From Sphaerolaimus hirsutus (Eukaryota; Nematoda; Chromadorea; Monhysterida; Sphaerolaimidae): a DNA stretch of 64,000 nucleotides. The notes beneath the pieces were generated by a model. That model worked only from the letters and a program-made list of their open reading frames with translations. It did not search any database and was not told where the DNA came from. Of the stretch, positions 1-64,000 are shown piece by piece. The number at the start of each line of letters is the position of its first letter. The stretch's first letter is position 1. The position numbers and the translations under genes are program-made. The stretch spans positions 3,782,001 to 3,846,000 of the forward strand of contig OZ038452.1 of the NCBI GenBank assembly GCA_964036195.1, in the 5' to 3' direction.

Positions 1-157
1 TCACCGAGTCATTGAAAGTGGTCCTTAATGTAGCACTTTTTCATCATCAACATTTTTTGCATCCATTATACACCAAAAATGTAAGGAATACGCATCAAAT
101 ACGACAGGCATCCAATTTATGGGCCGGGATGTGGGATGGGTTTAGATGTGGGATGGC
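1..157. mobile_element. Truncated inverted-repeat element, CATCCCACATC family
   Basis: This is the right-hand part of a non-autonomous element ending in two copies of GATGTGGGATG. The same sequence appears in inverted orientation, with both ends present, at 18955-19334, sharing the internal stretch that reads TCACCGAGTCATTGAAAGTGG here. The window edge cuts the left half. No coding capacity is visible. Confidence 0.7.
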
Positions 158-263
158 ACAGCCCCGTACGAGGTGCTATAAAAAGTACCTATATAAAAAA
201 TTGGTCCCTTGCCAAGAAAAATGAAATCTTTACAAAAAGGAAATTGTCAAGTGTCAAACTCAC

Positions 264-1189
264 AGTTGGTTCATAATGCATCACTGAATATGGATCATAT
301 TCAGTCTCGTAAGTGGACACTGGTATCATCGACTTGTAAAATGGGTAGAAATTGTGCACCAGGTTGGGAAATACACGATCATAATGCACCTGGTAAAATT
401 TAAATATGTTAAAATAATATGTTTATTAAATAATGTAGGAGAGTAAACGTCAACATATCGCCAAACGACAACATACGTAAATGTAATTGTCCCTGTCCGG
501 TCTCTGGTGTTCATGCATGAAGCCCAAATTGTGCATCACTTCGTGCAGGATGTAGCCCATTTTCTGAAAGTTAAAGTGTGATAAAAATTTTATCAAGTTT
601 AAAAAAATAGTGGTGAGCGATTCTGTAAAGGACCATTTCAAAAAGAAGCTTATTAAAATGAGAAAAAAATAAAAGGCATGACTGCTTATTTTTGCCAAAA
701 AATACTTGCAACGTATCTGACATGCAGAGTTCTTAGAATTACTTTTTTAAAGTATTTGTAAACGTAAAGTATTTTTTTTACTGATCTATGTTTTACTCAT
801 CTATCATGTTTTACTCATTTACGCGTATTTTTCGAGTAAACGTATTTACGTACCTTTTAACAACTGTACTGACATGTTGAAAAAAATGCGTCAATCTATC
901 AGTCAAAAAAATAAGTGAGATTCCGCAAGTTAAACTAATTGACTATTGGTCAACTACCACTACGCAAAACGATGCAATCAATACACAAAGCCACCCGCAC
1001 CAACCCTATAACACCTGTCTCCGCCCCACATGGCGTTGCCCGCCCGCCTGCCCATCATGGCGCCGCACGTGTACGCGTCGGGCAGGAACTCGAACAGCAG
1101 ATCGACCCTCTTCACGCCCAAATCGGGTCGATAGTCGAACCGGAGACACGTGTAGCCGGACATGTGCGCCAGGGCGTTGTGCACCGCCG
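264..1189 (-). CDS. Astacin-family zinc metalloprotease, partial (3 exons)
   Basis: Secreted or membrane-tethered zinc endopeptidase of the astacin (M12A) family. Three exons join in frame on the minus strand: 1189-1005, 563-477 and 389-264, all GT-AG (donors GTTGGT, GTATGT, GTGAGT). The first carries the N-terminal half of the catalytic domain, with YTCLRFDYRP and a Cys-containing AYTCGAMMGRRAGN segment. The second has the zinc site HEVMHNLGFMHEHQRPDRD, matching HExxHxxGFxHExxRxDRD, with three zinc-binding His and the catalytic Glu. The third has the Met-turn, YDPYSVMHY, and its zinc-contacting Tyr. Signal peptide and prodomain exons should lie at higher coordinates (1.2-6 kb) but I could not recognise them. 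The C-terminal end of the domain and any EGF/CUB/MAM modules are beyond the left edge. All key catalytic residues are intact. Assignment to astacins is secure; the subfamily (BMP1/tolloid, meprin, hatching enzyme) cannot be decided. Confidence 0.9.
724..866. mobile_element. Copy of the ACGTAAATACG inverted-repeat family
   Basis: AT-rich stretch with repeated ACGTAAAGTATTT and CGAGTAAACGTATTTACG words, ending near TTAACAACTGTAC. The same words recur at about 5275-5778, 8285-8621, 41028-41495, 42880-43345, 51186-51340, 60820-61140 and 61903-62505, often with GCAGAGTTGTTAAAA-like termini. Non-coding. Lies in the astacin intron between exons 563 and 1005. Confidence 0.55.
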
Positions 1190-1315
1190 CTCAGCGAGGG
1201 GAGTGTGCGCGGGAAAAACGTGAATACTCGCGCCACGGTGAGAGCTAGCGCCACTGTATTTACTCAGAGAGAAAAATATTTTTTTTTAAGACGACGTAAC
1301 GTAAATACATGTTAC

Positions 1316-1400
1316 GAATGTTTTTTTCAGAAACGTTTTTTCTCTTTTTGGAACAATTTTTCTTTTATTATCGATGACGTCATGTTGATCATGAAGTCTC
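1316..1400. repeat. Dispersed repeat, inverted copy at about 3090-3165
   Basis: A segment containing GGAACAATTTTT and a GATGACGTCAT palindrome recurs in the opposite orientation near 3090-3165 (ATGACGTCATCGTTAATAAA...AATTGTTCC). The two may be terminal repeats of one large composite element that also contains the two palindromic CWG-flanked elements at 1878 and 2256. Non-coding. Confidence 0.45.
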
Positions 1401-1877
1401 TGAGGTATATACAACAGGAAATTTCTGTTTTGCTTTTGGTTGAGTTTCCGGTGGAAAATAATCGAATTTACATTTTCCATTTGCGTTAATTGAAAATCTA
1501 TACTGTTACATTTTCAGTTTTCTCCTGGTCTTCTGGTCATACACCACAGGATTGTCAAAAAATTACAATATTTGGATTTTTTTTTCCTGCCACGCATGTC
1601 CGTCAGCTCAGCGCCGGCGGTATTCACAAATTTTTCGCGCGCACACACTCGTAGTGGGTAGCTGGGAGTTTAGAAATGTGGTTTTTAGATCACTGCGGGG
1701 GTTTTTGAAAAAAAATAATAAATATTTGTGTATTTACATGATACATACTCGAATAAACCCCCCAGTCATTCTTTTACAAGATTAGGTATTCTAGCCAATG
1801 CAACGATTCTATTATCGGCAGTCCAATTCCATAAAACTTACGGAAGGTATGATTGAATCGATACGAAATTGGACCAG

Positions 1878-2097
1878 GGGCCAGTTCCGCAAGTGGAAAA
1901 GTTAAGAGTTAAAACTTAAGAGTTGAGTAAAATGACAAATGACAAGTTATGAGTAAAGTTAAGAGTTAAGAGTTGAGTAAAACGACAAACGATTTTACTC
2001 AACTCTTAACTTTTAACTTTACTCTTAACTTATCATTTATCATTTTACTCAACTCTTAAGTTTTAACTCTTAACTTTTCCACTTGCGGAACCGGCAC
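1878..2097. mobile_element. Palindromic CWG-flanked MITE (GTTCCGCAAGTGG family)
   Basis: A near-perfect fold-back element. The left end reads GGGCCAGTTCCGCAAGTGG, the right end CCACTTGCGGAACCGGCAC, and both flanks are CAG (1875-1877 and 2098-2100), an apparent 3-bp target duplication. The arms consist of TTAAGAGTT/AACTCTTAA words. No coding capacity. The termini resemble those of the exon-interrupting introner family, GTGCCAGTCCC. Confidence 0.75.
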
Positions 2098-2255
2098 CAG
2101 GGCCGGGAAATTTCGCGCTCGCCCACGTCGACGAGAAATCTATCGCGAATGCCGCCATCGATGAATGCACTGCGTTGTTGACAAGTTTCATTCCGAAAAG
2201 TTTTAATTGCCAAATAAAATTAGTTTTGCGCATCGTAGAAAAAAAAACTGTTCAG

Positions 2256-2993
2256 GGGCCAGTTCCGCAAGTAGACAAGTTAAGAGTTAAAAGTTAAGAG
2301 TTGAGTTAAAGGTTAAAAGTTGAGACAAAAGTTGAGTTAAAAGTTAAGAGTTGAGTTAAATGTTAAAAGTTGAGTCAAAAGTTGAGTTAAAAGTTAAGAG
2401 TTGAGTTAAAGGTTAAAAGTTGAGTCAAAAGTTGAGTTAAAAGTTAAGAGTTGAGTTAAAGGTTAAAAGTTGAGTCAAAAGTTGAGTTAAAAGTTAAGAG
2501 TTGAGTTAAAGGTTAAAATGTGAGTTAAAAGTTGATTTAAAAGACAAATGGGTCATTCGTTGCAGAAGCGCGATACGCTGATCTTCAATCATATTTTGTC
2601 CCCGCATGGCCATTTTGAAACAACGTTCCGCGATTTTTTTTTTAGCGAAAATTTTTTTGGATACGTTATTTTCGAATGTCGTGCAACAACATTGGCAGCA
2701 TGCCAGCGAACAGCCGTATCAATACCAATTTCACATTTTTATTTTTTTACCATCATTTTCCACTTGTCTCTTAACTCTCAACTCAACTCTTAACTCAACT
2801 TTTAACTCAACTCTTAACTCTTAACTCAACTTTTAACCTTTAACTCCACTCTTAACATTTCACTCAACTTTTAACTCAACTCTTAAATTTTAACTTTTCT
2901 CTTAAACTTTAACTTTACTCTTAACTCGCCATTTGTCATTTTACTCAACTCTTAACTTTTAACTCTTAACTTGTCCACTTGCGGAACCGGCAC
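2256..2993. mobile_element. Large palindromic CWG-flanked MITE with internal tandem repeats
   Basis: Same family as 1878-2097 but 738 bp. It starts GGGCCAGTTCCGCAAGTAG and ends CCACTTGCGGAACCGGCAC, flanked by CAG (2253-2255) and CTG (2994-2996). The left arm holds about four tandem units of roughly 60 bp built from GAGTTAAAGGTTAAAAGTTG; the right arm is their complement. A roughly 240-bp unrelated core lies in the middle (about 2535-2760). Confidence 0.75.
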
Positions 2994-3938
2994 CTGGTGA
3001 TTCCGGAGGTACATTAGGTATAAAAAGACGCGATTTTCTTGTCCAAAGTATACCCCGCGGACCGCATGTTATGCAGATTTCTGAAGGAAACACCCCATCA
3101 TGACGTCATCGTTAATAAAATAAAAATTGTTCCAGCATAAAAAAAAACGAAAAAAACATTTCAGGAAAAAACATCCAACACTTGTACATGACTCCGCCTT
3201 TTTCTTTTTTTTGTGAAAGTGAATACATAAGTATCTTGCTCTCGCATTATCGACCAAGACATAAATAATTTTTGGCGCATACTTTGCGGTCAACCGAGTA
3301 TACATAAATATGTAAATATGTTCCATCATGAAAAACGGGACTTTCACATCGGGAGTGCTATGTCCACCGGAATTCCATTTTGAGAGTGCTCAAAAACAGA
3401 CATTGCACTATCGACCCTTCTCCAAAATTTAATGAAAATACGATTTTTTGATCGAAATTTGTGAATCGGAATGAAACTTTCCGACCGGACAAAATAATGT
3501 TGTAAATGAGATCAATTTGAAAAAAAAGTAAATATTTATATAAAAAACAGACCCTGCACAAACAAATAAATCGCACTGATAAATTTTGGTGCCATCTTTT
3601 AGGTAAATTTTAATTGAAATTTGGGACACAAAATGATTGTGATTTAAGATTTCACTTGGTGTTAACTAAAATGCACTCCAATAAAGTGCAAAAGTACCAG
3701 TTTTACGTGCCTTTTTCAGTTTTACACCAAGGCCAACAAAAATATTTTCACCAAGATGCGTTAATAAAGTCGATATCTGCATTATGGTTTATCTTTGTCG
3801 CCGTAGTTCATGTTACACACATCTTTGTTACTCTAATCGGTAAATGCTATCAAGTCAAAAGTACCAATGGTATACTCAACAGACAACAGTTTACATGCGC
3901 ACTTATATCAAACACGAAAACGTGCCAACGCGGTACTT

Positions 3939-4925
3939 ACCGTATTTCCTCGAAAGACCCCCGGGGAGGTTATTATTTCGCCAGCAAATTTTGAGGGGGT
4001 ATTTTCGATGAGGGTTATTATTATTTCAGTTTTGGGTATATAAAAGATTATGTATTCTTTACTAAGATCCTTCACCAAATCTTTCATGTCTGGCGAAATG
4101 ATTCCCCTCTCGAATTAACCCCCCCCCCCCTAAAACATTACTTGCAAAATACCGTATTTCCTCGAAATACCCCCATGCCATGGGGTTTATTTTTTGGCCA
4201 GCAAATTTTGAGGTGAGTTAATTCGAGGGGGGTTCATTCAAGGGGGATATTATTTTGTCAAAATATTTCGTGCAGGATTGTAGTAAATAATAGGCCAAAA
4301 CTGGTAATAAATGAGACCCACCAGGATATATTTCGATATATATAGGGATAATATCTACACAAACTAGGATGTGTAGCTGCGATGCAATTTGGCAGCAATT
4401 AATACATCATGTATATTGCATACATGATGTGCATTATTAGGGATGGGGTTATTTAAAGGGGGTGTTATTTATTCCTCAGGTCGCTCAGACCTGGGTGTAT
4501 TTCGAGAGGGAGGGTTAATTCAAGGGGGTAATTCGAGGAAATACGGTAATAAACACCCTGGGGGTATTTCGAGTAAGATATATACATACCGTATTTGCTT
4601 GAATAGTACCCCCCTTGAATAATTCCCCCCCTCGAATAATCCCCCCCCTGTAAGACGAGTGAGGAAATAATAATTCCCCCCCTCGAATAATCCCCCCCTT
4701 AAAGAATTTGCTCAATTTATTGTGCCCAATTTAAACAAAAATGGCACGTTTTGTGTGAATAAAGCAGATTTCATCAAATGAGTTGATAGAAACATGGTTG
4801 AAAATGTTGACGAAATAATAATTCCCCCCCTCGAATAATTCCCCCCCCCCTCGATTAGTTCCCCCCTCAAAATAGTCTGACGAAATAATAATCCCCCAGG
4901 GGGATTATTCAAGTAAATACGGTAT
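3939..4925. mobile_element. Cluster of CCGTATTTCCTCGAA-family MITEs
   Basis: At least three head-to-tail or overlapping copies of the commonest family in the window. The ends are TACCGTATTTCCTCGAA and its complement TTCGAGGAAATACGGTA; the arms carry runs of C or G alternating with AATAATTCC/GGAATTATT. Copies start near 3939, 4150 and 4587. No genes. Part of the region between the astacin and DEG/ENaC genes. Confidence 0.7.
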
Positions 4926-5274
4926 ATTCATCTCAAAAGTGAATTTCAAGATAAAGACACTTCACACTTGGTGGTTTTCCCATCACGTCACACGACGCTT
5001 CCCTTTCCAGTTCCAATAGTGGACCACAATTTCACCACCTATTTATCTTCACATGTGAAGTGAGAAACTAAATAAATGCATCCTAGCAAGTCGATGACAG
5101 TGCTCTGCAAACAATGTACCTCTTTATGTGGTTCTACAGGGTGCTTTACAATTAACTGGGGCTGCGTGAGGTATAGGGTATCATAACAAATCATTTGTTT
5201 GCAAATCATTTCAGTCAATTTACGTCAAATTTGCTAGCTGCACTTGCAGTAGAAGCTTCACGCGATAACACTTC

Positions 5275-5778
5275 TGCACAGTTGTTAAAATGTACGAACA
5301 TTTACTCGAAAAATACGCGTGCGCGAGTACGCGGCATATACATTTACATATACTTTCTAAAAAAGTTTTATACTCAATTTTACGCGTACATTTTAAAAGT
5401 ACTCGCGTACAAAGAAAATGTATTTGTGTTGCTAAAATCAAAATTTTCTGTTGCTAAAATAAGAAAATTTTTGAAGAAATCATATCATTTCTCTAAAAAA
5501 TAATAAATAATCACTAAAAAATGACACCTATTATGTCTTGCAGTGTAAAACTCACTCTCACATGTAAAAAGTATCAGCTTTTACAGGAGTTTTTCAGTTT
5601 TTCATGTAAAAATTACTCACTTTTACATTTCCCTTGGAAAAGAGTATTTTACTCACATTTATGCATGAGTACGAGTAAAAAAAGTATTTTACATTTTCTA
5701 TACTTTTTGGTGGGTAAAAAATAAATACTTACATTTACATATACTTTTTTAAAGTTCAGTAATTCTAACAACTCTGCA
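5275..5778. mobile_element. ACGTAAATACG-family element, near full length
   Basis: Begins GCACAGTTGTTAAAATG and ends TTCTAACAACTCTGCAC, giving inverted termini around an AT-rich core of ACGTATTT-like words. The only open frames are short and compositionally biased. Confidence 0.6.
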
Positions 5779-6152
5779 CTTCTGTCTTGTGAAAGTTGCA
5801 ACGGAAGGCCACAATCATCTGGTAGTTTCGATCGGCAAATCTTCAGAGAAATGAACGATTTATAAAAACACTTGTGCGACACTTTCAGTGCTGGAAAAGC
5901 GACAACGCGGAAAGTCTAAAGCGCCAGTGATAGAAAAAGGCACCACGCCACGCCATTCAAAACCGTGGCGCGACGCCAAACTGCGTAACAACCAAGGCGC
6001 AATCCCACCTATATACTAACACCTTACGTCAATAAACATCAACCCAGTTGACATCTAAATATCACACCTAAATACCATCAAATTGATTGTGAATTGACGC
6101 GGGACACTGTGGCGCGACTAATTACTGCCTAACTAATTAGCAAGAGGGCAAA

Positions 6153-9100
6153 ATGCACAGCAGACGAGCTAGTAGCTCGACGAATGGGGGCGGAGCCAAG
6201 TCGATCCTGGTCCATTCGATCGCCTCCATCAACAACAAGTTTGAGGAACTCAGACTGGACGTGTGTCAGTCGACATTGATTTTATTGAGTACCTGGGGCT
6301 AGTTCCGCAAAATGAGAAGCTAAAAGTGAAATGGCAAAGGCGAAGTAAAAGCGCAAAGGCCAAGTGAAACGGCAAGTGTATTGGCAAAAGCGAAGTAAAA
6401 AAATAAAAACTAATTTCTCTTCTCTTTTGCCATTTCACTTGCCAATTCACTTGCCGTTTCACTACGCCTTTGCGCTTTTACTTCGCCTTTGCCATTTCAT
6501 ATCTCACTTCTCATTTTGCGGAACTGGCACCTGGCTTACCGTCTTTCTTTGTATAGAAAGACATACCTCCAATAGAACGGCAGCCTCCAATAGAACGGCA
6601 GTTCCTCCTTCAGTTCCGATAGAAGGGTGCTTTTCTATCAGAAAAATACGGGTAGGTAACCGAGCCCTTAATCTCGACATTTTGAAGCAGCAAGTGGGGG
6701 TCGTGTCCACTGTATCACCCCCCTCCCCCACCCCCACCCAACCCCCAACCACCCGACGCAGTGGACTTCGCGCTGGGCATCCCGGCCATCCGGGAGGTGT
6801 TCATCACGGCGTCGCGTCCGTGGCGGGTCCTGTGGCTGGTGGCCGCCATCGCCTGCCTCACCGCCTGCACCGTGTTCAGCTACGGCTTGCTCGAGAGTGT
6901 TCGTGGGGGTGAGGGTGAATTGTGCACCGATCACAAACAATAAGTGGAAAATTTGAAAAGTTATCTAAAATCCTAAAATCCTGACGAAAAAATAACTCCC
7001 CTGGGGCCTTTTTCAAAGATATACGGTACCTATTTGTACAGGTTGTCAGCCTATATTTATGGTTAAAATAACATCAAATCAACAGAGTCTCCAATCCAGC
7101 ACTCAAGATATCATTGTCAAATTATGCTGTTCGAAGTTTACTCTTCCAAAGTTTTAAAACCCAATTGAAAAACCCACTCTCAACCATCACTCTCCCCTCC
7201 CCCAACCCACAGCTCCTAGAAAAGCCCACCGGAAACAAGCTATTCTACCGCGTGAACGGGTCTCTAGAATTCCCCCGAGTGTCGATCTGCACCTACGCGC
7301 GCCTCGACAGCAGCACCATGGCCAAGTACAACATTTCCATGGACATGATGTCGTGGTGGCAATCCCAAGCCATGTAAAGTGCAAAGTAAAGTGTCAAATG
7401 TAAAGTCAAATGCAAAGTAAAGTGTCAAATGCAAAGTAAGTGTCAAATGTAAAGTCAAATGCAAAGTAAAGTGTCAAATGTAAAGTAAAGTGTCAGTTGT
7501 GTATCCAAACCTTATTTTTGGTATCCAAATCTTACTTTTTGACTTAAGATTTGGATACAAAAACATAAAATTTGGATACCAAAAAATACGATTTGGATAC
7601 ACAATTGACACTTTACTTTGCATTTGACTTTATATTTGACACTTTACTTTGCATTTGACTTTATATTTGACACTTTACTTTGCATTTGACACTTTACTTT
7701 GCCTTTGACTTTACGTTGGACACTTTACTTTACACTTTACACGGCTTGGGACTGCCCCCTGGATGTTGTCCGTGTATAAGGGAACCTACTGGTTTTATAA
7801 TGAGGGGAGTTGGTTGATTTTTTTGTTTGTTTTATGCGTGAATGAGAAACATATTTTTTGCTCGTTATAGGGTGTAGCGCATTTATATTTTAGCTTGGGT
7901 TCAGAGTGTTTACATGAGGCAAATTTGACACAGCAGTCATTTAAATTGGCTAATATTCTTTTGAATATTTCGTTTCATAATATACTGCACTGCATTAATT
8001 TGGTCTGTCGGACTTCATTGATTGTTTTTGAATAAACCCAACATCTTTTCCACCTATCACAGAGGGGGGGGGGAGTTATTCAAGTGGGGGAGGGGGTCAG
8101 CGGGGGGTCCCCACTCGGCCAGCAGGGGGAGTTATTCAATGAAGCTAGTTATTCAGGGGGTCTTATTCGAGGATATAAGGTAGATCTTTACGATAACGGA
8201 AAAAGATAAAATTAAAATAACGAAGATGTGTTTTAAATATGAAAATCTCCCGAGATTTTCGGCACACTAATTGCATCCAAAAACACACACGTACGGAAAA
8301 TGTATTTCAGAAAATTCAACGAGTCGGGAGGGCGACGATTTTTATCTCCTAGAATAAAGAGAACTTGAAAACTAGTTCATCTACCATTTGCTTATAGAAA
8401 AACATACATTGTGCTGTACACGTATGAAGAAGTGCCCACTTTGACATATTCTATGAAGAAAAGTAGTCGTTTCTACACTCACAAAAAACTACCCACATTT
8501 ACGCGTAAGTACGAGTAAAAAAAAGTATTTTACGTTTTCTACACTCTGTGGTGAGTAAAAAAAATACGTTTACGTTTACATATACTTTTAAAAAAGAACA
8601 GTAATTCCAACAACTCTGCGAGCCACTTCTCGCAGTGAACCAAAAGAGCGCCATGGCGGACATGATCGACGAGTACGGCTCGTTCAAGCGGCGCTACGAG
8701 GCCGACCACGGCAAGCAGTTCGACTTGCTGCAGCTCTTCCTGCAAGAGGGTCTCAGCTGCGGCCAGGTGCCTATCCCAGACCCTGTAAAGTGTAAAGTGT
8801 CAAATGTCATGAAATGTCATGGAAAGTGTTAATTGTCATGACAAATGTAAAGTGATTTTTAATAGTGTGGCAAATGTGAAGTGTTAATTGTCATGTAAGG
8901 TTCAGTAATCAAAGCGTTTCTTTTTTGTTTTGATTGACATTTGTTGACATTTATTGACATTTGACACTTTACTAGACATTTTACAGGATCTTGGACTGTC
9001 CCTGTCATCGAGTACTGTTCGTTGCAGGGAATGGACGAGACTGAGTGCGCTCTGGGATTGTAATATTTGATGTTTTGACACTTTATCTGCCCTATTGTAT

Positions 9101-12100
9101 GGGGAAAAATGTGCTTGGCTGGTGTTTACTGTGTAGTGTGTAAAGTGCACTCCTGGGGACGGTCCCGAGCACTGTAAAGTGTAAACTCAGTCAAATATTT
9201 CCTGAACATCAAGGCTTTTTACGAAACTTTTCCGACTGTAAAACATTTGGTGGTACGAGGTCACTTGATAAGGTCACTTTTTGAAAGTACGCGGATACAG
9301 AAAACGTATTTCAGAAAGATAAAAAGGGTCAAAAACGTTACCGCAGCGCCAGAAAACAAGGTGCTAGGCGCCAAATACTGACAGAAAAGGGACGCCAGGC
9401 GGCATGACGAAGTTTTCAAATAATATTTTATCTATCAATTAGACGATCTTCACACACCATTTTCGATTTTATATGAAATTCATAACCTCCATCGTTAAGC
9501 TGCTGCAATGAGACCGTAACCCGTACAACGCTGGGCGACATTGGAAAGTGTTTTGTTATAGAGAATTTGAAAGGTGATCAGCAGAATTTGCCAGGCTCAA
9601 ATGGTAGTTGAAGTTAATCTTTTTCCACTTTTTGTCGCGCGGTAAACTGGAAAATTTGTTTGCGCGTCCGTGTACTTTTTTGCATGCGGAATTACAAAAT
9701 AGAACAGCGGAAACGAGAAATCTACCGGACGCACCGCGGTTGAAGGGTAGAAATCGACAAAAAGACCTGCAAATATTTTATTTCCCCCTTCATTCCAAAA
9801 ATATAAATTTTGGGAACGCGCCAGCGGAAGCAATTTTTCATTGCACCGTGCTACATTTTGAAGGAGGGCTTTAACTTGGCAGTTTTCCAGCCGCTTGACA
9901 TTTGACCACTTCTCTGCTAACTTATCAATTGTGGAATTGGCTCCAGATCAAATAAGTTATACAACAAATGGCATCCCATCGCAGGCGGTCTACGTGTTTT
10001 GATTGCAATGGTTAAACAAGATTACCCGGAAGTGGTCATAAATCAGCACGAAGCTTTCGGAGTTCAAGTGCATATAACCAACAAGGATATAGGTGGGCGA
10101 CCGTTATGTTGTACACAGCAAAAATGAGTGTTTGGATGCGCTGTGAAGCGTCGTGTAGCGTCTTCACACCGACGCTTCCTGACGCTTCACGAACCTGCTC
10201 TGCGCTTCCACGCGCTTCACGAAATTTTGTGTGAATGCACTTCACGCTTCTTAACATTGTGCTGGCACGCAAATGTATACGTGAGTGAAGCGTGTGGAAG
10301 CGCCGAGCAGCGTGAAGTGTCTTCCACATTTTGGGAAGCGCGTGAAGCGTTTGTGAAGCTAGGTGAAGCGTGTGGAAGACACTTCACCACGAAATTCAGC
10401 ATACTTGGTGAAGCGTGCTGAAGCGTGTGGAAGCGTGTGGAAGCGAGCCGCTTCACGCGCATCCAGCCCGCTTCCCGACGCATCACACACCCATTTTTTG
10501 CTGTGGTAGTGGTCAGGAACGCCAGAACAAATGGCGCCACTTGAATTAAAGGTGTGGGTGCGAGTCACGCCAGAAAATGGAATCGTGCGCCATTAAAACG
10601 CTCCAGCGGTTTGGCGCCATACAACACCACAATAACATATTCATTTGCTTCACAGCTCCATTTTCAGCTACTCTATGCTGTACTTTTATTGTGATATCCG
10701 ATACGAAAGGGACACATATTTTATGTTACCATATTCTTCTAAAACAACAGCACCTCCAGTAGGTAGAAACGTCAACGAAAACGAGAACGTCGCTTTTTAA
10801 ATACAGAAAAACCTTACACTTTTTCATCACAAATATATGCACTTTACTTGCAACTTTCCGTGTAAAATACCCATCTTACAACTTAAATATCTAGAAAAAC
10901 TGAGCAATAACAGTACTCATCGCAGGCGAGTTCAACTCGATGACGCCGATCCTGGTGCCGCCCGACGTGCACGCCATGGTGCGCCTGCGCAAGACCAAGC
11001 TCAACCTGATGCTGAAGAGCGGCACGCACTCGTGCACCGACGGCCACTCGCTCAAGTGCGCTGTGGGGCTGGGGGCAGTCCCAAGCCCTGTAAAGTGTAA
11101 AGTAAAGTGTCAAATGTAAAGTCAAATGTAAAGAAAAGTGTCAAATGTAAAGTTAAATGCAAAGTAAAATGTCAATCAAAACAAAAAAAGAAAATATTTT
11201 ATTACTGAACTTTGCATGACAATTGACAGTTTACTTTGCATTTGACTTTACATTTGACACTTTACTTTACACTTTACAGGGCTTGGGACTGCCACCAGGT
11301 TTCATATAAGACTTTTGTTTCAACTGAGGAGTAACGATGGCAAACCCTCTGAAAAAAAGTATTTAAATTTTTAAGTGTTTTTTCTAAATTGAATTTTCGA
11401 ATTTTTCCTGAAATTAATTTTCGAATTTCGAATTAAATTTTCGAATTTTCGAATTTTTGAATCTTTTTGGACAATTTTCGAATTTTTTTGGCTAGTTTTC
11501 GAATTTTTTCAAATAATTTTCAAATTTTTCTAGAAAAATATTGAAATTGAAGCTTTAAAAACAGTATTTGTGATGTTGTCATGTTTGGATCACTTTTTAA
11601 ACTCACCACTTTGTTCCAAATACCCCCACCTCCCTTCATTTAGCTCTTCCCCCTCAAAATACACCCAGATCTGAGCGTCTACTCCGAAAAAATAAACCCT
11701 CTGAGTGGGTATTTCGCAGAAAAATGGCATTTTCACTGTAATTTAGAAATGGTATAGTTTAGTAAATTTTGCACAAATAAATTTGCCATTTTCCAGAACA
11801 TTTTTCATGACTTTGACACTTTGCATGACATTTGACATTCTACAGGGCATTTTATAGATTCTGGAACTGGAAGTGGCAACTGATGGATTTGTTGGACAGT
11901 GCTCTGTTCAAAAACTTGCAACAACAAATCAAGATGAATTTTTTGATGGAGTGGTGTCTGTATAAGCTAAAGTAGCTAAACCACTCAACGAGAGTATTAT
12001 GCTGGGTGCATTCCTCAACGCTTTTTTGACGTTTTTCATATTTACATTACCTTTTTTCAGATGCACCTCATATCAATTGTTGATTGAATTATTACATTTA

Positions 12101-15100
12101 ACGTAAGAAAGCGTTTTGTGGCCTTAAATTCCCTAAAAAATTGGAAAATTATTTTCGAATTTTCGAATTTATGAGTTTTCAAATTTTTTGAGAAAAAAAT
12201 CGATTTTTAAGTGTTTTTTCCAGGGGTGAAATAAAATTCGAAAATTCAGAAAAAATTCGAAAATTCGAAAATGTTTTCGAATTTTCGAATCTTTTTTTGC
12301 CATCGTTACTGAGGAGTAGTGATGGAAAAGGCACCGGGAAATTTGCCACCACACCGCACCGATACCTCTGCCAGTTCTCAGAAATGGCACGTGGCACCGT
12401 GGGTACCGGCAAAAATTCGCACTGCACCACACCGGCACCGGTGTCATTTTGAAAAAATAGCACCACCACCGAGGTTCATTTGGATTTAAGCACAAAGTTG
12501 ATAAGTCTACAGGAATAATGTTCTGCACACCGAGTTCTAAATAATCGCTTTGTCACATTGCCCCGGCACGCAGCTATGGCATAACCAGCTACTCATCTGG
12601 CATGTGCTTCAACGAATGCTACGCTCGCCTGGCGTCAGATTTTATTCACCCGACACAGTTTTTGGGCAACCCGCTTCGGTATATTTATATAAATGCGTGC
12701 GCCGCCCGATTTCGCGCCGCCGCCCGTCCGGGCAAGCATAACACTTCCAATGCAAACGACATTGAAGAGGGACAGCGTATAAATACCGTATTTGCTCGAA
12801 TACCACAAATCCTCGAATAAGCCCCCCCCCCGAATAACTCCCCCTTCGAATAACACCCCCTGTAAACTGACTGAGGAAAAAAATAACTCGAATAACCCCC
12901 CCCCCTCTTTTATGGGTGGGAAAGAAGTCCACGTATAAAAAACGTATGTATTTATGTATATGTTCATTAAAAGTATGCATTATTTTGCAGTTTATGCACA
13001 CTAGCATTGATTTCATTGCATGAATTATGGGATTTCTATTCTGGCTCACACGTTTATGCAGCCTACTTAACCCCCATTCAGATGATATACTGATCATGTA
13101 TTTTACTCAATACTCCGACGAAAAAATAACTCCCCCCTCGAATAAGTCCCCCTCAAAAAATTCTGAGGAAAAATAACTCCCCGGTGACTTATTCGAGGAT
13201 TTACGGTAATTCCCCTCGGTAATTATTTTTTCGGCATACTTTTTAACGGGAACTCAACGAGGGGGAATTATTCAAGGGGGGATCATGATTTCGTCAAAAT
13301 TTTCAAGCATGTTTGTATCAAATCATACCACGAAATATTCTTTATTGACACAATAACATACCATTTTTGTTCAAATTTGACACAACAAATTGTGCATGTG
13401 CCTCGGGCGGGGGGGGGGGGGGGATAATTTTTCTTCAAATTAGACACGACACATTGATCATATCACATATGCCATTAGGGGATTATTCGAGGGGAGTGTA
13501 TTCAAGCAAATAAGGTATACTTGAAATTGGCACCAGAAAAACTTTGGCACCAGAATCTTGGGTAACTTTCCAACTGTGATAAGTTTGCAACAAGGCGTGC
13601 GGCCCTGAAAACGAACGGGACGAATGAAATGTGTCGCCCGGTGTACCAGAGCTGCAAGTGCATGCAGGTGCCACTCCCAGACCCTGTAAAAGACCCTGTA
13701 ATGTGTCAAAGACCCTGTGATATGTCATGCGTCATGTAAAAGACCCTGTAAAGTGTCATGTGTTATGCGAAAAGATGAAAATCGCATATTAAAAAAATAA
13801 AATAACGATACGGGACTTGGCAGCCGGCCAAAATTTGCAAAAAAAAATAAATGAACGATATCCGAGGGAAAAATTAAGTCGGAGTTGGATCGTTAGTATT
13901 TTTAGTATATTTAAGCGATTTTCAACCCGTTTATAGAACGAATTCGAACTTTTGGCCGGCTGCCAAGTCACATACAGGGTCTTTTACAGGGTCTATTACA
14001 CTTTGCATGACATTTGACACTTTACAGGGTCTTTTACAGGGTCTGGGAGTGCATGCAGATCGGCAGCGTGCCCACCGAGTGGCTGGAGCAAAACCCGGGC
14101 AATCTGTGCACGCCCGAGTACGCCAGCAATTGCGTCCTGCCGCTGCTGCAGGTAACGTAAATATTAACGTTTTATACGTTAAATACGTGGGGGGTCTCAT
14201 TCTGGGGTGGGGAGTTTCATTCTGGGACGGGGGGTTTCATTCTGGGGTGGGAGTCTCATTCTGGGGTGGGGGGTCTCATTCTGGGGAGGGGGGGGGGGCG
14301 CGGGTTGGGCGCCATATCTATGACGCCTATCGGACCTTGATTTTTTATAGCACCTAGCTCTAGCGGCTTCACATATAGATTGTGTGAATGCATCGATTCC
14401 ACAAGTAACCATGCCCAAGCAGGGGTTTAGTAGGGGGGGGTGGGGGTAGATGTTTATATACCTATTTTGCACCTACTTTTAGCTATTTTTTCTATTTTGT
14501 CCTTCTATACCTCGGAAAAGCCTATATATTGAGCCCCCGAACCCTCTCTCTCTCTCCTCCCCCCCCCCCGAATTTTTCAGCTATCTACCCTCCGGAGGAG
14601 CAATTTACGATCTATATGAATCCACGCGGGGGTCAAAATGTACAAAACCCCTGTGCCCAAGTCACAAGAAATGTGGCACTCATTTTCAAGTTTTACCTGT
14701 CATTTGACTTGGCACTTGACACTTATCCCGCTACTTAAATAAACACTTTTCTTGTCACTTGCCACCTTACAAAATTGGCGCTTTGCCAAAACTGCGCAGG
14801 AGACTTCCTCATCGTTTCTATGGGACATTTACGATACAAAGAAAGAGTGCGACTGTCCAATGGCCTGTAACCGTTGGACGTTTGAAACTGATGTTTCCTA
14901 CAGTTCCATTACCAGGGATGGGATTGCATTTGACTGACGATTTTGTATCGGACAGCCATAATAATTTATCTGAAATATGAAATTGCGCACCACCCAAAAT
15001 GTCGGCTCGCTTGTACTTTCATAGTTGCAAAAAAATATTTACTTTTTGCTTGAAAGTCCGGTGCTTCAACAACAGTGGTATTTCAATGACAATTAACATG

Positions 15101-17571
15101 TATCTATTTGGCCCAGGAAGCGTAAAATTCAAGAGATGTTACAAAACGGGCTGCCCGAGAAACTTGTCGGGCAAATTAAATCCCGCCCCAGTAAGTCCTA
15201 CGACGTGGCGTACGCGTCACTGGTGGCCGCCGGCAAGCTGACCGGACAGGTGCCAGTCCCAGACCCTTTAAAAGCCCTGTAAAATGTCGAAGGTCATGCA
15301 AAGTGTCAAAAGTGATGTAAAATGCCCGGTCAATGGCAAACTTTTGCCATTTTACCGGGCATTTTACATGACATTTGACACTTTGCATGACATTTGACAT
15401 TTTACAGGGTCTGATACTGCCCCCAGGACAGCATTTCGGGCGTCAACAAGAGCTCCATCATACTCGACGTGTTCTTTGACACGCTCATTTACAAGATCAC
15501 CAATGAGACGGAAGAATTCACGATGGAGGTAAGTGTGCACTTAGATACGATAAAATTCAGTCGTTTTTGAGAGACGCGGGTTCGATTCCCGCTCGTCGCA
15601 AGTGCATTTTTGCACTTTGTCTATAGAACTTTTTGTACTTGGTGCAATTGTGGTAAATCTTGACATAATTATCAATATCACACAAAGCAGAGGCGCCTGG
15701 CTCCTGACATACTCCAAGTAACACACTCCTGACAAATTTGATAGCCATATGAACAAAAGAAAGCACCCAGAAATTTTTTTTTTCATCCAAAAACATACCA
15801 ACACCTCGCGGCAGGATTTCGTGTCCAAACTGGGCGGGCAGCTGTCGGTGTGGCTGGGCATACGCTTCCTGACAATCATCCAGGTGCTGTACTACGTGCT
15901 ACTGTCCATTTTGCTGCTCGTGCCCCTGGGTGAGTAAGAGTGCGGTATTAGACTTACGTTTGGGGGGGGGGGGGGTTGATAAATAATAAACACAGCAACA
16001 CTATAAATAAAACAGTATCATATTAAAAACTTTTCCCATTCCTTTTCCCGCCCCTTAATAAAGTTCACGAACCTTCAAACAACCCCCCCCCCCAAACTTT
16101 ACCCCCCAAAATCGCCGTTGCCCCCGCGCAGGCTGGGCCCGCTTTCTAGTGTGGCTGGGCTGGGTGAAGAAGAGCGACATCCAGCACATGAGTCCCGAGG
16201 AGGCCACCGCCGCCGGCATCCCCACCGTGGTCGTGCCCGGCATCTTGCCCGACGACGCGCCCGCCCGACAGGTGGACGGGCACTCGGTGCGTCGGGTGGG
16301 GGTTGGGTGGGAGGTAGGGTGTCAAATTTCCGTTTTCCGTTTTCCGTTTCCGTTTTCCGCAGGCAAATTTTTTCCGTTTTCCGTTCCGTTTTCCGGCTGC
16401 TGAAATTTTTTTTCCGTTTTCCGTTCCGTTTTCCGGCAACATTTTTTTCCGTTTCCGTTTTTCCGGCTCATTTTCCGTTTTCCGGCTAAATTTTCAGTTT
16501 TTCCGCCTTTTTTCCGTTTTCCGCCTCAATTTCCAGTTTTTCTGCCTTTTTTTCCATTTTCCGCCTCAATTTTCCATTTTTCCACCTCATTTTACCTTTT
16601 TCTGGCTCAACTTTCGGTCTTCTGATCAGCCAAACTGGCAAAAATTCATGCAGATTGTCAATGATGTAAAAAAATTTCTGTTTCCAGCAAAATTACTGCA
16701 AATTTTTTCCACTTCCAGCAAAAATTCAGCAAATTTTTGCGATTTCCAGCAAAATTCCAGCAAGTTTTTCCCATTTCCGTGCAAATTTGATTTTTCCGTT
16801 TCCGTTTTTCCGGCCTCTTTTTCCGTTTTCCGGCCGCTGAAAATTTTTTTCCGTTTCCGTTTCCGTTTTCCGCCAAGTGCAAATTTTTTTCCGTTTTCCG
16901 TTCCGTTTTCCGGCCACTGAAAATTTTTTTCCGTTTCCGTTTCCGTTTTCCGTAAAAAAATTTTTTTGACACCCTAGTGGGAGGGGCCCGCATACTAGTT
17001 GACAGAGACAGTAAATGTCGACTGGTTCAGATTCCAATTCGAAGCTTGTTGACGAGAAAATAAATGACGTTGAAATGCAAGCGTGTTGTATCATTTTGTA
17101 AATAATGAATGTGTAGTGTTGAGAAAATATTGCGGTATGTGCAATGTGAATACAAGGCCGGTATGAAGTAAATGTGTACATAATAATGTGTGATACTCGC
17201 AAGCTTCGAATTGGGATCGGAACCAGTTGACATTTGTTGTCTCTGTCAACTACTGTGTAGAACCAAAGTGACTTGCTGAAATCTAAAGCGTTTGGAAAGG
17301 AAAGTGTTATGTTGCTCATTCGCGCAGCCGGCGCGCCTACACGTCAGCGAACACGACAACACCACCACCAGGCACGAGATATAACTTGCCCGACAAGTTT
17401 TTTCGGGCGGCCCGACCTACTCCACTGCAGTTGATACGATGCCAGCTATGAATCGGAAAAGTATCTCTGCGGTCCATCATTCCAGCCACACTGAATAGGG
17501 CTGCCCGACAAAACGTGTCGGGCAAGTTAAATTACGAGCCGGGTCGCCGCTGGAAAAGTGGCGCGCGCTGA
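6153..17571 (+). CDS. DEG/ENaC-family sodium channel, about 16 exons, several split by introners
   Basis: Amiloride-sensitive-type cation channel subunit of the plasma membrane. Model: 6153-6264, 6762-6898 (TM1 in RPWRVLWLVAAIACLTAC), 7213-7355, 7762-7808, 8636-8766, 9004-9016, 10926 to about 11071, 12574-12633 (YSSGMCFNEC), 13595-13667 (QSCKCMQ), 14059-14151, 14800-14915 (ECDCPMACNRWTFETDVSYS), 15192-15249, 15427-15528 (ILDVFFDTLIYKI), 15815-15929 (KLGGQLSVWLGIRFLTIIQ then TM2), 16132-16286, 17328-17571. Two TMs around a Cys-rich extracellular loop fit the family. Phases agree except at the join near 11071-12574, which I could not resolve (a small exon may be missing). At least five junctions coincide with MITE-like inserts. 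The usual HG motif before TM1 reads LG, and the GxS filter reads GIR. The C-terminal exon is tentative. The start is the first ATG of the exon whose phase fits exon 2. Confidence 0.85.
6296..6530. mobile_element. Palindromic CWG-flanked MITE in DEG/ENaC intron 1
   Basis: Fold-back element from GGGCTAGTTCCGCAAAATGAG to CTCATTTTGCGGAACTGGCAC (each end quoted loosely), flanked on both sides by CTG (6293-6295 and 6531-6533). Arms are AAGTGAAATGGC/GCCATTTCACTT words. Same terminal pattern as 1878-2097. Long open frames across it are repeat artefacts. Confidence 0.7.
7356..7761. mobile_element. Introner A: hairpin MITE acting as DEG/ENaC intron 3
   Basis: Starts GTGGCAATCCCAAGCC and ends GGCTTGGGACTGCCCCCTG. 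The arms are tandem GTAAAGTGTCAAATGCAAA and its complement around a 100-bp AT-rich core, so the whole insert folds on itself. Removing it joins TCGTG to GATG and gives an uninterrupted reading frame, MMSWMLSVYKGTYWFYNEG. The splice that does this has GT...TG ends. Retention would stop translation shortly after the junction. Confidence 0.75.
8040..8185. mobile_element. Degraded CCGTATTT-family copy
   Basis: Contains GGGGGAGTTATTCAA words and ends ATTCGAGGATATAAGGTA, the diverged right end of the family. In DEG/ENaC intron 4; the rest of 7809-8284 shows nothing else recognisable. Confidence 0.45.
8285..8621. mobile_element. Truncated ACGTAAATACG-family element next to an exon
   Basis: Shares a long stretch (GAGTCGGGAG...ATTTTTATCTCCTAGAA and TACACTCACAAAAAACTACCC) with the fuller copy at 61903-62505 and ends CCAACAACTCTGC only 14 bp before the acceptor of the 8636 exon. 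It therefore forms the 3' end of that intron. Confidence 0.6.
8767..9003. mobile_element. Introner B: hairpin MITE inside a DEG/ENaC exon
   Basis: Begins GTGCCTATCCCAGACCCTGTAAAG directly after a CAG and ends TTTACAGGATCTTGGACTGTCCCT. Excising it joins GGCCAG to GTCATCGAGTACT and gives SCGQVIEYC, whose phase matches the next exon (GEFNSMTP...). The 3' end carries no AG at the restoring position (GT...CT, or a 1-2 base shift). A nearby AG (ATCGAG, 9012) would leave only a 4-bp exon. Confidence 0.65.
10116..10506. mobile_element. Inverted-repeat element made of GAAGCGTGTG repeats
   Basis: The ends are ACAGCAAAAATGAGTGTTTGGATGCG and GACGCATCACACACCCATTTTTTGCTGT (inverted, partly diverged). Between them lie imperfect repeats of GAAGCGTGTG and its complement CTTCACGCG. 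Open frames in three directions across it are repeat-driven. In the intron before the 10926 exon. Confidence 0.65.
11072..11295. mobile_element. Introner C: reverse-oriented copy at the end of a DEG/ENaC exon
   Basis: Here the GGGGCAGTCCCAAGCCCTG end comes first and the GACTGCCAC end last, so the element is reversed relative to the gene. It is flanked by CTG (11069-11071) and CAG (11296-11298). Arms are GTAAAGTGTAAAGTAAAGTG and its complement. It sits just after LKCAVGL. Whether it lies in an exon or at its 3' border is unclear, because the following coding stretch is short and its phase does not match the next exon. Confidence 0.6.
11331..12309. mobile_element. Inverted-repeat element with TTTTCGAATT arms
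   Basis: The ends are GTAACGATGGCAAA and TTTGCCATCGTTAC, with TGAGGA on both sides as an apparent target duplication. The arms are degenerate TTTTCGAATTTT repeats and the middle (about 11600-12060) is mixed, including a fragment with CCGTATTT-family words. It fills most of the intron before the 12574 exon. Confidence 0.65.
12784..13518. mobile_element. Two CCGTATTT-family MITEs in tandem
   Basis: Left copy begins ACCGTATTTGCTCGAATA and ends TTCGAGGATTTACGGTAA near 13209; the second runs on to CAAGCAAATAAGGTA at about 13517. Arms are CCCCCCTCGAATAA and complements, with a 15-G run at about 13408-13422. Fills the intron between the 12574 and 13595 exons. Confidence 0.65.
13668..14058. mobile_element. 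Introner D: hairpin MITE forming a canonical GT-AG intron
   Basis: Begins GTGCCACTCCCAGACCCTGT immediately after CKCMQ (CAG at 13665-13667) and ends GGGTCTGGGAGTGCATGCAG, with CAG again at 14056-14058. Splicing CAG|GTG...CAG|ATC restores CKCMQIGSVPTEW in frame. The element provides the donor and the duplicated CAG provides the acceptor. The arms carry AAAGACCCTGTAA repeats around an AT-rich core that itself contains an inverted TTGGCAGCCGGCCAAA pair. Confidence 0.8.
14185..14292. repeat. GC-rich minisatellite
   Basis: Five to six units of roughly 19-21 bp, GGGGTTTCATTCTGGGGTG, ending in a G run. In the intron after the 14059-14151 exon. The open frames across it are artefacts of the repeat. 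Confidence 0.75.
14916..15191. other. Non-canonical intron candidate in DEG/ENaC (GG...AG)
   Basis: No GT donor of the right phase exists before the in-frame stop in the exon ending SYSSIT. CAG occurs at both candidate borders (913-915 and 15189-15191), so joining ATTACCAG to TAAGTCC restores SSITSKSYDVAYASL in frame. The removed segment would begin GGATGGG and end CGCCCCAG. Its right part carries the TGCCCGA...TCGGGCAAATTAAAT hairpin also found at the end of the insert at 17379-17538. The alternative of a missed small exon cannot be excluded. Confidence 0.4.
15250..15426. mobile_element. Introner E: 177-bp hairpin forming a canonical GT-AG intron
   Basis: Starts GTGCCAGTCCCAGACCC right after CAG (15247-15249) and ends GTCTGATACTGCCCCCAG, the last CAG being the apparent duplicate. 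Almost the whole insert is one hairpin, closing on GGCAAACTTTTGCC. Removal restores LTGQDSISGVNKSSII in frame. The cleanest example of the family in this gene. Confidence 0.82.
16316..16975. mobile_element. Inverted-repeat element rich in CCGTTTTCCG
   Basis: The ends AGGGTGTCAAATTT and TTTTTTTGACACCCT bracket about 660 bp of degenerate TTCCGTTTTCCG words. A related end, GAAAAGGAAAGTTGACACCCT, is seen near 41630-41650. In the intron before the last DEG/ENaC exon; long open frames here are compositional. Confidence 0.7.
16985..17265. mobile_element. MITE with CTAGTTGACA / TGTCAACTA ends
   Basis: Inverted ends ACTAGTTGACAGAGACAG and CTGTCAACTACTGTG flank arms containing GTCGACTGGTT/AACCAGTTGACATTTG and CAATTCGAAGCTTG/CAAGCTTCGAATTG. 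Related copies with CACACGCTAGTTGAC ends occur at 42409-42569 and 59597-59762. Confidence 0.65.
17379..17538. mobile_element. Second-type insert (CTTGCCCGAC hairpin) in the last DEG/ENaC exon
   Basis: A 155-bp insert starting ATATAACTTGCCCGACAAG and ending TGTCGGGCAAGTTAAATT, with ACGAG on both sides (17374-17378 and 17534-17538). Each end forms a small TGCCCGA/TCGGGCA hairpin. Removing one ACGAG copy plus the insert keeps the frame open to a TGA at 17569. If retained, translation ends at once (GAG ATA TAA), which would simply shorten the tail by ten residues. Confidence 0.6.
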
Positions 17572-17906
17572 TGCGTGCCGCCGCCGCCGGGCAGATAGAT
17601 GAACGCTGAGAAATCGGCCCAGATTATTGTATGAGTACTAATTGGGACGCTTCTGGGTACTTTCAAACATAGGCCAAAGTTTACATAGTTAAAATACACA
17701 CATATTTACCGTACTTACTCGAATAATTCCCCGCCGATTTTTTTTTCGTCAGTCTTTTTTGAGGCGGGCACTATAAAAGGTTGGCAATTATTATACCGTC
17801 AAAATTTTCAAGCATGTTTTTTTGCGAATTTTTTCACGAAATATGCTTTATTAACAAAATAACAATTTATTTTCGTTCTAATTCGTAGAACCAATTTATC
17901 ATATGT

Positions 17907-18473
17907 AGGGTTCAAACGGGATTGACTTTTCGGGATCGGGATTCACTTTTTGAGATTTCGGGATCGGGATCGGGATTGGGGTTTCGGGATCGGGATCGGG
18001 ATTGGTATTTTGAGATTTCGGGATCGGGATCGGGATTGGCCGGGATTGGGGTCACGGGATCGGGATCGGGATTGGCATTTTTTCGGGATCGGGATTGGGG
18101 TGTAGGGATAGAGATTTTCGTCACTGTTCTGGCATTCACAGTTGTTCATAAAGGTCTCAAAACACTGTTGGATGCCAGAAAAGTGACATAAAATGGACGC
18201 TGGGGGTTTGCGTTCACATTTTTGCACGCAAAAATGTCATTTTTTAACTTTTTATAATTTTCACTATTTTTTCCGGGATCGGGATCCCGGACTTGGGAGA
18301 TTCTCGGGATCGGGATCAAGATTTGAAAGTTTTCGGGATCGGGATCGGGATTGGTATTTTTGGATTTCGGGATCGGGATCGGGATTGGGGTTTCGGGCCC
18401 GGGATCGGGACTGCTAAATCCCGGAATTTCATGGGATCCGGGATCGGGATCGGGATCCCGTTTGAACCCTAAA
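17907..18473. mobile_element. GGGATC-repeat element nested in a CCGTATTT-family copy
   Basis: Ends TAGGGTTCAAACGGGAT and ATCCCGTTTGAACCCTA enclose dozens of GGGATC units in a roughly palindromic layout with a 150-bp unrelated centre. CCGTATTT-family sequence lies on both sides (17708-17906 and 18495-18585). A short related end is seen near 29090. Confidence 0.7.
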
Positions 18474-18954
18474 TGCCTATATTTCGTATTCATCGGCATC
18501 AGGGGGAATTACTCAAGGGGAATTTTTTTCTTACTCACTCACCGAAGAGTTACTCAAGGGGGTATTTATTCCAGTAAATACGGTTAAAAACGTTTAACGT
18601 TTACGTAAAAACGCTAATACGTTTAGGTATTGTCATTGCGATGCATAATTTGAAAACCCCTGTCACGACGCAATCATTCTTATAAGACCTTATGAATTTG
18701 CTTGGTGCAATAGATAATTTCTAATGTAAATGTAAAAAAATACCAGCGAAATCGAAAACCCCCATCCAAAATTTGTATTTCCGGGGATATATGCGAGCAA
18801 AAGTTCTGGGATATATGCAAGCAATGTTTACTACCGGAACTGAAATTTCGGTTAACGTCAGCTAAGATTTGTCAGCTGTTCCCCGTCTGCAGTATGTCGC
18901 GTCGCAAAAGCAACGTTTCTAAGACGACAAAAACTTAATCGATTCGGGTCTGTG

Positions 18955-19334
18955 CCATCCCACATCTAAACCCATCCCACATCCTGGCCCAGAAATTGAA
19001 TGCCTGTCATACTTGATGCGTATTCCTAGCATTTTTCGTGGATAATGGATGCAAAAAAATGTTGATGATGAAAAAGTGCTACATTAAGAGCCACTTTCGA
19101 TGACTCGGTGATTTAGCAGGTCAAAGTTGTACTCAATAACACTGACTGCACTCAATAGTTGTCAACTGTCTTGTTTTAACACATGTGGTGTCAAATTGCC
19201 TTCAAACACTCAACATGTTTCATTAGATCGATTACCTTGTGTCATCATGACTTTTTTGAAATTCCCTAAATTAAATAAATACAGTCAAAGGGTACAGTAG
19301 ATTTAGATGTGGGATGGGTTTAGATGTGGGATGA
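18955..19334. mobile_element. Full copy of the CATCCCACATC inverted-repeat element
   Basis: The termini CCATCCCACATCTAAACC and GGTTTAGATGTGGGATG are inverted repeats. The left half matches window positions 1-157 in the opposite orientation. No open reading frame of note. Lies between the DEG/ENaC gene and the PIGQ 3' end. Confidence 0.7.
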
Positions 19335-19682
19335 GCCTACGTCATCGATTCAACATTGTCTTGCTGTTTTTTGGTCGAGCGGCAACAAAAACAACTTAAG
19401 AAAAGGTTTTCAGTTGTGTCCATTAAACTGATTCGTTTCTAAAAATGTTTTTCTCTTTGGCGACGAGTTGGAAAAATATGAAGAGTTCATTGGAATGATG
19501 TCGTTGTTTCAAAAAAGATCGTGCAATTTTGATTCATCCGAAAGTTTTTGAGTCAAATTTTGCATTGTTTTTAAACAGTTTCTGAATTTACTTGTACATG
19601 CAATTTCCATTGTTTTCCAAAAAAAAGTCAGTCATTTTTGGGGTTTTCGTCATAAATTTTGATAAAAAAGTAGCTTGTGACT
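19335..19682. other. Intergenic stretch without recognised features
   Basis: AT-rich DNA between two mobile elements. I see no exon-like, GC-rich, splice-bounded segment on either strand. Confidence 0.4.
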
Positions 19683-20555
19683 AGGGATGGCCGAAAAAGT
19701 TTTTTTTTCAACGACAGGGTTTTTTTGATAAAACCCCCCCGCTTTTTTAAAAAAAAACAGGGTTTTTGATATTTTTAGCTTTTGCTGGTTGGCGAGCTTT
19801 TATCGCCTGGTCATTGTTCAAACGCATAAAAAGGTGATAAATGATTGATATTTGAAAATCTCGGTGACCAGCACCTCGCGCCGGAATTAGCGTTTACCAG
19901 CTAATTTTACTAAGAAGTACTTTGTTTACTTGTTAGAAGTTACTTTGTTTTAAAATAAAACCGTTTTTTCAAAAGCTCCCACATATGGTTATGAGTCAAC
20001 ATATACAGGTATATCCGACAGGTGACAGTACTTTCTGGTGTTATATTTAGCCATATAATCGCTGTGGAGCCATGGGATATCATTAAAAGTGGTGATTTCT
20101 GTCAAAAATATCCGTTTTATGTCGATTTATTATGTATATCGGCTTTTGTCGAACGTTTGTGACTTCAAGTGAAGTTGGTTTTGGAATAGTGTTCAAATTA
20201 GGTTACAATAGAAGGCTAATTCATTAGAAGTGATTTTTCACACTGTACAAGTATATGGAGGCACATTGACTGGATATTGTATACTACACTAACATATCAT
20301 GGCTTATTATGGCACAATAGCATGAACAAATGGAAGCTTTTACACTAAAAATGCCGCAAAACCAATGAAAACAACCACAAAAAGTAATGTGCATGTGAAA
20401 TTGCGCGCTTGCGCGAAAAAAATCCAAAATACCAAGTGCTTAGTACAAAAAAATTTGGTCAAGGTTTTAAAAAAAACGGTTTCGATGGTCGGTTTTTTTG
20501 AATAAGACGTTTTTTTATTAAATTAAACCTTGGAAAAAAACCTTGGCCATCCCTA
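19683..20555. mobile_element. Inverted-repeat element, AGGGATGGCC family
   Basis: Ends AGGGATGGCCGAAAAAG and CCTTGGCCATCCCT, with poly-T/poly-A rich arms. The interior shares ATATCGGC, CTGTGGAGCCATGGGAT and AAGTGGTGATTT segments with the composite element at 37037-39586, so they are siblings. Another sibling is 21313-22008. Non-coding. Confidence 0.7.
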
Positions 20556-20843
20556 CTTGTGACAGAATCTTTTGTTGTTGTTAATACATTTTGCTGTTTC
20601 CTATTTGGTAGAATTTCCTCCAAACTGAAAAGCCATTTGGCAGCTGCAGTAAGTCTGCGAATCATCGTCAGATTTGACACTAATAGCTTATTTCAAACAG
20701 TTCATATACTTAATAAAAAATATTATACCAACCTTTTACGTACACTATACCACATCACAACAAAACAATTCCCATCCACAAAACGTAATCTACAAAGCAA
20801 AACACACACGAATTATATACACAAATCAAACTGAAAATCCCAC

Positions 20844-23006
20844 TCAACCGCACACGTGCGCTGCGAAATTGTCGAAAGTTTGGTGCAGCCCGGCGGCCAG
20901 CCGCTCGACGACCCACTGCGCAGACCACACGGCGAAGTGCAGCTGCGACGAGGCGGCCACATCAAAGCGGGCATGATGGGGGCAGTCCCAAGCCCTGTAA
21001 AGTGTAAAGTAAAGTGTCAAATGTAAAGTCAAATGCAAAGTAAAGTGTCAATCAAAAGAAAAAATTAAAAAATTTTATTACCGAACTTTGCATGACAATT
21101 GACACTTTACTTTGCATTTGGCTTTTCATTTGACACTTTACTTTACACTTTACAGGGCTCGGGACTGCCACATAGACGGCCACGGGGACAGGGGCGGGAA
21201 AAGTGACCAAAAAAGTTATGACTGGAATAATGGCTGGGATTATGTAGTTCACTTAACGCCAACGTTCGCACAGAATTGGCAAAGACTTCAGCGACATCAA
21301 AGACATCACACATAGGGTTGGAAAAAAATCGATTTTTTTTAACGACCCCGATTTTTTTTAAAAAAAATCGATTTTTTTAAATAAAAATCGCTGGGGTTGA
21401 AATTAGCCCCAATTATCTCTAAAATCGCCTCTAAAGGTAAGAAAAGCCATATAAATTGATAGGGAGTGCAAACTTATGCTTTATGTTGTAATACAAGTAC
21501 TGTAGAGCTTTAGAAAAGCTTGAAAGTCAGTTATTTTTAAGTTTCAGAGTAATTATCTAGTTATATTTGCAGCGTGAATTACACCTCATCAATCATTTGC
21601 GATTTTGTTTGCAGAAATTACACGTTCTTGCTGAGAACAAAGTAAAAATCATCTTGGGAGTGAACATGAATGCATTTGCATAAATGTTTGATGTTAAAAC
21701 ACATAGCATACAAATGAATACTTTCCGAAATGATTCATGGCCTACCTTACATGCTTAAAAGCACACAGAAATGGGTGCTACACCACCAAATTATTTGAAA
21801 AAGTAATGAAAAAAGCAAATGATGGATTGCTTGCATGAAAATGCGTGCTCGCGCGCAAAATTTTTTGCATTTTACCTAGTGCAAGGGTACCAAAATTTAT
21901 CCCCAGCGATTTTTTTTTAAAAAATCGGTACGGGTGCTGCGATTTTTTTAAATAAAAATCGGAATTTTTTTAAAAAAATCGCTTAAAAAAAATCGCTTGC
22001 CAACCCTAATCACACATCAGCGGTTTCATCACACTATAGAACAGTTCAGCACACCATTTCAACATCACTTCATTCGTCAAAATACCCTATTATTCCCGGC
22101 ATCAATCAACTGTCAAGAATTTACTCACCACTTACACATTCACTTGTCACTTTCTTAAACACACGCTTAAACAGACTTTCTTACCAAACATCAACACCAA
22201 AAACTCAACCCACCAACCACCCCCCCCCAAACCAACCACGCTGAACACGCACAGGTAGGCGAGCGTGGTGGGCAGCAAGAACAGGACGAAGGTGAACAGG
22301 AGCGTGCCGAGCAGCAGCTGCTGCGCGTCCAAGTGCGCCTGGTCGACGCGCGCCCGCAGCTCGTTGTACTTCTTGCCGGCGAACAGACGGAGGAGAGAGC
22401 GCAGCGCGCACGTCTGCAGCTCGAATAGCCTGTGAAAGGCAGGGAGAAATTGAGGGTATTTTAATTGTCTGGGACCGATTTTGCAGATTGTCGAGTGCAC
22501 GACTAGTGAAAGTGATGCGGTGGGTTAAAGTGGAATCGATTATGTCAAATTACAAGTGAACGTAAAGTGACAAGTTCACTTAAAAAGTGACTTGTCAGGT
22601 TTTGTTTGTTGCCACTTTCATTCACAAATCAGATTTATTTTCACATCAAATAGTGCGGAAAAACCCACTTAACAAAATGATTCAAAAACAACACAAAACT
22701 GTTCGCAAAAACTGTAATACCGTATTTCATCAAAATACTGCTACTCCTCGACATAACACCACTCTCAAAAGACCCCCTTGAAAATAAACTCCCCTCGAAG
22801 GTATTCGAGCAAGTACGGTAGTAAAAACCACTTCCTTCAGTCGCACCTGGCGGCGTAGATCCGAAAACAGAACACGTGCACGGCGAGCAGACTGGCGATG
22901 TCGCACAGCAGCGCCAGCTGGGCGCCGATTCCGCCCAAGGCGCACAGCTGCACGCAGAACAGCGCCGCCCAGCCCCAGCCCGCCTGTCGCACAAACGACA
23001 CGTACG
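20844..23006 (-). CDS. PIGQ: GPI GlcNAc-transferase subunit PIG-Q, 3' exons
   Basis: Subunit of the ER complex that transfers GlcNAc to phosphatidylinositol, the first step of GPI-anchor synthesis. Three exons on the minus strand: 23006-22847, 22429-22237 and 20942-20844. The first encodes membrane segments ending HVFCFRIYAAR. The second has the conserved LLRLFAGKKYNELRARVD, LLLGTLLFTFVLFLLPTT and a further hydrophobic stretch. The last encodes LHFAVWSAQWVVERLAAG and a stop at 20844-20846, matching the family segment that follows VFTLLR. Phases (1, 2, 0) and GT-AG borders agree (donors GTGCGA and GTTGGT). Upstream exons should be at higher coordinates but I did not find them. The protein ends earlier than the human one; an unused donor near the stop (GTTGAG) leaves a further exon possible. 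An introner-family MITE lies just 5' of the last acceptor. Confidence 0.82.
20979..21171. mobile_element. Introner-family MITE inside a PIGQ intron
   Basis: Runs from GGGGCAGTCCCAAGCCCTG to GGGCTCGGGACTGCCAC, with GTAAAGTGTAAAGTAAAGTG arms. Flanks are ATG and ATA rather than CWG. It ends 37 bp before the canonical acceptor of the last PIGQ exon, so it is intronic and is not itself the intron boundary. Confidence 0.7.
21313..22008. mobile_element. Inverted-repeat element, AGGGTTGGAAA family
   Basis: Ends AGGGTTGGAAAAAAATCG and CGCTTGCCAACCCT; poly-A/T arms carry AAAAATCGATTTTTT words. Sibling of 19683-20555 and 37037-39586. Sits in the PIGQ intron between 20942 and 22237. Confidence 0.7.
22719..22821. 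mobile_element. Short CCGTATTT-family MITE in PIGQ intron
   Basis: Ends ACCGTATTTCATCAAAATAC and GGTATTCGAGCAAGTACGGT, about 100 bp, ending 26 bp from the exon donor at 22847. Confidence 0.65.
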
Positions 23007-23315
23007 CTGCGGGCGAATTATGGCCTATATCGCGGCAAAGGGGCAGGGGTCGGTCGCACAGACTGTAGTGAATGCGATGTTTACAGTGAATTTTGTGACG
23101 ACGCCAAAAGAATTTTTTACAGTGTCATATCACAGTGTCATTCACTGCCTTTTCACACAAATACGGAACTTTTCCATTAAGATATGACACTTTTTTTTGG
23201 CGTCGTCACAAAATTTACTGTTAACTACTTTTTCTCATTTTTATTGTAATAAACTGTTATTTAGTTGATGGTGAGAATTGATGATTGTCCTTAAACATAT
23301 TCGAGAAAACTGCTT

Positions 23316-24895
23316 ACCGTATTTCCTCGAAATACCCCCCGGGGGGTGATGGTTTCATAGTGGTCCCGAGAGGGGGGGGGGTAAACGAGGGGGGGGGTAT
23401 TTCGAGGGGGGGGGGTTATTATTTCACAAGAAAATTTTTGAAAACCAAGTACGAAATTGTCGTCTGAAACGTACGCAGACGTCGAAAAATGCAACAAAAA
23501 CCGCCATTTATAAGGTTCTGTAGACTAATATTAGTATGTAGATGGTATGTACACTGTTCTAACGTGACACCGACATTGTTTTAACGTGTGTTCAGCAGTA
23601 CACAGAACACAAACTACAGTTATTGTCATGTACGTTCCCTTTACACTCAATTTGGGGGGGGGGTATTTCGAGGGGGGGTGATTGTTTCCAAGGACGTATC
23701 CAGGGGGGGGCGGGGGGGGCTGCAGCCCCCCCCTTCCCGGGGTGAGACAAGAAAAGTCCCGGAAAATGCGATTTTGGGGAGTAATTTTGAAGGTATGCGT
23801 AAAAAATTTTGCGCGCAAGCGCGCAATCTTCCACCACACATAGGTATTTTCAGCAGATCGGTCCCTGTACACGCATATCCCTGAAAATGCCATCAATTGT
23901 GTGCCTGTCGCTGTGTATATAGTATATTTATAAACATATACCGCTGCTCTTGGCGTCAGCGCCAACGCCAATAGCGCCATGGCGTGGCGCCTATAAATGG
24001 CGCCAGCGCCATGGCGCCATCCCGTTACTATGTAGAGAAAATTTTAGGGGGGGGGGGGCTGAGCCCCCCCCGTTCGCGGGGCTCCGTAAACAAACAGCCC
24101 CCCCCGCTCAAAAATCCTGGATACGTCCCTGATTGTTTCATAGTGGTACCGAGAGGCAGTGGCGTAGCCAGGGGGGGGGGCCGGGGGGGGGGCGGCCGCC
24201 CCCCCCCCCCTTCCCGGGCCGGACATAAAAATTGCCGAGAATGCCACTTTTCTATACCGATTTTGTAGGTTGTTTTCAAAAATTTTGCGCGCAAGCGCGC
24301 ATTTCTTTCCTCGCAATCTCTGTTGTTGTTATGTACGTCGCATTAGTATAAATACCGCTTCAAATTACTAAATGCGGTACAAATTTTTTCTTATATTGTA
24401 CCCATTGGCGCCAACGCCGACGCCAATCACGCCATGGCGCGGCGCCTACGAATGGCGCCAGCGCCATAACTCCATTCCGCTATCATAGGGCCAAATTTTA
24501 GGGGGGGGGGGGGCGGCGCCCCCCCCCCTAAAATTTGGCCCCTGTAGTAGGGAACTTGCGCCATGGCGCTGGCGCCATTCGTAGGCGCCGCGCCATGGTG
24601 CCATAGGCGCCACAGACCGCTGTAAATGCATGTATTTTACATTTACATATTTATTTATACAGCGACCTGGACAGGATTGAGTGTATTTTCACCTGGCTTG
24701 AGGCAATCGCGACCTGTGGTATAAAAACGCCTGTAATGTGAAGCACAAATGCGCGCCTGCGCGAAATTTTTTGAAAATTGACCCAAAAATCGTTGCACGA
24801 GAACACATTTGCGTACATGTCTCTGTCTCACCCCGGAAAGGGGGGGGGGGGCGGCCGCCCCCCCCCCCCTGGCTACGCCACTGCTACTTGTGCAC
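23316..24895. mobile_element. Cluster of G/C-run MITEs (CCGTATTT, GTATCCAGG, GTGGCGTAGCC families)
   Basis: At least three nested families. CCGTATTT-family arms begin at 23316 and recur at 23655 and 24135. A GGACGTATCCAGG...CCTGGATACGTCC element spans about 23692-24131. A CAGTGGCGTAGCCAGG...CCTGGCTACGCCACTG element spans about 24155-24885, with an internal GGCGCCATGGCGC palindromic repeat and a GCGCGCAAGCGCGC hairpin. Other copies of the GTATCCAGG family are at 41764-42222 and 43923-44283. Open frames here are rich in Pro/Gly runs and are not genes. Confidence 0.7.
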
Positions 24896-25315
24896 CGGGT
24901 TTACTTGTGCACCGACACACCCCCGTCTGTGTTGAGTCAGTGAAGTCAGTCAGCGGTTGACAACCGAAATTTCCAAAGATGAGAATGTTTTGAAAAAGTT
25001 TGAGTTAACCAGCAGGGAATATTCTTGATCTCCGTCAACAGTAGTTTACGAATAGCTCATCCGGTTAACTAAAATGTGTTTTTACTACATTTGAAACAGT
25101 TTCTAAATTTCAGTTGTCATCTATGTATTGGTCGGTCCGAAAAGTTTTGCAGTTCCTGGAAAGTCTCCCACTAGATCATCCTAGTTTTCAGCCGGTATCG
25201 AAGCCGAAATTTCTAGGCGAAAAATCAGAAAATTTCCACCCGAAATTGCCTCCATAAACACGGAGATACATGGAAATGGCAATCTGCCAAAAAAAAAAAA
25301 CTTTGCCACCGCGAG

Positions 25316-25430
25316 GGAACCCACCTGGAGCGACCGCGGCACGTGTGCCCCCACCTGCGCGCGTGCCTCACCAAGGCGCTGCTGTTCAAGGCCGACTGCA
25401 CGGCCGCCGAGTCAACCCAGCTCATGATCG
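25316..25430 (+). CDS. Unassigned coding exon, plus strand
   Basis: A GC-rich island in AT-rich DNA, open as GTHLERPRHVCPHLRACLTK followed by ALLFKADCTAAESTQLMI, with nearly all third positions C or G as in the window's real exons. A possible acceptor (CCACCGCGAG) precedes it and a GTGCGG donor follows at 25431. The sequence CTCATGATCGGTGCG is tandemly duplicated over the donor, giving two consecutive potential 5' splice sites. I do not recognise the family; the four Cys suggest a small disulfide-bonded domain. The reverse strand is also open with a possible donor, so strand choice rests on protein plausibility only. Neighbouring exons were not found. Confidence 0.45.
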
Positions 25431-25513
25431 GTGCGGCTCATGATCGGTGCGAAACGGCTCGCGAAATATATGCATCGTTGTGTATGAGAATTGGCTGCGG
25501 GCTGGCTTTGATA

Positions 25514-25746
25514 TACCGTATTTGTTTGAATAACTCCCCTGGGGAATTTTCGTCGGACTATTTGATGGGGGGGGGGGTTATTCGGGGGCGTGTTGTTCAA
25601 GGGGAATAGTTGTTATGCGGGATGGCGGGAGTATCCAGAAACTGACACTATCTAAATAAATACTGTATATCCCTGAATAAGTCCTCCATTAAAAACTTCG
25701 GTGGAAAAATAACTCCCCTGGGGTCTTATTCGACGATATACGGTAT
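25514..25746. mobile_element. Two short CCGTATTT-family fragments
   Basis: ACCGTATTTGTTTGAATAAC begins the first (ends near GTTCAAGGGGAATAG at 25608). The second runs from about 25665 (TGTATATCCCTGAATAAGTCC) to CGACGATATACGGTA at 25744. Confidence 0.55.
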
Positions 25747-26460
25747 TCAATTTGTTTCAGCATAATATTCATTGCGCAGTTGTAAGCTATGAGACATTTT
25801 ACTCATTATCATTGATTGATTGATTGTTATGATGTTTATCGTTTATTTATCAGTAAACCCAGATTTTTTAAGTACCATATTAGTGTACTGCACATCAAGC
25901 GTAAATAAATTCAAATAAATGAAATTCAGCAATTCGAATGAACAGTATGCAAACTGAGAGTTTTTTACTAGAAACTACCTTGAACATAAATTGTTACATC
26001 CTCTAGGGTTGGTCAAACATAGGGTGAAATTGGTAAAATGTAACACACAGCTAGCATTCTACAACTTCACATGTCCAAACGCACTATCAATTGAGTACAT
26101 TTCAGCGACTATCGAATACATAAATACAATGGCCAGTAAAATCAAGGCACTGTCGGAATTAAAAGGAACTTTGACTAGGTATCACTATTATTGCTAGCGA
26201 CATTCATGACACATTACTGAAGTGTGCCACTTGACAACCGAAAAAAATTGCACTTGAACGAGGCACAAGTGACGCGATACTTTCTTCAAACAAGGGTGTT
26301 TTCAAAAAAAAACTAAAGTTTGAAAAAAACTAAACAGAATTTCGATACTACTACAGGAAGGCATCGTTTGTAAAAATTTGAGCAGACTTGGCTTTTATCG
26401 TGTTTATAGCGACAGACTGAGAGATAAAGCACTTGTACTTCATGTTTTTTGAATTAGGTA
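25747..26460. other. Intergenic stretch without recognised genes
   Basis: AT-rich, no exon-like GC-rich segments; one short open frame at 25991-26197 has no family features and an AT-rich codon pattern unlike the real exons. Confidence 0.4.
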
Positions 26461-26465
26461 TGGTG

Positions 26466-26986
26466 CAGGGGTCTCGAATGGGGGGGTTGGGGGGGGGGGG
26501 TTACCCCCCCCCAACCCGCCCAGCTATCTATCTATCCCGGAGGCCGCTCAGCTATCTATCTATCCCGGAGGCAAAATTTTGGGCTTCTACCCCCTAAACC
26601 CCCCCCCCCCCAAATCGCTCAGCTATCTACCTATCTGGAGCGATTTTTTAGAAACTATACCCCAATTTTCGCTCAAAATCGCTATTTTTCATACCTATAT
26701 ATAGATTTTCACCTCCAAAATCACTGGTTCATGCGTCTAACTGCCTATTTTCAGCTATTTTAAGTACTATATGCTCTTGAATACCCATTTTGAGCTATTT
26801 TACACCTACTTTTAGCGATTTTTCTCCCTTTTCTTCCTTCTATGCCCCGAAAAAGCCTATATATCGAACCACCACAACCCCCCCCCAAACCCCCCCCAGA
26901 AAATTTTTCAGCTATCTATCCCTCCGGAGGAGCGATTTGCTATCTATCCAACCACTCGGAGGGTCAAAATTCAAGATACCCCTGGT
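26466..26986. mobile_element. CAGGGGTCTCGAATGG-family element
   Basis: Begins GCAGGGGTCTCGAATGGGG, ends GGTCAAAATTCAAGATACCCCTG, and contains repeated AGCTATCTATCTATCCCGGAG. A second copy with the same order of parts is at 57768-58257, and fragments occur at 14520-14640, 28446-28600 and 32805-32925. Confidence 0.6.
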
Positions 26987-26989
26987 ATG

Positions 26990-27225
26990 GTGCCAGGTGA
27001 CAATTGTGATTGACAAATGACAAGTGACGTTTGTCAACTTGTAAAATGACAAGTAAGTCAGTAAGTGATAAGAATTGTTTTGCGTAGAAGCTTAGTATGA
27101 TCCTGTCCCTTACTAAAATGTAAATAAATACGAGTTGTAAACTAAACTGCACCCCCCCCCCTACGACTTTGCGTGATTTATAACTGCACGTGACAATTTA
27201 CAAGATGTGGAATTGCCGCCGAGCA
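26990..27225. mobile_element. Diverged introner-like MITE between genes
   Basis: GTGCCAGGTGACAATTG at the left and CAATTTACAAGATGTGGAATTGCCGCC at the right are imperfect inverted ends, with GACAAATGACAAGTGAC arms. Resembles the CWG family but lacks the CCCAGACCCTG core. Confidence 0.4.
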
Positions 27226-27320
27226 GACGCAAAAAAGTACCAAAAACAACACACAATCGATACATTGCCAAATCTGCCGTCGCACGAATGAAACAGACGC
27301 GAAAATGTTTGTAAATATTT

Positions 27321-27326
27321 TTTATT
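27321..27326 (-). promoter_or_regulatory. Possible polyadenylation signal of SLC25A3
   Basis: AATAAA on the minus strand about 500 bp downstream of the SLC25A3 stop codon. The hexamer is common in AT-rich DNA; position is the only support. Confidence 0.25.
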
Positions 27327-27829
27327 CAGACAAAAAAGTCGACCACATTATTTTTATCCTTAAAAAGTCAAATCACACATTTGCCCGAAAGAAAAAAACA
27401 AAGGAGCTGAACAAAAACGTGAACCTGATAAAAGTTTGAGCGGCGCACACAAGTGCAGTGTGCCCAACTGTGCTACTATTTATGCGCTAAAGGCCGGGGC
27501 ATAGTTTCAGAACGAGACAAAAGCGAACGGAAAATGGATAGCTAATTGACAGTCGTGAATATTGAATTTGCCTTTGAAGATTTGGAATTTTGAAACTTTG
27601 GAATTTTGGCGCTACCCACAGGGTGTCAACTGGTTTCTACGTCAATTCATGGTTTAGTTGACGGGTCACAGGACAATCCAGTTGACCTAGTTGACACTTG
27701 ATACCACTGTCAACTAGCGCGTGTACTGTCTTTCAAAACAACCGCCTTAGCGAACTCGCATTCACGGCGCATTTGTCTCCCGCAACCGCACCAATGCCCT
27801 TCAACACAAAATCATCCTAACCCAGCCCT

Positions 27830-30800
27830 TCACTTGGGCAGTTTGCCCTGCGCCTCCAGTTTCAGCCTCAGACTGTGGGGCATTTCGGGCGGCGGCGGGC
27901 GCGGCAGGGCGAACACCACCTTGACCGTGTCGTAGATAAACCACTGGGCGGCCGTCAGGGTGCCGATCATGATGATGCGCGGGAACAGCCCGCCCCACAA
28001 ACCTGCGTGGGCAATGCAGCGGGATATAGCGTATTTCCTCGAATTACCCCCGGGGGGTTTATTTTTTCAGAGTGAAAATTTTGAGAGAAAAAAGTGAAAA
28101 ATGCAGCAATAACCACCATTTATAAGTTTTTACAGCCTTATATAAGGATGTAGATGGTATAAACGATGTTCTAACGTAACACAGTAAGTGTTTGAACGTC
28201 TGTTACGCATTTCCCGAACCACAAATTCATGGTGCCAATTTTGAGGGGGGTATTTCGAGGGGGGGCGTATTTCGAGGAAATACGGTACATCATGGGTACA
28301 ACGCTATGCTTTTTTATTGATGGAAAAAAATTGAAATCAGGTTTTTTCAAAATCGTCCAACATTTGGGTATAGTGTAAAAATAGGTGTAGGTACGTTAAG
28401 TGTCACATAATATATTGTTATGTCTATTGTGGTCATATTATGACCGTAGCAGGGGTTAAGAATGGGGTGTTGGGTGACCCCCCCCCCCCCACTCAAAATC
28501 GTCCAGCTTTCGCAAGCGGTTTTGAGAAATTTTTCCGGAATGTTCGCTCAAAATCGCTCATTTTCATAAATTTTTACAGATTCTCACCTTCAAAGACCTC
28601 AACCCCCCGCAAACTGACCCATCCATCCGAGCCGCTTGACAATCTTCACCACGCCCGCTTCCCTATCCTTATTCATAACCGAAACCACCGTGTCCGCGGG
28701 GTGGCTCACGATGGCGCAAAAAACGCCCGCTATATAACCGGCTACGAAAGTGACGACCAGGGGGCAGTCCCAGACCCTGTAAAATGCCCTGTAAAATGTC
28801 AAATGTCACGCAAGTGTCAAAAGTTATGTAAAATGCTCTGGGAAATGGTAAACGTTTGCCACTTTCCAGAGCATTTTACACGACTTTTGACACTTTGCGT
28901 GACATTTTACATTTTACAGGGCATTTGACAGGGTCTGGGACTGGCACCAGCTGCTCGGGCTTGGAGCACTCGGAGCGCGGCTTGGGCACCACGAACTTGT
29001 ACAGGGCCTCCAGCGTGCGCTCGAAGCAAGCGAATTTCATCATCGTGTAGGGGATTTGCCTGCGGTTGGGAGGGGGCGGTTTAATGAGGTTCAAACGGGA
29101 TCCGATCCCGAAACCCGATATTTTTCGGGATTTGGCATTCCCGATCCCGAAAAACTTCCCCAATCGGGTCCCAGTTTAGAGCAAAAAAATAGAAAACTAC
29201 ATTTTAATGGAGTTATTTTGTGGTTCCGATGTGTGACTTGATAGAATTGCGAATTTTAACAATGGAAAACTGGAGAAACTAAACTGTTAAAAGTCAAAAT
29301 TCAAAAGCGAAAATCCAATCTGCCTTGAAAAATTTGTTTGCCCCCCCCCCCAAAAAAAAATTCCAAGAACCCCCCGGGCCCTACTCACCTAGCCCACAAA
29401 GTAGGCAGGCTCTTATAGAAGCCCATGAAGCCCTCGGTCCTGTAGATCATGGGCGCGCACTTGCGCAGGATCGTCGGCGCGGTGGAGCTGGTCTGCATGC
29501 GCACCTTGGACGCCTCCATGGGGCACAGCATGATGTCGGCAAGGAACTCGGCGCTCGCGCTCGCCGCCAGGTAGAGGGATGTGCGCCACGTGTAGGAGAG
29601 CTCCTGCGGGGTTAAAGGGGGTGGACAGGAGGTCAGGGTGGGGGGTTAATGGGGGGTGGACAGGGGTGAGGGTGGGGGGCTGGTGGGGGGTGGACAGGGG
29701 GTGAGGGTGGGGTGTTGATGGGGGAAGATTTCAGTTTGATGTACACACACGCACACTAATTGACGGCCGAAATTTCCAATACTGTAGATAAATTTTATTT
29801 GAACAAAAGCAGTTTTGAGGTTACCAGCATGAATTTTTTGATCTCCATCAACGGTAGTTGATGAACAGCTCATTCAATTGCCAATCCCAGACCCTGTAAA
29901 ATGTCAAGCAAAGTGTCAGAAGTCATGTAAAATACCCTGGAAAGTGGCAAACGTGTTTGCCATCTTGCATGACATTTAACATTTTGAAGGGCAGTCTATT
30001 CGAAAATCGACCGATTTATGACATGGTAGGACACGGTAAATTATTGACATTTACCGGTAGTTACATGTAATTTTGTCGCTTTATGTATCTGCATTCTGCT
30101 GTTCCCGTTTTCCCCAGCCAACGGGTTTTAAATTACTAAAAAACTTTATTTTCAAACGTGTTTGCAAAAAAACCCAGTGTCAATGGAACTCAGTAGCGGA
30201 TACTGGGGGGTTGGGGGGTCGGTAAGCCCCTCAAACACACTCAATCCCAGTGCACTAACCTCGCCGAGCATATCCGAGTAGAGCACCTTGAAGATCTCGT
30301 AAAAGCCGAACTTGCCCAAGCCCTGCAGCGAGTAGCCGATGCAAGTGGGCGCCCAGCCGCGCACCAACCCGCGGGTACCCGTCTCGCGGTACGTTACCCG
30401 GAACCCGTGAACCAGGTTCCGGTACTTGGCCTTGTCCACCTGGGGGGGGGGGTCTTTTGATGAATTGGGTTTTGAGAGAGTATTTTTCGCTCGGAATTTT
30501 TTCAGTTGAATCCCGCGAGAATATCCTCAATTGGATCGACCACCGATGTCACTAAAATGGCGATTAAAATGGGCGCGACAAATTTGCCCTCGAATGCAAC
30601 AAACGGCGCCAGAAAAATGTCCATGACCAACAAAAAAATATTTCAACGATTTCAAACAAAAAAGTTTATTTAAAAAAGTTTTTAAAATCTAAAAAAGATG
30701 CGCGCGCACCTGAATGCGGCACTTGACCAGGTCGAGCGGGGTGATGCCCGTGTGCGTCAGGCCGCATGAGATGATGCCGCCGAAGCCGCACAGCGCGAAG

Positions 30801-33800
30801 TACTTGGCGCTGCCGTACGCGCACGAGATCTCTGAGCGACGGCGGGACGGGTGCTTTGCACGGACGGTTTCGAGTTATGTTCAGTACAAAAGTATTGCAT
30901 ACGGCGCATGGCGTGGGTAAACGGGGGTGCAACAGACGCCATTGTGCGGCTTAGGCAGATTAACGTTATTTAAATAAATAAAATTAAAAATATTAGTTAT
31001 TTGATGAGTTGTGTGTGATAATCTCGTCTGTTGCACACCCATTGACTCACGCCACGCACTGTATGCAATACTTTTGTACTGAACATAACTCCACTTAACC
31101 GTTTGCACCCAGGCGCATCGTTCCCGTTTAGGACAATAACATATGTAGTTTCAAGATTAAAATAGATTACCACTTACCTATGCCTCGTTGCCCGCTCTCG
31201 AAAAATTCTACCTGTTAAACTAGTGAGGAAAAAATACCCCCCCCCCCCCCTTCGAATAATCCCCCCCTGTTGGCATATGATAATTTTTTGTGCCCAATTT
31301 GAACAAAAATGACACGTTATTTTGTTAATGAAAAATAATTTGTAAAATTAGTTGTTAGAAACATGCTTGAAACTTTTTACGAAATAAAAATTTCCCCTTT
31401 GAATAGTTCCCCCTCAAAAATGTGAGAAGAAATAATAATTACCCAGGGGAATTATTCAAGCAAATACGGTATTTGTAAATGGGTACTTCCATCAAACAAG
31501 AATACCAGGCGCCATTTTCGCCCCTCTAAAAACATCATTGACATTGAAAGTTGGTAATTCCCGTGAAAAGTGCGAAACGTTTCAAGTGCATTTTGAGATT
31601 CCAAACTTAATGTGAAATACGTCATTTGAATAGATAAGGAATTGGTTCCAGTAAGAACACAATTTCAGCGCAGAATCGATGACTTACACTCTACAATCTT
31701 GATTCGGTCATATTTTATTAACATAAGTAGTGGGTCAAAAAAGCACATGCACTACAGTAACAGCTACTGTTACAGGGGCTAATGGCACAGCAGGGGGGGT
31801 ATTTACTGGCCCCTGACCTGCACTGGGGGTAGCATTTGAGAAGGGTACCTGGGGTTCGGGTCATTACAAAACGTCCTTTCCACTGATCGAACCCATTCAT
31901 GTTTTTCCAAATTTAGATGGGTGATTACATTGATTTAAAAAAATTCATACGGCAACCCGAGACCACCCACGCACCCCCCAAAAAGGGCACCCCACTTCAA
32001 ATCCAACCCTACAACAAAACCTAATCTCACCGTGTTCATCCGGCCGTTCGCCCTGGGCGTACTGATAGAAAGTCCACGAGATGAGACACTGCAGCACCAG
32101 CCAGCAACCAGTGACGGCCGCCACGCCCGCGTCCAAAACGGGGGGTGCCTTGGCGCGCACCACACGACCCCCCGGGGACCCCCTGGGGGGTGACTCGGAA
32201 CTGGAGTGGCGACGAAGAAGCGGGTGCTTGGGGTCCGCAGAGGGAGATAGCTTGGCCATGACTATAGTTTAGAGTGAGTTGATTGGATGGAGGGATGTCT
32301 AGAGGGACGGCAGAGTTGCGCGGTGGTTTTTAGTTGCCTGCGGGCGTTGATTAAAATGGCTGGTGAGAGGGGGTCTCCAAGGGGTATCCACGTTGAGCAT
32401 TGAATATCGGCTATTGTCTATTTTTAATTTTTAGTGATCTTCCCAGCTCCCAAAATTTTGACAAAATCAACTTTGAGACCATACCGAAGTCACAGCCTAT
32501 GTGAACATACGCATGTTGCAACTTGGAGACCCCTTGTGCTATTTATCATGCTGTTACGGCACTAGTATTTTGTGCATTAATACCCACGTCAAATAGAAAA
32601 CGGCAAAATGTCAACTGGCACATTTCAGGCAATTTTTAATTATATGCCAATAAATTTTTAAATTCTATGCCAAGTATTCGTGTCCAGGACGTTTTATTTT
32701 TGAAGTTTTGATGTATTTGTCAGTGACTTGGCCTGAAATTTGTCACTTGGGCAAATAGGGCTGGCAAATACCAGATTCTCACGTTGATGACCAGAAATCA
32801 GGGGTCTTCTAAATTTCGACCCTCCGGGGGGTTTGATAGATAGCAAATCGGTCCTCCGGGGGGACGGATAGCTAAAAGATGTTCTGGGGGATTTGGGGGT
32901 TTGGGGGGGTCGCGGGGGTTCAATTTGCCGTATTTGCTTGAATAATCCCCCTGGGGGTTATTATTTCGCCGGACTTTTTTCAGGGGGAACTATTCGACGG
33001 GGGGAATTATTCGAGGGGGGAATTATTCGACGGGGGGAATTATTCGAGGGGGGATCATTCTTTCGTCAAAATGTTCGAGCATCTTTCTATCAAGTCATTT
33101 CACGAAATATGCATTTTTAACAGAAAAACGCGCCATTTTTGTTAAAATTTGGCACTACTAATTGATGAAATATCTTTAAGGGGGATTATTCGGGGGGGAA
33201 TTATTATTTCCTCACTCGTGTTACACGGGGGATTATTCGAGAGGGGAATTATTATTTCCTCACTCGTGTTACAGGGGGATTATTCGAGGGGGAATTATTC
33301 AAGGGGGAACTATTCAAGCAAATACAGTATGAGCATAGAAGGAAGAAAAGGGAGAAAAATTTTGCCTCCGGGATGAATAGATAGCGGAGCGGCCTAGATA
33401 GATACACTTGTCACTTCAGGTGGCAGTCCCTCACCCTGTAAAGTGTCATGTCAATTGTCAAATATTATGGGCGTTTGTTCATCGTTCATTCAACTTAGAA
33501 TTCAACTTCAACTTTCAACTTTCAACTAGTGACGTTTTCCGGGCTATTATGCACGATGAACAAAGTAAGGTGTGTGCAGATCGTTTGCTCTAGAATGGCT
33601 CATGAGCAAGATAGAAAATAAATGTTTTGTAAGAGTGTTTTCAGAACTCATGTGCATCAATCGAATGCCTATTTACTGTCAACTGCCCCGACAAATGTTA
33701 AGTGTCGAATATCACTCAGTACACCAACAAAACAACACAACAAAATCCCCCCTCTTTGTTTCGATTGACATTTCACATAACAGTTGACACTTGACAGTCT

Positions 33801-33950
33801 GCATGACCCCCCCCCCCAAAAAAAAACAAAAAACCAACCCTCATCAGCGGACACCAAAGGAGTGGCGCATCGGGCGGCCCTGACGCCTGGCACCCCGCCA
33901 AAAGGGCCATTGTTCTTGGCCGCCTCGCTGAGCTGGTTGAAGGTGGGCAT
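27830..33950 (-). CDS. SLC25A3: Mitochondrial phosphate carrier (SLC25A3), complete
   Basis: Inner-membrane carrier importing phosphate with H+ for ATP synthesis. Exons on the minus strand: 33950-33839, 30831-30710, 30439-30260, 29603-29389, 29059-28948, 28757-28619, 28002-27830; 350 residues. Three carrier repeats carry [20 protein letters not shown] and HPADTVVSV, plus [37 protein letters not shown] and [20 protein letters not shown], almost identical to vertebrate SLC25A3. Phases agree throughout. The first exon ([20 protein letters not shown]...) is a plausible targeting presequence; its phase-1 donor joins E-ISCAYGS. A second minus-strand exon (32259-32031, ATG start, one hydrophobic segment) also ends in phase 1 and could be an alternative first exon or, from a TATAG acceptor, a 231-bp cassette. 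Intron 5 (28758-28947) is an introner with GT...TG ends; retaining it would truncate the protein. Confidence 0.93.
28030..28287. mobile_element. CCGTATTT-family MITE in SLC25A3 intron 6
   Basis: Left end AGCGTATTTCCTCGAATTACC, right end TATTTCGAGGAAATACGGTA. The core (ACCACCATTTATAAGTTTTTACAG) is also found at 50910-51160 and, diverged, in 23435-23680, marking a subfamily. Confidence 0.7.
28758..28947. mobile_element. SLC25A3: Introner F: hairpin MITE forming SLC25A3 intron 5 with GT...TG ends
   Basis: Read on the gene's strand it starts GTGCCAGTCCCAGACCCTGT and ends CAGGGTCTGGGACTGCCCCCTG (written here in part), with CTG directly before it and CTG as its last three bases. The 190 bp form one long hairpin (ACATTTTACAGGGCATTTTA arms, GGTAAACGTTTGCC tip). 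The flanking codons encode KPEQL and VVTFVAGY, contiguous in other animals, so the excised segment is fixed to within the CTGGT overlap. No position in that overlap gives GT-AG. Confidence 0.85.
29877..29995. mobile_element. Introner-family MITE within SLC25A3 intron 3
   Basis: AATTGCCAATCCCAGACCCTG at the left, AAATGTCAAG...CATTTAACATTTTGAAGG arms, right end degraded (GGCAGTC). Lies well inside a normal intron with canonical borders. Confidence 0.55.
30870..31105. mobile_element. Inverted-repeat element in SLC25A3 intron 1
   Basis: TTATGTTCAGTACAAAAGTATTGCATAC at 30874 is repeated inverted as GTATGCAATACTTTTGTACTGAACATAA near 31062 (each read in part), and GGGTGCAACAGACG pairs with CGTCTGTTGCACACC. 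The 235-bp unit has an AT-rich core. It starts about 40 bp upstream of the 30831 acceptor. Confidence 0.7.
31193..31472. mobile_element. CCGTATTT-family MITE in SLC25A3 intron 1
   Basis: CCCCCCTTCGAATAATCCCCCC arms at the left, right end TTATTCAAGCAAATACGGTA, and a TTGAACAAAAATGACACG core shared with 4720-4790 and 33085-33160. The left terminus is degraded. Confidence 0.6.
32031..32259 (-). CDS. Alternative first or cassette exon, SLC25A3 locus
   Basis: Open from an ATG at 32259: [20 protein letters not shown], a basic Pro/Ser-rich stretch, then a hydrophobic segment ([20 protein letters not shown]) and GERPDEH before a GTGAGA donor in phase 1. Codon third positions are C/G-rich as in real exons. 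The phase lets it splice to the 30831 exon (E-ISCAYGS). A hydrophobic segment is unusual in a phosphate-carrier presequence, so it might instead belong to an overlapping gene whose other exons I cannot see. Confidence 0.5.
32929..33331. mobile_element. CCGTATTT-family MITE, G-rich copy
   Basis: Left end GCCGTATTTGCTTGAATAATC, right end TTCAAGCAAATACAGTA. Arms are repeated GGGGGGAATTATTCGA blocks; the core TTCGTCAAAATGTTCGAGCA is shared with 13290 and 17795. Confidence 0.7.
33418..33810. mobile_element. Degraded introner-family element in SLC25A3 intron
   Basis: CAGGTGGCAGTCCCTCACCCTGTAAAGTG marks a left end (shown in part), with CAG before GTGGCAG. The right end is weak (GTTGACACTTGACAGTCTGCATGA). 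A 300-bp unrelated core intervenes. Confidence 0.45.
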
Positions 33951-33999
33951 GTTGTCGGGCTGGGGCGGGTAGGGTGGAGATTGAGCGAGCGGCTTGGAT

Positions 34000-34650
34000 T
34001 ATTGAAGTGCGCGCGGCTGGGTCACCCTGGGGTTGGGGTTGGTTTTGAGAAGATTGAAGTTCTGATTTGGGGTTGTGATTTGAGGGAGGTGGAAATATTT
34101 GCGATGGATCGACTTCAAAGGTGTGAGCGACGCAAACTACAATATTCTACGGATACGGATACACGGAAGTCAAGGATCATTTGCCAGCGCGATTATCCGG
34201 GCTTGGCTGAGCGAGTACTGATTTGGATATTTGGCTGTTTGCCATACGCAATTGGATACCAGATAGATTTCGCAATATATTGTTCAAAAAAAAATGAGAC
34301 AAACTTTCACCTCCAAACTTCAGCTGATAAAAAATGCACATGGAGACCCCAGCAAGGGACCAAACGGGAATCACCATAAACAAATTTTAATTTTAACGTT
34401 TTAGGCTGTCAGTACATTCATTGATCGCACACGGCTAAATGCATAAGCGAAGCGAATGGAATGATAATGTTTACCACATGCAGCCAGATCAAATAAACAT
34501 CTAACACATTCCATTTTGAACAGTTTCAGATTTACACTACGACTGTCCCAAAAATACAGTAGTCTAGCAAATATAATTCTCGATAAAATCTACAATGGAA
34601 CTGGGTCTGTCACAGAATTAAACGCTATAGAGATTCAATGTAAAAATATT
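34000..34650. other. 5' flank of SLC25A3, no recognised gene
   Basis: Contains the presumed upstream region of the SLC25A3 first coding exon; a CT-rich acceptor ends at 33960, so a non-coding 5' exon may lie here. A plus-strand open frame (33981-34379) has no family features. Confidence 0.35.
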
Positions 34651-35910
34651 TAAACTGGTGGCAAATATAAATGGGAAATCAGGTACCTCATTTTTCATAA
34701 CTATCTCACAGGGTTACGTGCAGCCCAATATGACTACCATTTGATGTGGGGCTGCCCACAACATTTGCCTACATATATGCCAAGTGGCACCCCCTAGCAC
34801 CCCCCTGTTCTGCTGCTACAGATTGATGAATGTTTTTTCCAATTTTCTTCCCGGCAAATATAAATGGGAATTTTCAAAAAACACACAAAATACAGCTGCA
34901 GTAAAGTGCACAGCCGATGTTTTTGTGTGCTGCCAACACAAGCAATGAATGCACTTGTGTTGGGTCCTTTTCAAATAAAAGTTACTTATAGCTTTCCCAC
35001 AGCCATATTTTGACTGCTGGTAAGTTGGGAGTATAATTTGGCCCCTGGTCCACTCACACCCACAAAACTTGCCCCCAACAAGCAGGCATGGACCACAAAA
35101 ACATTACAACAATGATTTTAAACTTTGCGATTATCAAAATTGTAGTTGTGATTGAAAAACTGTGATTTTCAATTTTCTGGGCATGACCTCTCCATTTGTT
35201 TATCCCAGTCACACTAGATACAGGGCACATTGCCCATTGGCCCCTATAGGTTTTTATCAAATAATTAGTGTCCACATTGGATGGGCACAAGTATTTTGTA
35301 ATTTGTCTGTATTTTGTAATTTTGTAAACACGCTGTCAGGCGAGTGCCCCCTCTACGCAGGGCCATTTTTATCACTGGCTATAAAAAATACTTGAATGCA
35401 AAAATGGAGCCCAGGAGCAGCCATATGTTGCCCCTGACACCAAACAAGCCAATTCTGGCCTCCACGCGCTCCATGAATAGCTTGGGATAGTGGATTGTTC
35501 ACTTTTTCAAACCTATGTTTTTCTCCAAAAAAAAATTCATGTTTGATCAACAACGCCACCATTGTGTGGGGCTTCCGAGGTTTCTGACTGGGTAGAAAAG
35601 TTGCACATGATTACAATCTACCAATGTCAAAAAAACTTTTTGGTCTCATATGTCCAGACAAAAAATTTATCAATAATTTTTGTTTCATCAGGAACAAAAA
35701 TTTGTATGGAAGTTCCATTTATATTTGCCAGAAAAAAAACATGAAAAAAAAATTTTCTGCATCAAGGGTGGCCTGAGGGGGGTGTCCCCTAGGGTATATA
35801 TAGTAAATACTTGGGCGCACCCTCACACAAGATGAAAGCCTAACAGCTTGCATGTGGGATTTGTAAAATACAATTACGTGATTTTCCCATTTATATTTTC
35901 CACCAGTTTA
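34651..35910. mobile_element. 1.26-kb inverted-repeat element with GGCAAATATAAATGGGAA ends
   Basis: Ends TAAACTGGTGGCAAATATAAAT and ATTTATATTTTCCACCAGTTTA (overlapping motif given in part). The GGCAAATATAAATGGGAA motif also recurs internally at about 34855. No protein-like open frame. Lies between the two SLC25 genes. Confidence 0.65.
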
Positions 35911-36647
35911 CATATTTTATACATTTACACGGTTTTTATGGAAATAAACATGAAAATGAGCTTTCAATGGGCTCAATCCTATTAATTCTGCATCAGAACA
36001 AACATTGAATTGAAAACTAAACAGGCAACAAAGCACACTGAACCACGCTGGAGCACATCTAAAAATCACTAGAGAATATATTATCACAGTTAATAAATAT
36101 TTACTTGGAGTGCTAACGAAGATCATGTCATGGAACTTGGGTAACACTATGCCCGTATAACACTCTAAGGCACTGCATTCTATGGCATGTTCCTAAAAAA
36201 GCTAACATAATTGAGTGGATTTAGGGTTGGAGAAACTCTGCTCTCTAAAAAATGAAATTTCTAGAATTCTAAAATTATTAGAATTAGAAATCTTATTTCT
36301 AGTGTAATGCTGCACAAAAACAAAGCCGAGCCGTACTACAAATCTCACGTGCAGTTTTCCGAAAACAAATAATTTAATTCATCAAAAAATCGTGAAAAAT
36401 AGTGAGCTACTCTATTTGATTGTTTGTATACCTGAATACATGAACACAAGGTAGGATGCCCAGAGAAGAAATTCAAAATCACCCATTTCGGAAAATGTAA
36501 CAGAAACCGAAGCCATGTGTCAAGGTAAAAATTATAGAAACATTTCATATTTGATCAGCGACGCGACCACGGAATTTGACACAGATTAATAAAACTATCA
36601 TCGGTTTATTTGATTTGATGAAGCAGGCAATTATATTTTCAACCCAG

Positions 36648-36829
36648 GGCCGGGCCCAGTTCCATTTTGGGACAAATAGAAATACATTAAAAAAATTACA
36701 AAGATTTGAAAAGCAACTAAAAATGCACATTCATAAACAGCATCCATTTCCAGACATTTTGAAATCTTTCTTTTTTTTGAAAATCGCTGTTTCAAAAACA
36801 ACGATTCTTCCCAAATTGGAACTGGGCCC
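36648..36829. mobile_element. CWG-flanked MITE downstream of SLC25A21
   Basis: GGCCGGGCCCAGTTCCATTTT at the left and CAAATTGGAACTGGGCC at the right, flanked by CAG on both sides (36645-36647 and 36830-36832). Termini and 3-bp duplication match the palindromic CWG class, with different arms. Confidence 0.65.
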
Positions 36830-36893
36830 CAGGCTAATTAAGTGAAGCGTTTTCAGCAGCAGTAGCATGTGGCCTTCGTTCGCAGCAGCTGGC

Positions 36894-39800
36894 TCACAGA
36901 CGCGCCTGGAGGAAGTCGAACACGTGCTCGTACACCATGAGCATGATGGCGCCGCCGGGGCCCAGCCGCATCACCTTGGGCACCAGGCCCTTGTACAGCG
37001 CAGAGAAACTGCGCAGTGGAGAGGGGGTGGGCGCATGATTAGGGTTGGAAAGAAAACGTTTTTTTAACGCCATGTTTTTTTTTCAAAATAACGTTTTTTT
37101 ATTTTAAACGTTTTTCATATTAAAAAAAACGTTTTTTCAAAGGCTCCCAGATATGGCCTTGTGTCAACATACCGTATATCCTCGAATAAGTCCCCCGGGG
37201 AGTTATTTTTTCATCAGTGTTTTTGAGGGGGGAGTTATTCAAGGGTGGGGAGTTATTCAAGGGAGGGAGTTATTTTTTCCTCATAACTTTCAGGAAAACT
37301 GGCAGGTAGGTAGGTGTGTATACACTGCATAAAATACACACTGTGTATCTGCTTTCCCTGCTGTAAGCTAACTTTCTTGTGTATTTTTGTCTCACACACT
37401 GTACTGCATTCGCTTTACGTTGTTTCACTTGTTGCACCATCTTCTCCACTCATCACAGAGGGGGGACATATTCAAGGGTGGGGAGTAAATCAAGGGGGAG
37501 TTATTTTTTCGTCAGCGTTTTTGAGGGGGGAGTTATTCGAGAGTGGGGAGTTATTCAGGGGGGGGTCTTATTCAAGGATATACGGTATATACGTATATCA
37601 GACAAGTGGCTATACTCTGTGATGTTATATATGACCATATAACGGCTGTGGAGCCATGGGATAGCATTATAAGTGGTGATTTGCGTCTAAAATGTTCACT
37701 TTTCATCGACATGTTCGTATATCGCTTTATAGTCAAATGTTCGTGACTTCAAGTGAAGTTTGGCACGGAATAGTGATCAAACAAGGTTATAAAAGGAGGT
37801 TGTTACTTTGGGAGTGATGTTACCCACTGTGGAGGTACATGGAAGCACATTACCTGAATATTATTTACTACAGCAACATATGACGGCTTATTTACCCATG
37901 GTAGCACATAAACACCTTCCCGGACAAGTTCACCACCCATTTTTTTATTTCACTTCGGAAGCTATATCTCTGGCTATGGTGGGGTTATAGAGCTGAAAGT
38001 TTGTGAATATATAGTTATAACATTCCTTTACTCTGCATCAATGGGGGGAAGCATGGTGACTCACTACAGGGTGGGTCGCCCTAAATGCAACAATTTTTGT
38101 TGGCTTTTTCAGTGTCCCAAACAAGTTCACCACCCACTTGATTAGCTGCTATTCGAGGGTTGTATCTCCAGCTGTGAGGCCGGTATAAAGCTGAAATTTG
38201 GGGGATGTCTCGCCAACAACCCCCTTACAATACACCAGTGTGGCTGCCTACCAGTGACCCACTACAGTATGCGTTGCTGCATGTACAGTTGTTCATTTTT
38301 TTTTAAGCAACCCAAATGTCCCAAACAAGTTTGCCACCCAACTGCATTATAAAAAAAGTTGTGAGAACATACCTGATAAAAAATTGAGTCAAATTTGAGC
38401 CCTAGTTCTGCTCATTAAAATTTTTTCAGTAGGGCACCCACCCCGTCCCACAAACAGCAGACCGAAATTTTAACTTTAAACCAATTTTTTGTTTCACACT
38501 TAAAAAGTTGGTTTACAAAGTTAACTAGGGAATGGTCCAAGGTTCAAAGTTACGTAAACAACATGACCTCTAAAATGCCTGCGTAAGGAAAATTTTTTGG
38601 GGTGAATATTATGATGTCATAATCACAACATCACAGGAACAAATTTTGACAATATTTTCACTTTTCCATTCACCCCAAATAAATTTGCTTATGCAGGCAT
38701 TTTAGAGGTTATGTTGTTTACATAACTTTGAACCTTAGACCCTCCCCTAGTGAACTTTGTAAACCAACTTTTTAAGTGTGAAACAAAAAATTGGTTTAAA
38801 GTGAAATTTTCAGTCTGCTGTTTGTTAGGATGGGGTGGGTGCCCCACTGAAAAAATTTTTGTGAGCATAACTAGGGTTCGAATCTGATACAATTTTATAT
38901 CAGGCTAGTTCTCACAACATTTTTTATAATGCAGTTGGCTGGCGAGCTTGTTTGGGAGACTTGGGTTGTTTAAAAAAATGTACAACTTCATATGCGGCGA
39001 CCGATGCGGTTGTGGGTCGTCGGCAGGCACCCACTGGTGTATTGTGAGAGGGGGTTCTTTGCAAGACATCCCCCAAATTTCAGCTCTCTATCGCCCTCAC
39101 AGCTGGAAATATGGCCCTCGAAGTGTAGCTAATCAAGTGGGTGGTGAACTTGTTTGGGACACCGAATAAGCCACAAAAAAATGTTTGGATATAGGGCGAC
39201 CCACCCTCTAGTGAGTCGCCGCACCTTCCCTCATTGATACGTAGTAGCGGGGTGTTAGGACTGTAAACCCACCAAATATTAGCTTTATAACACTGCCATA
39301 GCCAGAGATATAGCATCTGAAGTGAAATAAAAAATGGGTGGTGAACTTGTCCGGGAAGGTGTTTAGAAATGGAAGCTTTCACACTAAAAATGCCACAAAA
39401 CCAATGAAAACAACCACCAATGTCAATTTGTGTGTGAAATTACGCGCTTGCGGGCAAAAATTTTGCTAAATACCTTGTGCTTAGTACTAAAAATTTCGGC
39501 CAATGTTTTTTTAAACGTTTCGGACATCGTGTTTTTTAATATAAAAAAAACGTTTTTTAACGTTTAAAAAAACATCGGCCAACCTTTTTTTGAGGGGGGA
39601 ATTATTTAAGACAGGGAATTATTATTTTGTCAAAACTTGCAAATATTTTTTACCCATTTCATGAAATAAAATCACTTTATTAACGAAACAACATGCCATT
39701 TTTGTTCGAATTACAAACAAAAATTATCATATGGCTACAGGGGAAACATTTTCTCCTCACTTGTCTAACAGGGGGGGGGGGGTTCAAGATTGGGAATTAT

Positions 39801-42800
39801 TCGAGGTGGGGTGATTCCAGCAACACTTTCTCAACACTTTCAGCAACAAAAAAACAGACCCCTCATTGCGGTAGACGAGCGCCATGGACTGGAAACACCC
39901 GTGGTATATCCGCCCGGATGCAGGTTGCCTCCCCTGCGAACATTTTGTGGTGATTATTTGGAAACATGTATCAATTGTATCAATTTTGTATGTATTGTAT
40001 CAATTTTTCACATAAAATGATGAGTATAGACGAAAATTCAAGCCATATAAGTGATACTGTACGTAATGTCTTTTGTGGTCACATAATCACTGTAGCGTCG
40101 CGGAGAAGCATGGAATTGAGTGACCTCCAAGTTTCATAAAAAAATGTTAAACACGAAAAAATAGCCGCAATCGTCACCGACCTGTATGCGACTTTTGGCC
40201 ACGTCGAAGGGAATGTTGGCGACGGAGGCGAGCGTGCCGGCGACGAAGCCCAGCGCGAAGCGGAAAGCGAACCGGTCGCGCAAGTCCTGCCCAAATTGGA
40301 CAATTTGGAATAATTAAAAAATCTGATATTTTTTGTTGATTGGGGGTTGGAAATAGTGGACTTGATTATTTGACCGAAAATTAAACAAAATGCGCTGTAA
40401 ATGTAACACCAGGAGCGCAGCGGAAGGGCACAGCGCCACCTCGCCCAAGGCAGTATGGCAATGTGCAGTGACTGGCATTGAAAACGGGCAATTTTGAGAA
40501 GACAATTCCAGAAAATCCCTCCAAAAAAATGCGATTAAGATTTTTGGCAAAAACATCAAAATATAAATGAATACAACATTTTTACATTTTCTGGCATTTT
40601 TGCTCAGGCAAATTTCTTGCATTTCTGGCAAATCTCAGAATATATCAACAACAAAAAAAAACAATAATAAAATCTCTGTACCGGAAGAAAAACAAAAACA
40701 AAAAACAACAAAAAATTTATGTTTTCTTATATTTTTAAACAAAATTAAAAAACACCCTTCCCAACTCCCACCCGGACGAACCTGGGGCGCCCTGGTCCTG
40801 ACCGAGTGGTACAACCCAAAATAGATGCAGTTCCACACGCCGTGCCTGCCCAACGTGGCGGTGAGGCCGCGGAACATGCCGCCGGTGCCGAGGCCGCGCT
40901 TACGGATGATCTCGCGCGCCACGCTCCACGTGGATCGTTGCTGCGATGCGCGGCGAGATTGGGTGGGCAGGGCCCGTTGCGTGGTAAAAAATTTTCCAGC
41001 ATGGCGGCACGGGCGACAGGTGAACAGAGTTGTTAAAAGTACTGAACTTTTTTCAAAGTAAACGTGAACGTAAAGTATTTTATTTTTACGCAACCCTGAG
41101 TACAGAAAACGTAAAGTATTTTTGAATACTTTTATACTATGCGTAAAACGAGAGTAAAATACTTCTTTCAGAGAAAACGTAAAACTGAGTATTTTTCTCA
41201 CAGAAAACGTAAAAATCAGAAATTTTGTCAATTTTTACTGTAGAATACATTAAATATCTGTTTTGTTCTCCCGCTAACTATTTCTTAGGAAAATGTCCTA
41301 TTTTTGTCACGTTCTGTCTGTCAAAATGTCACTTTCTATGTCCCACTTCAATACGTTTTCAGTACTCGCGTACTTTCAAAAAGTACGCGAGTAAGTGCGT
41401 ACCGGTATTGTTTTCGGGAGGAAACGTAAACGTATTTACGCAGTACTCGAGTATCCGTATTTATCGAGTAAACGTAAATACGTTTTAACAACTATGCAGG
41501 TGAACACCGGTGGACATCGTTACCTATTGGACATCTCAGCTCTTTGCACAAGGGGGGGTTGAACTGATGGGGTATCAAAAAAAATTTACGAAAAACGGAA
41601 ACAGGAACGGGAAAACTTTTCACTTGCCGGAAAAAGGAAAGTTGACACCCTGGAGAATAGGAATTAGGTAACTTTTGTAGAGACAACCAAATTTACCAGA
41701 GTTGTAGTTCCACTTCGTCGGGTTGGAACCGCAATATTGCATGCTAGGCAAGATTACGTGAAACCAAGGACGTATCCAGGGGGGGGGGCGGGGGGGGGCT
41801 GCAGCCCCCCCCCTTCCCGGGGTGAGACCTAAAAAGTACCGGAAAATGCAACTTTTCCTGTATATTTTTCGATGTTTCTGAAAAATTTTGCGCGCAAGCG
41901 CGCAATTTCTTCCCCAAGCATTGTATTCTCAGCGGATCAGCCACTTTAAACCAAAATCCTTGGAAATGAACACATTTTTGCGAATTTCGCCGTATATGTA
42001 TGCATTTTTACATACATATAAGGCGGTTCCTGGCGCTGGCGCCAACGCCAATAGCGCCATGGCGTGGCGCCTTTGTATGGCGCTAGCACCAAAACGCTTT
42101 TCCGTCCCTTTATAAGGAAAAATTTTATGGGGGGGGGGGCTGAGCCCCCCCCCCCCGTTCGCCGGCTCCCGTAAACAAGCAGCCCCCCCCCCCCGCTCAA
42201 AAATCCTGGATACGTCCCTGCGTGAAACCTAATACACGAAAAAGGTGGCACGCACCTCCGACAGTAGGACATTGCGCTCAGTCTGCAGCCGCACCTTGAC
42301 CACTTCGAAGGGGCAAATGACCACGCCCTCGGTGAACCCGCTCAGCAGCCCCGCCAGCGAGAATGTCTGCGCCAGCCACTGGTCAATGCACTTTGTTTGT
42401 CACTTGAGGCCCACACACGCTAGTTGACATCGACAACAAATGTCAACTGGTGCCGATCCCGATTCAAAGCTGACTGACGAGTGGACGAGCGACGTTCAAA
42501 CGCAATCTTTGAATTAGGAACGGAACCAGTTGACATTTGGTGTCGATGTCAACTAGCGTGTGTGGGGCCTTTGAATGTTGTTAGAAACTTTAATTTTGCA
42601 CTTTAAAGTGCTACTTTTGGGTTGAAGCGTTTTATTTACCCATGCAGATTGTCATACATGTCGTTGTCTTTGTAAACGCACCAAGGGTAGGCTAATATCC
42701 GGGTGCGAACACATCCGCTTGTACTGCTCGAAGGTGAAAAACTGCAAGAAAAAATATGCAATATTAAAATCAAAAACTTTTAACTAAAAGTTTGTCAAGA

Positions 42801-45153
42801 GACTTTTTACCACTAATAATCATAGAATATCAATGTCAAAAAATGCGCGGGCGCGATCGCAGCTATAACCATAGTAGTTAATACGTATTAAATTTTACTC
42901 GATAAATACGTATACTCGAGTACAGAGTAAATACGTTTCCTTCGAAAAAAAGTTCCTGTACTCGCTTTTATGTATACTCTTTCAAAGTACTCGAGTACAG
43001 AAAACGTATTTCAGATAGTCATTTATGGTGATTTTTGAAGGCATAGAAGGGAAAAAGGGACAGGAATATGCGAAAAATAGTGCAAAATAATCGAAAATAG
43101 ATAAACAAATAGCACATATATAGCCAAAAAGCGATTAAAATAGGCAAAAAGTTTTTGGGGTGGCTTTTCTCAAAAATACTCTGATTTACGTTTTCCAGGG
43201 GGAAAAGTACGTTTACTCACGTTTACTCATGAGTAAAAGTAAAAAATTTACTTTACGTTTTCTGTACCCAGAGGGCGAGTAAAAAATAAATACTTTACGT
43301 CGATGTGTACTTTGAAAATTCCGGTTCTTTTAATAACTCTGCTATAGACTTACCTACATCTTACACATTCTAAAATTTAAAAAAATTTCAATTTACCAAC
43401 CTTTGTCGCCCGCTTGGGAGTCTCGGCTAATATAGGCGGCAAGATGCCCTGCGGACGCAAACAGATGTAAATGTGAAATTACCTATTTACTATCACGATC
43501 CGCTCGCGCTGATAACGATTTTTTATCACGCTGCATCATCACAGTTAGCATTGAAAGAATCGTGAATTTTTAGAAAATATAAAATATATAATTTTAGAAA
43601 AATCTGTCAAGAAAAAATATATACCTAATTTAATCGCTCTAAAAAACCTGGAAATCAGAATTTGGGAGATTTTCTGATCTTTTTAAAAACCTCAGAAAAT
43701 CTCTCAAAAGGAAAATATAACAAATCTCTCTAGAAAATCGTGAAAAAATATAAATCTCAGAAAATCTTATATTTTCCGCGATTTTTATCTATAAATCTGC
43801 CAGAGATTTTTTCAATGCTAATCATAGTCAAGCGAACGAACCTTGTAAAAGCCGCCCAGCTTCTCCGCCTTGTACATCTGCTTGAAGCAGTCACGCAGCC
43901 CGTTGTATCTGAGTGGGTCAGACCAGGGACGTATCCAGGATTTTTGAGCGGGGGGGCTGCTTGTTTACGGAGGCCGGCGAGGGGGGAGGCTCAGCCCCCC
44001 CCCCTAAAATGTTAGCTACATAGTGGCGGAATGGCGCCATGGAACGCTGTATATGTATGTAAATATACACCCAAAACAGCAAAAAGCACAACATTGAGTG
44101 TATTTATCACGATTTGCGGCCACATGGAGCAACTCAGATGATAATACCTTATGTGTGGTGAAGAATGCGCGCTTGCACGCAAATTTTTTTACGCTGATGT
44201 TGAAAAAGTCGCATTTTCCGGTCACTTTCTGGTCTCGCCCCGGGAAGGGGGGGCTGCAGCCCCCCCCCTGGATACGGCCCTAGGTCAGACAAAGTATGCT
44301 CCCGCAATTTCAGGATTGTGGCATTCAACAGATAGTGCTGCGACTGGGCGCTTCAAAAAATTTACAATTTTCGTATATTGTCTTGTATTGTGTGAGCTTG
44401 AGCAGCAGATTTGATCACTATTTTATTGAGGAATATCAGGTGCCAATTCCAGGTTCCCAGTAAAATGTAAAGTAAAATGTCAATTGTCATGCAATATTCA
44501 ATAATAAATTTTTTGCTTTGATTGACATTTTACATGACATTTGACACGTTACTTTGCACTTCACGGGTCTGGGACTGCCCCCGGTTCACTCAACAAATTC
44601 ACAATTTCTCTCAACGAATCATTCCATGGCCCACAGCTATCTCGTGAATATTTATAAAAAGGTATATACAAAAACACGGCGTCTTATTATGTATACCATC
44701 TACACATCCCAACCATGTAATTTTTAAAAACCTCACACTTTAAAAAAATTGGTTCATTCTAAAAAACGCTATAACCAACTGTACCTGTTCGGGTCGCCGC
44801 GGCCGCCCTGCACCTGGAAACGGGTCTTGACCACGTCGAGGGGGTGCATCAGACTCACTTCCACTATGCCTGCGATGTGGTGCTATTTACCTGGCTTCCA
44901 TTTATTCATAACTTGTGGTAGGAGTCTGCGCATAGTTTGCGGTCGCCGGGTATATTTATCGAAAAACAAAATCGAATGGTTCCATTCGTCAAAAGACAAT
45001 CAAACTTGGCACGTTGCCAACGTGAACAACATCCAACTGACCGCCGTCAATTGAAAAAGCTCATGCTCCAGCACACATAAACACCTGTAAACTGAACGAA
45101 CCCGCGCAGCCGCCGGCGGCGAACTGCATGGCGCCCTGCTTCACCTGCGACAT
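36894..45153 (-). CDS. SLC25A21: Mitochondrial 2-oxodicarboxylate carrier (SLC25A21), complete, 10 exons
   Basis: Inner-membrane carrier exchanging 2-oxoadipate for 2-oxoglutarate, linking lysine and tryptophan breakdown to the matrix. Minus-strand exons: 45153-45102, 44869-44785, 43908-43842, 43448-43401, 42741-42682, 42378-42256, 40940-40782, 40286-40182, 39933-39860, 37008-36894; 295 residues, close to the 299 of the human protein. The three signatures are HPLDVVKTRFQ, CPFEVVKVRLQ and IPFDVAKSRIQ. Family stretches include YNGLRDCFKQMY, GILPPILAETPKRATKFFTF, GLTATLGRHGVWN and LYKGLVPKVMRLGPGGA. Every phase matches and all introns are GT-AG, with donors such as GTTCGT (three times), GTTGGT and GTGCGT. 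The start is the ATG of MSQVKQGAMQFAAGGCAG. Read past its donor, exon 5 would hit a stop, so its GTGCGT donor is obligatory. Introns carry many MITEs, including a composite of about 2.5 kb in the last one. No disrupting insertion is seen in the coding exons. Confidence 0.94.
37171..37589. mobile_element. CCGTATAT-type MITE nested in the composite
   Basis: Left end ACCGTATATCCTCGAATAAG, right end CTTATTCAAGGATATACGGT. The arms carry GGGGAGTTATTCAAGGG repeats. The outer sibling copy at 19683-20555 lacks it, marking it as a later insertion. Confidence 0.75.
37909..39365. mobile_element. 1.46-kb long-TIR element nested in the composite
   Basis: Very long inverted repeats: AAACACCTTCCCGGACAAG at the left against CTTGTCCGGGAAGGTGTTT at the right, then matching CTATATCTCTGGCTATG/CATAGCCAGAGATATAG and further inward to a centre near 38610-38680. 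Essentially a giant fold-back, without an open frame. Confidence 0.75.
41028..41495. mobile_element. ACGTAAATACG-family element in SLC25A21 intron 6
   Basis: Begins AGAGTTGTTAAAAGTACTG and ends TACGTTTTAACAACTATGC. Core of TAAAGTATTTT/AAAACGTAAAA words. Confidence 0.6.
41764..42222. mobile_element. GTATCCAGG-family MITE
   Basis: Ends AAGGACGTATCCAGGGGGG and CCTGGATACGTCCCTG; contains the GCGCGCAAGCGCGC hairpin and a GGCGCCAACGCC/GGCGTGGCGCC palindromic block. Lies 34 bp from the SLC25A21 exon at 42256. Confidence 0.7.
42409..42569. mobile_element. MITE with GGCCCACACACG ends
   Basis: GCCCACACACGCTAGTTGACAT at the left and ATGTCAACTAGCGTGTGTGG at the right (partly quoted), with AAATGTCAACTGG/CCAGTTGACATTT arms. 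Related copy at 59597-59762; a variant with TTTTCACCGTGA arms lies at 61266-61487. Confidence 0.75.
42880..43345. mobile_element. ACGTAAATACG-family element in SLC25A21 intron 4
   Basis: Begins AGTAGTTAATACGTATTAAAT and ends GGTTCTTTTAATAACTCTGC, with TACTCGAGTACAGA arms and a 200-bp unrelated core. Confidence 0.55.
43923..44283. mobile_element. GTATCCAGG-family MITE, short copy
   Basis: Ends CAGGGACGTATCCAGG and CCTGGATACGGCCCT. Begins 15 bp upstream of the SLC25A21 acceptor at 43908. Confidence 0.65.
44440..44581. mobile_element. Introner-family MITE inside SLC25A21 intron 2
   Basis: GTGCCAATTCCAGGTTCCCAG after a CAG, arms AAAATGTAAAGTAAAATGTC and complement, right end GGGTCTGGGACTGCCCC (left end quoted in part). 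It lies within an ordinary intron, not at an exon border. Confidence 0.65.
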
Positions 45154-45159
45154 GACCAC

Positions 45160-46180
45160 CGCCCGCGAACTCAGCCGGCCGGGTGTTCCTGGAAGCACTT
45201 GGATACGTTGGCACTGCGCCAAAGCATGGCACAGCGGTGTGCATGGTGTAGATTAGAACACATGATAATAATGTATGTGCTGGATGGTTACTTGAGAGTT
45301 AAGGCTGCAATTTTAAATGTGTATAATAACGGTGTGATTGATTTCCGACAATTTCGGATTCGAATGATCATTTTGGTGTTTATCACACGCTATCCAAACG
45401 CGAACGGAAATCACTTTATCTCTTACAAATCTTTGGCAGTCTGCCAGATTTGCGCAAGGCACATTGCGCTGTTTACAGAGAATCGTTATTCGCGCGGCAG
45501 CTCTTTTCGGGGGGCATTTTCATGCCCGGGTGATTTTCCTTATAAAAAAATTTTTTCAGCGAAGTTAGCCCCAACGTTACATGATCAATGTTAATCCAGT
45601 GAAAATTCTGTGACGAGAACTCATAAATTTTTACGTTTGAAAAAGCCACCCTCAACTCTGCTTTAAGTGACAAATTTACGAATTGCTCGTAAGAATTACT
45701 TAATTCGAATGAAGTTTGCAGATTTGAAACAAGTTATTATACACATCAAGTACTTTTTATATTCGAAAGATTATACCAGCTTCGAAATCTCATAAATTTG
45801 TAAGATGACAAGGCGAGACGCCAAAAATTCAAATTTTATAAATTAATTTGATAAGTTCAATCAAAGTGAATTCACCATATTGTAAAATGCCATTATTTAG
45901 CACACATTTTCAATTATATTTTCTAATCGACGAGTCCAACTTTCACTCCAAAAGACTGGCGCATGACAAAGCGCACAACCGCAAAAAATCGATCGCTGCT
46001 CCACACGCAGAACAGATGCGATCTCTGCACGCAGCGGGCGCCATTCTATTAGAGTTTGGAAAATGGCGCCAGCGCCAAAACGTGCATGTTGTTTTATGTG
46101 ACGGCAATCCTATATTGGGTCCTGCCATTTGTGAAATATTTATGGTGTGAAGTTGACACAGGAAAAATTTTGAACTACCC
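45160..46180. other. 5' flank of SLC25A21, no recognised gene
   Basis: Region upstream of the SLC25A21 start. Open frames here (for example 45199-45594 on the plus strand) show no family motifs and AT-rich codons. A short GGCGCC-type fragment lies near 46030-46080. Confidence 0.35.
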
Positions 46181-46189
46181 TTTTATGTT

Positions 46190-46572
46190 GAATTATCCCT
46201 CCCCTCAAATTAACCCCCCTAAAAATGGGCTGGGGAGATAATAACCCCTCTGTCGAAATACCCCCCCTTCAGAATGATGTACGTCATGTACATAATAAAT
46301 ACATCATGTATGCGATGTACATGATGTATATTACTGCTAATTTGCATTGCAGCTACACATAGACTAGTTTGTGTAGCTATCTACATTTTTATGTCCAAAT
46401 ATATCCTGTTTTGGGTATGCAAATGCCTACTATTTACTACAATCATAAGGAAATTGTTGATGAAATAATAACCCCCCCTCGAATTAACCCCCAATCAAAT
46501 TAACCCCACCCCATTAAATTTTGCTGGTGAAATAATAAACCCCCATGGGGGTATTTTGAGGTAATACAGCAT
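46190..46572. mobile_element. CCGTATTT-family MITE
   Basis: Arms of AATTATCCCTCCCC and CCCCCTCGAATTAACCCC, right end GGTATTTTGAGGTAATACAG. The core (ATGATGTACGTCATGTACATAA) is shared with 50049-50490 and resembles 4400-4440. Confidence 0.65.
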
Positions 46573-47265
46573 ACTGATATGTAAAAAACAGTTTTCCACC
46601 AGTGCTACATAAAAATGGTGGACTAATAGCATTTCAACTGGGTAGAGCAACTTATGATGCTATAATTGATGAAATATTTATGTGCATATTACACCTTCTA
46701 AGTTCTCAAACAAACAAACCATAGCTGAGTGAGAATTTTTTTCACTTGCGATGTTGGTCTCAAACAAATATTTTCAAACATATTTTGATAAGCATTTGAT
46801 GTTTCAAATTTTTCTGCAGCCATGCAATTACTACGTAAAAAATGAGCACACCTGACAAATAAGATAACTGAAAAATTCACTCCACAAAAACAAAACAACA
46901 AATAAAAATTCCCACACGCCTTTTTCCCAACGCTAGTGCCCAGATGTGGTATATGTATGTACGACTGTGTTTGAATGTTCAGCGGCTCACGCACGCACTG
47001 GCGTTGCCCTGCCTAAGGCCACAAATCAATAACGAACATTTATTCGTTTGCTTGTTTCGTATGGTGTAGATAAATATGTCTCGAATTTGCTTTTTCTTCG
47101 AATTTGGTCGAATCGTTTTTTCAAATTCAGTTTATTTCGATTTGCCAAACTCGTTTTTGTGAAACTACCGCTGATAACTCTACGAAAAGCGACCTTTCCC
47201 GACTTTACGACGGGTAGTTACGCGTTTAGTCAAGAAGTAAATGCAACACTGCTGCCGCATTTAGG

Positions 47266-48521
47266 TACATGGTCGGGCTGAAAAGTCCCTGGGCAGTGCT
47301 CGCCATTCGCGCTAGGGGTAACCTACGGTTATAAAATTTTAACACGTTTATATATCAGGTGTTTTGAGTTTTCACCCAAAATTTCACCTCTCTAGCTTCA
47401 CCCACTGCGGAACTGTGGGGGTTACAATTTCGGTCATTTTGTACTGATGTACAAATGGTGCTCTAGCTCAACGCTGCTTTAAGTTGTGATCATGAAACTT
47501 TGGCTAGTGTAAGCCACCAGTGTTGGCAATGTGCCATGCCAGCACTAACCAACATTAGCTATGATATCATAAGCCTAGTCCATATTGCCATTACTGTCAC
47601 TACTCTCACTACCAAATTCATCATTCTGCCTCTACGGTTGGTCAATACAGGTTAATACAGGAGGCGTTTTTCATGCACACTGCTGTTGAACACAGGTAAT
47701 GTGTCCACTACAGATAAGTAATGAAACACAAATGAAATTTAATTGACATAATAATTTACTGCACATTTCAAAACAACATTAAAATCACTGCAATACAACA
47801 TGATCTCAGATGATCACCAAAAACGGCACGGACGCACAGGGCAACTCCGCAACGGGCAACCACATCTATTTTTGTACGTTGGGCATCTATCACACTAAGA
47901 TAAATATGTACCGAAAAATTGACGCAAAAGTCTGCTCAGATGCATTGGACCAAACTCGATCATGATTGCATGAGCAGTGACACCTGCCTTATCTGACATG
48001 ATCCTATTGTACTTGTGTTTTATCCACATCAAATGTGTCGCAATTAATTCCTGCTCTTCGTGCATTCCATTGCATTAGCTGCCTTATAACTTTACCATAC
48101 TAACTACTTGGTTGCCCTATGCGGGGTTGCCCCACACCATGCAGCCCCAAAAACATCCATCACAGTTCCCACGTTTCTTGCACATCACCCTGATCTGCAT
48201 ATTAATTTTACCTTAATAGCAATGATGTTGATGAATATGTTGAATACTATCAGCACATTGCCAACACTGGTGGCTTACACTAGCCAAAGTTTCATGATCA
48301 CAACTTAAAGCAGCGTTGAGCTAGAGCACCATTTGTACATCAGTACAAAATGACCGAAATTGTAACCCCCACAGTTCCGCAGTGTGTGAAGCTAGAGAGG
48401 TGAAATTTTGTGTGAAAACTCAAAACACCTGATATATTAATGTGTTAAAATTTTATAACTGTAGCGTACCCCTAGCGCGAATGGCGAGCACTGCCCGGGG
48501 ACTTTTCAGCCCGACCATGTA
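47266..48521. mobile_element. 1.26-kb element with about 260-bp terminal inverted repeats
   Basis: Left end TACATGGTCGGGCTGAAAAG and right end its complement, CTTTTCAGCCCGACCATGTA. The repeats stay matched through GCGCTAGGGGTA, CACCTGATATAT, GCGGAACTGTGGGGG and GGCTAGTGTAAGCCACCAG. The centre has no open frame. A second copy lies at 61731-62884. It ends about 265 bp before the TLC-domain gene. Confidence 0.8.
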
Positions 48522-48785
48522 CATTGCACTTTTATCTGCCATGTAAAATTTCAAATTCCCAGTAATTTTGTTATTTTTCTTGGATATTTTACCTGACTTT
48601 TGAAAAATTCCTGCGTCATTTTACATGACATTCAACAAGGTGCGGTGACGGTGAATGACCCCCAACTCTAAAAACAAAATACAAAATTAATTTTACGCCC
48701 GTAAATTTTTTTTGGTAAAATAAACGGAAAACGATCCAAAAAAAAATCATTTACCGCGGGAAACCTTCACTTTCCAGATCCAGCC

Positions 48786-51700
48786 ATGCAAAACACGTCG
48801 ACGCCGTTCAACGCGACCAACATCACGCTGCCCGACCTCGCCGACGAGTTCAACTTGGCCGACTTTTTCGACGACAAAAATCTACTATGGGCCTACGCGC
48901 GCATCCTGTTATTCGCGCTAATTTTTCGAGCCCTAGATTATCCGATTTTATTTTCGATTATAAAAAGAAATTACGGCAACAGTTCGGCTAGAAGGAGGTG
49001 GCGCATTAGAAATGAGACGACTTCGTTGATTCACGCGACGATTTCCGGCAGCTGGGCGTTGGCTACATTCGTTCTTGACCATGACATTTGGAAGGATATG
49101 ATAAATTGGTTCAGCACGTATGCGTATTGGCTGGTTAGTGTGTTTTGGGGGATTATTTTGATGACTAGTGGGACGCGGGTACGATCAGAATATTCAACCG
49201 ACAATGGCGGCGCACACACTAGTTGACTGGTTGGCACGTGTGTCAACTCAGATTTAGGCTTCACTTGTCACAGAGCCATCTTCAATGCACTGGTCGTATT
49301 TAGCATTTATTTTTCAACATTGCCGCATGTGTATTTGGAGATCGCCTGGCGACTGGTGATGGAATGGCGCCATGGCGCTGGCGCCATTTGAGGGCGCCAA
49401 AGTGCGCCGCCCTATGGCGCCTTGGCGCTTGGCGCCCACTTTCCGAATGGCGCCATGGCGCCCTTGGCGCCTGGCGCCTTTTTCTGGCGCTTTTCCATCA
49501 CTAATCACAAGCCAACCCCAGCACAAATGCACAACATTGCAACATTTCCCACCACGCCATTCAGACGCTATTCTCGATCGGCTACTTCGTGCACGACGCG
49601 ATCGACTTGGTGTCGCACGAGCGGTCGCTGCGAGTGCTCGAACTACTCTTCCATCATGTCTCCATCGTGTTCGCGTTCATGTGCGGCGTCACCACGCACA
49701 GGTGCGATTTTTAGGTTCCTCTGAGTGGATAAAAAGGTGAGGCGGACATAGTGCGAGTACCGTAGTTCTTCTAATAGAACGTCACCTACAATATAACGGC
49801 AACTAATAGAACTGCAGCTCTTGGCACATTTTTGCGCTCACGAAAGCAATAGAACGGCTGCCTCCAATAGAACGGCACCTCAAATAAAACGGCAGGTAAT
49901 AATAATATCTATGGTGCAATAGTGCCAAAACACATTAATAAGATAAATTTATGGATGAAAAAATTTCAAACCATTCAAATAAATATGAAAACTTCACAGT
50001 GAAGCTATGATGCCAAAATAAATACCTATGACATCAAAACTATAACTACCGTATTACCTCGAATTATCCCCCCCCCCTTGAATTAACCCCCAACTCGAAT
50101 TACCCCCCCCTCAAAATCGGCTGGGGAAATAATAACCCCCCCTCGAAATACCCCCCCCCCCTTCGGAATGATGTACGTCATGTACATAATAAATACGTCA
50201 TGTATGCAATGTACATGATGTATATTACTGTTTATCTGTATTGCAGCTACACATGGACATGTTTGTGTAGCTAATCTACGTTTTTATGTCCAAATATATC
50301 TTGTTTGGACACATTTATTACCTGTTTTGAGCATGCAAATGCCTACTATTTACTACGATCCTTACGAAAATTTCTGACGAAATAATAAGACCCCCCCTCG
50401 AATAAACCCCCCCCCTCGAATTAACCCCCCCCTCAAATTTTGCTGGCGAAATAATACACCCCCATGGGGGTATTTCGAGGTAATACGGTATGTTGAAATA
50501 AAAAATGTGTGAAAAATTGCTGAAAATTAAAACGGCAACCTCCAATAGAACGACAGGTAAAAAGTTGACACAAAAATAGAACGGCGCTCTTCTATTAGAA
50601 GAAATACGGTAAGCGGTATGGCCGCCTTACATTTGTACAACACAATTTCTCGTACACGTTTTCCCTTCTGCAGGTTCGTGGCCCTGTGCGCCTGCGGCTT
50701 GCTGATGGAGTTGAATTCCATTTGCCTTCATTCCAGATCCCTGTTGAATTTGCACGCGGTCGATAGACAGAGCATAGTTTATAGGCTCGTGAGTTATTTT
50801 TAGAGGGTGGCAAACTGATACACTATGTTACATTTTAGTCCGGAATTTGTTATCACGCTTTGTTGTGGAGATGTTCCAATGAAAAACGTGACTGCCAGGT
50901 AAATAAAAACCGTATTTCCTCGAATTACCCCCGGGGGGTTATTTTTTCAGAGTGATCATTTTGAGAGAAATACGTGAAAAATGCAACAATAACCACCATT
51001 TATAAGTTTTTACAGCCTTATATTTATACGGATGTAGATGGTATAAACGATGTTCTAACATAACACAGTAAGTGTTTTCAACGTCTGTTATGCATTTCCC
51101 GAACCACAAATTCATAGTGCCCATTTTGAGGAGGGGGGGTATTTCGAGGAAATACGGTAGCTATTTTTGTTTGTTGCACCCAGACATAGTTGTTCAAACG
51201 TATTTACGTTTACTTGATAAATACGTATACTCGCGTACTGCGTAAATACGTTTATGTTTCCTCCCGAAAAAAATACCGGTACTCACATACTCGCATACTT
51301 TTTGAAAGCACGCGAGTACAGAAAACGTATTTAAGGGGACAGAAAATGTCATTTTGCCAAACAGAAAGTGACAAACATAGGACATTTTACATGCGGAATA
51401 GTACAGGCCCCCTCAAATACCCCCCCCCCCTCATCCAGGTATCAGTCTCCAACGTGGCCAGTTTCATAGTATTTCGCCTGTCGACCACGTTCTACATGCT
51501 CGTGTGGGACCTGCTGCACTTCGACCAGATGGAGGCGTTCTACTTCGGCGTGCTCTTTTTCGTCATGTTCTCGCTGCTGTGCGTCAACCTGATCCTGTTC
51601 TACCGGGTGCTGTTGGCGGACGCGTACGTGCAGCCGCCGCCCGCCAGCTGCCTGGTGCCGATCCCAGACCATGTAAAGTGCCCTGTGAAGTGTTGAATGT

Positions 51701-52510
51701 CATGTAAAGTGTCAAAAGTCATGTAAAATGCCCTGCAAAATGGCAAACGTACGTTAGCCATTTTGCAGGGGATTTTTCATGACTTTTGACACTTTGCGTG
51801 ACATTTGAAATTTTACAGGGTATTTTACAGGGTGCGGGACTGCCCCCTGGTGCCGCCGCCCGTGTGGCAGTACTTGCCCACTTTGAGACAGGCGCCTGGT
51901 GCCGGAGCCGGCGCGGCCGGACAACAGGTGCAGCTGGAGGCTGTTGTGGTCGGTTTGGAGAATTTTGGGGGTTTTTTTATTGTTTGGGGTGGGGTCATTT
52001 TTGCGGGTTTTGCGAGTGGGAAAAGGCACTTTTCGCGCCGCTTGAGTGGTTAGAAATTTTTTAGAACGTGTGTACCTGACAGGTAAATATTTTGATGAAA
52101 TACACATGTGAATTTACTTGTCAGCCGAGTTAAACTTACTTGTCACTTTCCTTGGTACTTGTCCACTTGCGGAATGTAGTTGACAAATAGTGACTGTGAC
52201 AAATACCTAGCAAAAAAGCTTCAGCCCTCGGGTTTGACATATTAGCTTGCAATGTAACTCATCGACTAAGCCCAGCTCAGCTCAACTTGAAAAACACACA
52301 CAATCAATTTGACTACAACCATCCAAGAAAAAAAAATAAAACGTAAACCATCTCCCCCTTCAGCTGCAAACAGTGGACGAGTCGGCAGCAGAAGCCAAAG
52401 AACAACACGCATTGGATGCTGAAAGGCAGTCGGTCGCTTCCAGGGAAAGTGCCTACATGTCTGTAGCTGGAGATGTCATCATGGGCACTGATAATGATAT
52501 CATTCCTTAG
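48786..52510 (+). CDS. TLC-domain membrane protein (TLCD1/TLCD2-like), complete, 6 exons
   Basis: Polytopic membrane protein of the TRAM-LAG1-CLN8 group; TLCD1/2 proteins influence membrane phospholipid composition at the plasma membrane. Exons: 48786-49133, 49565-49701, 50674-50788, 51439-51654, 51850-51927, 52364-52510; 346 residues with all phases matching. Family landmarks are RWRIRNETTSLIHATISG, GYFVHDAIDLVSHER, VLELLFHHVSIVFAF, LLMELNSICLHSRSLL and NLILFYRVLLAD. Several hydrophobic helices are evident. Residues after the last helix are a Pro-rich then acidic/polar tail longer than in vertebrate TLCD1/2. The start ATG follows an AG acceptor-like CCAG, so a 5' non-coding exon is possible. 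The intron at 51655-51849 is an introner with GT...TG ends; other introns are GT-AG. Which TLCD paralogue this is cannot be decided by eye. Confidence 0.88.
49362..49505. repeat. GGCGCC palindromic repeat element
   Basis: GTGATGGAATGGCGCC...GGCGCTTTTCCATCAC ends surround dense GGCGCC/GGCGCCATGGCGCC words. Similar blocks are at 53028-53260, 53715-53945, 23965-24030, 24400-24610 and 56870-57110. Open frames through these blocks are artefacts. Confidence 0.65.
49757..50612. mobile_element. AATAGAACGGC element with a CCGTATTA MITE nested inside
   Basis: Outer ends TACCGTAGTTCTTCTAATAG and CTATTAGAAGAAATACGGTA, arms with CTCCAATAGAACGGC. A CCGTATTACCTCGAATTA...TTTCGAGGTAATACGG element (50049-50490) is nested in it. 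Both families share the TACCGTA terminus. In TLCD intron 2. A fragment lies at 6560-6625. Confidence 0.7.
50910..51160. mobile_element. CCGTATTT-family MITE in TLCD intron 3
   Basis: Left end ACCGTATTTCCTCGAATTAC, right end TATTTCGAGGAAATACGGTA. Core matches 28030-28287 closely. Confidence 0.75.
51655..51849. mobile_element. Introner G: hairpin MITE forming a GT...TG intron in the TLCD gene
   Basis: Begins GTGCCGATCCCAGACCATG after CTG and ends GGTGCGGGACTGCCCCCTG. Arms GTAAAATGCCCTGCAAAATGG and complement close on CAAACGTACGTTAG, so the intron is almost entirely a hairpin. Excision restores SCLVPPPVWQYLPTL in frame; unspliced reading ends after a dozen residues. The flanks also share CCTGGTGCCG, which leaves several equivalent cut positions, none GT-AG. 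Confidence 0.8.
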
Positions 52511-52900
52511 ATTGGGGGGTGCCGCAGTGTGTCAAGTATGTAGTGTGAGAATTTGAATGGGACAATTCAATCAAAACATCGATATATGGTAAATTATTGG
52601 ATATCGAGCTTTTTCATATCGAAAAACGGATTTTTCAGGAAAAATATGCTTGTTTTTTTACATTTTTTGTTGTGGTGGGTTTGTGTATGTGCAAAAGTAA
52701 TGCTTATATTTTTGTTAATGTTCAACTTTAACTTGAAAAATCTCAGGATTCTGTTTAGAGAAAATAGAAGTTTTTAAATCGTTTTTTTTATAACCAGCAT
52801 CGGAACCGTTTTTTATAAAAACGGCAGCTGATAATTTTGTGCTCATTCACTAGGTATTTTGCGATTCGTTGCCTGCAAGCGTGCAATTGTTTTTGTTGTA

Positions 52901-54375
52901 CCGGGTGGCCCACGTCAGGCGCACGGTTTTGATTGGCCCCCAACACATCAAATTTGAATGAAAACCGCTCGAATTTGGTATGGGGGTAAATAAATGTACC
53001 CCATTTGTTGTGTTAAGTGCACGGTTTTAGTGATGGAAAAGCGCCAGAAAAAAGGGCGCCAGGCGCCAATGGCGCCATGGCGCCATTCGGAAACTGGGCG
53101 CCAAGCGCCAAGGGCGCCACAGAAAAAGGGCGCCAAGGGCGCCATGGCGCCATTCAGAAAGTGGGCGCCAGGCGCCAAGGGCGCCACGGAAAGAGGGCGC
53201 CAAGCGCCAAGGGCGCCATGGCGCCAATTGAAAAGAAGGGCGCCAATGGCGCCAGAATAAAAAAGCGAGTAGAATACCCTGCGTGTGCTAAAAATGCTTC
53301 TCCAGCACTGTAGTGCACACATTCACTTCTTTATTCATGTTCTCCAGGATGTAATCAGCAAAAATGAGACTAGCAACAAACTTTTGTGCAAAAACCGTAT
53401 GTGATATTCAATTCAAACACTTTGAAAATTCTCATTCGACAAAACCATGAATGCACATCAAATAGATTTTCCAATATATGTTTTCTTGAAGCGGACGACA
53501 ACGGAATTCCGATAATTTCAATCCGTTGATTTACGAGTTTGCAAGTTCACCGGTCTATCATGCTTAGCTTCTACATCCGTTACACGCATCTGATAAAAAT
53601 TGGATGAAACATATACATCCACTCACACCACTTTGTCTATTTTCCAGTGAATTTTGATCATTCACAGACCCGTTTTTTTCGTTTTTATTCATTCACGCAG
53701 CACTCACCTTGAAACCATGCTGGCGCCATTTTGGCGCCCTTTTAGGGCAGGGCGCCAGGCGCCAAGGGCGCCACGGAGAAAGGGCGCCAAGCGCCAAGAG
53801 CGCCATGGCGCCTTTCAGAAAGTGGGCGCCAGGCGCCAAGGGCGCCACAGAAAAAGGGCGCCAAGCGCCAATGGCGCCATGGCGCGGCGCCCTTTGGCGC
53901 CCTCAAATGGCGCCAGCGCCATGGCGCCATTCCATCACTACACGGTTTCATATTGGAAGATTTCGTGTCAGAACGTGAAAGAGTTTCATATTTACGTTTT
54001 TGAATGTGTCCCATTGTAGATGGTCCTGTGGAGTAACGTTGTTTTGCATACGATGTGATAAAGGTGTAAGTTCAGTGATATTTATGTGTGTGCTTTACAT
54101 ACTAAATCGGGTACATTTATCTACTTTCATGCCAAATTTGGGCTATTTTTATGAATAATTGGTGCTTTGGTAGGCGATTGCCTGAATGCGCCACGCTCAA
54201 ACACGTATTAAACTTTGCTTCACGTTCCGACATGAATTTTCGTGATCTGGAACCGTGCACTTAACACAACAAATGGGGTACATTTATCTACCCCCATACC
54301 AAATTTGAGCAGTTTTCATTCAAAATTGACGTGTTGGGAGCCAATTGAAACCGTGCGCCTGACGTGGGCCACCCT
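52901..54375. mobile_element. 1.5-kb inverted-repeat element with two nested GGCGCC blocks
   Basis: Outer ends GGTGGCCCACGTCAGGCGCAC and GTGCGCCTGACGTGGGCCACC (partly quoted); the repeats remain paired through CATACCAAATTTGAGC and ACAACAAATGGGGTACATTT. Two GGCGCC-type palindromic elements with TAGTGATGG-like ends are inserted in the interior (53028-53260 and 53715-53945). Intergenic. Confidence 0.75.
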
Positions 54376-54894
54376 ATATTTCGCGTGGTAAACCTTCCAT
54401 TTCTGTTAGCTATACTCTGCGGACCGTAAAATAGGTAATGTAAATATTAGTCGATAACCTGCCAGCAGCATACTTACGCACTTTCACACTTTCACACGAA
54501 ACACATATCTATTTTGGAAGGATCTTGATTTTTTAATGATGACGTCATCATATTTACATTGTTTCCTCCACAAAAATGCATAGCATGCAGTTCGCGTAGA
54601 GTAAACGTACATTACGTTCGAGTAAACGTAAACACGTTTTAACAACTATGCATATTTGCGGGGTTTTGAAAAAAACTTTTTAAATAAAAAAATCTCTTAA
54701 AATTTATAAAACATTTTTAACGGGGTCATATAAGACATTTTTCCATCGCTGGTTTGGTTTGCATTTATTCGTGTATAGCCTAATCTCTTATCATTAATGC
54801 TATCGTTTTTTAAATGTACAGATTTTCCATCTCACCGCGGTATACGCAATTTGGGTATGCACGTTCTATGTTGACCTTTGAATTTTCATTCATG

Positions 54895-55287
54895 CTGCGA
54901 TTACAGCTCGGGCGAAAAATTGACCGGGCGTAAAATTAATTACAGATGAATGGATAAAGATTACGACATTGTTATTTCAGTCAAAGAAAGCTTAGATGCA
55001 GACGTTACTTGTGTCCAAAGCTCATGAGTTTATTTTAATCGTACTGGAGGTTATGAATTTTAATACAATTTTTTCAATTATGCGCTGTAAGTTGCGTAAA
55101 ATTAGGGTGTAAAATTAAAAAAATTTGCGCCAAAATTCATAACTTTTAGTACAATCAAAATAAACTGATGAGCTTTGGACACAAGCAACATCTGCATGTG
55201 CGCTTTCTTTGACTGAAATTACAACACAATATCTTTAACCATTCATCTGTAATTCATTTTACGCCCGAGCTGTAATCTCAGCATTAC
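54895..55287. mobile_element. Inverted-repeat element with GCTCGGGCG ends
   Basis: ATTACAGCTCGGGCGAAAAAT and CGCCCGAGCTGTAAT are the ends; inner arms ACAGATGAATGG/CCATTCATCTGT and CAAAGCTCATGAGTTTATTT/AAATAAACTGATGAGCTTTG also pair. Non-coding. Confidence 0.75.
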
Positions 55288-55734
55288 GTAAGCTTTGCAT
55301 TTTATTTAGAAGCCGCTGACACTGGAAAATTTGTCCTCTCAAACACTCCGCATATACTCGGCGTACATGATACTCTGCCCTCGCACTGATTTATGTCTCG
55401 TGTTGGAAGCGTGCCAATGATCATTTAATCATGCGATTTCCGTAAAAAGATGAAAAAAAATCATCGATGTGTATATGTTAATGAATAACACTATAACAAC
55501 AATCAATTTTGCATCTTTTTATGCAACTCGCACGCGTTCACCATCGTTGGCACACTTCCAGCTGGAACCACTCGTGCAAGGTGTAAAGTAAGCGGAGTAT
55601 AATTGGAATTTTTTTCCGGGATAACCCTTACAATCAAAACAGGGTTCACCGTTATTTTGACCCCTGCGGTGGTTCAGTAATTAAATATTTGGTTACAAAA
55701 CATAAGATTTGGATACGATAAAAAAGATTTGGAT

Positions 55735-55877
55735 ACGCATGACACATTACAGGGCCTTTTTCATGACATTTGACACTTTACAGGGTCTTTTACATGACAC
55801 ATGACATTTTACTGGTATTTTACATGACATTTTACACTTTACAGAGTGTTTTACAGGGTCTGGGAGTGCTCCCAGGA
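55735..55877. mobile_element. Half introner-family element
   Basis: Right half only: repeated TTTTACATGACATTT words leading to TTACAGGGTCTGGGAGTGCTCC then CAG (quoted in part). The left part reads GCATGACACATTACAGGGCC, with no matching GTGCC end. Intergenic. Confidence 0.5.
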
Positions 55878-56028
55878 AGATAAATAGCTGGAAAATTTTC
55901 GGGGGTGGGGGAACAATTGACATAAGAACAATTCATAATTTTTCAGTGTCTGCGGAAGTGCCTATGTCTACGTTGAAAAAATTATAATTTCTGGCAACTT
56001 TTCACTCGCGTATTTTTGTAAATAGATA

Positions 56029-56461
56029 CCGTATTTCCTCGAAATACCCCCCCCTCGAAATACCCCCCCCCTCAAAATGGACTCTATGAACTTATAAACC
56101 CCCCCTCGAAATACCCCCCCCCCAAATTAAGTGTATACAGAACGTAAATGACAAAGGCTGCGGTTTGTCATCTGATTAATGCAAAACACACGTGAAAAAC
56201 GATGACTCTGTTACGTGAGAACAGTGATTATACGTCTACACACTTATACAAGTCTTTAGAGTCTTATAAATGGCGATTTTTGTTGCATTTTCGACGTCTG
56301 CGTACGTTTCAGACGACACTTTAGTACTTGGTTTTCAAAAAATTTCTGGCGAAATAATAAACCCCCCCCCTCGAAATACCCCCCCCCCTCGTTTAACCCC
56401 CCTCAAAATTCTCACTCTGAAAAAATAAACCCCCCGGGGGTATTTCGAGGAAATACGGTAT
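56029..56461. mobile_element. CCGTATTT-family MITE
   Basis: ACCGTATTTCCTCGAAATAC at the left and TATTTCGAGGAAATACGGTA at the right, with CCCCCCCTCGAAATACC arms. Immediately abuts the next element at 56462. Confidence 0.75.
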
Positions 56462-57650
56462 TCATAATTGAGGCGTCTAATTCTAAAAGTCGACAAGTCC
56501 ACAAAATGCGATTTCGAGTAAATCGCATTTTAAGTTTCAGATCCAATTTGTGGTCTGTGCAGCGTGTCCAATCTGGCTCTCTCATGCTTTACATTAAGTT
56601 CCATATGTTGACAATAAAGTGTCAAATTTTCAACCCCTGCTCTCAACGTTTATGTGAAAAATGGGGTGTCCATAAAATGCCATTTGGATATTTGCAAGAA
56701 ATCAGCAGCAAAATCCAGTAAACAAAGGTGGACTTGTCGACTTCTTGCTGCAAACACCTTCGGACTTGTCGACTTCTTGCTTTAAACCATGTGGACTTGT
56801 CGACTTTTTGCACTTGCAAACATTTGATTTAAAAGCACCTGGAAGTTGCGCCATTTTTATGGAGTCACGCTATCGACTCCAAAATAGCGCCATTTCCATG
56901 GCGTTGGCGCCATTTTTATGGAGTGGTGCTATCAACTCCAAAATTTTCAAAAAAAAATTTGAAAATGGCGCCAACGCCATGGAAATGGCGCTATTTTGGA
57001 GTCAATAGTGCCACTCCATAAAAATGGTGCCAACGCCATGGAAATGGCGCTACTTTGGAGTCAATAGTGCCACTCCATAAAAATGGCGCCAACGCCATGG
57101 AAATGGCACTACTTTTACAAACAATGTTCAGTAAACAAAAGTGGACTTGTCGACTTCTTGCGTTAATGAAATGGACTTGTCAACTTTTAGCTCTAATCAG
57201 GCATGGACTTGTCGACTTCTTGCCCAAAAAAATTTTATGGGCAGGGGAGTGGACTTGTCGACTTCTTGCACTTGCAAACATTTTTGTTCCCAGCTTGAAA
57301 AAATTTGCCTTATGGGCTATTTTTGTACTTGTCGACTTTTAGAAATCACTGCCCATAGCGGACTTAACACATTTCTTGCTTTTTTTGTCCCAACAAAAAA
57401 GGCTGCACAAGGTGGACTTGTCGACTTTTTGCCCAAAAACTAGGCGTACTTGTCGACTTCTTGCCCAAATTTTCTCCATTTTCCCCCAAAATGGTCAAAT
57501 TTGGCATGGTCGTATAGGGGAATGTGAGGTAGGAAAATTGATGGAAAATTTTGAAAAATGAGAGGGACCATCCCCAGATCATTTTCACAGGGTTAACTCA
57601 AATTTTCCAAATTTGGACTTGTCGACTTTTAGAATTCGACGCCTCAATTA
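56462..57650. mobile_element. Element with GTGGACTTGTCGACTTCTTGC repeats
   Basis: Ends ATAATTGAGGCGTCTAATTC and GAATTCGACGCCTCAATTAT are inverted. Inside are about ten dispersed copies of GGACTTGTCGACTTCTTGC and a GGCGCCAACGCCATGG block. The recurrent unit makes apparent open frames with DLSTS/TCRLLA patterns, not a protein. Confidence 0.7.
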
Positions 57651-57767
57651 TCAGCTCGGCTGTATCAGCTGTACTTTTGAATCATGGTGTCATTATCTTT
57701 TAAGATATGTGTTACTGCAATCAAATATTTCAAAGATCAAAAAGGTGGTGAAAAAGATAAATCAATG

Positions 57768-58257
57768 CAGGGGTCACGAATGGGGGGGGGTCACCCCCCC
57801 CCCAAACCGCCCAACTATCTATCTATCCCGGAGGCAAAATTTTGGGCTACTACCCCGTAAACCCCCCCCCCCCCCCCCAAATCGCTCAGCTATATACCTA
57901 TCTGGAGCGATTTTTGAGAAACTATACCCCAATTTTCGCTCAAAATCCCTTTTTTTCATACCTTTTTATAGATTTTCACCTCCAAAATACTAGTTTTTGT
58001 TCCTATTTACATATTTTCAGCTATTTTTAGTACTATATGCTCGTGTATACCCATTTTGAGCTATTTTACACCTACTTTTAGCGATTTTTCTCCCTTTTTG
58101 TCCTTCTACACCCTGAAATAGCCTATATATCGAACCACCACAACCCCCCCTCAACCCCCCCCCACAATTTTTTCCAGCTATCTAAAGCTTTCCACCTAGC
58201 TAAAGCCCTTCAGCTATCTATCCAACCACTCGGAGGGTCAAAATTCAAGATACCCCT
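57768..58257. mobile_element. CAGGGGTCACGAATGG-family element
   Basis: Second copy of the 26466-26986 family, same order: GCAGGGGTCACGAATGG, AACTATCTATCTATCCCGG, GCGATTTTTCTCCC, and TCAAAATTCAAGATACCCCTG at the right (quoted in part). Confidence 0.6.
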
Positions 58258-59590
58258 GAATCAACGTGTCTAAATTTATATCTTATAAAGAATAAATTAC
58301 CTATACGTCAGGTATCCTGCGATGGCAAATGTCTAACATCAAAACTTAACCGTTTCTGCATCTTTGCACTCAGAAAGTGCGCTATGGTTTTACAATTTGC
58401 ATCTCATTTAAAGTGCATTTTGATGTTCTTTGTTACCTGTCATAAACTGCCGCGAACGTAAATAAATGCACTCTCGACTCAGGTTCGGCACCTAAAAAAT
58501 CTCTTTCTGTGCAGGTCATTACTTTACCTATGGGGCTGTATGAAGCCAAAATTTTGGGCGGATGTAGCCCACCCATGTGGTACTTTTTGTGGTACTGTAT
58601 TGTGGGTATTTGTCAAAGTAGCTGGGTATCTGTAACTGCAATTAAGTGGATTGATCAACCTATTATAATTTATAAATATCTGTCACTCCACTGACCACTA
58701 ATGATTTTTATTGTCATTATACCTTGTTCACACATGGCTTGGCCCTGGGTGGCCTCTGGCCCTGCCCAGTGTAAAAAGCAAGGACATGCTCCAGCCATCT
58801 ATCAAATGTATCACCCAACAAGCATTCCAAAAATGGGTGAATTTGTGAATTTACTGAGGGATTTTTTATTATAATCTTGAGAAACTTTTTTGTAATTCAA
58901 TCTGACTGGAAAAAGCTGGATAAAATAAAAATAGTATTTTTTTACATTTTCTTATATTTGTGAAAATATAAGCCTGAGAATTTTTGGAACGCTAATTCCA
59001 ACTCTAAGACAAATAGGATAGAAATATTGTATACGCACAACAGCAAATGTTTTCACATAACTAACGATGGCAAACAAAGACTTTGTTGAAACTTTTGAAA
59101 AAGTTCATAATCGATTTGTTTTTCATAAATCAGCTAAGAACGCATTTGAGTTTTCTACAATGAAAACTCAAACATGTTCAAAGTTATATATGAGTTTTCG
59201 AAAATTCGTGTGAAAACTAGTGTGCGCAGGGCCGATCCGACTAGAAGTATTCTAGAAAAACTGAAAAATCATATCGAAAATGTGCATTGAAAGTTTAAAA
59301 TGCCTTTTTTGGGAATTTGCCATCTTGAGTCAACACAAAAATAACTTTTTTGATAAATGTCATGGTAACCAAAAATTGATCAGATTTACAACATGATTTC
59401 TGTTCAAGATCTAAATATTTATGATGACATCTTCTTGACAAACAAACTGTTTAGTTTATCATCTAAAAAATATCCAATTTTAGTGATGACACCTGATACA
59501 AACAACACATAACCTAAAGTTTTGCGTAAGTGCACATTTCCACAGTTTCCACAGTTTTTTTCCGCCGTTTTTGCTCTCTATTTTTCTCAG
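58258..59590. other. Intergenic stretch without recognised features
   Basis: AT-rich. One short open frame (58509-58694) ends quickly and has no family features. No GC-rich exon-like islands on either strand. Confidence 0.4.
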
Positions 59591-59596
59591 CTCAAT

Positions 59597-59762
59597 GGGC
59601 CCACACACGCTTGTTGAATGTCAAACTCATCAAATGTCAACTGGTTCCGTTCCTAATTCAAAGATTGCGTTTGAACGTCGTTCGTCCACCGTCAGCAGGC
59701 TCTGAATCGGGAACGGCACCAGTGGACATTTGGTGTCGATGTCAACTAGCGTGTGTGGGCCC
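59597..59762. mobile_element. MITE with GGGCCCACACACG ends
   Basis: GGGCCCACACACGCTTGTTG and CAACTAGCGTGTGTGGGCCC are inverted ends; arms AAATGTCAACTGG and CCAGTGGACATTT. Located 75 bp beyond the guanylate cyclase stop, probably in its 3' UTR. Confidence 0.7.
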
Positions 59763-59836
59763 AATAGCCCCAAAAAATCGTGTCAAATAAAGTACCGCAG
59801 AACCTCAAATGTACACCACCCAGTCACTTCGCGGGG

Positions 59837-62800
59837 TCACTTTTTTTTACCCTTGTCGCTCTTCAGCGAGGTGGACGATTTGGCGGCGGCGCTGCTGCTC
59901 TCGCTGCTCGGCCCCGTGGTGGTGGCCGTCTTGTCGTCGATCCCTTTCGTTTTCTTGCCCAGCAGCCAGAATGTGAACACGGAGCCGCCACTCTGAAAGG
60001 GGGGGGTATGGTGGCACTGCCACTTGCTGTGAATTGTAAAGTGCCCTGTAAAGTGTCAAGTAAAATGTCAAATTTTCGCCTATTTTTTCACTGGTCGTTG
60101 ACATTTTACAGGATATGAGACTGGCCCTTGGAGATAATAGCTTTGCCCTGGAGGGAAATAAATGTCAAATCAGATCTATGACTAAATTTGTCAAAAATAA
60201 TGTAAAATTGTGCCCGGTAAACGGCGTGTTTGCATCAGTACCACCAGTATTTAAAAAAATTCAAAATTCACCCACCTTCAATGTGACCTCGCCGCGGGGC
60301 TTGGTGATATAGCCGCCGATAATCTCTGTCAGATATCCGTTGCTAGACTCGGATATGTGGATCGTGGCACCTGCGTAAAATTATGTAGCACGCAAATTGC
60401 TGGGGCTGATTTTTCGCATTAACGGAAACATGCAGTGTCAAAATCAAGTAAAATACCCCGTAAAATGTCAAAAAAATTGCATGACATTTGACATTTTGAA
60501 GGATCCTAGAATAGCCCCATCACTTTCTTGTCACTTGACGACCGGCGTTATAGTATGGCCCCAAAATGCTTTTCAATTTCGAACGATTAAATATAAATAT
60601 ATAAATAGTCTCCATATAAATATATTCACGAGTACTGTGCACACTTGAATTGCCCACGGAGCCTTACGAACCCTTTGAATGCTCCAACATGACGCGCGCG
60701 GTGTTCACGGTGTCGCCGAAGAGCAGGTAGCGCGGCGTGGCCGTGCCCACCACTCCGCCCACCGCGGGACCTGCGCGCGGTTGAAGGGTTGATAGTGGGA
60801 GAAATTGAGCCCTGATAGAAGCTGAGTTTTTAAAAGTGCCGAACTTTTTCAAAGTATTTACTTTTATTCGCGAATAAATGAGAGTAAAATAACTTTTTCT
60901 TTTGAAAGCATAAATGGGAGTATTTTTTCTCAGGAAAGCGTAAATCTAACTTTTCTTTCTGGAAAAAGCATTATGAACGGACAATGAGAAGGTGTTTTCT
61001 TTATGAAAAACAGGGGCTCGAATGGCAAAAATACTCTTCCTGTACTCGCAAAAACTACTCTACTGTACTCAAGTACTATCAAAAAGTAAGCGTGCAGTGA
61101 CTTTCCCCAACGAATCATATTACGGTAACGTATTTATGCTTTTTAGATAGGATTCAATGCCCATTCAAATGACTTGAGAATATCAATATTTTCTAGAACC
61201 TATACCATAGTAGCACCTAAATCGTTTTCGAGGGTTTTTTTTTCCGTGGCCACCCTCCGATTGTGCCTACACACACTAGTTTTCACCGTGACTTCGTGTG
61301 AAAACTGAAAAAATTTCAAACGCAAGTTAATGAACACGGTTGAATGATTTTATTTTATTTAAATTAATGAAAGTTAAAATTTGAAAATTTCCAAACTAAA
61401 ACACATAGCATACAAAAAGAGTAGGCTGAATGTGGCCATGTCACCATTTCAGTTTTCACATCGGTCACGGTGAAAACTAGTGTGTGTAGGGCCAATAGTG
61501 CAAGTTATTTGAACCGATCGGCCTGACCAGTGTGCATGCCGATGCGCAGCTGGCACTTGTCGTTGGGCAGGTGCGGCATGTAGTAGCCGGCCATGCGCAG
61601 GAGCACGTGCAGCGACAGGTCGGCCGCCACGGCCACGTGGTGCGTCGCGCCCGGATTCGAACTCGGCCCCATGCCTGGACCTCCGGGACCTGTGTTGAGG
61701 TGAGGGGGTGTTGTGATTTATGACGTGAATGTACTTGGTCCGGCTGAAAAGTTCCCGGGCAGTGCTCGCCATTCGCGCTAGGGGTAAGCTACGGTCATAA
61801 AATTAGGACAGGTTAAGATATCAGGTGCTTTGAGTTTTCACCCAAAATTTCACCCCTCTAGCTCCACCCACTGCGGAACTGTCGGGGTTACAATTTTGCA
61901 GAGTTGTTAAAAGGTACGTACGTTTACTCGAAAAATACGCGTACGCGAGTACGCGGTAAATACATTTACATATACTTTTCAAAAAAATACCGTACGCACT
62001 TGTACGCGTACACTTTCAAAGCGTACGCGTACGGAAAATGTATTTATGAAAATTCAATGAGGGACATATTTATGAAGTAACTACACTGCTATGTATTTAC
62101 AGAAGTTGTTCCATTGAATATTTTAGATATGCGGGGGTAGTGCCTTTCAAAATTTCAAAATTCGCAACCAAATCGAAATGGTTGTGGAGACAATGGATGT
62201 GGTAAACGAGTCGGGAGAACGATGATTTTTATCTCCTAGAAAAAAGAGACCTTGAAAACTATATAATCTGTCATTTGCTTATAGAAAAACATACGTTGTG
62301 CTGTACACGTATGAAAAAGTGCCCACTTTTACACATTCTATGTAGAAAAGTAGTCGTTTCTACACTCACAAAAAAGTACCCACATTTACGCGTACGTACG
62401 AGTAAAAAAAGTATTTTACGTTTTCTATACTTTGTGGTGAGTAAAAAAAATACTTTACGTTTACATATACTTTTAAAAAAGTTCAGTAATTCTAACAACT
62501 CTGCAATTTTGGTCATTTTGAACTGATGTACACATGGTGCTCTAGCTCAATGCTGCTTTAAGTTGTGATCATGAAACTTGGGCTAGTGTAAGCCAGTGTG
62601 TTGGAAATGTGCTGATAGTATTCAACACTTCCATCAAAATCATTGCTATTGAGGTAAAATTAATATGCAAATCAGGGTGATGTGCAAGAAACGTGAGAAC
62701 TGTGATGGATGTTTTTGCTGATCATCTGAGATCATGTTGTAATGCAGTGGGGTGTAATGGGGTGAAATTTTGGGTGAAAACTCAAAACACCTGATATCTT

Positions 62801-64000
62801 AACCTGTCAAAATTTTTATGACCGTAGCTTGCCCCGAGCGCAAATGGTGAGCACTGCCCGGGGACTTTTCAGCCGGACCATGTAAAAAGGTACACCACTG
62901 AGCACCCACACTGAGACACTTTGAAAATGATTTACACTCAATCCTTGAATAAGACCCCGGGAGAGTTCTTTTTCGTCAAAGTTTTTGAGGGGGAGTAATT
63001 CAAGGGGTAGTTGTTTTTTCGAGGGTGCACTGTTCCGCACATAAACCCGTGTCACACATACGCCCGTTTCGCACATAACTGATGCTATGTGCGAAACAGT
63101 GAATATTTATCACCTTTTTCAAGTGAAAAAAGTGAAAAGTAAAGTGACTTGTCATTTGACTTTTCAGTTTTCAACATTTTGATCACTTTTTTCACTTGAA
63201 AAAAATGAAAATTCAAATGACAAGTCACTTTACTTTTCACAGGTTGACTTGGAAAAAGTGATAAATATGTTGAAAACTCATTTGAACCTTGAGAACTTGT
63301 TGTGCTGCGGGGGGGGGGGTAATGTTGGGGTGCCCGGTCACAAGCACAAAATGCACATAGGCCTGTTTCGCACATAGCACTAGTTATGTGCGAAACGGGC
63401 GTATGTGCGGTCCGGGTTGCATCCATGTGTGAAACGGGCGTATGTGCGGTCCGGGTTGCATCCATGTGTGAAACGGGCATATGTGCGAAACGGGTTTCAT
63501 CCATGTGTGAAATGGGCGTATGTGCGAAACAGGTTTATGTGCGAAACGGGCGTATGTGCGGTCCGGGTTTCATCCATGTGTGAAACGGGCGTATGTGCGA
63601 AACGGGTTTATGTGCGAAATAGGCCTGGCCCGTTTTTTTCCTTAGGTGTGGGGTTATTCAAGGGGTTGTCGCATTTGAGGATTTGCGGTAGGTACCTATA
63701 TATATGGTTTACTTTTTCTGATGCATGTAGCACACTCACTGCACCCTTAAAATACAATGAAATATTCCTCCGGATCCCATCTGAATAAAAACCTTATAAA
63801 ACTTAATATTTTTCCATCACATTATATTTATTCCTGCCACTATGTATTATTTGGTGCATGATTTTGCACATGACATAACTACCGTCATTAAAATATGTTC
63901 ACACTTGGTATTTCAACTATCAATTTCACAATACTGAACTTGCCCACATTCATCGGTTTGTCACTCTGCTCCAGGCCGCACGCAATCATGTAAATATCGT
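59837..64000 (-). CDS. Guanylate cyclase catalytic domain, C-terminal exons (partial)
   Basis: Class III nucleotide cyclase making cGMP from GTP, probably a receptor-type or soluble guanylate cyclase. Minus-strand exons: about 64000-63965 (partial, IYMIACGLEQ), 61689-61528, 60770-60672, 60370-60276, 59992-59837. Recognisable segments are AADLSLHVLLRMAGYYMPHL, QLRIGMHTG|PAVGGVVG, TPRYLLFGDTVNT, ATIHISESSNGYLTEI, KPRGEVTLK and FTFWLLGKKTKG, in the family order, followed by a Ser/Lys-rich tail to a TGA at 59837. Phases agree (1,1,1,0) and introns are GT-AG; the edge exon is less certain. A Gly/Pro/His insertion (GGPGMGPSSNPGATHH) lies where the family usually has a short loop. The GDTVNTA stretch is followed by RVMLE instead of the usual SRMES, so the catalytic Arg position holds Val. 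The 5' part, including any kinase-homology or sensor domain, is outside the window. Confidence 0.85.
60013..60128. mobile_element. Introner-family MITE in the last guanylate cyclase intron
   Basis: GGCACTGCCACTTGCTGTG near the left, AATTGTAAAGTGCCCTGTAAAG arms (quoted in part), and ATTTTACAGGATATGAGACTGG at the right. Diverged copy inside an intron with canonical borders. A further remnant is at about 60430-60520. Confidence 0.5.
60820..61140. mobile_element. ACGTAAATACG-family element, diverged
   Basis: Contains AAAGTATTTACTTTTATTCGCG and TACGGTAACGTATTTATGC words (shown in part) and AAAAGTGCCGAACTTTTTC at the left. In a guanylate cyclase intron. Confidence 0.45.
61266..61487. mobile_element. 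MITE with CACACACTAGTTTTCACCG ends
   Basis: TACACACACTAGTTTTCACC and GGTGAAAACTAGTGTGTGTA are perfect inverted ends; arms GACTTCGTGTGAAAACTGA and complement are partly conserved. Also in a guanylate cyclase intron. Confidence 0.75.
61731..62884. mobile_element. Second copy of the long-TIR element, carrying a nested insertion
   Basis: Ends GTACTTGGTCCGGCTGAAAAG and CTTTTCAGCCGGACCATGTA match 47266-48521. The left repeat is interrupted at about 61900 by an ACGTAAATACG-family element (61903-62505), and the element sequence resumes at 62506 (AATTTTGGTCATTTTG). Much of the internal region is deleted relative to the first copy. Confidence 0.75.
63035..63625. repeat. Minisatellite-bearing inverted-repeat region (GTATGTGCGAAACGGGC)
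   Basis: Tandem units of about 37 bp (CATCCATGTGTGAAACGGGC then GTATGTGCGGTCCGGGTTG) and shorter CGTATGTGCGAAACGGGTTT units occupy 63385-63620. Complementary ACACATACGCCCGTTTCGCAC lies at 63055-63080, so the region folds back. An AAGTGACTTGTCATTTGA hairpin sits between. The 65-127 residue open frames through it are repeat artefacts. Confidence 0.7.

Follow-up and report, generated by a model that had tools for sequence, protein, structure and literature searches.

A hairpin of 190 bp at positions 28758–28947 interrupts conserved codons (13 residues) of an SLC25A3-type carrier gene on the minus strand of the window, the whole stretch of 64,000 nucleotides analysed here. The hairpin is one copy of a genome-wide family, and its exact excision requires an intron with GT and TG ends. 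We think it probable that the family consists of introners, in the form of a NuwaI-like (PHIS/Harbinger) hairpin DNA transposon that is spliced by a spliceosome accepting TG at the 3' end. We also favour, albeit with somewhat less assurance, the broader reading that an animal whose other introns, so far as observed, are GT-AG routinely relies on TG as a full 3' site in a large number of young introns, probably hundreds, that the CWG target of a Harbinger-type transposon sets this site, and that stages of a change from TG to AG can be seen. Introners themselves are known from many eukaryotes; what appears to be new here is an introner whose 3' site varies with the transposon target.

Six exons of the SLC25A3-type gene (e2–e7) were placed, at 30710–30831, 30260–30439, 29389–29603, 28948–29059, 28619–28757 and 27830–28002, all on the minus strand. 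They contain 941 in-frame coding nucleotides, the first exon not being among them; a coding sequence of seven exons and 1053 bp, as proposed in a first-pass annotation, was not reproduced. The exon upstream of the element (28948–29059) ends in SKPEQL and the exon downstream (28619–28757) starts with VVTFVAGY, both being supported by exon placement and Pfam. The remaining four introns between the placed exons are GT-AG, with donors GTGCGC, GTTAGT, GTGAGT and GTCAGT. Such introns flank the exons at 29389–29603 and 30260–30439 on both sides, the latter with a C tract at its acceptor; the exon at 30710–30831 has an AG acceptor and a GT donor, and the last exon (27830–28002) is preceded by a GT-AG intron with the acceptor GCAG directly before GTTTGTGG. 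Long C/G tracts are common in the window, and the one at 30440–30453 serves an AG acceptor as its pyrimidine tract; the CCCCC[A/T]G end of the element is similar to it.

On the minus strand the upstream exon ends in GAGCAGCTG, the inserted segment runs from GTGCCAGTCCCAGACCCTG to CAGGGTCTGGGACTGCCCCCTG, and the downstream exon begins with GTCGTCACT. The MITE proper (28761–28947, 187 nt, GTGC CAGTCCC...GGGACTG CCCC) is defined by its inverted arms and by the family consensus, and its borders read CTG followed by GTGCCAGTCCCAGACCCTG on the left and CAGGGTCTGGGACTGCCCC followed by CTG on the right. Its 5' terminal inverted repeat, GTGCCAGTCCCAGACCCTG at 28929–28947, contains the putative GT donor, and its 3' terminal inverted repeat at 28761–28779 starts, when read inward, with GGGGCAGTCCC. 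One copy of the CTG target duplication is the Leu codon that ends the upstream exon (28948–28950); the other, at 28758–28760, would be the 3' end of the intron and supply its TG site, both assignments being based on the sequence and on the triplets of the family. The predicted intron, at 28758–28947, is the element plus one target triplet (190 nt). These coordinates are exactly those first annotated, with exon ends at 28948 and 28757, and the inverted ends and flanking CTG described at the same time are borne out by the arms, the fold and the triplets.

Complementarity in the arms of the element is 93% over 54 nt and 88% over 42 nt. Folding of the RNA from 28740 to 28970 gives −144 kcal/mol, compared with −58±4.4 kcal/mol in 200 shuffles (z −19.6), which rules out a hairpin arising by chance. 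Because CTGGT is common to both junctions there are six equivalent cuts, as had been claimed; none of the six is GT-AG, and the one that starts with GT ends in TG. Canonical GT-AG removal that leaves the protein unchanged is thus excluded, since the other choices found alter the protein; at several CTG/CTG sites (named by left and right triplet) there are in-frame GT-AG alternatives, although at the cost of conserved codons, five of which would be lost in the gene CNOT9. A stop codon is encountered if the SLC25A3 element is read through. GTGCCA is a poor donor as a 5' site. U12-type introns have an extended 5' site, ATATCC or GTATCC, and end in AC or AG; the SLC25A3 intron does not match this type, its 5' site being GTGCCAGT and its end TG.

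The SLC25A3 sequence at the junction is regarded as nearly invariant in animals. In the genome that holds the window (348 Mb in 762 contigs) there is a second SLC25A3-type gene, on contig C13, in which KPEQLVVTFAAGYI is uninterrupted within one exon. We regard this paralogue as stronger evidence for the SLC25A3 join than the Mito_carr match, which is gapless and places residues 37–73 on profile positions 3–39, with just three residues preceding the join. The two genes have a dN of 0.078 and a dS of 1.02 (114 codons from three exons, with the variable part of one exon excluded), so the protein sequence has been conserved since the genes separated. The first-pass annotation had set against its own reading a second intact SLC25A3 gene with the window locus silent; the first half of this was found, in that a second gene without the element exists. 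A BCKDHA-like gene on contig C2 likewise gives a one-piece match to query residues 46–103 across the site, at 40% identity, so that for both SLC25A3 and BCKDHA second genes exist which are uninterrupted at the TG site. Insertion into a previously intronless exon position is supported at both of these sites, and an older intron that later acquired the element is ruled out by the uninterrupted C13 paralogue together with the Pfam joins described below. For CNOT9 the genome search found no second gene, its two matches being the sequences on either side of the element. At the BCKDHA locus a CAG/CAG element and a CTG/CTG element both occur as introns, and the diverged C2 gene is uninterrupted at both sites. 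The second SLC25A3 gene (C13:14058876 region) also lacks the intron found before QIPYTMMKF in the window gene and, after AAGYI, contains a GT-AG intron absent from the window gene.

The exact 18-base 3' end of the element has 1,713 matches genome-wide, 1,559 of them followed by NG, and reversed control patterns of this end gave no matches in the genome. CWG followed by the exact 17-base 5' end has 1,390 matches. From 78 loci around copies, the second SLC25A3 locus and the window we extracted 109 elements (one of them, at L059, with its left end wrongly set), 105 of which are clearly oriented. Their left and right triplets are CAG/CAG in 34 copies, CTG/CTG in 33, CTG/CAG in 11, CAG/CTG in 4 and other combinations in 23, as counted in a non-random sample of the genome in which some copies had been picked for an NG end and are located on contig C1. 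GT starts 102 of the 105 copies, a T on which the orientation was partly scored; the left end is GTGC in 86, and the right end, read inward, is GGGG in 88. The target triplet would provide the last bases of the intron, with CAG giving GT-AG and CTG giving GT-TG. The copies start and stop at exon borders and their similarity reaches both intron ends, a trait of introners. That members throughout the genome show this arrangement in conserved genes lends support to the earlier proposal of a transposon-derived intron removed with GT...TG ends. The SLC25A3 element differs by 7.6% from the family consensus (38 copies of 183–200 nt) and is not very young. A scan of viral contigs found no relative.

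Several other members lie in the window. A plus-strand copy at 15250–15426 forms an in-frame intron between KLTGQ and DSISGVNK (CAG/CAG, GT-AG), and another at 51655–51849 on the same strand lies in a coding exon between PPPASCL and VPPPVW (CTG/CTG, GT-TG); neither join has a Pfam match, and the exons at both were used in the codon-score training described below. A copy of a longer subfamily at 7356–7761, also on the plus strand, separates MDMMS from WMLSVYKG (GTG/CTG, GT-TG) and has no Pfam match. A minus-strand copy of a related subfamily at 20976–21171, between the apparent coding frames VPVAVY and HARFDV, has a weak coding signal and the triplets TAT/CAT, and would need GT...AT ends. At 13668–14058 there is a 388-bp relative between KCMQ and IGSV with GCATGCAG on both flanks, a repeat longer than the usual CWG.

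Within coding sequence the copies show a strong orientation bias. Using a codon score trained on window exons, and requiring coding on both sides of a copy, 31 copies are sense and 4 antisense (P 1.7e-6), or 28 and 4 after dropping the three copies used for training; none of the 4 antisense copies has a Pfam match. When the flanks were scored separately, exact excision keeps the frame in 25 of 27 sense copies, where one third is expected by chance (P 1.9e-10), the exceptions being L007 and L032. The CTG/CTG copies keep it in 10 of 11 cases. Frame and orientation lend indirect support to a removal of the elements from mRNA.

Joined translations were searched against Pfam with 57 queries (44 sense, 13 antisense), picked for coding signal or familiar look; 24 gave matches at E≤0.01 and 33 did not. 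Eleven junctions are spanned by a single match above the curated cut-off, and all eleven are sense, although antisense frames were searched far less. Six of these joins are CTG/CTG and would require TG: SLC25A3, CNOT9 (Rcd1, E 4.7e-70), BCKDHA (E1_dh, 57 residues on 57 positions), OSCP1 (42 residues on 42), a BRK domain (L003, 34 residues on 34) and a 7TM receptor. The CAG/CAG joins number three (in OSCP1 and BCKDHA again, and in a kinase) and the CTG/CAG joins two (in a transporter of AA_permease type and in a STAG domain). The Pfam families come from the searches, and we take the genes named SLC25A3, CNOT9, BCKDHA and OSCP1 to be those. Three further matches fell below the cut-off and were uncounted: a CAG/CAG channel copy (L006) whose match extends one residue beyond the join, a sense copy (L068) with Trp_syntA at E 0.0096, and an antisense copy (L026) with CcmB across the join at E 0.008. 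The TG-ending copy L078 has a G-patch match just downstream of its join. Two elements, one CAG/CAG and the other CTG/CTG, interrupt the OSCP1 region (L016) as introns, and no fewer than two more relatives lie within or close to this gene.

Adding two copies, L043 and L013, to the 31 identified by codon score gives a set of 33 sense coding copies; L013 has LRR matches confined to one side of its join and is excluded from the eleven joins. All 33 start with GT, 19 end in AG and 14 in TG, so that the AG end of a U2-type GT-AG intron is missing from the SLC25A3 intron and from 13 others. In 30 of the 33 an AG, mostly as TTTTACAG, precedes the 3' end by 19 nt. Median divergence from the consensus among coding copies is 7.8% for CTG/CTG (n=8), 8.5% for CAG/CAG (n=5) and 6.9% for CTG/CAG (n=3). 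On these values the TG-ending copies are no fresher than the AG-ending ones, although subfamily structure may inflate the divergences as ages. Mismatched triplets are distributed unevenly: coding copies include six CTG/CAG and no CAG/CTG, compared with two and four among 36 copies without coding signal (one-sided P 0.03), or with five and four among all 72 other copies (one-sided P ∼0.09). Among the first 100 matches listed, the left triplet is CTG in 52 and CAG in 48, and the right end is TG in 39, AG in 59 and something else in 2 (P 0.09). These comparisons are suggestive, but only suggestive, of mutation from TG to AG after insertion.

The explanation that we prefer is that a non-autonomous hairpin DNA transposon inserts at CWG triplets and duplicates them. 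The left end of the element would then act as a GT donor and its right end would contribute a short run of C, followed by the duplicated triplet as the last three bases of the intron, so that a cut from the GT through the end of the triplet would restore the exon exactly. A CAG target would yield a GT-AG intron and a CTG target a GT-TG intron, and the U2 spliceosome of the host probably removes both versions. The hairpin may hold the intron ends together and hide internal AGs, leaving the triplet next to the stem as the first one available for the cut, and a TG end may sometimes be mutated to AG later. The AG at −19 may aid recognition of an intron that is nevertheless cut at the triplet, since TG sites in human genes also accompany an AG within 28 nt (PMC2374985).

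In the main rival to this explanation the same AG is the acceptor itself. Splicing could be internal to the element, from a GC donor at +2 to the AG at −19, in which case the mRNA would keep 21 nt and the protein would gain seven residues per site, irrespective of the target triplet. Of the 33 sense coding copies, 28 have both dinucleotides (as do 53 of the 72 others), 21 nt would keep the frame, and published introners can add codons, as in an example from Aureococcus (PMC9860276). We nevertheless consider GC-AG splicing unlikely. It is impossible in five of the 33 copies (L003, L078, L050, the copy at 2959 of L074 and the window copy at 7356), and three of these, L003 with its BRK domain, L078 beside the G-patch and the window copy, end in TG yet lack one or both of the signals required. 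It would also place seven additional residues within highly conserved parts of CNOT9 and SLC25A3, and it leaves the GT and the last triplet without a role.

The existence of second genes bears on whether the CTG-type copies break genes, or cause partial mis-splicing, with the frames surviving as remnants while other gene copies do the work. The second SLC25A3 gene and the diverged BCKDHA-like gene on C2 both lack the element and could serve in this way, and TG is a poor acceptor under the human rule (PMC2374985). However, only one CNOT9 gene was found, and it needs the same GT...TG removal. By a crude estimate about three nonsense changes are expected in 941 nt under neutral change of 7.6%, and there are none in the six exons. 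Coding CTG/CTG copies are as diverged as CAG/CAG copies, and the bias of 31 sense to 4 antisense would be left unexplained. A broken gene copy, which the first-pass annotation had offered as the alternative to splicing, is thus disfavoured by six intact exons despite an element 7.6% diverged, and we hold it quite unlikely for the CTG-type copies in general.

Euglenids are reported to have hairpin introns whose ends vary, and removal without the spliceosome, as discussed for the non-conventional introns of that group, would have the paired arms join the exon ends independently of GT and AG. The hairpin is very stable with both junctions at its base, the ends on the 3' side do vary, and hairpin introns with variable ends have been reported in Amoebophrya (PMC7789003). 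A near-symmetric hairpin should be blind to orientation, yet the coding copies are sense and place GT first; terminal dinucleotides are not free as in euglenids, with GT in 33 of 33 sense coding copies, albeit by a scoring of orientation that favours this T. The sense bias and the fixed GT together favour the spliceosome, and make unaided removal very unlikely. Excision of the elements from somatic DNA, so that they never reach RNA, would also restore exons exactly, but we give it hardly any weight, as it predicts no orientation bias where a strong one is observed, and the assembly itself contains the copies.

The reading as spliced introners finds several parallels. Introners in Micromonas, Aureococcus, Symbiodinium, copepods and others arise when a transposon copy inserted into an exon turns into an intron (PMC9860276), and they share with the present family terminal inverted repeats, a target duplication that gives one splice site and mostly exact restoration of the exon. 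In the same survey it is the 5' site that varies, with GC and GA, whereas here the 3' site varies, and 14 of 33 coding copies would end in TG; the survey started from annotated introns resembling each other, and its main text does not feature Harbinger. The NuwaI group of PHIS (PIF/Harbinger-like) elements generates a 3-bp CWG duplication and has terminal repeats of 12–61 bp usually starting with GGG (PMC4482050). Its CWG duplication, GGG start (here at the right end) and occurrence in animals are common to the present family, DDE_Tnp_4 transposases are abundant in this genome, and the duplication and the GGG terminus fit an assignment to this group, although the ends here differ, with GGGG on the right and GTGC on the left. 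An intron role, proposed for the family here, does not figure in the passages on NuwaI covered here, and NuwaI has its own transposase with matching termini, whereas none was identified here, where one DDE_Tnp_4 locus was read in part.

The hairpin introners of Amoebophrya are similar in having hairpin inverted repeats, direct repeats of 3–5 nt at exon borders and non-GT-AG ends (PMC7789003). In that dinoflagellate more than 60% of introns are non-canonical and without fixed ends; by contrast, the SLC25A3 gene has GT-AG ends at its other placed introns, and in the present family the GT on the 5' side is constant, with just the 3' end set by the target. Larvaceans of the genus Fritillaria are, as the present nematode would be, an animal lineage with many non-AG introns, but there the most frequent non-canonical ends are AG/AC and AG/AT and U2AF is duplicated in F. 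borealis (PMC13326754), whereas here GT-TG is bound to one transposon family. TG 3' sites in human occur in 36 genes, are of U2 type and are always alternative to a nearby AG within 28 nt, and AG-to-TG mutants show no splicing at TG (PMC2374985); human TG sites are known only beside a usable AG, whereas here TG would be the main site at many junctions. In the open-access papers searched, on introners with Harbinger elements and on introners with non-canonical sites in invertebrates, we found no report of the combination described here.

If the broader reading is correct, this genome displays intron birth in stages, with TG ends later becoming AG, which bears on the old questions of where new introns come from and how strictly a 3' AG is required. 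It would hold many near-identical introns, some in conserved genes, whose main differences are the site of insertion and a single base of the 3' splice site (CAG or CTG). Such a family could reveal the cost of TG, the extent to which a hairpin compensates for it and the speed of evolutionary repair, and could show a splice-site rule bent for one class of intron in a genome otherwise unchanged, in contrast to Fritillaria and Amoebophrya. Genes that bear the element will be wrongly annotated by prediction programs that require AG.

The genome contains at least 163 matches to the Harbinger-type transposase domain DDE_Tnp_4 (150 of 306 candidates scored), and more than 100 of the matches listed are nearly equal in score and length. 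One DDE_Tnp_4 transposase (L083, C3:5122734–5123566) has two short introns in its catalytic domain; the idea that a transposase carries the same MITE in its coding region was rejected, as these two short GT-AG introns differ in sequence. U2AF1-like matches were observed at C14:3032343 and C720:101293, nearly identical to each other, one contig being large and one small, so that the pair perhaps represents two haplotypes, and a further U2AF1- or ZRSR-like gene is present on contig C16.
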